Shown piece after piece: positions 1 to 33,284 of a stretch of 33,284 nucleotides of DNA. Each line of letters begins with the position of its first letter. The stretch's first letter is position 1. The notes beneath the pieces were generated by a model. The model was not told where the DNA came from and did not search any database. It saw only the letters and a list, made by a program, of their open reading frames with translations. This DNA is from Magnetospirillum fulvum MGU-K5 (lineage in GTDB: Bacteria; Pseudomonadota; Alphaproteobacteria; Rhodospirillales; Magnetospirillaceae), in the NCBI RefSeq assembly GCF_000442515.1, contig NZ_AQPH01000039.1, positions 1 through 33,284 on the forward strand, in the 5' to 3' direction. Both the position numbers and the translations under genes were made by a program.

Positions 1-332
1 AGGGCGTCCCGGTGATCGATCTGCGGACCAAGCTGGGGCTGCCGCCGGTCACTCCCACCGAGAATACCCGGATTGTCGTCCTTGAAGTCCCGGTGGGTAG
101 CCGCCAAATCACGATGGGGATGATTTCAGACCGGGTGATCGAGGTTACCTCGCTCGCCGAACACGAACTGGAAGCGGCCCCCGATGTCGGCGTGCGCTGG
201 CGTTCGGACTATATCCGCGCCATTGGCCGCTCGGGTGGGGCTTTCGTGATTGTCTTCGATCTGTCCCAGCTTTTTTCCAGCGAGGAAGCTGCGCTGGTTT
301 CTGCCGACCTGCCATTGAGTGCGAGCGACTGA
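1..332 (+). CDS. cheW: CheW chemotaxis coupling protein, C-terminal part (5' end outside window)
   Basis: CheW is the cytoplasmic adaptor linking chemoreceptors to the histidine kinase CheA. The visible frame is open from base 3 and reads GVPVIDLRTKLGLP, the conserved CheW strand in which the protein 'proposes' its beta-barrel core. It continues through a typical second half, including VVLEVPVGSRQITMGMISDRVIEV and the receptor/kinase-facing DYIRAIGR...FVIVFDLSQL segment. The GTG at 12 is internal, because homology continues upstream of it, so the true start lies before the window. The stop overlaps the downstream cheR by 14 bases, which indicates translational coupling in a che operon. About 110 residues are visible of a family usually near 150-170. 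The family call is secure. Which chemosensory class it belongs to cannot be decided without the upstream cheA. Confidence 0.93.
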   Translation, partial: GVPVIDLRTKLGLPPVTPTENTRIVVLEVPVGSRQITMGMISDRVIEVTSLAEHELEAAPDVGVRWRSDYIRAIGRSGGAFVIVFDLSQLFSSEEAALVSADLPLSASD

Positions 333-1203
333 TCAGGATTTTGCCGATGGAAGAGTATCACCCCCCACCGATCACCTGTCCGAACGCGATTTCCGCCGTC
401 TTGGCGAACTGATCCAGGATTATTGCGGCATCCGGATGCCCCCGGTCAAAAAGACGATGGTCGAGGGACGGTTGCGTCGCCGGGTTCGGGCGCTGAATCT
501 GCCCAGCCTCAACGATTATTGCCGTCGCCTGTTCGACGAGGGACAGCTTGCCTCGGAGATGGTCGAACTGATCGACGCGGTCACCACCAACAAAACCGAG
601 TTCTTCCGCGAGATCGAGCATTTCCGCTTTCTCACCTCCAAGGCGCTGCCCCATCTGCAAGCCCTGCCCCACCACCCCGGCCGCGACCGCCCCTTAAAGA
701 TCTGGAGCGCCGCCTGCTCGATCGGGGCCGAGCCCTATACCCTGGCGATGGTGCTGGGCGAACAGGCCCGTACCGTGCGCGATTTCCGCTTCGACATCTA
801 CGCCACCGATATCTGCACCGACGTCCTGGAAAAGGCCAAGATGGGCATCTTCCCCGAAGACATGGCCCGCGAAGTGCCTCACGATCTGGCAAAACGCTAT
901 TTGCGCCGCTCGCGCGACCGCGCCCGCCCCACGGTCCGTCTGATCCCCGATTTGCGGCAACGGGTCCATTTCGGCCATCTCAACCTGATGGACAGCGACT
1001 ATCCGATGGATACCGACATGGACATTATCTTCTGCCGCAATGCGCTGATCTATTTCGACAAAGCAACCCAACACACCGTATTGTCAAAGCTGTGCCGTCA
1101 TTTGCGCCCCGGCGGATTTCTGATGGTCGGTCACAGCGAATCGGTACTGGGCGGCACCTTGCCGCTGACCCACGTCACTTCGGCCGTCTTCATGCGGAGC
1201 TAG
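319..1203 (+). CDS. cheR: CheR chemoreceptor glutamate O-methyltransferase
   Basis: CheR transfers methyl groups from S-adenosylmethionine to glutamates of chemoreceptors, the adaptation arm opposing CheB. The 294-residue protein has the N-terminal helical domain (about 20-80), the TTNKTEFFR signature at 89-97, the SAM-binding stretch [11 protein letters not shown] at 130-140, IFCRN at 237-241 and the C-terminal [14 protein letters not shown] near 262-275. All are textbook CheR motifs. The only usable start is GTG 319, inside the end of cheW; the ATG at 347 is out of frame. The very next gene (cheB) begins five bases after the stop, so cheW-cheR-cheB form a tight operon. Nothing appears truncated, and the absence of fused TPR or PAS domains makes it a plain CheR. 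Confidence 0.96.
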
Positions 1204-1208
1204 TCTTC

Positions 1209-2351
1209 ATGCCCAAACCGATCCGGGTTCTGATTGTTGACGATTCCGCCACCGTGCGTCAGACGCTCAAGGGGATTCTTGAATCCGACCCGGACATCGA
1301 GGTGATGGGGGCTGCCGCTGATCCATTTGCAGCCGCCCGCCTGATCTCTCAGGAAGCCCCCGACGTCATCACCCTCGACGTCGAGATGCCGCGGATGGAC
1401 GGAATCAGTTTCCTGCGCAAGATCATGAGCCAGCATCCGATTCCGGTGGTGATGTGTTCGTCGCTGGCCGAGGAAGGCTCGGAAACGCTGATGCAGGCGC
1501 TGGAAGCCGGTGCGGTCGATGTGATCCTGAAACCCCGGATGGACACCCGGCAATTCCTGATCGAAGCCCACGTCCGCATCTGTGACACCGTCAAGGCGGC
1601 CGCGCAATGCCGTCTGGGCAGCCGCCCCCGCCCCGCCGCCACCGCTGCCGCCCCGCATCCGCGTGGCCCGGCGCCCAAGTTGACCGCCGATGCGATGATG
1701 CCCGCCCCCCATGCCTCGGCCAGTGGCGCGATGGCCAGGACGACGGAAAAGGTGATCTGCATCGGGGCCTCGACCGGCGGCACCGAGGCCCTGCGCGAGG
1801 TTTTAGAGGAGCTTCCCGCCGACAGCCCGGCCATCGTCATCGTCCAGCATATGCCCGAAAGCTTCACCGCCGCCTTCGCCCGCCGCCTTGACGGGCTGTG
1901 CGAAGTCACGGTCAAGGAGGCACAGGACGGCGATGCGATGTTGCGCGGGCGGGTCCTGATCGCGCCGGGCAACCGCCACGCCTTGTTGCAGCGCAGTGGG
2001 GCCCGCTATCACGTCGCGATCAAGGATGGGCCTCTGGTCTCGCGGCACCGCCCCTCAGTTGACGTTCTGTTCCGTTCTGCCGCCCATTGCGCAGGGGGTA
2101 ATGCGGTTGGTATCATCATGACAGGAATGGGGGATGATGGAGCCAATGGATTGCTGGAGATGCGCAATGCCGGGGCTTATACCGTCGCCCAGAACGAAGA
2201 AAGCTGCATCGTCTTTGGCATGCCCAAAGAAGCGATCGCACGGGGAGCCGCCATGAAAATTCTCCCCTTGAACCAGATCGCCCGCGAGATCGGCCGCGCC
2301 GGTAACGATTCGTCCGGATTGGTCCGCCATCAGGAGCATGGCAATGGATAG
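1209..2351 (+). CDS. cheB: CheB receptor-modification methylesterase / response regulator
   Basis: CheB removes methyl groups from (and deamidates) chemoreceptor side chains and is activated by phosphotransfer from CheA. The 380-residue product has a receiver domain (about 5-125) with acidic pair D11/D12, phospho-acceptor D57 and K108. A proline/alanine-rich linker (about 138-176) follows. The methylesterase domain (from about 180) has a catalytic triad recognisable as S188 (GASTGGT), H214 (VQHMPESF) and D310 (TGMGDDG). The spacing between these three residues is the same as in the enterobacterial enzyme. The start is ATG 1209; the same frame is open far upstream to 423, but that stretch overlaps cheR and has no CheB similarity. 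Its stop overlaps the next gene by 14 bases, so that gene is probably co-translated and functionally linked. Confidence 0.97.
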
Positions 2352-4125
2352 CCTGGCCTCTCGGATGGCTGCGTCCGATCTGGTCGATATCCTGCGTGCC
2401 CTTGATACGCTGAACGACGAATTAGCTCAGTTGGCCTCCCCCAACGAAACAGCCTTCATGACCCTGGGCGACGCCCTGGCCTCGGCCCGCTCCACCCTGT
2501 CGGCAGGAAGTGTTCAGTTCCACGCTTTGTCCGAGATGCTCGACAGCGGGAACGGCGACCGAGCCGAACAGATGATCGCCTCGGCGCGCGAAGATATCTT
2601 GGCGATTTCGGCGGAAACGCGGGCGATTGCCGCCAGTCTGGGCCATCTCGACCAACGGACCGGAGCGGTGGCGAAACCGCTTGGCACGCTGGCCAAGATC
2701 ATTTCCGAGATTTCGGCGCTGGGTATCAACGCCAAAATCCACGCCGCCCAGGTCAATGCCCATGGGATCGACTTCACCGTCTTCACCAAGGATATCGACC
2801 GGCTGCAGCAATTGGCCGATGACACCATCAAGCGGGCGTCGGGGCAGCTTGGCTCGCTGGCGACGGCGATGGCCTCGGCCCGTCTCGCCTCGGACAGCTT
2901 TCAGCGCGGCGATGCGGTCGAACTGGAAGCGATCGGCAACCGGATGGGGGGGCAATTGGCCGAACTGGCGGCGCGGCGGGAAACCGTGCGCCGGGCCCTG
3001 CCCGACATCGAAAAACGGACCGCCACGATCGGCGAACGGGTCTCGCGATCGATATCCGCTCTCCAGATCAACGACATGACCAGCCAGCGCTTCGAGCATG
3101 TCCGCTCGGCCCTGGCCCTGATGCGTGGCTTGAACCAGCCGCAAGCGGGAACGGAGACAGAGTGGCTGTACGACCTCGACGACAGCCGCAAGCAGCAGAT
3201 TTTGGCCTCGGTCTGCTCATTGCAGGCCCAGCAGATGGAACGGGCGGTCGGCGATTTCACCCAGGCGATCCGCGAGCTGAAAGGCAATCTGACCGCGCTG
3301 GGGACCGAAGCCTCGACGATCCTGACCGAGGCGCAATCGCTGTTCGGCGGACGGAACGGCAATAACAGCTTTATCGATACGGTCGCCGCCGACATCGAAC
3401 GCGCCGCCGTGCTGCTCGACAATTATTGTCAGGCCGACGAACGGGTCCGACTGCTGATTCATCAGGTGTCAGAAGTCTTCGCCTCGATCGCCAAGGATTT
3501 GTCGGCCCTGCGCTCGATCGATGCCGATTTGCGGATCATGGGGCTGAACGCGACCTTGAAATGCACCCGGCTGGGGGCATCGGGCCACGCGCTGGGGGTG
3601 GTGGCGCAGGAATTGCGCGCCTGCTCGCGTCGGACCGAGGAAATCTCGCGGCTGATCGCGGCGGCGATCGATGCCGCCACCGCCGAAGCGTTGGCGCTGG
3701 CCGAGCGGTCGGAGCGCGAGCATGCCACCGCCGCCGCGCTGGCGGGCAATATCGCCGAATCGACCCGGGCGATCCGCAGCATCAGCGCGCTGGTCGATCA
3801 GACGCTGACCGATCTGATGACCGCCTGCGACCGGGTTTCACGGCTGTTGGGCGAGGCGACCGCCAGCTTCAACCTTGAACACAGTTTGGAAGCCGGAATC
3901 GGCACCCTGGTCCGCCGCCTGACCGAACTCGGCCACCGCGCCGCCCCGGACGGGGTCGATCCGGCCAATGTACGCGAGGACATTCAACGAATGCTGGGGC
4001 AACATTACACGATGTCGAGCGAACGGATCATTCACGACATTTTCGCCGATGGCGCCGCCCTGTCCGCCCCACCGCCCGCCACCGACGCGACGGCAGATTC
4101 GGATATCGACGACTTCTTCTTCTGA
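2338..4125 (+). CDS. Soluble receptor-like coiled-coil chemotaxis protein with CheZ-like motif and tail
   Basis: The 595-residue, largely helical protein has no signal peptide, membrane segment or obvious sensor domain. It contains two segments resembling the conserved hairpin tip of methyl-accepting chemotaxis receptors: 118-165 ([14 protein letters not shown]...) and 390-440 ([14 protein letters not shown]..., then [12 protein letters not shown]). Between them, residues 240-255 read [16 protein letters not shown], matching the CheZ phosphatase active-site helix pattern D-x-x-x-Q (here D246, Q250). The last residues, DSDIDDFFF after a Pro/Ala/Asp-rich linker, resemble the acidic-hydrophobic CheY-binding tail of CheZ. 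A second, degenerate match (TMSSER, 558-563) sits at the equivalent place near the end of the second half. ATG 2338 overlaps cheB by 14 bases. Inference: a CheY-P phosphatase or adaptation accessory protein of this operon. A generic automatic label would be 'methyl-accepting chemotaxis protein', which the missing membrane anchor makes doubtful. Confidence 0.75.
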
Positions 4126-4216
4126 TCCGCACCGCCGAACGGCGAAGGCGGGGTTGCCATCCTCTCCCGACTTGCCTAAAAAGGGCGGCTCAATTCCGTC
4201 GAGAGGACCAGCAGCC

Positions 4217-5332
4217 ATGCGGGCAGAAATCGAAACGCTCGCCCAGGATATCCGGCGCTCCGTGGCGCTGCTGAAGCGGCACCTGAATTGGGACGAGGCG
4301 CTGATGCGGCTCGACGAGCTGAACGCAGCCTCGGAAAACCCCGAATTATGGAACGATGCCGCGCGGGCACAGCAGATCATGCGCGAACGCACCGATCTCG
4401 ATACCGCGATCCAGGGCTGTCGCGCCACCGAGCGCGAATTGGCCGATCTGATCGAGCTGATCGAACTGGGCGAGATCGAGGGCGATCAGACCGTGATCGA
4501 CGACGCCGAGTCTCAGGTCCGCGCGCTGAGGGACCGCGCCCGCAAGATGGAGCTGGAAACGCTGCTGTCCGGCGAGGCCGATCGCAACGATTGCTATATC
4601 GAAATCAACGCTGGCGCGGGCGGCACTGAATCCCAGGATTGGGCCGAGATGCTGCTGCGGATGTACACCCGCTGGGCAGAGCAGCACGGCTATAAGGTCG
4701 ATTGGCTGGAAGAAAGCCCGGGCGAACAGGCCGGGATCAAATCCGCCACCGTCCGCGTCGCCGGGCACAATGCCTATGGCTGGCTGAAGACCGAAAGCGG
4801 CGTGCACCGGCTGGTGCGGATTTCGCCCTATGACAGCGCCGCCCGCCGCCACACCAGCTTCTCCTCGGTGTGGGTCTATCCGGTGATCGACGACACCATC
4901 GAGATTCAGGTCAACGAAAGCGACTGCCGCATCGACACCTATCGCGCCTCGGGCGCGGGCGGGCAGCACGTCAACAAGACGGATTCGGCGGTTCGTATCA
5001 CCCATATCCCCACCGGGATCGTCGCCGCCTGTCAGATGGAGCGGTCGCAGCACCAGAACCGCGCCCGTGCCTGGGACATGCTGCGCGCCCGCCTTTACGA
5101 AGCCGAATTGCAAAAGCGCGAAGCCGCCGCCCAGGCGTTGGAAGACCAGAAGACCGAAATCGGTTGGGGTCATCAGATTCGCTCTTACGTGCTCCAGCCC
5201 TATCAGATGGTCAAGGACCTGCGCACCAACGTCGAAACCTCTGATACCCAGGGCGTGCTCGACGGCGACCTTGACCTGTTCATGGCGGCATCGTTGGCGA
5301 GCCGGGTACAGGGCGGCCCCGACGGCGGCTGA
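4217..5332 (+). CDS. prfB: Peptide chain release factor 2 (RF2)
   Basis: RF2 recognises UGA/UAA stop codons on the ribosome and triggers peptide release. The 371-residue product has the N-terminal helical domain, the codon-recognition loop at 203-205 (SPY, where enterobacterial RF2 has SPF; the SPY form is familiar in alphaproteobacteria) and the catalytic GGQ at 248-250 ([15 protein letters not shown]). The frame runs uninterrupted from ATG 4217, so the programmed +1 frameshift that autoregulates prfB in many bacteria is absent. The frame is open upstream to 3968, but those residues overlap the preceding gene and do not resemble RF2. It lies about 90 bases after the chemotaxis operon and is probably a separate transcription unit. 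Confidence 0.97.
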
Positions 5333-5412
5333 TCCCCGCAAACGTCGTTTGCAATCTGCAAATTCGCCCCTACCTAATGCCACAGCGCGTTTAACATCCG
5401 CGAAGGATCGTC

Positions 5413-6558
5413 ATGAGGCAGTATCTTTTTCCCGTTCTGGTCGCCCTCACCCTGGTGATGACCGGAGCCGCCGATGCGCTCGCCAAAGCGGGCAGCACGT
5501 CGAAATCCAGCAGCGGCAGCAGCTTAGGCTCGCGCGGGTCGCGCACGGCGGATGCTCCGATGGAACGGACCCTGTCCCTGCCCTCTTCGCCCTCGCCCCG
5601 TGTCGCGACCCCGCCGCCTCCGCCCTCGGCCGCGCCGCGTCCCGGCAATGTCGAAGCCCAGCCGCTTTCGCCGGGACTTCAGCCCGGTCTGCAACAGCCC
5701 GCGATGCGCGCCCCGGCGATGGCCGGTGCGGCGGGGATGGCCGCGCCCGCCGCGGCGGCTCAGCCCGGCTTCTTCCAGCGCAATCCCTTCATGGCCGGAA
5801 TGGCCGGCGGTCTGGTCGGTGCCGGGATCGGCAGCATGCTGTTCGGTCACTCCCCGGCCCTCGCCGCCGCTTCGGATGCCGCGCCCGGTGCCAGCATCCT
5901 CGGCCTGCTGATCCAGATCGCCGTGATCGGTGGCTTGGTCTGGTTGGCGTTCAAACTGTTCCGGGGCCGCGCCCCGGCCGGTCCGAACCCCTATGCCGCC
6001 GCGCCGCGCGCGTCGCTCAACCCCTATGCCGCTCCGCCCCGCGCCTCGGAAAATCCGTATGCCGCGCCGAGAAGCCCGGTCGAGCCCCGCTTTGAGGCGC
6101 CTCTGTCTTCGGTTCCGCCGGTGGCTGCGGCTCCGCAGCGGGTCCAGCGTGAGTTCGAGCCGACCGAGGCCGATCAGAACGACTTCACCAATATCCTGCT
6201 CGGCGTTCAGCAATCGTGGAGCGCCGCCGACCCCGCCGCCCTGCGTGCCTGGGCGACCCCGGAAATGGTGACGTTCCTGGCCCAGGATCTTGGCCAGAAT
6301 GCCGCCGAAGGACAGGTCAACCGGGTTGAGCAGATCACGTTGCGCGAAGGCGACGTCGTCGAAAGCTGGCGCGAGGACAAGTCCCAGTACGTCACCGCTC
6401 GTCTGGTGTTCGATTGCCTCGATTACATGGTCCGCACCGACACCGGGGCCTTGGTCTCGGGGAGCCGGACCAACCCGGTGACCCACGCCGAATTGTGGAC
6501 CTTTGTCCGTCCCACCACCGGCGGCAGCTGGCTGCTGTCGGCGATCCAGCAAGTCTGA
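5413..6558 (+). CDS. Tim44-like domain membrane protein
   Basis: The 381-residue protein begins with a signal-peptide-like segment (1-24, ending in ALA). A low-complexity Ser/Gly/Pro/Ala stretch follows, including the GSRGSRT element often seen early in bacterial Tim44-like proteins. A glycine-rich hydrophobic stretch lies at about 125-147 and a clear membrane helix at about 161-183. Three imperfect NPYAA(P)PRAS repeats lie at 191-219, and a C-terminal Tim44-like alpha/beta domain covers about 250-381 (FTNILLGVQQSWSAADPAALRAW ... WTFVRP...WLLSAIQQV). In mitochondria Tim44 tethers Hsp70 to the import channel; the role of these bacterial relatives is not established. Start ATG 5413. The downstream GTPase gene begins 17 bases after the stop, so the two are probably co-transcribed. 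Confidence 0.82.
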   Translation: MRQYLFPVLVALTLVMTGAADALAKAGSTSKSSSGSSLGSRGSRTADAPMERTLSLPSSPSPRVATPPPPPSAAPRPGNVEAQPLSPGLQPGLQQPAMRAPAMAGAAGMAAPAAAAQPGFFQRNPFMAGMAGGLVGAGIGSMLFGHSPALAAASDAAPGASILGLLIQIAVIGGLVWLAFKLFRGRAPAGPNPYAAAPRASLNPYAAPPRASENPYAAPRSPVEPRFEAPLSSVPPVAAAPQRVQREFEPTEADQNDFTNILLGVQQSWSAADPAALRAWATPEMVTFLAQDLGQNAAEGQVNRVEQITLREGDVVESWREDKSQYVTARLVFDCLDYMVRTDTGALVSGSRTNPVTHAELWTFVRPTTGGSWLLSAIQQV

Positions 6559-6575
6559 TCGCGGCGGCGGAACGG

Positions 6576-7511
6576 ATGGATCTCGCAACGATCCGGGCGG
6601 GTGGCAAAGCGGCGCTCGCCCGGGCGTTGTCACGGATCGAAAGTGCACCCGACGATCCGTCCGTTCTCTCTTTGCTTGATTCCGCCCATGCCGCCGCCCA
6701 GGCGCATGTCGTCGGTATGACCGGCCCGCCCGGCGTCGGCAAATCCACCCTGATGAATGCATTGATCGCCGAGTGGCGGGCTTCGGGCCGCCGCGTCGGC
6801 TGCATCGCCGTCGATCCCTCCTCGCGCCGTTCGGGCGGTGCGCTGTTGGGCGACCGCACCCGTCTTGCCACCGATCCCGAGGATCAGGGGATTTTCGTCC
6901 GTTCGATGGCCGCCCGCGACCGGTTGGGCGGTCTGGCCGAACTGACCGTCGCTGCGATGGTGCTGATGCGGGCGCTGTTCGATATCGTCCTGATCGAAAC
7001 CGTGGGCGTCGGACAATCGGAAACCGACGTTGCCGCGATCGCGGATTCGGTACTGTTTTGTGTCCAGCCGGGATCGGGCGACGCGCTGCAATTCATGAAA
7101 GCGGGGATCGCCGAAATCCCCGATCTGGTGGTGGTGACCAAGGCCGACATGACCGATATGGCCGACCGCGCCCGCGCCGATGTCGAAGCCGCCTTGGCCC
7201 TGGCCAGCGAGCAGAATGCCGGTTGGGCGATCCCAGTTCTGATGGTTTCGGCCCCGTCCCGCGACGGAATCGCCGCCTTGATGAGCACGATCGACAAGCA
7301 TGCCGATTTTCTCGACCGGGCCGAGGGTCGGGCCAAGCGCCGCCACGCCCAGGCCGAGCTATGGCTGATCGAGGCGATCCGCGACCGCTTCGGTCGCGAG
7401 GGCTTGCGCCGTGCCGGACAGATCGCTCTGCCGTTTGGAGCCTCGCCGTTCGGGCGGCTGGCCGAGCTCTCGCGCGCCTTGCTGCCCCCGGCATCCGCCC
7501 CGTGTCTATGA
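6576..7511 (+). CDS. meaB: MeaB/ArgK-type G3E-family GTPase (methylmalonyl-CoA mutase accessory)
   Basis: MeaB-type GTPases protect and reactivate adenosylcobalamin-dependent acyl-CoA mutases. The 311-residue product has the P-loop GPPGVGKST at 50-58, the family-typical AVDPSSRRSGGALLGDRTR at 78-96 and the switch region ETVGVGQSE at 141-149. The base-recognition motif is TKAD at 188-191, in place of the usual NKxD. The frame is open upstream to 6414, but ATG 6576 gives the normal family length and avoids overlap with the Tim44-like gene. No mutase subunit lies in the window, so the client enzyme is encoded elsewhere. The alternative old name (ArgK, arginine/ornithine transport kinase) reflects misannotation of this family. 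Confidence 0.9.
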   Translation: MDLATIRAGGKAALARALSRIESAPDDPSVLSLLDSAHAAAQAHVVGMTGPPGVGKSTLMNALIAEWRASGRRVGCIAVDPSSRRSGGALLGDRTRLATDPEDQGIFVRSMAARDRLGGLAELTVAAMVLMRALFDIVLIETVGVGQSETDVAAIADSVLFCVQPGSGDALQFMKAGIAEIPDLVVVTKADMTDMADRARADVEAALALASEQNAGWAIPVLMVSAPSRDGIAALMSTIDKHADFLDRAEGRAKRRHAQAELWLIEAIRDRFGREGLRRAGQIALPFGASPFGRLAELSRALLPPASAPCL

Positions 7512-7620
7512 CATAAATCATACTTCCATTCGTTTTGCCCTATACTAAACTCCTGGTCGATGGTATTGTTAGCCTCGTGGTTTGGACCGGCACCGCGTCC
7601 GAACCGATCAGGAGGACGCG

Positions 7621-8304
7621 ATGCAGTTTCCCGAAATCAGCCTGTTCGACGACGCCACGGCGTGGACGGTCCCCGGCACGGGGGGAACTCTGTTGGTCGG
7701 TGCTGCGACCGAGGAAGCGGTTCGCCTCGGGCTGTCGGCCCCCTATCGCGGCTATTTCGAAACCGGGCCGATGCAATGGAACGATATCGATTCAGGGCTG
7801 CGCGCCGCGATCCGCGCCGGGGGTTTGGTGCTGTCGCTGACCACCGCCAGCGCCTGGAAGATTGACCTGACCCAATTGGTTACCGAAGCCGTGATCGACA
7901 GGTTCGGTCCGGTGAACGATGCACGGCGGCACGAGATCGAACTGTGCCTGTCGGAATCGCTGACCAATGCGCTTTTACACGGCAATCTGGAAATGGACAG
8001 CGCGCCTCGGGATTCGCTGTCCGGACTGGTCCGCTATCTCGACCAGATCGAGGAACGGCTTCGCGACAGCCGTCTGGCTGCGAAGCGGATCGATTTACTG
8101 ATTACTCCCAGTTCCTCGGGTCGGCTGCGTGTCGCAGTGCGCGATCGCGGTCCCGGCTTTGATGCCGAATATTACCTCGACCGCCCGCTGGTGACCGAAG
8201 CCAAGCACGGGCGCGGGCTCCCCCTGATCCGCCAGTTGGCCGGGTCGGTCGCCGCTCGTGACGCGGGGCGGACCCTGGTGATGAGCTTTTCCCGCGCCGG
8301 GTAA
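7621..8304 (+). CDS. RsbW-like HATPase-domain protein (anti-sigma/serine kinase type)
   Basis: The 227-residue protein has an N-terminal part of about 75 residues that I do not recognise, followed by a GHKL ATPase domain of the RsbW/SpoIIAB type. The N-box is ESLTNALLHGN (about 116-126), the G1 box DRGPGFD, and HGRGLPLIRQL is the ATP-lid/G2 region. It lacks a phospho-acceptor histidine domain, so it is not a sensor kinase. ATG 7621 follows an AGGAGG ribosome site at 7610-7615; the upstream frame to 7582 is less likely. Such proteins either phosphorylate anti-anti-sigma factors or sequester a partner. No anti-sigma antagonist, sigma factor or PP2C phosphatase gene is adjacent, so its partner is unknown. 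Confidence 0.8.
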   Translation: MQFPEISLFDDATAWTVPGTGGTLLVGAATEEAVRLGLSAPYRGYFETGPMQWNDIDSGLRAAIRAGGLVLSLTTASAWKIDLTQLVTEAVIDRFGPVNDARRHEIELCLSESLTNALLHGNLEMDSAPRDSLSGLVRYLDQIEERLRDSRLAAKRIDLLITPSSSGRLRVAVRDRGPGFDAEYYLDRPLVTEAKHGRGLPLIRQLAGSVAARDAGRTLVMSFSRAG

Positions 8305-8344
8305 TACCCCGGCCAGCCCTCGATTTACTCTGTTGGCCGGTATT
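8303..8344. terminator. Imperfect hairpin overlapping the end of the RsbW-like gene
   Basis: AATACC...GGCCA pairs with TGGCC-GGTATT (two-base bulge, loop of 18) immediately after the stop codon. There is only a weak T-rich tail (TATTTAG), so it is a possible terminator or mRNA 3'-end stabiliser and not a strong intrinsic terminator. Confidence 0.4.
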
Positions 8345-8694
8345 TAGCCGCCATTGCGGCGGCAGCAGGGTCGTCCCCTGGGGAGGTCTGCTCGACCACC
8401 GGCAACAGCGAAGATCGGCCGGACCAGACCGAGCCGATCAGGTCTTCCCTTTCAGTCCTGAACGGAACCAGCAGTATCCATCCTGGCTCACCAGCCGTAA
8501 TTATCAAAGCCGAAATCGAAGACGTCGGCTTCGAACCCGCTTCACCAATTTGGTTAAAACGCTATTCTCGCGTCGGACTTTGTTGCCTCTATTTTCGTGT
8601 CCAGGAGACGCGCCAACGTCCGAACAAGAATAAAATCAACACCGTGCGTCTTTGCCAGAAAACTTAAGCGGACAACCATGGATGGAAGGTGGCA
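8345..8694. other. Gene-free stretch upstream of the DUF4269 gene
   Basis: About 350 bases without a convincing gene. A 60-codon minus-strand frame at 8325-8507 has no recognisable domain or ribosome site. Base composition drops towards the DUF4269 gene compared with the GC-rich core genes on either side, which fits acquired DNA. No tRNA or insertion-sequence terminus could be supported. Confidence 0.5.
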
Positions 8695-9231
8695 ATGACC
8701 CAAGCCGATTATCTCGAGGTTGTTGATGCGGTCGGAGTGATGCAGGCCCTTGATGAGTTTGACCCGCATATCGCCGGAACGCTCCCGATTGGGGTGGCAC
8801 TGCCGTCGAGTGACATTGATATCCTGTGCCACGCCCCAGACCTATCCGCATTCGCATCGGTTGTCTGGACGGAGTTCAGCGCATTCGAAAACTTCGCTCT
8901 CCGACAAAGAACGACGGGCGATAGACCCGTTGTTGCCTCGTTCAGGGCGAAGGGGTGGGAGTTCGAACTGTTTGGAAGCGTATTGCCTGTAGCGAAGCAG
9001 GCAGGGTGGCGACATTTTGTTATCGAGAAGCGACTGCTGTCGCTTGGTGGCACTGAATTATGTTCGGCGATATTGGATTGGCGCCGAAGAGGATTCAAGA
9101 CTGAGCCCGCTTTTGCCGCTGTGCTTGGTCTGCCCGGAAATCCTTACGACAGCCTGCTGGAGTTGGAGACAATGACGGATGAGCAACTCGCCGAGGTGCT
9201 CGGTCGTCCTCAACTGGCGGGGAGAGGGTGA
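8695..9231 (+). CDS. DUF4269 family protein (nucleotidyltransferase-like)
   Basis: The 178-residue protein matches the DUF4269 pattern. An early GTLPIGVALPSSDIDILC resembles the G-x...DxD core of nucleotidyltransferase-fold enzymes. It is followed by VVASFRAKGWEFELFG and a C-terminal half with RHFVIEKRLLSLGG. The fold implies nucleotide transfer, but no substrate is known to me. ATG 8695 sits five bases after GGAAGG and is preferred over GTG 8689, which overlaps that site. Codon and base use are visibly less GC-rich than in flanking core genes, and an IS3-family transposase scrap directly follows on the other strand. Together these suggest horizontal acquisition. Confidence 0.78.
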   Translation: MTQADYLEVVDAVGVMQALDEFDPHIAGTLPIGVALPSSDIDILCHAPDLSAFASVVWTEFSAFENFALRQRTTGDRPVVASFRAKGWEFELFGSVLPVAKQAGWRHFVIEKRLLSLGGTELCSAILDWRRRGFKTEPAFAAVLGLPGNPYDSLLELETMTDEQLAEVLGRPQLAGRG

Positions 9232-9237
9232 TTGAAC

Positions 9238-9345
9238 CGCCCCTTACGGCGCAACTGGTGTCAGACCTTACGGATTCTATAAACCCGGAAGTTATCGTCA
9301 AACACCCGACGCACCTCCCCTTGCAGATCGGCTCGCCCCATACGG
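9238..9345 (-). pseudogene. IS3-family transposase (OrfB) fragment with in-frame stop
   Basis: Read on the minus strand from 9345, the translation gives RMGRADLQGEVRRVFDDNF, then RVYRIRKV, a TGA stop, and HQLRRKG. This follows the N-terminal segment of IS3-family OrfB transposases, where the usual text is ...EIRRVFDENFRVYG(V/A)RKVW(R/H)QLRREG. The TGA sits exactly where the conserved tryptophan (TGG) is expected, so a single base change explains it. Similarity ends about 35 codons along, next to the DUF4269 gene. No catalytic DDE region, OrfA or terminal inverted repeats could be found, so it is a dead remnant. Confidence 0.6.
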
Positions 9346-9535
9346 GCCTTCGGCAAACCTGGGGCGGTTCTGCTCCATCACCGGGACCTGGATGTGGATC
9401 ACGATTTTTAACAACTTTTAGGATGTCACCTCAAGAAGATTTCTCCCGCTCATCCCCGTGTAATAATAACCCAGGCTTTTATGCCATTGATAAGTCGGTC
9501 AACGCACCCAGTCTTCCAGCCAGGAGCGACCCCCC
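9346..9535. other. Gene-free stretch beside the IS3 remnant
   Basis: No open frame with recognisable content. It is A/T-rich in places (9401-9480) compared with surrounding core DNA. It may include decayed insertion-sequence DNA, but I could not identify termini or target-site duplications. Confidence 0.4.
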
Positions 9536-9685
9536 CTACGGATCCTGTGCAGGTTTGTCGGGACGGATGGGGGAATCGAGGCTGTCTTGCCGCGCCTCTT
9601 CGACCAGGGCGGGCTCGGTCTCCAGCACAAACAGCGCCATACTGAGCAGGACCAGGACGACAATCCCTTGATTGAGCGAAGACAT
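9536..9685 (-). CDS. Small single-helix membrane ORF, possibly a truncated ion-channel start
   Basis: The 49-codon minus-strand frame (ATG at 9685) encodes SLNQGIVVLVLLSMALFVLETEP and then an acidic tail ending PDKPAQDP. The hydrophobic helix followed by VLETEP resembles the first transmembrane segment of bacterial voltage-gated-type ion channels (typically LIVLSVIAFVLETEP). The channel body is missing, so this could be a gene remnant or an independent small membrane protein. The same frame is open upstream to 9871 but without sensible protein character. There is no clear ribosome site; only a GC-rich purine run precedes the ATG. It lies downstream of the LysR gene on the same strand. Confidence 0.3.
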   Translation of the reverse strand: MSSLNQGIVVLVLLSMALFVLETEPALVEEARQDSLDSPIRPDKPAQDP

Positions 9686-9873
9686 CGCCCCGCCCGTCCA
9701 GGCCGTCGGTTCCACATGACGGTAGACCCGCGCCCGCAGCGTCAGGAGAACCGCCTTACAGCCTCTCCTCTTTTCAGCAGTCCTCCCCACCAACCTGGGA
9801 GAGCATCGCGAACGCCGCTCGGCTCGACTATGAACATTTTGTTGTTGAGCGGCCATCTGCGTGATGTTCACAG

Positions 9874-10776
9874 CTACCCAGCTGCGAGGAAGGAAGGACG
9901 CGGGGGGACGTCAGCCGCCTCGGAACGCAAAAGCGACAACAGGGCTTCGACGGCTGGCGAGGACGGTGCGCGCCAAACCAGATGGGTGCGGTTGGCGGCG
10001 ATATGCGGCGGCAGGTCATGGGTCGCCACCTGCTCGATTGCCGACAGATCGCGTAGAACCGAACGCGGCATGACGGCGACACCGGTGCCAGCGGCCACAC
10101 AGGCCGCCATCGCCTGATAGGAAGCGAATTCGAGCACCCGTTCCGGGCTGATCTTTTCCGCCGCCAACCATTCTTCCAGTCGGCGACGATAGGAGCAGCC
10201 TTGCGAAAAAGCGATGATGGTACGTCGCGCCAGTTGGGTGGCGTCGGCCAATGACGCGCCGATGGGCGCGACCAAAGCCAGTTCCTCGATGAAGACCGGC
10301 AGAGCCTCCAGCTCCGGTGCGGAAAAAGGCTCCGACACGAAAGCGGCGTCGATCTCGAATTTCAGCAGCCGATTGAGCAGCTGACCCGTCGACCCGGTGG
10401 ACAACTCCACCGTCACATTGGGAAAGCGGGCGTGGTAAAGCGCCAGCAGCGGCGGCAGGCGCACACCGGCCGTACTTTCCAGCGCTCCCAGGCGGAACTG
10501 CCCCAGCGGCAGGCCGCTGCGCATGGCCAGGGTTGCTTCCTCGGCCAGACGCAGAAGCCTCTCGGCATAAGGGAGCAGTTTCTCGCCCTCGGCGGTCAAG
10601 CGCAGCCCGCGGCCTTCCCGGCGAAACAGCGCCACGCCGAGCTTTTCCTCCAGTTGGCGGATGCGGGTGGTGACATTCGACTGGACCCGATTAAGCCGGG
10701 CCGCCGCGCGAACCACGCCGCCTTCCGCCACGACGGCTCGAAAAATATGGAGGGAGTCCAGATCGAGTGTTCTCAT
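9874..10776 (-). CDS. LysR-family transcriptional regulator
   Basis: The 300-residue regulator has the LysR N-terminal winged helix-turn-helix (about 5-63: LHIFRAVVAEGGVVRAAARLN, then RVQSNVTTRIRQLEEKLGVALF). A linker helix and a periplasmic-binding-protein-like effector domain (about 90-290) follow. Start ATG 10776. It is transcribed divergently from the MFS transporter gene at 10834, the usual arrangement for a LysR activator controlling its neighbour, and the 57-base gap is A/T-rich with two copies of ATAATTC (10787-10793, 10797-10803). A TATACT on the minus strand (10784-10789) could be its own -10 box. The inducer is unknown. Confidence 0.92.
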   Translation of the reverse strand: MRTLDLDSLHIFRAVVAEGGVVRAAARLNRVQSNVTTRIRQLEEKLGVALFRREGRGLRLTAEGEKLLPYAERLLRLAEEATLAMRSGLPLGQFRLGALESTAGVRLPPLLALYHARFPNVTVELSTGSTGQLLNRLLKFEIDAAFVSEPFSAPELEALPVFIEELALVAPIGASLADATQLARRTIIAFSQGCSYRRRLEEWLAAEKISPERVLEFASYQAMAACVAAGTGVAVMPRSVLRDLSAIEQVATHDLPPHIAANRTHLVWRAPSSPAVEALLSLLRSEAADVPPRPSFLAAG

Positions 10777-10833
10777 ATAAAGAAGTATAATTCCTAATAA
10801 TTCATTTGTCAGGATGTTTTCCCGTGTTTCTTA
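10777..10833. promoter_or_regulatory. Divergent lysR / MFS promoter region with ATAATTC direct repeats
   Basis: Short A/T-rich gap between the divergent genes. ATAATTC occurs twice, ten bases apart (10787-10793 and 10797-10803), about one helical turn. TATACT on the minus strand (10784-10789) is a plausible -10 for the regulator gene. It is a likely LysR operator region by position; no footprint evidence is possible here. Confidence 0.4.
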
Positions 10834-11997
10834 ATGGCTGACATGACGCGAGCAATTCTCTCTCCTTTGGCCATCCGTTTCGTCGCGTGGTCCGCGCTGG
10901 CGGTGGCGATGGGGATTGGACGTTTCGCCTTCACGCCCATGCTGCCGCTGATGATCCGCGACGGCAGCCTGGGCCTCGATGCCAGCCCCTGGCTCGCTGC
11001 CGTCAATTATTTCGGCTATCTGGTCGGTGCCCTGACGGCGGGGCGGCTGCCGTTTTCTCCGGCCCAAACGGCGAAAATCAGCCTGGTCGGCATCGTCCTG
11101 ACCACGGCGGCCATGGGTCTTGTCAGCGCGTTTCCGGCCTGGCTGTTGCTGCGGGGACTAGCCGGTGTCCTGAGTGGCTGGGCGCTGGTCGGCGTCAGCG
11201 CTTGGTCTCTGTATGAACTGGCGCGAGTCGAGCGGCCCCATCACGCGGCCTACGTCTATGCCGGGGTGGGGTCAGGGATTGCGCTGGCCGGTCTGTTCTG
11301 TGTTGCGGCCGCGGGGTCGGGCGCCTCCTCGGCAAGCCTCTGGCTGGAACTGGGGGCGCTGGCTCTGGTGGGCGTCGCCGCGCCGCTGCACCTGCTCCAC
11401 GGCGGTCCGGGCCCGATCCCGCCGCATGCCGCGTCTCAACACCGAGATACCGGCGAGTCGAAGTTGCTGATCGTCTGCTATGGCGTGTTCGGCTTCGGCT
11501 ATATCCTGCCCGCGACCTATCTGCCGACGCTGGCCCGTCAGATGATCGATGATCCACGCCTATTCGGCTTGGTCTGGCCGGTCTTTGGTCTCGCTGCCGC
11601 TTTGTCGACGCTATGTGCCGGTCGCCGCTGGATCCAGAGCAACCGCCTGCGTGCCTGGGCGCTTTGCCATATCGCCATGGCCATCGGCGCGGCATTGCCC
11701 GGCTTGTGGATCAATCCGGCGACGCTGGTCGCCTCGGCCGTGCTGATCGGCGGCACCTTCATGGTCATTACTATGCTCGGGATGCAGGAGGCGCGCCTGC
11801 GCGCCCCCGACCATGCCGCCGCCGCCCTGGGGCGCATGACAGCGGCGTTCGCTTTTGGTCAATTGGCCGGGCCGCTGGTATTGAGCGCCGCCCCCTCGGG
11901 CTCGTTACACCTGGGTCTGCAAGTCGCCGCTCTCGCCCTGCTTCTGACCGCCGCGCCGCTTTGGCTCCTCTCCCAACGCAACAGGACATCGCCATGA
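10834..11997 (+). CDS. YbfB/YjiJ-type major facilitator superfamily transporter
   Basis: The 387-residue polytopic protein has about 12 hydrophobic helices. It carries the family-typical opening WSALAVAMGIGRFAFTPMLP (about 18-37, the G-x-G-R-F-x-(F/Y)-T-P-x-L-P motif of YbfB/YjiJ transporters), then NYFGYLVGAL near 60. It is probably an inner-membrane exporter or uptake carrier; the substrate is unknown. Start ATG 10834, with ATG 10843 as an alternative; neither has a good ribosome site. Its stop overlaps the next gene start (ATGA at 11994-11997), so transporter and downstream enzyme are translationally coupled and probably controlled together by the divergent LysR protein. Confidence 0.88.
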   Translation: MADMTRAILSPLAIRFVAWSALAVAMGIGRFAFTPMLPLMIRDGSLGLDASPWLAAVNYFGYLVGALTAGRLPFSPAQTAKISLVGIVLTTAAMGLVSAFPAWLLLRGLAGVLSGWALVGVSAWSLYELARVERPHHAAYVYAGVGSGIALAGLFCVAAAGSGASSASLWLELGALALVGVAAPLHLLHGGPGPIPPHAASQHRDTGESKLLIVCYGVFGFGYILPATYLPTLARQMIDDPRLFGLVWPVFGLAAALSTLCAGRRWIQSNRLRAWALCHIAMAIGAALPGLWINPATLVASAVLIGGTFMVITMLGMQEARLRAPDHAAAALGRMTAAFAFGQLAGPLVLSAAPSGSLHLGLQVAALALLLTAAPLWLLSQRNRTSP

Positions 11998-12584
11998 CGA
12001 CACCGCAAGGATTTGCCGAAATCACCGCCGAACGCCTGCCGCTTCTGGCCGAAAGCGAGCGATCCGAAGCCCAGCGCGCTGCCGCTGAGGCCATCATCCG
12101 TGGCCCCCGCAAGACCATATTCGGCCCCTTCATTCCCCTGTTGCACACGCCGGTGCTGATGGAGCATCTGGGTGAGCTTGGCGCGGTCTTGCGGTTCGAC
12201 AGCGGTCTGCCCAACCACATCCGCGAGCTTGTCATCGCCGCAACTGCCCGCGCCACCGATAACCAGTTCGAATGGCAGACCCATGCGCCGCTCGCCCTGA
12301 AAGCCGGTATCACCCAGGCAACGCTGGACGCCATCGCGGCGCACCGCATCCCACGCAATCTGCCCGAGGACGAGGCGGCGGCACTTGATCTGGTCCATGA
12401 GATTCTGCGCCAGAATGGCCTGTCTGACGCCAGCTTCGCGGAAACGAAACGGCTTTTCGGCGAAGCTGGCATTGTCGAGTTGACGGTGCTGGTCGGCTAT
12501 TTCACGACCATTTGCTGGGTGATGAATATCGCACGCACACCGGGCCCAGGTATCTATCCGGCCCTCCGGGCGACACCGGCCTGA
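11994..12584 (+). CDS. Carboxymuconolactone decarboxylase family protein
   Basis: The 196-residue protein has the CMD/AhpD-like helical core: LGELGAVLRFDSGLPNHIRE (about 56-75), then LVIAATARATDNQFEWQTHA with PLALKAGI. The E-W-x-x-H-x-x-L-A pattern is that of the gamma-carboxymuconolactone decarboxylase branch. The C-x-x-C of AhpD peroxidase partners is absent, so redox activity through a thiol pair is not expected. ATG 11994 overlaps the transporter stop by four bases. Possible roles are aromatic or lactone catabolism tied to the transporter substrate. The family also contains many uncharacterised members, so the exact reaction is open. Confidence 0.85.
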   Translation: MTTPQGFAEITAERLPLLAESERSEAQRAAAEAIIRGPRKTIFGPFIPLLHTPVLMEHLGELGAVLRFDSGLPNHIRELVIAATARATDNQFEWQTHAPLALKAGITQATLDAIAAHRIPRNLPEDEAAALDLVHEILRQNGLSDASFAETKRLFGEAGIVELTVLVGYFTTICWVMNIARTPGPGIYPALRATPA

Positions 12585-12753
12585 TAGTCAAGGTGGCATT
12601 TAGCAATGCCCCGGTAATGGTCAGCCGCACTCACGGTAACGGCGTCCCGTTTAGGAATGGCCTGAGTTCACCCGCTTGAAGGCTGTGTCGATTCTCAAAG
12701 CCTTACCCCACTGCTCGTCAGACGGCAGTCAGATCGAAACCGGCCCGCTGTCG
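12585..12753. other. Gene-free stretch before the higBA remnant
   Basis: No coding content seen. The sequence has a loose inverted repeat (AAGGCT...AAGCCTT around 12675-12705), which could act as a weak transcription end for the upstream operon. Confidence 0.35.
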
Positions 12754-13159
12754 TCATTCCCCACCAATTCGAATGGCGCAGGAAGGGTCATACCCTTTCC
12801 TTAAGGCCGCCGATTGAGACGATGCCCCCCATTCCCGGTTGAGCTTCCAGGCCATTTGCATGGTGAGTAACCGCTTGCGGGACAAAATTTCAGACGCCCG
12901 CGACTGCGATCCGAAGGGGATGCCACGGTCTCGCTGGCTATAACCTTTCGGCTCCATCCGATATTTAATGGCGTCCACCGGATCGAGAGGGATCAATCGG
13001 CCAATTTGTGGCCTCATAATCAGAGATCATCAGGGCCAGAAGATCGAACTCATCGGCTTCCGACGTTCCAGGCTCTGGCTCATTTTCAAAGAAGCGCTCA
13101 ATCTCGGACAGAGCTTTTTCGTAGTCCACTTCGCAACGCAGGGGGCGAATGTCCATCAT
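12754..13159 (-). pseudogene. higA: HigA-type antitoxin, frameshifted
   Basis: On the minus strand from ATG 13159/13156 the translation begins MDIRPLRCEVDYEKALSEIE and reaches DYEATNWPIDP near 13000, the standard N-terminal half of HigA-family antitoxins. The frame then fails (SRSGGRH, stop at 12965). A second frame picks up exactly where it should, with LDPVDAIKYRMEPKGYSQRD and, later, SQSRASEILSRKRLLTMQMA, the HigA helix-turn-helix. One extra base (or two missing) around 12995-13000 accounts for the break. The last residues before 12754 do not look like a normal HigA end, and a hairpin-forming sequence (GGAAAGGGT/ACCCTTCC) overlaps them, so a second lesion is possible. Normally HigA binds HigB and represses the operon. 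Confidence 0.75.
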
Positions 13160-13336
13160 AACGTCTCCGCCATATTCAGCATGAGTTCCGATGAACTTCA
13201 CCAAAAGACGCTTGAATGTGTATAACACATGAAAAATAAGGCGGAATTTATTACCGCCAATATCAAAAATAACCTGGGTACCACCCACTAAATCCACCGA
13301 CATACCAAATTGTGTTTTGATATCGGCGGGTTCCGT
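13160..13336 (-). pseudogene. higB: HigB-type toxin, 3' half only
   Basis: Minus-strand residues EPADIKTQFGMSVDLVGGTQ, then VIFDIGGNKFRL and VKFIGTHAEYGGDV, follow the C-terminal half of HigB mRNA interferase-type toxins (typical text: SPADVK...NRVVFNIAGNKYRL...VRFVGTHAEYDRID). The N-terminal half is missing: upstream of 13336 the frame reads unrelated residues and runs into hairpin DNA at the end of the histidine kinase gene. There is no stop codon between this fragment and the antitoxin start, so the toxin remnant is fused in frame to HigA. The toxin is not expected to be active. Confidence 0.75.
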
Positions 13337-13363
13337 CCTTGACCCGTCGGTATAAGAGCGCCT

Positions 13364-13404
13364 GCCGGGAGCCATCGGCTCCCGGCCCCTTCCGTCCGGA
13401 AGGC
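13364..13404. terminator. Two adjacent hairpins after the histidine kinase gene
   Basis: GCCGGGAGCC-ATC-GGCTCCCGGC (13364-13386) is a perfect ten-pair stem, next to CCTTCC...GGAAGG (13389-13404). Both lie directly downstream of the histidine kinase stop (minus strand). They lack a T-run, so they may stabilise the 3' end or act in Rho-dependent ending. Confidence 0.5.
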
Positions 13405-14811
13405 TCAGGCTTCCTGCGTCGGCGGAAAGTCGAGCCGCACCACCAATCCAGGTGAATTGTCGCCCAAACTGAGTTGGGCTCCATGCAGCCGCGCCACCGC
13501 CTGAACCAGCGACAGACCAAGCCCGTTACCGGGGGTCGAGCGGGTGGAATCCAGCCGTACGAAGCGTTCGAGCACGTTATGGCGCGCCTCTTCCGGAACA
13601 CCGGGGCCGCTGTCACCAACAATGATCGCGATCCCGCCATTGCCGCCCGAGGCGGTAACGCGCACGTCGACCTTGCCACCGGCCGGGGTATATTTGACGG
13701 CATTGTCGACCAGATTGGCCAGCGCCTGGAACAACAGGTGACGATCACCCCGCAAGGACTGACCGGCCTCGCCGCCATAGGTGATCTTCAGATCCTTTTC
13801 CTCGGCCAGCGGCTCGTACAATTCGAACACGTCTCCGGCCAATTGAGCCGGATCGATCTGTTCGAACTGATCCAGTCGCCCCGAAGATTCCGCCTGGGAA
13901 ATCGTCAGAATCGCGTTAAAGGTCGCCAGCAGATTATCGGCGTCAGATAAGGTTTCCTCGAGGGTGCGATGATAGGCATCGCAATCCGAGGGGCCAAGCA
14001 GCACCAGATCGATCCGCGACCGCAAACGGTTCAGGGGCGTGCGCAAATCGTGGGCGATATTGTCCGAAACGGTACGGATGCCTTCCAGCAACCGTTCCAG
14101 TTCATCCATCATCTCGTTGAAGCTTTCGGCCAGTTGGTCGAATTCGTCGTCCGAGCCGGACAAGGTCATCCGCTGGCTGGTATCGCCACCAAAGATGTTG
14201 CGGGCGGTGCGGCTCATCTCCTCGACCCGCTGAAGCAGGTGACGACTGGTGAAATAGCCGCCGACCACTCCCAACTGAATCGTCAGCGCCAAGCCCCAGC
14301 CCAAGGCCCGGTTGATCGCCGATTTGACCCGGTTGGCGTCGGCGAGCGAACGGCCGACCAGCAGACGATGGCCGTCGGCCAGTTCATAGGCATGGGCCAT
14401 CACCTCGACCCCGGTCCCGCCCTCAACCACCGGCAACAGGTTGAAGCGGACCCAGCCCAGCATCGTCCCCACTTCGGTCGGCCACGCACGCAGATTGCCC
14501 GCGACGATGCGGCCATCCCCGGCGCGCAGGGCATAGGTGGCGCGGCCGTCGATATCCTGACGGGTGCGTTGGGCGATGATCTCGGACAGGCCGGGAATGG
14601 CGCGATCGCGATAGACTTCGTAAAGGCCGGTGGCTTCGGCCTCGACCGTCTCCTGCACCTGCCACTCGATGAACATCGTCGTGCTCCACGACACCAGCGC
14701 CAACAGCGCCACCGCCGAAACGGTGAAGATGCCGAGATAGCTCAGCGCCAGACGGAACGTGGTGGTGCGAAGAAGACTAGCGGGCCGCACGAAGCGTATA
14801 CCCCGCGCCAC
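13405..14811 (-). CDS. Two-component sensor histidine kinase (HAMP, HisKA)
   Basis: The 468-residue inner-membrane kinase has a membrane helix at about 20-42, a periplasmic region at about 45-165 and a second helix at about 168-188. A HAMP linker (about 188-245) precedes the dimerisation helix with phospho-acceptor H254 in NIAHDLRTPL. The ATPase domain has N-box N370 (NLVDNAVKYTP), G1 DSGPGV (400-405) and GNGLGL (428-433). It partners the OmpR-type regulator encoded immediately upstream; the genes overlap by 35 bases if GTG 14811 is used, or by 14 with GTG 14790. The periplasmic domain is not one I can name, so the stimulus is unknown. No obvious target gene lies alongside. Confidence 0.93.
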   Translation of the reverse strand: MARGIRFVRPASLLRTTTFRLALSYLGIFTVSAVALLALVSWSTTMFIEWQVQETVEAEATGLYEVYRDRAIPGLSEIIAQRTRQDIDGRATYALRAGDGRIVAGNLRAWPTEVGTMLGWVRFNLLPVVEGGTGVEVMAHAYELADGHRLLVGRSLADANRVKSAINRALGWGLALTIQLGVVGGYFTSRHLLQRVEEMSRTARNIFGGDTSQRMTLSGSDDEFDQLAESFNEMMDELERLLEGIRTVSDNIAHDLRTPLNRLRSRIDLVLLGPSDCDAYHRTLEETLSDADNLLATFNAILTISQAESSGRLDQFEQIDPAQLAGDVFELYEPLAEEKDLKITYGGEAGQSLRGDRHLLFQALANLVDNAVKYTPAGGKVDVRVTASGGNGGIAIIVGDSGPGVPEEARHNVLERFVRLDSTRSTPGNGLGLSLVQAVARLHGAQLSLGDNSPGLVVRLDFPPTQEA

Positions 14812-15454
14812 GAACCGTATGAATCAGGGGCGGATCGAAATCCTTATCGACTTTTTGGCGCAGACGGCTGATGTGGACGTCGATCAGGTTGGTCTGGGGA
14901 TCGAAATGATATTCCCAGACATTTTCCAGCAGCATCGTCCGGGTCACCACCTGACCGGCATGACGCAGCAAATATTCGAGCAGGCGGAATTCGCGCGGTT
15001 GCAGGTCGATCAACTGACCGCCCCGGGTGACGCTGCGGCCGAGCAGATCCATTTCGAGATCTTCGACCTTCAGCCGGGTTTCCGGCTGTGCCGCCGACAC
15101 CCGCCGGGACAGCGCTTCGATTCGGGCCAGCAATTCAGCAAAGGCATAGGGCTTGACCAGATAATCGTCACCGCCCGCCTTCAACCCCTTGACCCGGTCA
15201 TCGACCTTGCCCAGGGCGGACAGGACCAGCACCGGGGTGACGTTGCCCGAGGCGCGGATCGCCTGAATGATTGCCAGCCCGTCGAGACCGGGCAACATCC
15301 GATCGACGATCATCGCGTCCCAGCGCTCACTCGTCGCCATGAACAGGCCGTCGGTGCCGGTCGCGGCAAGGTCAACGACATGACCGGCTTCCCTAAGGCC
15401 CTTGGCCATATAGGCGGCTGCCTCGGTATCGTCCTCGATCACCAGAATGCGCAT
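14777..15454 (-). CDS. OmpR/PhoB-family response regulator
   Basis: The 225-residue regulator has a receiver domain (1-115; acidic pair D8/D9, phospho-acceptor D51, S79, K101) and a C-terminal winged helix of OmpR type (about 128-222, with LQPREFRLLEYLLRHAGQVV and the recognition region near VHISRLRQKVD). ATG 15454 gives the standard family length; the frame is open further upstream to 15700 but without receiver similarity. It is co-transcribed with, and overlaps, the histidine kinase gene. It binds DNA as a dimer when phosphorylated; targets are unknown. Confidence 0.95.
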   Translation of the reverse strand: MRILVIEDDTEAAAYMAKGLREAGHVVDLAATGTDGLFMATSERWDAMIVDRMLPGLDGLAIIQAIRASGNVTPVLVLSALGKVDDRVKGLKAGGDDYLVKPYAFAELLARIEALSRRVSAAQPETRLKVEDLEMDLLGRSVTRGGQLIDLQPREFRLLEYLLRHAGQVVTRTMLLENVWEYHFDPQTNLIDVHISRLRQKVDKDFDPPLIHTVRGAGYTLRAAR

Positions 15455-15510
15455 GTCGCCCTTTCGGTCACAGTTCGGAGGCCGAACCTTACATCCTTCC
15501 CCCCTCATCG
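15455..15510. promoter_or_regulatory. Presumed promoter segment of the two-component operon
   Basis: Short segment between the response-regulator start and the hairpin at 15511. By position it should hold the minus-strand leader and perhaps the promoter. No good -35/-10 pair could be picked out. Confidence 0.25.
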
Positions 15511-15550
15511 AAAAGCCCCCGCGCCATGGGAAAACAGCGTGGGGGCTTTT
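15511..15550. terminator. Strong bidirectional intrinsic terminator (end of repeat unit C)
   Basis: AAAAGCCCCC (15511-15520) pairs with GGGGGCTTTT (15541-15550), extended inward by three more pairs. It gives a T-run on both strands. On the minus strand it would stop transcription coming from the repeat region before the two-component promoter. Confidence 0.75.
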
Positions 15551-15780
15551 GTCGGCGAGGGCGGACGCCGGGAGCACGTCCGACCCGTGACGTCGGTGCG
15601 TCGCCCCCACGACAGGAGGAGACACCCCGCGACGGCATTGCGCAGCCGCCGAACCCTTTGGACATAAACGAGACTTGTCGAAAACGACCGATCCCGTCAC
15701 TCGAACCTGATTGGGGAATGATGCCGATGGCCGGATTACACCGCCCTGTCATCGCTATGAAGCTTTGGTAACGATCACCA
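15511..15780. repeat. Tandem unit C (degenerate copy of the tlyA 3'-end/hairpin unit)
   Basis: Same layout and length as units A and B. A terminator-like hairpin sits at its left end (15511-15550). At its right end is the conserved core GGATTACACCGCCCTGTC (15733-15750), followed by a minus-strand reading PLVIVTKAS-stop that resembles the tlyA end NPIITKG-stop. The interior lacks the G6-loop hairpins but has CGGAC...GTCCG (about 15562-15582) with GGGA in the loop. Probably the oldest, most diverged copy. Confidence 0.5.
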
Positions 15781-15810
15781 GGGGGCAATAAGCGAGCGGT
15801 CAAAGAAAAA

Positions 15811-16095
15811 CCCTCGCGCCGGGGGGAACGCGAGGGCTGTTCTGTCTGGTCGAACCGTCTGGGGGGAAGACGGTCGGACTGTGGTGGATTGCCGATCCTT
15901 CAGGGGGGGGGGACAGAAGGCTGACAATCCAGGGCGGGGAGTTCAGGGCCGCCCTTTCAGAGGGGGGAACAAGAGGAAGATTGAGGTCGTTGGTTGTCTT
16001 TGAGTGAGGACCAAAGCTGATAAGTCAACAATGCCCGCTTACGGGTTACCGCGCCCTGTCGGAACGATTACCCTTTCGTAATGATCGGATTTTCA
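15811..16095. repeat. Tandem unit A: hairpin array with G-run loops plus copy of the tlyA 3' end
   Basis: Left to right: hairpin 15811-15836 (CCCTCGCG/CGCGAGGG, loop with GGGGGGAA); hairpin 15854-15874 (ACCGTCT/AGACGGT, loop GGGGGGA); nested hairpin 15886-15930 (GGATTG/CAATCC outside, CCTTC/GAAGG inside, loop with ten G then A); hairpin 15931-15955 (AGGGCGG/CCGCCCT, loop with GGAGTTCA); and a further GGGGGGAA at 15962-15969. A spacer with AAGCTGATAA, the core GGGTTACCGCGCCCTGTCGG (16043-16062) and a minus-strand duplicate of the last codons of tlyA (ENPIITKG-stop) follow. On the minus strand the first hairpin is followed by TTTTTCTTT, making it an intrinsic terminator. Confidence 0.75.
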
Positions 16096-16162
16096 CCCGA
16101 CCGCTCCCCAACAGATCCGGTCCCGCCCGGCCGGTCGCATTCTCGGGGGATGGAAAAGAAAA

Positions 16163-16440
16163 CCCCCGCATCAGGGGGGACCGATGCGGGGGGCTTCTGT
16201 GAAGCGGTCAGACCATGGGGGGACACGGTTCTGACCTTTTATTTGTGCGCCTTCCTGGGGGGACAGGGGGGGGTAAGGCGCACAAGATGGCGGGAGTTCA
16301 AAACCGCCGAAACAGAGAGAAGAGAGATGTCAGACAGACGTCTTGGCTGATGTTTGAAGCTGATAAATAGATGATGCCTGGACTCGGATTACCGCGCCCT
16401 TTCGGTCCGATTAACCTTTCGTAATTATCGGGTTTTCCGG
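16163..16440. repeat. Tandem unit B: second hairpin array with G-run loops, joined to the real tlyA end
   Basis: Same order as unit A. Hairpin 16163-16192 (CCCCCGCATC/GATGCGGGGG, loop AGGGGGGACC); hairpin 16206-16236 (GGTCAGA/TCTGACC, loop with GGGGGGACAC, followed by TTTTATTT); hairpin 16244-16284 (TGTGCGCCTT/AAGGCGCACA, loop with GGGGGGACA plus eight G); hairpin 16289-16308 (GGCGG/CCGCC, loop with GAGTTCA). Then AAGCTGATAA, the core CGGATTACCGCGCCCTTTCG (16385-16404) and the genuine tlyA terminal codons. Stem sequences differ from unit A while loops and order are kept, which points to selection on structure and loop. Confidence 0.75.
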
Positions 16441-17193
16441 AGCCGCCTCGGCAAGGTCCCGCCGTCCGACGATCAGGAACTCGCGATTGCCTTCGGGCCC
16501 CTGAATCGGGCTTTCCGAAATCCCTTCGACCCGCCAGCCGGGACGCGACGACAGCCAGTCCCTGATCCGCTCACAGACCTCCTGGTGCAGCTCCGGATCG
16601 CGCACAACCCCGCCCTTGCCCACCCGCCCCTTACCGACCTCGAATTGCGGCTTGATCAGCGCCGCCAGCACGGCACCGGGCCGGGTCAGGTCCAGCGCAG
16701 CGGGCAACACCGTCTCCAGGCCGATGAAGCTGGCGTCACACACCACCATGTCAACCGGCTCGGGGATGTCGGACGCGCTCAGATGGCGGGCATTGGTCCG
16801 CTCCATCACCACGACACGGGGATCGGTGCGTAATTTCCAGGCCAATTGACCGTGGCCGACATCGACCGCATAGACCTTTGCCGCACCATGGGTCAGCAGC
16901 ACATCGGTAAAGCCTCCGGTCGAGGCACCGACATCGATCGCGGTCTTCCCGGCGGGATCGAGCGCGAAGGTTTCGATCGCATGGGCCAGCTTCAATCCCC
17001 CCCGCGACACCCAGGGATGGGTCTGCCCCTTGAGTGTCAGCGGGTAATCCTCGGTCACCGCCGTACCGGGCTTTTCGACGCGGCGATCCCCGGAATAAAC
17101 CAGTCCCGCCAGGATCAACGCCTGGGCCCGCGCCCGACTTTCCACCAAGCCGCGATCGACCAGCAACTGATCCACTCGCATCCGTTCCGCCAT
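16411..17193 (-). CDS. tlyA: TlyA-family rRNA (cytidine-2'-O)-methyltransferase
   Basis: TlyA enzymes 2'-O-methylate cytidines in rRNA and were once called haemolysin A. The 260-residue product has an N-terminal S4 RNA-binding domain (about 5-65), then an FtsJ-like SAM-dependent fold with IDVGASTGGF at 86-95. The expected K-D-K-E residues are K68 (RGGLKL), D153 (VVCDASF), K181 (LIKPQFEVGKGRVGKGG) and E238 (NREFL). Start ATG 17193; ATG 17181 is an alternative. Its last eight codons (ENPIITKG) recur with only synonymous changes in unit A downstream. In many bacteria tlyA is associated with isoprenoid genes; here xseB-ispA-dxs lie just beyond the divergent hydrolase gene. Confidence 0.93.
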   Translation of the reverse strand: MAERMRVDQLLVDRGLVESRARAQALILAGLVYSGDRRVEKPGTAVTEDYPLTLKGQTHPWVSRGGLKLAHAIETFALDPAGKTAIDVGASTGGFTDVLLTHGAAKVYAVDVGHGQLAWKLRTDPRVVVMERTNARHLSASDIPEPVDMVVCDASFIGLETVLPAALDLTRPGAVLAALIKPQFEVGKGRVGKGGVVRDPELHQEVCERIRDWLSSRPGWRVEGISESPIQGPEGNREFLIVGRRDLAEAAPENPIITKG

Positions 17194-17287
17194 TACCCAT
17201 ACACTCCGTCGAAATCAGGGATGGAAATTGCGCCGTCCATCCCGGAGAATAAACCCATAATCTTAGAACGCGGGGTGATTCGGCCGC

Positions 17288-18220
17288 ATGACCACGCTCC
17301 TCTACACGCATCCGCTCTGCCTGGAGCACGACACCGGGGATTATCACCCCGAATGCGCAGACCGCATCAAGGCGGTGCTCGCCGCCTTGGAGAGCGAAGA
17401 ATTCTCCATGTTGCTGCGCGACGTCGCGCCGCGCGCCACCATGGAACAGGTTATGCGCGCCCACCCGCTCGATTATATCGATCTGGTGCTGTATTCCGTG
17501 CCCACCGGGCCGGGACAGCATTCGCTCGATAACGACACCGTGCTGTCGGAGCATTCGGGCGAGGCCGCCTTGCGCGCCGCCGGGGCGGGGATCGCCGCCG
17601 TCGATGCCGTTGCCGCCGGGCAGGTCCATAACTGTTTCTGCGCGGTTCGCCCCCCCGGCCACCATGCCGAGATCAGCACGGCGATGGGGTTCTGCTTCTT
17701 CAACAACGCAGCCATCGCCGCTCTGCATGCACGCGACGCCCACGGCTACAAGCGTGTCGCGGTGGTCGATTTCGACGTCCATCACGGCAATGGAACCCAG
17801 CAGATTTTATGGGACCAGCCCGGCACGTTCTATGCGTCGACCCACCAGGAACACGCTTACCCCGATACCGGATCGGCCGACGAGACCGGAGGCAAGGGAG
17901 TCATCGTTAATATCCCCCTCCCCGCCGGGACCGGGTCGGCCGATTTCCGGATGGCGTTCGGCGACATGCTGATCCCGCGCCTGCGCTCCTTTTCCCCCGA
18001 TTTCGTCATCATTTCCGCCGGATTCGATGCCCATGCCTCGGACCCCCTCGCCCACCTGCGCCTGACCACCGCCGATTTCGGCTGGGCGACCCGGCAGATT
18101 CTCCAGGTCGCCGAGGAAACCGCCGGGCGGCGGGTGGTCTCGATCCTGGAAGGGGGCTACGACCTGCGCGCCCTGGCCGACAGCACCCGCGAACACGTCC
18201 GCGCCCTGATGGGATTTTAA
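17288..18220 (+). CDS. Histone deacetylase family (acetoin-utilisation/acetylpolyamine type) hydrolase
   Basis: The 310-residue zinc-dependent deacylase has the arginase-deacetylase fold signatures: RPPGHHAE with the catalytic histidine pair H125/H126, DFDVHHGNGT with metal ligands D163 and H165, AGFDAHASDPL with ligand D247, and EGGYDL with Y291 as transition-state tyrosine. Bacterial members act on acetylated small molecules such as polyamines or on acyl-lysines; the substrate here is not determined by sequence. Start ATG 17288, divergent from tlyA with a 94-base gap. Downstream xseB begins 185 bases after the stop. Confidence 0.93.
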   Translation: MTTLLYTHPLCLEHDTGDYHPECADRIKAVLAALESEEFSMLLRDVAPRATMEQVMRAHPLDYIDLVLYSVPTGPGQHSLDNDTVLSEHSGEAALRAAGAGIAAVDAVAAGQVHNCFCAVRPPGHHAEISTAMGFCFFNNAAIAALHARDAHGYKRVAVVDFDVHHGNGTQQILWDQPGTFYASTHQEHAYPDTGSADETGGKGVIVNIPLPAGTGSADFRMAFGDMLIPRLRSFSPDFVIISAGFDAHASDPLAHLRLTTADFGWATRQILQVAEETAGRRVVSILEGGYDLRALADSTREHVRALMGF

Positions 18221-18405
18221 TCGCACATCCGAAGTGACGTTTTTTTCATCACGCGGAATCGGTCGGAATGAACCGTCGGGAGCAATCCGACCGCGCTTAC
18301 CCCTGCGCCGCACTTGCCTTCGGCGAAGAGCGCCCGTAAACTTCCGCGCTTCCTCGCCCCCGGGTCTAAATACCCAGGCGCAACGACCACAATCTTCAAG
18401 GACCC

Positions 18406-18651
18406 ATGGCCGACCTGCCGCCAGACATATCCGCCCTCAGCTTCGAAGACGCCTTGGCCGAACTGGAGCGTATCGTGCGCCAGCTCGAGGACGGGCGCGG
18501 GCGCCTGGACGATTCGATTGCCGCTTATGCCCGAGGCGCCGCACTGAAAAAGCATTGCGAAGCCCGGCTGGAAGAGGCGCGAACCAAAGTCGACCGAATT
18601 GTTTCCGGTCCCGATGGGGCCGTTTCCACCGAACCCGCCGACCTTGCGTGA
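18406..18651 (+). CDS. xseB: Exodeoxyribonuclease VII small subunit
   Basis: XseB pairs with XseA to form the ssDNA exonuclease VII. The 81-residue acidic helical protein carries the family core LSFEDALAELERIVRQLEDG (about 11-30), then LDDSIAAYARGAALKKHCEARLEEA. Length is normal. It precedes ispA by 19 bases, the conserved xseB-ispA-dxs order of many proteobacteria. The large subunit is not in the window. Confidence 0.95.
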   Translation: MADLPPDISALSFEDALAELERIVRQLEDGRGRLDDSIAAYARGAALKKHCEARLEEARTKVDRIVSGPDGAVSTEPADLA

Positions 18652-18670
18652 TCCACAATCGGGTGATCCT

Positions 18671-19576
18671 TTGAGCCAGTCTTCGATTTCTCCCCGCCTC
18701 GCCGAGGCCCTCACGGTCACCAGCCAGGCCGTCAATGTCGAACTCGACCGCCTGCTGCCTTTGGCTGACGGTGCCGAAAACCGCGTGATCGAGGCCATGC
18801 GCTATTCCAGCCTCGATGGCGGCAAGCGTCTGCGGCCGTTCCTGGTCATGCAATCGGCCTCGCTGTTCCGCGTCGCCGAAAGCGCGGCGATCCGCGTCGC
18901 CTGTGCGATCGAGATGATCCATTGCTACTCGCTGATCCACGACGATCTGCCGTGCATGGACAATGACGATCTGCGCCGTGGCCGGCCGACCTGTCACCGG
19001 CACTTCGATGAATCCACCGCGCTGCTGGCCGGTGACGCGCTTCAGACCCGCGCCTTCGAAGTGCTGGCCAACCCCGCCACCCATCCCGACCCCCAGGTCC
19101 GCTGCGATCTGGTCAGCGAACTGGCCCACGCCTCGGGCGCGCTCGGCATGGTCGGCGGTCAGACGATCGACCTTCAGGCCCACAATCTTGATCTTGATGT
19201 CGCCGGAATTACCCGGTTGCAGCAGATGAAGACCGGGCGGCTGTTCTCGTTCTCGTGCGAGGCCGGTGCGGTACTGGGCAAGGCGCATGGCGAATTGCGC
19301 CTCGCGCTGCGCAACTATTCCCACGATCTCGGTCTGGCCTTCCAGATCGCGGATGACATCCTCGACGTCGAAGGCGACGCCGCGGAAGTCGGCAAACAGG
19401 TCCAAAAGGACGCCGACGCCGGCAAGGCCACCTTTGTTTCCCTTCTTGGTCTCGACCGGGCCCGGTCGCAGGCCGCCATGCTGGCAGAACAGGCCTGCCG
19501 TCACCTCGATCCCTTCGGCGAAGCGGCCGATCTGATGCGGGATGTCGCCCGCTTCGTCGTCCAGCGCCGTTCCTGA
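18671..19576 (+). CDS. ispA: Polyprenyl (farnesyl/geranyl) diphosphate synthase
   Basis: Condenses IPP with allylic diphosphates to geranyl/farnesyl diphosphate. The 301-residue product has the first aspartate-rich motif in [19 protein letters not shown] (DDx4D), the second in FQIADDILD (DDxxD), and [13 protein letters not shown] between them. The frame is open upstream to 18599, but that overlaps xseB. No ATG or GTG gives a full protein, so TTG 18671 ([14 protein letters not shown]...) is the best start, 19 bases after xseB and preceded by GGGTGAT as a weak ribosome site. It supplies the isoprenoid chain whose precursors come from the Dxs encoded next. Confidence 0.93.
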
Positions 19577-19589
19577 GGCATTTCCGAAC

Positions 19590-21515
19590 ATGAGTTCAAC
19601 TCCTCCCCGTCTCCCGAAAGCGCCCCTGCTTGACCGCATTTCCGGTCCGGAGGATTTTCGAGACTTTACCGTTGAGGAACTGATCCGGCTGACCGAAGAA
19701 GTCCGCCAGACCATGATTCACTCCGTGTCTTACACTGGCGGCCACCTTGCCGCCGGGCTGGGCGTCGCCGAATTGACGGTCGCCCTGCATTACGTGTTCG
19801 ACACGCCCAACGACAAGCTGATCTGGGACGTCGGCCACCAAGCCTATCCGCACAAGATTCTGACCGGGCGGCGCGACAAGATGCTGGGGCTGCGCCACGG
19901 CGGCGGTCTGTCGGGCTTCACCCGCCGCGCGGAAAGCGAATACGATCCGTTCGGAGCCGGTCACTCCTCGACCTCGATCTCGGCGGCGCTGGGCATGGCG
20001 GTCGGGCGTGATCTCCAGGGCACCAGCAAAAACGTGATCGCGATCATCGGCGACGGCGCGATGAGTGCCGGTCAGGCCTATGAGGCGATGAACAATGCCG
20101 GAGCCCAGGGCTCGCGGCTGGTCGTCGTCCTCAACGACAACGACATGTCGATCGCCCATCCGGTCGGCGCGATGAGCGCCTATCTGTCGCGGCTGATGTC
20201 GTCGCCGAAATATCACTCGATCCGCCACCTCGCCAAGGATCTGGTCCAACTGCTGCCCCCGCCGCTCGAACGCGCCGCCAAGCGCGCCGAGGAATATGCC
20301 CGTGGCATGGTCACCGGCGGCGGCACCTTGTTCGAGGAATTGGGCTTCTTCTATATCGGCCCGGTCGACGGTCATAATTTCGAGCATCTGCTGCCGGTGC
20401 TGAAGAATGTCCGTGATTCGGACTCGAACACCCCGGTTCTGCTCCATGTGGTGACCAAGAAGGGCAAGGGCTATGCCCCCGCCGAGGCCGCTGCCGACAA
20501 GTACCACGGCGTCGGACGATTCGACGTCGTCACCGGCCAGTTCGAGAAGCCCCCGGCCAACGCGCCCTCTTACACCTCGGTGTTCTCCAAGGCCCTGATG
20601 GCCGAGGCCGAAGCCGATGACAAAGTGGTCGCCGTCACCGCCGCGATGCCGGCCGGAACCGGCCTCGACCGCTTCGCCTCGCGTTTTCCCGGTCGCTGCT
20701 TTGACGTCGGTATCGCCGAGCAGCATGCGGTGACCTTTGCCGCCGGTCTCGCCTGCGAAGGGTTGAAGCCGTTCTGCGCGATCTATTCCACCTTCCTGCA
20801 ACGCGCCTATGACCAGTTGCAGCATGACGTGGTGTTGCAGAAACTGCCGGTGCGTTTCGCGATCGACCGCGCCGGTCTGGTCGGTGCCGATGGCGCCACC
20901 CATGCCGGTGCCTACGATCTGGCTTTGATCGGCTGTCAGCCCGACATCGTCATCATGTGCCCGTCGGACGAGGCGGAACTGATGCATGCCGTCGCCACCG
21001 CCGCCGCGATCGATGACCGTCCTTCGGCCTTCCGCTATCCGCGCGGCGAAGGGATGGGGGTCGAATTGCCCGATCGTGGTTCAGTGCTGCAACTCGGTAA
21101 GGGCCGCATCCTGCGCGAGGGCAACCGGGTCGCGATTTTGTCGCTCGGCACCCGTCTGGTCGAAGTGCTGAAGGCCGCCGACGAATTAACCGCGATGGGT
21201 CTGGCGCCGACGATCGCCGATGCCCGCTTCATGAAGCCGCTGGACGAAGATCTCGTCCTGCGTCTCGCCCGCGAGCACGAAGTTCTGATCACGATCGAAG
21301 AAGGCTCGATCGGCGGGTTCGGCAGCCACGTCCTGCAATTGCTGGCCAGTTCGGGCGCGCTTGATCGTGGCCTGAAGGTTCGTCCCATGATCCTGCCCGA
21401 TGTCTTTATCGAGCACGACACCCAATGGGCGCAGTACGAGAAGGCCGGGCTGAACGCCAGCGGCATCGTCCAGACGGCTTTGTCTGCGTTGGGCGACCTT
21501 AAGCTTTCCGCCTAA
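19590..21515 (+). CDS. dxs: 1-deoxy-D-xylulose-5-phosphate synthase
   Basis: First, thiamine-diphosphate-dependent step of the MEP isoprenoid pathway: pyruvate plus glyceraldehyde 3-phosphate to DXP. The 641-residue enzyme shows [15 protein letters not shown] near 90, [17 protein letters not shown], the ThDP/Mg motif [18 protein letters not shown], the catalytic-glutamate region [15 protein letters not shown] and a transketolase C-terminal domain with [14 protein letters not shown]. Start ATG 19590, 13 bases after ispA with TGAGG upstream; the frame is open to 19542 but that overlaps ispA. The xseB-ispA-dxs unit ends at a strong intrinsic terminator. Confidence 0.97.
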
Positions 21516-21534
21516 GCCGTACGGACAGAATCAA

Positions 21535-21570
21535 CCGGGCAGTCTTTTCCCAAGACTGCCCGGTTTTTTT
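21535..21570 (+). terminator. Intrinsic terminator after dxs
   Basis: CCGGGCAGTCTT and AAGACTGCCCGG form a perfect 12-pair stem with a five-base loop followed by seven T. It closes the xseB-ispA-dxs unit. Confidence 0.95.
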
Positions 21571-21639
21571 GCGACCATATAACAATTTTGTCGCGTTGTT
21601 CGATTCGATTTGCCGTGTCAAAATGTGGTTTTCTGGGTA

Positions 21640-21661
21640 TGAATTGAATTATCTCAATTCA
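21640..21661. promoter_or_regulatory. Palindromic operator overlapping the arsR-type gene promoter
   Basis: TGAATTGA (21640-21647) and TCAATTCA (21654-21661) form a perfect eight-base inverted repeat with a six-base spacer. A TTGAAT inside it can serve as a -35 box, with TATCTT (21666-21671) sixteen bases on. This is a layout for autorepression by the protein encoded at 21706. Confidence 0.65.
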
Positions 21662-21705
21662 GTGATATCTTATATATCTCGTCCGCCAGCGAGGATCCTG
21701 CATCG

Positions 21706-22023
21706 ATGGATGTCGATAAACTTCACGAAAGCGCCCGCAAAGCCAGCATCTTGCTCAAGGCCATGAGCAACGAACACCGCCTGATGATCCTGTGCCAATT
21801 GTTACCGGGGGAAAAATCGGTCGGCGAATTGGAGCGGGTGATCGGGCTCAGCCAATCCGCCCTGTCGCAGCACCTCGCCCGCCTGCGCCGCGACAATCTG
21901 GTGCGGACACGCCGTCAGGCGCAGACGATTTTCTATTCGCTGTATGGACGTGAAGCGGGCGCGGTGATCGACACCCTCTATCGCCTCTATTGCGCGCCGC
22001 AGGAATCCTGCGCGGCAGAGTAA
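21706..22023 (+). CDS. ArsR-family repressor, BigR/SqrR-like (persulfide-type)
   Basis: The 105-residue winged-helix repressor contains HRLMILCQLLPGEKSVGELE (24-43) with C30, the recognition helix region SQSALSQHLARLRRDNLV (49-66), RRQAQTIFYSL (69-79) and C-terminal LYRLYCAPQESC with C96 and C102. The C30/C96 pair sits where BigR/SqrR/YgaV proteins carry the two cysteines that form a tetrasulfide in response to reactive sulfur. Metal-binding C-x-C motifs of ArsR/SmtB are absent. Start ATG 21706, behind a palindromic operator. No sulfide:quinone oxidoreductase or sulfurtransferase gene is alongside, so its regulon is elsewhere or the call is only by analogy. Confidence 0.85.
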   Translation: MDVDKLHESARKASILLKAMSNEHRLMILCQLLPGEKSVGELERVIGLSQSALSQHLARLRRDNLVRTRRQAQTIFYSLYGREAGAVIDTLYRLYCAPQESCAAE

Positions 22024-22038
22024 TACCGTCTTCGGGTA

Positions 22039-22058
22039 CGGGGCCAGTAACGGCCCCG
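22039..22058. terminator. Hairpin between convergent genes
   Basis: CGGGGCC-AGTAAC-GGCCCCG hairpin lies between the stop codons of the ArsR-type gene and the convergent COG0523 GTPase gene. There is no T-run; it may serve as a shared 3'-end structure. Confidence 0.45.
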
Positions 22059-22082
22059 CCCCGTCCTTGTGCGACCGCTCCC

Positions 22083-23189
22083 CTACCCGGCCAGATCGAG
22101 AGCCAGCACCCCCGACAGCAATTCTTCGACCATCTCGCGCGGAAGATCGCGGGTGATAAAGACGATCCGGGTGCGGTGATCGTCGTCGGGCCAGCCCGGC
22201 AACGGCGCGGGCGGGTGAAAGACGTGCTGGACCCCGTGGATCGCCAGCGGTTCCGGAACTTCGCGGGCATTGACGATGCCTTTGACCCGCAACAGATTCT
22301 CGCCCTTCGACGAAATCATCAGCTCCAGCGCCAAAGCCAGCGACGGCCACGATACCGGCTCGTCGGTAGTGAAGACGAATGACTGGATGCGGTCGTCATG
22401 ACGGTTGGGATCGTGGCTGTGGTGGCCGTGCCCATGATGCTCGTGTTTATGTCCATGGTCGTGATGGCCGTGCTTATGCCCGTGATCATGGTCGTGGTCG
22501 TGATCATCGTCACCGTGGTCGCGATAGGCTTCCTCGTTCAGCCAACGGGCAACGTCGGGAATTTTCGAATCCCGGCTGAACAGCCCGGCATCGAGAATCG
22601 CGGCGGGATCGATCTCGCCATGATCGGCGACAATGATCGGAGCGGCCGGATTCAACCGGGCCAGCCGCGCCCGCAACGCCGCCAGCGCCTCGGGCGTGGC
22701 CAGATCGCTTTTGGTCAGGATCAGACGGTCGGCCACCGCCGCCTGCTTGACCGATTCGGGCTGGGCGTCAAGGGTGTGATCGCCGCACGCCGCGTCGATC
22801 GTCGCGACGATGCCATCCAGCTTGTAGCGCGAGGCGATCATCGGATCGGTCATCAGGGTGTGGATGATCGGCGCCGGATCGGCCAATCCGGTGGTTTCGA
22901 TCACCACCCGCGAAAAGTCCGGCACCTCGCCCCGCGTCCGCTTGATGAACAGGTCGCGCATCCCCTCGACCAGATCGCCGCGCACGGTGCAGCACAGACA
23001 CCCCGATTGCAGCAGCACCACCGTTTCGGCGACCGGACGGACCAGCAGATGGTCAAGCCCGACCGAACCGAACTCGTTGATCAGAACGGCGGTGTCCGAC
23101 AATTCCGGCCGCGCCAGCAGATGATTGAGCAAGGTGGTCTTACCGCTGCCCAGAAAGCCGGTCAGCACGGTGACGGGAATCAGACTCAT
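22083..23189 (-). CDS. CobW/COG0523 family GTPase, zinc-chaperone type
   Basis: The 368-residue G3E GTPase has the P-loop GFLGSGKTT at 11-19, the family CxCC metal motif at 64-67 (GCLCC), ETTGLADP near 98-105 and LTKSD at 158-162. A long histidine/aspartate-rich stretch (about 225-264) and a C-terminal CobW domain follow. COG0523 proteins with CxCC and a His-rich loop act as metal chaperones, several of them Zur-regulated zinc ones. Start ATG 23189; the frame extends upstream but overlaps hisI antisense without similarity. It lies 20 bases downstream of hisI on the same strand and close to zur, which makes a zinc role more likely than cobalamin synthesis. Confidence 0.9.
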   Translation of the reverse strand: MSLIPVTVLTGFLGSGKTTLLNHLLARPELSDTAVLINEFGSVGLDHLLVRPVAETVVLLQSGCLCCTVRGDLVEGMRDLFIKRTRGEVPDFSRVVIETTGLADPAPIIHTLMTDPMIASRYKLDGIVATIDAACGDHTLDAQPESVKQAAVADRLILTKSDLATPEALAALRARLARLNPAAPIIVADHGEIDPAAILDAGLFSRDSKIPDVARWLNEEAYRDHGDDDHDHDHDHGHKHGHHDHGHKHEHHGHGHHSHDPNRHDDRIQSFVFTTDEPVSWPSLALALELMISSKGENLLRVKGIVNAREVPEPLAIHGVQHVFHPPAPLPGWPDDDHRTRIVFITRDLPREMVEELLSGVLALDLAG

Positions 23190-23209
23190 AGCGGGGGGTA
23201 GTCCTTGGT

Positions 23210-23611
23210 TCAGGCTCCGTACAACTGGTCGGGAGAGACCAGCACCGGCGCGATCTCGACCAATCCTTCGGGACGGACGGCCGTATAGAAACAGTGGCGT
23301 CGCCCGGTGTGACAGGCAACCCCCTCCTGATCGACACAGAGCAGAACGGTGTCGCCGTCGCAATCGATGCGGAAATCGACCAGACGCTGGCGCTGGCCCG
23401 AGCTTTCGCCCTTGCGCCACAGCCGAGAGCGCGACCGCGACCAGTAACAGACCTGGCCGGTCGCCAGCGTCTCGATCACCGCGTCGCGATTCATCCAGGC
23501 CATCATCAGCACCTCGCCGCTGTCATGCTGCTGGGCGATCGCCGCGACCAATCCATTGGAATCGAATTTCAGCAGATCAAGCGCGGCGGTGGGGTCGATC
23601 ACGGCGGACAT
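23210..23611 (-). CDS. hisI: Phosphoribosyl-AMP cyclohydrolase
   Basis: Opens the adenine ring of phosphoribosyl-AMP, step three of histidine synthesis; a zinc- and magnesium-dependent homodimer. The 133-residue single-domain enzyme has SRSRLWRKGESSG (near 60-72), the DCDGD acidic cluster at 83-87 and ACHTGRRHCFY at 99-109. C84, C100 and C107 are the expected zinc ligands, so it is the ordinary zinc form. Start ATG 23611. It is not in a histidine operon here: it heads a two-gene unit with the COG0523 GTPase, divergent from zur. This suggests that supply of zinc to HisI is the link, or that this copy responds to zinc limitation. Confidence 0.95.
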   Translation of the reverse strand: MSAVIDPTAALDLLKFDSNGLVAAIAQQHDSGEVLMMAWMNRDAVIETLATGQVCYWSRSRSRLWRKGESSGQRQRLVDFRIDCDGDTVLLCVDQEGVACHTGRRHCFYTAVRPEGLVEIAPVLVSPDQLYGA

Positions 23612-23750
23612 AAAGCTCTCCTAGGCAAGACGGCCCCCTGATATAGACCAGAGCCGCCATGACGCAAAGCCTTGCCGCGCCATCGTGACCGGACCGGGGA
23701 ATTGCCCCTTCGCAAGCCGTTCCTCTCGTGCGATCATCGAGGGGAGAAAC

Positions 23751-23763
23751 GTTATAACATAAC
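23751..23763. promoter_or_regulatory. Zur-box-like palindrome between hisI and zur
   Basis: GTTATAACATAAC contains the GTTAT/ATAAC dyad typical of proteobacterial Zur operators (GTTATA-N-TATAAC type). It is 18 bases upstream of the zur start and in the shared 170-base gap with the divergent hisI-COG0523 unit. It is placed to repress zur itself, and might also act on the divergent unit although it is 140 bases from the hisI start. Confidence 0.6.
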
Positions 23764-23781
23764 AAAATTCACGGACCAAGC

Positions 23782-24273
23782 ATGGCCTTTCCCGCCGCAC
23801 GACACGACCATTCCGCCTGTATCCAGGCCGCGCTTGACGCAGCCGAGCAGGAATGCCGCCGCCGTGGCGCGCGGCTGACCGACATCCGCCGGATCGTTCT
23901 CGAACTGGTGTGGGAAAGCCATCGCCCGGTCGGGGCCTATGCCCTGCTGGAAAGCCTGGGACGGCAGGGCCGCTCCGCCGCACCGCCTACGGTCTATCGC
24001 GCCCTCGATTTCCTGCTCGCCCACGGGCTGATCCACCGGGTCACTTCCCGCAACGGCTTTATCGGCTGCCCCCATCCCGGCCACGCCCACGGCGGCCAGA
24101 TCCTGCTGTGCGCTCAGTGTGGTATGGCTGCCGAGTTGGACGATCCCGCGCTGGACCGGGAAATCGCCCAATCCGCCGCCCGCCTCGGCTTCACCGTCAA
24201 CCGCCAGACCATCGAGGTCGAAGGCCACTGCCCCACCTGCCAAGCCCAGGCGAGAGACGATACCCCGCAATAG
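23782..24273 (+). CDS. zur: Fur-family transcriptional regulator, Zur-like
   Basis: The 163-residue regulator has a winged helix with recognition segment APPTVYRALDFLLAHGLIHR (about 67-86), then a dimerisation domain with structural-zinc cysteines C110-x-x-C113 (LLCAQCG) and C150-x-x-C153 (GHCPTCQ). GCPHPGHAHGGQ (95-106) provides metal-ligand histidines. The spacing and the sequence around the cysteines are those of Zur more than Fur or PerR. Start ATG 23782 lies just after a GTTAT/ATAAC palindrome. With divergent hisI and a His-rich COG0523 GTPase it forms a zinc-homeostasis cluster. Confidence 0.9.
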   Translation: MAFPAARHDHSACIQAALDAAEQECRRRGARLTDIRRIVLELVWESHRPVGAYALLESLGRQGRSAAPPTVYRALDFLLAHGLIHRVTSRNGFIGCPHPGHAHGGQILLCAQCGMAAELDDPALDREIAQSAARLGFTVNRQTIEVEGHCPTCQAQARDDTPQ

Positions 24274-24290
24274 CTTTTGCTGTCGCAACC

Positions 24291-24329
24291 GGGCTATCTC
24301 CCCGAACCCGCTTGCGGCCCAAGCCCGCC
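24291..24329. repeat. Left copy of 38-bp direct repeat
   Basis: Begins GGGCTATCTCCCCGAACCCG and matches 25918-25955 over 38 bases with a single C/G mismatch. It starts 18 bases after the zur stop. The mismatch spoils the TTGCGGG/CCCGCAA hairpin that is intact in the right copy. Confidence 0.85.
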
Positions 24330-24520
24330 CAACATTATCAATGCCGCGGTCTCGCGCGCTAAGTAGAACCGATACGTGGCCGGTTCTGCCGATGCATGGG
24401 TCTGGACTGGACCCCGCTTGCGGCAGCAGTTGGGGAGATCAGCGTAAAACTGAACCGACTCTTTTCATCATTTATCGCCGATGTGTGCGCTGCCCCAACT
24501 CCAGACAATCAACTATCTTT

Positions 24521-24958
24521 TCAAGCATTGAGATAAAACAAAAATCGCTCGTTCTGACTAAGGCTGGAGAGTGCTGCCTCGTTAACTTCAGATGTCGCCT
24601 GGAAGACAATATCCATCTTACTACGAGCTATTTCGCTTAGAGATATCAGCGAACTTCGTCGATCCGCTGGATCACTGGTGCGCTGGATCAGCCCGTCCCG
24701 TTCCATCCGGTTTAGGGTCGCCGCCATCGTCGGCTGCTCGACAGCAGCGAACTGAGTCAGCGCCTTTTGTGACAAGGCCTCGCCCTGCCCGAGGGCGAAG
24801 AAGATAGGCAGATATGCTGGGGCGATGCCGTGCGGCTTCAATCGCTGCTCAATGGCCAAGGCGAACAGGCGCGCTGCCCAGTTGGTCATATACCCGGCGG
24901 AACGGAGGCGATTTAGCGACATATATAGCTTGCTATCCAATTCTTGGCGGTGATACAT
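24521..24958 (-). CDS. MarR-family transcriptional regulator
   Basis: The 145-residue regulator has the MarR winged helix (about 50-110): LSQKALTQFAAVEQPTMAAT, then LNRMERDGLIQRTSDPADRRSSLISLSE. Start ATG 24958, with ATG 24922 (MSLNRLRSAGYMTNW) as a possible alternative that would leave two palindromes upstream of the gene. The C-terminal helix is a little short (ends QNERFLFYLNA). It is divergent from the membrane-protein/cytochrome pair at 24993, which it probably controls. Base composition is lower in GC than the flanking core genes. Confidence 0.88.
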   Translation of the reverse strand: MYHRQELDSKLYMSLNRLRSAGYMTNWAARLFALAIEQRLKPHGIAPAYLPIFFALGQGEALSQKALTQFAAVEQPTMAATLNRMERDGLIQRTSDPADRRSSLISLSEIARSKMDIVFQATSEVNEAALSSLSQNERFLFYLNA

Positions 24959-24972
24959 AGCTCACTATGTAT
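24953..24972. promoter_or_regulatory. Palindrome in the marR / membrane-protein divergent region
   Basis: ATACATAG-CTCA-CTATGTAT is a perfect inverted repeat of eight bases with a four-base spacer, overlapping the annotated MarR start. A smaller dyad, ATAGC-TT-GCTAT, lies at about 24925-24936. Size and position suit a MarR dimer controlling both directions. Confidence 0.55.
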
Positions 24973-24992
24973 CCCATCGGAGTGACACTGTC

Positions 24993-25460
24993 ATGTCATA
25001 TCATTCTTTCATTCGCCGCCTTCATCCGATCGCAGGCGGGATGGGCCTCGCGACCATCGCTATTTTTCAAGTGTCGACGTTGCTGGTGGAAACGTTCGGC
25101 AGCCCGGCCGACATCGCTGCGGTTAAGATTGCGATTCTCTGGGGCTTGCCGTTGCTGATTGCCTCTCTGGCCAGCGCTGGAGCCACGGGTTTCCGCCTTT
25201 CCACCACTGACCGTGAGGGACGTGCGGTCAAGATCGCCCGGATGAAACATATTGCCCGAAACGGCCTGCTGGTTCTTGTTCCCGCAGCATTCTTCCTCGC
25301 CTGGAAGGCGGCATCTCACGCCTTCGACTTCTGGTTCTACTCTGTGCAGGCTGTGGAATTTCTCGCCGGGGCCGTCAACTTTGCACTGCTGGCCTGCAAC
25401 ATGCGTGATGGCTTGGCCCATCGTGAGGGCATGGTGGCATTTTCTCGGGAGGAGCGGTGA
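24993..25460 (+). CDS. Four-helix integral membrane protein of unknown function
   Basis: The 155-residue protein has four predicted membrane helices (about 13-33, 45-66, 90-108, 116-135) and short loops. Histidines near membrane edges (H11 in RRLHPIAGG, H86 in MKHIARNG) could bind haem, but I see no definite b-haem pattern. I do not recognise the family. It ends in the TGATG that starts the cytochrome gene, so the two are translationally coupled. An electron-transfer or anchoring partner for that cytochrome is a reasonable inference from context only. Start ATG 24993. Confidence 0.7.
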   Translation: MSYHSFIRRLHPIAGGMGLATIAIFQVSTLLVETFGSPADIAAVKIAILWGLPLLIASLASAGATGFRLSTTDREGRAVKIARMKHIARNGLLVLVPAAFFLAWKAASHAFDFWFYSVQAVEFLAGAVNFALLACNMRDGLAHREGMVAFSREER

Positions 25461-25897
25461 TGGCCGTTACTCGCCTTTTACTTATGGCTCTGATGGTAAC
25501 AATCCTATCAGCCGGACTTGCCCATGCGACAGATTGGATTGAGGAGCGTGTTGTCGGCTTCAAGAACGTGAAGGCTTTAATCGCACGAATTGAAGATGGG
25601 TTATCGGAGGACAAGCTGGATAAGGTCGGAGCTGACGCCCAGACCGTAGCCAACTTCGCAGCCCGGATTCCCGACTTGTTTCCCGCTGGCAGTGGGCAGG
25701 GGGGCAAGACCAGTGCCAGCACCGACATTTGGATTCACTTCGCCGATTTCTCTTCCCGTGCAGAGGAGTTCCGGCGTGCCGCTGAGACTCTTGCGCACGC
25801 AGCTGAAACCGGCAATCGCGCCGGAGCGGAGAAGAGCTTTTCCGCGCTGCGTTCAACCTGCAAGTCTTGCCACATCCGTTACAAGGATCTGTTCTGA
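25460..25897 (+). CDS. Class II cytochrome c (cytochrome c'-like)
   Basis: The 145-residue protein begins with a signal peptide (about 1-23, ending in AHA). A four-helix-bundle-like body follows, and a single haem-attachment motif CKSCH close to the C-terminus (STCKSCHIRYKDLF), the hallmark of class II c-type cytochromes. It is therefore periplasmic and mono-haem. The body contains ALIARIEDGL and a hydrophobic/helical pattern, but the aromatic residues of true NO-binding cytochrome c' cannot be assigned by eye. ATG 25460 follows GGGAGGAG and overlaps the preceding stop; GTG 25457 is less likely. Confidence 0.87.
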   Translation: MAVTRLLLMALMVTILSAGLAHATDWIEERVVGFKNVKALIARIEDGLSEDKLDKVGADAQTVANFAARIPDLFPAGSGQGGKTSASTDIWIHFADFSSRAEEFRRAAETLAHAAETGNRAGAEKSFSALRSTCKSCHIRYKDLF

Positions 25898-25917
25898 GGA
25901 GAGAATTGGCCGAATAA

Positions 25918-25956
25918 GGGCTATCTCCCCGAACCCGCTTGCGGGCCAAGCCCGCA
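25918..25956. repeat. Right copy of 38-bp direct repeat
   Basis: Same 38 bases as 24291-24328 with one mismatch. Its right part forms TTGCGGG-CCAAG-CCCGCAA (25939-25957). Together the two copies bracket the MarR/membrane protein/cytochrome cassette. Confidence 0.85.
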
Positions 25957-26044
25957 AACACCCCTTTGTTTCTTCGGATAAAGACAGGGTGGGTCCGGGA
26001 GGCCAAGCCTCCCGGGCGGGGTTTGGGGCGAGGCCCCAACAAAC
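25939..26044. repeat. Row of three REP-like hairpins downstream of the cytochrome gene
   Basis: TTGCGGG-CCAAG-CCCGCAA (25939-25957), CCGGGAGGC-CAA-GCCTCCCGG (25995-26015) and GTTTGGGGC-GAG-GCCCCAAC (26021-26040). Short-loop GC hairpins like these are common dispersed elements in alphaproteobacterial intergenic DNA. Confidence 0.6.
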
Positions 26045-26063
26045 TATTGCCAGTCCCATAAAG

Positions 26064-26094
26064 AAAAGGCCGACCCCGCGAGGGATCGGCCTTT
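26064..26094. terminator. Bidirectional intrinsic terminator at the 3' end of aspS
   Basis: AAAAGGCCGA (26064-26073) pairs with TCGGCCTTT (26086-26094). On the minus strand the stem is followed by TTTTCTTT, so it terminates aspS; on the plus strand the T-run is shorter. Confidence 0.85.
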
Positions 26095-26115
26095 CGATTG
26101 GACCGGAGCCGGGCG

Positions 26116-27918
26116 TCAGGACGCGGCGGCTTCGGCATCCTTTTTCGGCTTGGGCAGGTCGAGCTTCAGGTGCAGTTCGCGCAGCCGCTCGGGCAGCACC
26201 GCCGCCGGGGCCTGCATCAGCAGATCCTGGGCTTGCTGGTTCATCGGGAACAGGATCACCTCGCGGATATTGGGCTCGTCGGCGAGCAACATCACGATGC
26301 GATCGACGCCGGGAGCGGCACCACCATGCGGAGGCGCGCCGAACTTGAACGCGTTCAGCATGCCGCCGAAATGTTCCTCGACGTGGGCAGCGGTATAGCC
26401 CGCGATCTCGAACGCCTTATACATGATGTCGGGGCGATGGTTGCGGATCGCGCCCGACGACAGTTCAACGCCGTTGCAGATGATGTCGTACTGATAGGCG
26501 TTGATCGTCAGCGGGTCCTGGGTCTGGAGCGCCTCCATCCCGCCCTGCGGCATCGAGAACGGGTTGTGCGAGAACTCGATCTGGCCGGTATCCTCGTTCA
26601 ACTCGTACATCGGGAAATCGACGGTCCAGCACAGCTTGAACACGTCCTTTTCCAGCAAATCGAGTTCGTTGCCGAGCTTGGTGCGAACCTGACCGGCGAA
26701 CTTGGCGGCAGCCAGCGGCTTGTCGCAGGCGAAGAACACGGCGTCGCCCTCGGACAGACCGGCGGCGACACGGATCGCCTCGACCCGTTCGGGATCGAGA
26801 TTTTTGGCGATCGGCCCCTTCGGGCCTTCGGCGGCGAACTGGATATAGCCCAGACCGCCCGCGCCGTTCTCGCGCGCCCATTCGTTCAGCTTGTCGAACC
26901 ACGAGCGCGGCTGGGCGGCGGCACCGGGGGCCGGAATGGCGCGGACCACCGATCCCTTCTCGACCAGTTTGGCGAACAGACCAAAGCCCGAACCACGGAA
27001 CGGCTCGGTAACGTCGGCGATCAGGATCGGGTTGCGCAGGTCGGGCTTGTCCGAACCGTATTTCAGCATCGCGTCGGCGTAAGCGATGCGGGGGAACGGC
27101 GCGGGAGTGACGGTGCGGCCCTTGCCGAACTCGCGGAACACCCCTTCCAGCACCGGCTCGATCGCGGCGAACACGTCTTCCTGGGTGACGTAGCTCATCT
27201 CGAAATCGAGCTGATAGAACTCGCCGGGGCTGCGGTCGGCACGCCCGGCTTCGTCACGGAAACAGGGGGCAATCTGGAAGTAGCGATCAAAGCCCGCGAC
27301 CATCAGCATCTGCTTGAATTGCTGCGGCGCCTGCGGCAGGGCATAGAACTTGCCGGGATGAATCCGCGACGGCACCAGATAATCGCGGGCACCCTCGGGG
27401 CTGCTGGCGGTCAGAATCGGCGTCTGGAACTCGGTGAAGCCCTGGTCCTGCATCGCCCGGCGCAGGAAAGCGATCACCTTCGAGCGCAGCATCATGTTGG
27501 CGTGGACGTCTTCGCGGCGCAGATCGAGGAAGCGATATTTCAGCCGCATGTCCTCGGGATAATCCTGGTCACCCGCAACCTGCATCGGCAGCACGTCGGC
27601 GATCGACTGGATCTCAACCTCGGCGACCTGCAATTCGATCTCGCCGGTGGGCAGGCGCGGATTGATGGTCTCGGCCGAGCGCAGAACCACCTTGCCGGTC
27701 ACGGTGACGACGCTTTCGGGGCGCGCCCGCTCCAGCACCGAGAACACCGGGCTGGAGATATCGGCGACACATTGAGTGATGCCGTAATGGTCGCGCAGGT
27801 CGACGAAAAGCAGATTGCCGTGATCGCGCTTGCGATGGACCCATCCCGACAGCCGGACCTGAGAGTCGGCGTCCGTGGCCTTCAACTGGCCGCAGGTGTG
27901 GGTTCTATAGACGTGCAT
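26116..27918 (-). CDS. aspS: Aspartyl-tRNA synthetase (probably non-discriminating type)
   Basis: Charges tRNA-Asp and, in bacteria using GatCAB, also tRNA-Asn with aspartate. The 600-residue class II synthetase has an N-terminal OB anticodon-binding domain (1-110; [20 protein letters not shown]), motif 2 [19 protein letters not shown], a GAD insertion (about 300-420) and motif 3 [16 protein letters not shown] 27918 ([10 protein letters not shown]) gives the standard length; the frame is open to 28176, but those residues have no AspRS similarity. Whether it is non-discriminating is inferred from lineage, not from a residue I can prove. It is divergent from rnd. Confidence 0.97.
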
Positions 27919-28184
27919 GTGACCGTGACTCCGTACTTTCGACAGCCTGCTGGCTCGGAACCGCGAAGAAAGGCACCCCCGCCCTGCCTTTGTCAAGGCA
28001 GGTTTGCCCCTTTGCCGGCCGCCCTTGCGCTTTGCCTGCGCAACCGGGCGGACAAGGAAGGGATCGTGCTTGGTCCGAGTCGGTGGCGAAGTATAATCCG
28101 GGCGGCCGTCAATTGGCGACAACCGCTTGAACGGGCTGCGGATGTCCTTGCCGCTCCCCCCCGTCAGGTGTATCACTTCTCATC
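27919..28184. other. aspS / rnd divergent intergenic region
   Basis: About 266 bases with no gene. It must hold the promoters of both divergent genes. GC-rich, with no outstanding palindrome or clear -35/-10 pair by eye. Confidence 0.4.
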
Positions 28185-29387
28185 ATGCCGATGATCTCCG
28201 ATACCGAGTCGCTGGCGGCTTTCTGTCAGCGATTGAAATCCGCATCCTTCGTCACCGTCGACACCGAATTCATGCGGGAGAAGACGTATTGGCCCATCCT
28301 CTGCCTGGTGCAGGTGGGCGGGCCGGATGAAGCCCATGTCATCGATCCCCTGGCACCGGGCATCGACCTCACCCCGCTGTTCGAGCTGATGGCCGACACC
28401 TCGGTGTTGAAGGTCTTTCACGCCGCCCGCCAGGACGTCGAAATCTTCCTTCACATTGCGGGCGCGCTGCCCATGCCGCTGTTCGACACGCAGGTTGCGG
28501 CGATGGTGTGCGGCTTTGGCGACGCAGTCAGCTACGAGACCCTGGCCTCGCAATTGGCCAAGGCCCGGATCGACAAATCGCTGCGCTTCACCGACTGGTC
28601 GATCCGCCCGTTGTCGGACAAGCAGGTTCAATACGCCCTGGCCGATGTCACCCATTTGCGCGTCGCCTATGAAAAGCTGGTGCGCAAGCTGGAACGCAAC
28701 GGCCGCCTGGAATGGCTGGCCGAAGAAATGGCGATCCTGGCCGATCCGGCGACCTATCGCGTCGATCCGGCCCAGGCGTGGCGGCGGCTGAAGCCGCGCT
28801 CGAACTCGCCTCGCTTCCTGGCGGTGCTGAAGGAACTGGCGGCGTGGCGCGAGCACGAAGCGCAGGATCGCGACCTGCCCCGCCAGCGGGTTTTGCGCGA
28901 CGAGACCCTGACCGAGATCGCCGCCCACCATCCCAGCGACACCGCCGAATTGGGCCGGATGCGCGGGATCGGCAAGGGACTGGTCGAAGGACGGATGGGA
29001 CAGGCGATCCTGGAAGCGGTGCGGCGCGGCCTTGAGACGCCCGAAAGCGACTGCCCGGTTCCGCCCGACCGGATCGAGGTGCCCAAGGGATTGGGTGCCG
29101 TCGTCGATCTGCTGAAGGTTCTGCTGAAGATGAAGTGCGACGAGCACGGCGTCGCCAGCCGTCTGGTCGCCAACTCGGCCGACATCGACGCGATCGCCTC
29201 GACCGATGATGCCGACGTTCCCGCCTTGCGCGGCTGGCGCCGCGAATTGTTCGGCGAAGACGCGCTGCGGCTCAAGAACGGTCAGGTCGGCCTGGGCTTT
29301 TGCAAGGACGGACGCCGCCTGCGCCTGATCCCGACCGATCCGGACGAGGCGAGCGACGCCCCCCTGCCGGAAGAAGCGGCCGACTGA
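28185..29387 (+). CDS. rnd: Ribonuclease D
   Basis: 3'-to-5' exoribonuclease that trims tRNA and other structured-RNA 3' ends. The 400-residue protein has an N-terminal DEDDy exonuclease domain with VDTEFM (D26, E28), KVFHAARQDVEIF, LFDTQVAA and the Exo III region YALADVTHL. HRDC-type helical domains follow (about 210-290 and the C-terminal part). Start ATG 28185, or ATG 28191 two codons in. It ends at a strong terminator before the convergent olsB-type gene. Confidence 0.95.
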   Translation: MPMISDTESLAAFCQRLKSASFVTVDTEFMREKTYWPILCLVQVGGPDEAHVIDPLAPGIDLTPLFELMADTSVLKVFHAARQDVEIFLHIAGALPMPLFDTQVAAMVCGFGDAVSYETLASQLAKARIDKSLRFTDWSIRPLSDKQVQYALADVTHLRVAYEKLVRKLERNGRLEWLAEEMAILADPATYRVDPAQAWRRLKPRSNSPRFLAVLKELAAWREHEAQDRDLPRQRVLRDETLTEIAAHHPSDTAELGRMRGIGKGLVEGRMGQAILEAVRRGLETPESDCPVPPDRIEVPKGLGAVVDLLKVLLKMKCDEHGVASRLVANSADIDAIASTDDADVPALRGWRRELFGEDALRLKNGQVGLGFCKDGRRLRLIPTDPDEASDAPLPEEAAD

Positions 29388-29414
29388 TCGGCCGAACGGT
29401 CACCCAAAACAGTT

Positions 29415-29451
29415 AAAGCCCCCGGAAGAGCGATCCTCCGGGGGCTTTTTT
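29415..29451. terminator. Intrinsic terminator between rnd and olsB
   Basis: AAAGCCCCCGGA and TCCGGGGGCTTTTTT form a ten-pair stem followed by six T on the plus strand. The A-run on the left makes it usable by the convergent minus-strand gene as well. Confidence 0.9.
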
Positions 29452-29462
29452 GTCGGTTCGGC

Positions 29463-30242
29463 TCACACCGAGAAGCGTTTGACGTAACGTCCGGCGATAT
29501 CGGCGGCACTGACCACGACGAGAACATCGGTGGTGTTGAACTGGTGATCGATCACCGCCCCGTCACCGACCATTCCGCCCAGGCGCAGATAGCCCTTCAG
29601 CAGCGGCGGCAGCGAGGCGAGAACCCGTCTCGCATCCCAGCTCGCCTCGATCCCGGCGAAATCGATCCGGTCACGGCTGGATAACGCCCGGCCGCGCAAG
29701 GCGGGCGGGGCCAGATGGTTGTCGCGCAGATAGGCGATCTGCGGACCCAGCACCGCCGGATCGGTGCCGGGCAGGCTGCCGCAGCCGAACAGCAGGCGGA
29801 TGTCGTTCTCGACCATGTAGGCGGCCAGCCCCTGCCACAGCATTTGCAGGGTGCCGCGATGGCGCCAGCGCGCATCGACGCAAGACCGCCCGAGTTCCAG
29901 GATTGGACCCGACGTCGCCAGCAGCGCCGACAGATCGAACTCGCCCTCGGAATAGAAATGCCCGACGCGGGCGGCGGCGGCGCGGTGGATCAGGCGATAG
30001 GTTCCGACCACTTCGCCTTCGGCCAAAACCAGCAGATGATCGCACACATCGTCATATTCGTCGAAGTCACGATCCTGCTTACGCATCAGGGCGGTAGGCT
30101 TTGCTCCCATTTCCTCGTAAAACACCCGATAGCGGATGCGTTGAGCCGCTTCGATCTCGGCCCGACTTTCGGCCAGACGGACTTCGACGGCGCCGGGGGC
30201 AGCCGGCATGAGGGCTTGGACAACCAGGTCCTGGTGGGTCAA
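29463..30242 (-). CDS. olsB: OlsB-type L-ornithine N-alpha-acyltransferase (GNAT fold)
   Basis: OlsB transfers a 3-hydroxyacyl group from acyl-ACP to ornithine, the first step of ornithine-lipid synthesis. The 259-residue protein has VRLAESRAEIEAAQRIRYRV, then FYEEMGA (about 21-47), DEYDDVCDHLLVL, the EGEVVGTYRLI strand and the ELGRSCVDARWRHRG region of the family. Start TTG 30242 has GAGGTG four bases upstream; ATG 30209 is the alternative. The O-acyltransferase partner OlsA is not adjacent, which is common. Older annotations call such proteins haemolysin-like. Confidence 0.82.
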   Translation of the reverse strand: MTHQDLVVQALMPAAPGAVEVRLAESRAEIEAAQRIRYRVFYEEMGAKPTALMRKQDRDFDEYDDVCDHLLVLAEGEVVGTYRLIHRAAAARVGHFYSEGEFDLSALLATSGPILELGRSCVDARWRHRGTLQMLWQGLAAYMVENDIRLLFGCGSLPGTDPAVLGPQIAYLRDNHLAPPALRGRALSSRDRIDFAGIEASWDARRVLASLPPLLKGYLRLGGMVGDGAVIDHQFNTTDVLVVVSAADIAGRYVKRFSV

Positions 30243-30499
30243 GACGCACCTCGGTTGATGAATTGTTGATGAAAAGTTGATGCAAAATCACGGACCAGAG
30301 ACAACATCCCTGTATGAGACCGGATTCCCCTGCATTCCGGGAATTAATTACCGGCACCTCGACAGTTCAGCTATCGCCGATGTCCACGGGATGACATATA
30401 TCTTGAAGACTTGTTCAATCGTGGTGAAATAATTATTACACATGGCATCCGGTACTTGGGCCACGGCCCGCCCGGAACCGAACGACAAGGGGAGAGATG
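30243..30499. other. Intergenic region upstream of olsB and the tail-anchored hypothetical
   Basis: About 255 bases, A/T-richer than its surroundings, with no gene. It must hold the divergent promoters of the two flanking genes; no single -35/-10 pair stands out. Confidence 0.4.
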
Positions 30500-30865
30500 A
30501 TGGCGGAGACACGGATTGCCTTCGTCGAAGGATTCCAGTTCTCGTTCCACCAGGAAGAGTCGGCCAAACCGACCCGGCGGGTCAATTCACGCTGGGAGGT
30601 GCGCGACTGGGCCTGTCAGGTCGAGTATGAGGGGGAGTGGTGCCGCTTCACCCTGCACGAATTCAATGACGGCGTATTCGAACCGTCGGCGATCCAAGGG
30701 GTGTTCAGCGACTTTGCCGGAGCCGCCGCGGCCGAGGTCACGATTCGCTGGCTGCAACGCCGCATCGCGGAAAAAGACGCCCGCAACCGGCTCCAGCGCA
30801 CCTTATTTCTGGGGGGAATCGCGGTTATCACCGCTTTAGTGTTGGCGGCGATCTCGCTACGCTGA
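30500..30865 (+). CDS. Hypothetical protein with C-terminal membrane anchor
   Basis: The 121-residue protein has a soluble N-terminal part of about 95 residues rich in aromatic and charged residues (EGFQFSFHQEESAKPTRRVN; WACQVEYEGEWCRFTLHEFN). A basic helix (RIAEKDARNRLQRT) and one C-terminal membrane helix (about 99-119, FLGGIAVITALVLAAISLR) follow. It is oriented as a tail-anchored cytoplasmic protein. I do not recognise the family. ATG 30500 has AGGGGAG five bases upstream and is preferred over ATG 30497. It is followed by msrA after about 50 bases on the same strand, possibly one unit. Confidence 0.7.
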   Translation: MAETRIAFVEGFQFSFHQEESAKPTRRVNSRWEVRDWACQVEYEGEWCRFTLHEFNDGVFEPSAIQGVFSDFAGAAAAEVTIRWLQRRIAEKDARNRLQRTLFLGGIAVITALVLAAISLR

Positions 30866-30918
30866 GACGGCACCCCCATATCAAGGCCAGGACCTAAGAC
30901 GCGGAGGACGTGGCAACG

Positions 30919-31551
30919 ATGTTCGGCAGACACGACAAGACCAAAATGGTGAGTGCGACCGAGGCCCTGCCCGGCCGTGCCGAAGCGATGGTGGTCCCCA
31001 ATCGCCATCTGGTGCTGGGCACCCCCCTGTTACCGCCGTTTCCCGCCGGGATTGAAACGGCGATCTTTGGTCTCGGCTGCTTCTGGGGGGCGGAACGATT
31101 GTTCTGGAAACAGCCCGGCGTGCATTCGACCTCGGTCGGCTATGCCGGGGGCTTCACCGCCAATCCGACCTATGAAGAGGTCTGCACCGGCCGCACCGGC
31201 CATGCCGAAGTGGTTCTGGTCGCGTTCGACCCGACGATGATCTCTTATGCGACGCTGTTACGCCTGTTCTGGGAAGCGCATGATCCGACGATGGGGATGC
31301 GTCAAGGCAACGATATCGGCACCCAGTACCGCTCGATCGTGCTGACCGCGACCCCCGAACAGGATCGTCAGGCCCGGACCTCGCTTGAAACCTATCAGGC
31401 GGCACTCAATCAGGCCGGGCGCGGCACCATCTCGACCAGCATCGAAGCGGCCGGGCCGTTCTTTTGGGCGGAACCCGAACATCAGCAATATCTGGCCCGT
31501 AATCCTAGCGGTTATTGCGGATTAGGCGGCACCGGCGTCCGCCTTTGCTGA
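30919..31551 (+). CDS. msrA: Peptide-methionine (S)-S-oxide reductase
   Basis: Repairs oxidised methionine. The 210-residue enzyme aligns throughout with the long enterobacterial form: ALPGR near 16-20, catalytic C54 in [53 protein letters not shown] and resolving cysteines C200 (GYCGLGG) and C210 at the end. ATG 30919 matches the usual N-terminus ([20 protein letters not shown]) and lies 11 bases after GGAGG; GTG 30910 is too close to that site. Cytoplasmic, thioredoxin-coupled. Confidence 0.95.
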
Positions 31552-31717
31552 AAGGAACCTAGAGATATCGACCTCTTCGGTTGCAAGCGGCCTTTATCTA
31601 TGCTTAGGTCATAAGTAACAGGTTTCGGGGTAAACGGTCGGCTTTAGGGGAAGTACAGGATATGCTCAGGTCTCGTTTCGCGCTCCCCCGCCGCCCCCTG
31701 ACCGACGACCAGCGCAC

Positions 31718-32806
31718 ATGAGACCGTACGTCGTCGCACTGTTCAATCAAAAGGGCGGCATTTCCAAGACCACCACCAGCACGAACCTTGCCGTGTGTCT
31801 GGCTGCGTTCGGCAAGTCGGTCATTGTGATCGACCTGGATTCCCAGGGAGATTCGACCAAAAGCCTGGGGATCGATCCCAAAATCCGCGAAGGCGTGTTC
31901 GACCTGTTCATCAGCCATGCTCCGGTCGACAGCGTGATCCGCGACACCCCTTACGACGGGCTGCGGGTGTTGCCGTCGACCTACAGTCTGGCCGGGATCG
32001 AGGTCAAACTGTCCGAGCTTCAGAACTCGCAACGGACGCTGAGCGCGATCCTCGCCAATGCCAAGCTCGATTGCGATTATGTCGTGATCGATTGCCCGCC
32101 CGCTCTTGGCATTCTGCCGATCAACGCCCTGGCCGCCGCCCATGCGGTGATCATTCCGGTAACCGCGACGCCTTATGCCAATGACGGGCTGCTGCGCACC
32201 CTGCCCTCGATCAAATATGTTCAGGAGGGATTGAACAAATCCCTGCTGCTCCAGGGCGTTCTGTTCACCATCCACGACCGCAACAAGACCGCCCGCCGGA
32301 TCAGCGACCTGATCCGCTCGCGCTTGGGCGGCACCGTTTATCGCAGCCAGATTCCCCGCGACAACATGGTGATCGAGGCGGCGACCGCCGGTTTGCCGGT
32401 CTGCGTCTATGCCCCCCGCTCCGCCGCGGCGCAATCCCACCTCGATTTCACCGAGGAATTTCTCGACCGCCACACCGCGATCGCCGCCAAGGCGGGGGAA
32501 ACGGTGCCACCCCGCCCCAGCCGCGACGTGGCCCTTGACCGCCTGCTCCGCTGGCGCGGCGAGATCGCCTCGGCCGCCGGTCCGGCGACCGCTGCCGGGT
32601 TACGCCAGCGCAAAAGCCAGCTTGACCGCCTGCTGTACGGCGACCGCACCCTGATCGAACGCTGGCATCTCGGCGTGATCCATTTCTTCATTGATAACCG
32701 ACTGTCGCTGGCGGTGTTTCTGCTGCTACTGCTGGCCGGATTGATCGCCCTGCTCGGGGCCAGCCTCGAAGGCTTGCGCCGACTGTCCGATATCATCGGC
32801 CTGTAG
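31718..32806 (+). CDS. ParA/Soj-like ATPase with C-terminal membrane anchor
   Basis: The 362-residue protein has the deviant Walker A motif of ParA/MinD ATPases at 12-19 as KGGISKTT (signature K12 and catalytic K17 kept; the usual KGGVGKTT glycine is serine). Walker A' is DLDSQGDST (39-47) and Walker B VVIDCPP (122-128). Then comes a normal ParA body to about 255, a basic linker and one strongly hydrophobic C-terminal helix (about 329-350). ParA proteins normally reach membrane or nucleoid without a transmembrane helix, so this architecture is unusual. No parB or parS-like site adjoins. Start ATG 31718; no strong ribosome site. It is more likely a positioning ATPase than the chromosome-partition protein. 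Confidence 0.85.
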   Translation: MRPYVVALFNQKGGISKTTTSTNLAVCLAAFGKSVIVIDLDSQGDSTKSLGIDPKIREGVFDLFISHAPVDSVIRDTPYDGLRVLPSTYSLAGIEVKLSELQNSQRTLSAILANAKLDCDYVVIDCPPALGILPINALAAAHAVIIPVTATPYANDGLLRTLPSIKYVQEGLNKSLLLQGVLFTIHDRNKTARRISDLIRSRLGGTVYRSQIPRDNMVIEAATAGLPVCVYAPRSAAAQSHLDFTEEFLDRHTAIAAKAGETVPPRPSRDVALDRLLRWRGEIASAAGPATAAGLRQRKSQLDRLLYGDRTLIERWHLGVIHFFIDNRLSLAVFLLLLLAGLIALLGASLEGLRRLSDIIGL

Positions 32807-33032
32807 CGCCCCGCGCACACGCAATTCGGGTCAACACCCGAATATCACCGCCCCTTATCCATTGCCACGCCCAGCCTCGCATCGAAAAGATGCCGAGGCC
32901 AGGACGGCATTCGCCCCAACATCCTTATAGTCTATAGGTTTTATGGTTTTGTGTTGACGCCGCTGGCGCGTGGTCATTAGTGTTGTTTTTAGATAAAGAA
33001 CACTTCGCCACCGTAATTAACGGAGTCCTCCC
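32807..33032. promoter_or_regulatory. Leader/promoter region of the ABC substrate-binding gene
   Basis: About 225 bases, A/T-rich from 32930. TTGACG at 32954-32959 could be a -35 box with TTAGTG seventeen bases on as a weak -10, suggesting an activated promoter. CTATA motifs repeat at about 32928-32938. Nothing firm beyond that. Confidence 0.35.
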
Positions 33033-33284
33033 ATGCTCTTCGCCACCAGAGTCGGTCGCGCCCTTCGATTCGGGCTGGTCGCCCTGACCGCCCTTGGCTT
33101 TTCCGCCGTCGCCCAGGCGACCGAAAAGGTCGAGGAAGTCCGCATCGACTACGCCTATTACAATCCGGTCAGTCTGGTTCTGAAGGATAAGGGCTGGCTG
33201 GAACAGGAGCTGGCCAAAGACGGGATCAAGGTCCGCTGGGTTCTGTCGCTGGGATCGAACAAGGCGCTGGAATATCTGAACGCG
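33033..33284 (+). CDS. ABC transporter substrate-binding protein, aliphatic-sulfonate (SsuA/TauA) type, 5' part
   Basis: The visible 84 residues start with a signal peptide (about 1-29, LVALTALGFSAVAQA). They continue EEVRIDYAYYNPVSLVLKDKGWLEQELAKDGIKVRWVLSLGSNKALEYLNA, the N-terminal lobe pattern of SsuA-like periplasmic receptors (short ligand-facing strand, then K-x-x-G-x-L-E, then x-V-x-W). Ligand class is inferred from that pattern: sulfonates most likely, but nitrate- or taurine-like ligands are possible. The gene runs off the window end in frame. ATG 33033 is preceded by a GGAGT-type ribosome site at about 33021-33025. Permease and ATPase genes are expected downstream. Confidence 0.8.
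   Translation, partial: MLFATRVGRALRFGLVALTALGFSAVAQATEKVEEVRIDYAYYNPVSLVLKDKGWLEQELAKDGIKVRWVLSLGSNKALEYLNA

Follow-up and report, generated by a model that had tools for sequence, protein, structure and literature searches.

The CcsR/cuckoo RNAs present C-rich anti-Shine-Dalgarno (anti-SD) loops. As set out in the excerpts cited here, an RpoHI/RpoHII promoter drives CcsR (CIN1 locus) together with a DUF1127 gene, and RNase E cuts the joint transcript (PMC10253847); the alpha-r14 RNAs have three diverged hairpins, each with one CCUCCUCCC loop (PMC10746234, PMC3927594). For mycobacterial B11/6C, compensatory mutants in the same kind of excerpt indicate that either of two six-C loops suffices against a six-G tract (PMC10470900; also PMC8628891). 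The multicopy Listeria RNAs LhrC1-5 are described there as having UCCC motifs in a single-stranded stretch as well as in loops, that of the terminator among them; they depend strictly on the LisRK two-component system, are induced by envelope stress, and block a Shine-Dalgarno site (PMC4132741). Caulobacter SisA-D, from the part of the paper cited, offer a general parallel only (PMC12559287).

We analyzed a 33,284-nt stretch of DNA from Magnetospirillum fulvum MGU-K5 (the window), which contains three tandem sRNA-like units, B, A, and a diverged unit, C. Their likeness to the alpha-r14/NfeR1 RNAs (SmelA075 and SmelA099) lies in an alphaproteobacterial host, in three or four hairpins whose stems have diverged strongly around a shared C-rich anti-SD loop, as far as the excerpts describe them, and in a subthreshold similarity to Rfam ar14 on the same strand. 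The loop differs, being CCUCCUCCC there and C5-C6 runs plus CUCCCC in the window units, and NfeR1 differs further in its control by LsrB and NtrC. The Rfam ar14 model (RF02344, gathering threshold of 58.8 bits) was not reached by unit B (33.8 bits) or unit A (27.8 bits), and the best locus tried (L043) scored 51.5 bits; with one copy at 51.5 of 58.8 bits, a distant common origin with ar14 is possible. Membership of ar14, judged by a CCUCCUCCC loop on each hairpin, was rejected, as the loops are C-runs; CCTCCTCCC has 0 occurrences in the window. The 6C/B11 RNAs share with the window units C-run loops on hairpins and subthreshold matches to the Rfam 6C model (RF01066, gathering threshold of 47 bits; 33.1 and 32.9 bits in the window and at best 39.4 bits, in L017), but they have two stem-loops and belong to another phylum (Actinobacteria), whereas the window family has three to five hairpins, a two-component-type operator, and many copies. 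LhrC, a Firmicute RNA, serves as an analogy only, envelope-stress control of the window family being suggested by the link to degP described below. The initial annotation had likened the locus to the CcsR/cuckoo RNAs. This comparison holds as a working analogy (tandem alphaproteobacterial sRNAs, C-rich anti-SD loops, divergent stems) but membership is not supported: the window contains no CCUCCUCCC, and the promoter and the neighboring genes are of another kind, with each window unit having its own promoter element and terminator and standing beside a response regulator (the locus neighbors are TlyA and a two-component pair). The sRNA family is not in Rfam at Rfam thresholds, and no paper on it appeared in the literature that we searched; it would be a new sRNA family built on a known C-loop principle.

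Hairpin arrays and their strand

Seven of the 10 plus-strand matches to GGGGGGA in the window lie inside the 498 bases from 15811 to 16308, where the shuffle mean expects about 0.07 (Poisson, ~2e-12). The whole-window total on both strands (13) was reached by 22 of 100 shuffles and is unremarkable, so the clustering is what counts. When units A and B were folded leftward, none of 200 shuffles was equally stable for either (z = -4.4 and -8.1, respectively); the fold of unit C was weaker (z = -2.7, 1/200 shuffles equally stable). The stems of units A and B are different, and their C-run loops recur in identical order. These results bear out the initial description of hairpin arrays with varied stems and with G-run loops (C-run loops on the minus strand) in a kept order. 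One of the seven G-runs, at 15962, falls outside the hairpin loops, in the leader of unit A, which is predicted to be unpaired.

The minus strand has two intrinsic terminators, at 16192-16163 and 15838-15809, and the T-runs that had been taken to favor a leftward reading belong to them; no intrinsic terminator was found on the plus strand in 15400-16500. Over 15804-16410, there is no ORF of at least 100 codons. Because the terminators are on the minus strand only and a conserved promoter element has the same orientation, transcription is predicted to run leftward. These results indicate that the hairpins are real and that the leftward anti-SD reading is the better one. The initial annotation had missed two features, the diverged third unit C (~15505-15711) and the promoter element before each unit (Table 1). 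Transcription of unit B would be expected to start near 16364; a sigma-70 scan gave no consensus sigma-70 promoter for this unit. In unit C, the C-runs are shortened (CUCCUCC, CUCCC) or paired, and the RNA-body model R2 (see below) gave no match to unit C in the source genome at an E value of <=0.001. The top NCBIfam model for the response regulator was CztR/SilR/CopR (264 bits, under the cutoff of 279.2), and the histidine kinase was CztS-like (191.4 bits, under the cutoff of 292.55). Directly downstream of the histidine kinase gene lies a HigB/RelE-like toxin match (PF09907, 63.3 bits; 12965-13375, minus strand).

Table 1. Coordinates of the sRNA-like units and adjoining genes in the window
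Feature	Position	Strand	Basis
Unit B operator, TAATTAC / GGTTAAT / CCGAAAG / CGGTAAT, 11-bp steps	16388..16427	-	R1 match 16354-16429, E 6.6e-20 (model seed)
Putative -10 of unit B, CATCAT	16371..16376	-	Inferred from conserved spacing within element
Unit B sRNA-like unit, predicted 5' end to U-tail	16152..16364	-	Fold z -8.1; R2 match 16158-16311
Unit B hairpin H2, GGCGG-UUUUGAACUC-CCGCC	16289..16308	-	Predicted fold
Unit B hairpin H3, with C-runs	16245..16283	-	Predicted fold
Unit B hairpin H4, loop UCCCCC	16206..16236	-	Predicted fold
Unit B terminator hairpin H5, C-run loop, U-tail to ~16152	16163..16192	-	Terminator scan
Unit A operator, TCATTAC / GGGTAAT / CCGACAG / CGGTAAC	16045..16084	-	R1 match 16011-16086, E 2.4e-19 (model seed)
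Putative -10 of unit A, CATTGT	16028..16033	-	Inferred from conserved spacing
Unit A sRNA-like unit	15802..16021	-	Fold z -4.4; R2 match 15806-15956
Unit A unpaired leader, C6	15962..15967	-	
Unit A hairpin H2	15931..15955	-	
Unit A hairpin H3	15886..15930	-	
Unit A hairpin H4	15849..15879	-	
Unit A terminator	15809..15838	-	
Unit C operator, TCGTTAC / GCTTCAT / GATGACA / GTGTAAT	15735..15774	-	R1 match 15701-15776, E 3.4e-16 (model seed)
Unit C, diverged copy adjoining regulator gene	15505..15711	-	Terminator ~15511-15550
OmpR/PhoB-family response regulator, candidate activator	14777..15454	-	Response_reg + Trans_reg_C
Sensor histidine kinase, probable partner of regulator	13405..14811	-	HAMP, HisKA, HATPase_c

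Selection on structure and linkage to a response regulator

When run on MAFFT alignments, RNAalifold failed to recover H3, and for A5 it retained the terminator helix alone; we therefore used an arm-permutation test. With their own partner arms, hairpins H3, H4, and H5 had mean stabilities of -12.7, -13.2, and -24.2 kcal/mol, and with arms permuted between sequences, the means were -7.3, -7.2, and -19.8 kcal/mol; the observed mean was reached by 0 of 2,000 permutations for each of the three. The sample comprised 32 sequences from five genera (g1, g3, g5, g6, and g8) and omitted the three C units, short copies, the near-duplicates L020 and L212, and genera g2 and g10; its hairpins were chosen from predicted folds with CCC in or beside the loop, and its sequences are related and hence not independent. 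A C5 run stood in the loop of 27 of 28 distinct H3 hairpins, 26 of 29 H4 hairpins, and 17 of 20 H5 hairpins, counts that are biased toward C because of the same choice by CCC. A conserved hairpin, GGCGG-N-GAACUCCCC-GCC, presents CUCCCC. Between species, the stems diverge with pairing kept, and the loops retain their C-runs. The structure is under selection, as the initial annotation had proposed from varied stems with kept pairing, and stems that vary freely around constant loops would be expected of an RNA whose loops are its working parts.

A plain DNA search matched only 4 of 60 relatives beside the source genome's own listing, and we therefore built models of the promoter element (R1, sequence only) and of the RNA body (R2, 18 seeds, with only the terminator helix as structure). 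Since both were built from the source's family, their seeds match by construction. With the 10 best first-look candidates per genome scored, R2 matched 35 of 297 genomes of the order, all of them among the 55 genomes of Magnetospirillaceae, the source's family (seven genera), and gave no match in the 242 other genomes of the order. Within the genomes searched, the range of the sRNA is one bacterial family.

The same OmpR-type response-regulator gene lies 33 to 119 nt downstream of the terminator in 34 of the 35 genomes with R2 matches (24/25 and 10/10); the sole exception is G025, where the sRNA does not adjoin the regulator. A TA(A/T)GGT motif occurs in 30 of the 34 regulator leaders, 32 to 37 nt before the regulator ATG in 25 of 34. 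The regulator gene may have a second promoter at this motif, so that autoregulation through the sRNA promoter would not be required. A G5 run was present in the regulator leader of just 11 of 34 genomes, and we rejected cis feedback by way of such a run. In the window, a GGGGGGAAGG tract lies at ~15485-15505, at the start of the regulator leader, as it does in L002 and L003 (three Phaeospirillum-type genomes), and is a possible pairing partner for the C-loops of units A and B.

The promoter element, its copies, and degP

Eleven seeds, taken from the window and from close relatives, aligned without gaps across 78 columns of the upstream element. In a search that scored the 150 best of ~1,900 first-look candidates across 17 genomes of the source's genus, R1 found 15 copies in the source genome; two near relatives had 12 and 13, G007 had two, and the remaining 13 genomes had one each. 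The second G007 match (E = 0.006) is a pstS promoter. Each of the 15 copies in the source genome is followed by an sRNA-like unit, and 12 of the 15 lie outside the window locus. A terminator was found by script in 14 of the 15 and in the last (L047) by eye only, with a UUU tail. Ten of the 15 have a run of C5 or longer in a predicted terminal loop, and five, including unit C, do not. The copies come as long units (four or five hairpins), as short units (68 to 108 nt to the terminator, with one or two C-loops), and as a third type with the GAACUCCCC hairpin and without a C5 loop. Two short copies near contig starts, L038 and L040 (G000:C42:507-580 and G000:C102:500-571), are nearly identical, possibly through recent duplication or through a repeat that broke the assembly. 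L032 and L033, copies in G004 and G000, have similar downstream sequence as judged by eye, so that some of the dispersed copies look older than the species split.

To place the element outside the genus, we took relatives of the regulator in named genomes (the best 80 of at least 575 loci). Among these best 80, all nine loci of the source's family have R1 matches before the regulator, and 50 of the 71 loci outside the family have a DegP-type ORF directly before it; the one such ORF checked, from Roseibium litorale, scored above the TIGR02037 cutoff. A matrix made from 19 sRNA elements of the source's family (a slightly different, earlier matrix had 24) gave its top sense match at the start of the DegP-type ORF in 36 of the 50 loci, the element being unrecognizable there in 14. 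The element score exceeded the highest antisense score of all 71 loci in 20 of the 50 and failed this control in 30. Among the 21 loci without a DegP-type ORF, only L118 passed, at 162 nt before the regulator. Infernal searches with R1 over the best 80 loci returned 24 matches at an E value of <=1, all sense, of which 12 are in the source's family and 12 lie where degP begins (nine of the latter with an E value of <0.01); at L152, the open frame extends further upstream of the match.

The aligned boxes show four half-sites in 11-bp steps, approximately TTAC / (G/T)TAAT / GACAG or GAAAT / GTAA(G/C/T), and the layout of the unit B operator is that of the elements at degP starts. Four half-sites at 11-bp steps are the usual operator geometry of the OmpR/PhoB family. 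Because the element follows the regulator's operon beyond the source's family, it is probably the regulator's own operator (binding is predicted from these alignments), with its output moved from protease to sRNA. We rejected degP as a remaining target of the regulator in the source's genus, as the operator was found at 0 of the 19 loci of degP relatives scanned there (of 30 fetched). The part cited of the paper on the Brucella regulator EssR gives no operator motif (PMC10592609). In nine loci of Roseibium and its relatives (L131, L137, L147, L148, L149, L151, L153, L156, and L160), a recurrent hairpin whose loop contains CCTCTGCCCC(C) lies between degP and the regulator gene, upstream of position 2501, as another C-rich hairpin in the operon.

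Proposed mechanism and alternatives

The explanation that we favor, with a probability of about 0.65, is a regulator-driven, leftward, trans-acting sRNA family whose C-run loops block G-rich Shine-Dalgarno regions. The locus would hold three tandem leftward genes of this family, giving RNAs of ~200 nt. An OmpR/PhoB-type response regulator would bind the four-step, 11-bp operator and switch each sRNA on; the activator is most likely the one encoded directly downstream (14777-15454, minus strand), which probably controls itself too. The hairpins, including that of the terminator, would display C-runs in their loops (UCCCCCC, CUCCCC). Acting as redundant seeds, these may base-pair to Shine-Dalgarno regions with a G-run or GGGGAG and so block translation, probably with the involvement of Hfq. 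A trans-acting, Hfq-type sRNA would be expected to have its own promoter, a Rho-independent terminator with a U-tail, and Hfq in the genome; the analysis found intrinsic terminators, a conserved promoter element, and an Hfq gene, with transcription and Hfq binding predicted. The operator, which appears to serve degP-regulator operons in other Alphaproteobacteria, would have come to drive an sRNA in the family ancestor, and the sRNA would then have multiplied to 12 to 15 copies in the Phaeospirillum clade. Whether a C-loop sRNA took over from the periplasmic protease gene degP as the main output of the two-component system when the family arose, leaving Phaeospirillum with an almost RNA-only regulon of 12 to 15 genes, we regard as evenly balanced.

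As for candidate targets, the source genome has 23 AGGGGGGA-N1-10-ATG sites, and the backwards control gave 8. ORFs of at least 100 codons begin at 15 of the 23 sites and ORFs of fewer than 60 codons at eight, two of these eight lying in the window's own sRNA locus and regulator leader. Among the 12 of the 15 ORFs that were scanned, matches from near the first residue were to a FabG-type reductase, a family-3 solute-binding protein, an FrhB/FdhB-type protein, a polyprenyl synthetase, NuoJ, an IcmF-like protein (partial), and a STAS protein; an integrase match starts inside its domain, and four ORFs had no match. This enrichment could be explained by strong Shine-Dalgarno sequences alone, and we treat the sites as a lead and not as target evidence.

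Who switches the sRNAs on can be read differently. The pstS promoters of the genus share the layout of the element, and PhoB could therefore be the regulator: in 16 of 17 genus genomes (one locus is without upstream sequence), pstS has the same four-step arrangement with the -10 distance within one base, in a Pho-box-like array of half-sites (GTCAC/TTCAT/GTCGC/GTAAC) with a TATGGT- or TAGGAT-like -10 (L053-L069). TIGR00975 was a poor PstS model in this genus (0/17 above the cutoff), and the PstS protein of L028 was therefore used instead. A pstS matrix scored all 29 sRNA elements (-10 to +17) above the 99.9th background percentile (-16) and in register, and the weak R1 match in G007 is itself a pstS promoter. 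However, pstS sites left out of training score 42 to 60, with the sRNA elements far lower, and the element accompanies the other regulator's operon outside the source's family. PhoB control, or cross-talk, is possible, and we consider it unlikely, though deserving of weight, that phosphate starvation acting through PhoB, and not the neighboring regulator, switches the sRNAs on.

Other alternatives concern what the RNAs do once made. If the C-loops bound a protein, a multihairpin RNA could titrate it as CsrB does, with C replacing GGA; the four or five repeated C-rich motifs that an RNA can carry on free stems would suit such a role, but five short copies show only one or two C-loops and the C-loop precedents pair with mRNA, which makes titration improbable. 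We give still less credence to a mainly cis role, in which the unit would serve the regulator operon as leader or attenuator: the unit's position before the regulator is conserved in 34 of 35 genomes, but 12 of the 15 copies in the source genome are away from the locus, and the G5 run is found in only a minority of the regulator leaders. The initial annotation had also allowed for a rightward transcript with GGGGGGA loops sequestering CsrA/RsmA. GGA does stand in the loops when the plus strand is read, but the terminators and the promoter element face left, and a search for CsrA (PF02599) gave 0 matches in the source genome, which is rated 100% complete, with the control search positive in three named genomes. 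Since no csrA was found, membership among the CsrB/RsmZ-type sponges was rejected, and we assign the rightward reading a negligible chance.

If the favored reading of regulator-driven C-loop sRNAs is true, it adds an sRNA family absent from Rfam at its thresholds to the magnetotactic and purple bacteria. It would tie this family to a regulator gene and to an operator, which opens the circuit to testing at both ends. It would also provide a case of a regulator exchanging a protein output for an RNA output. It would also suggest that circuits joining multicopy C-loop sRNAs to a two-component system of the envelope type had independent origins in Listeria and in the source's family.
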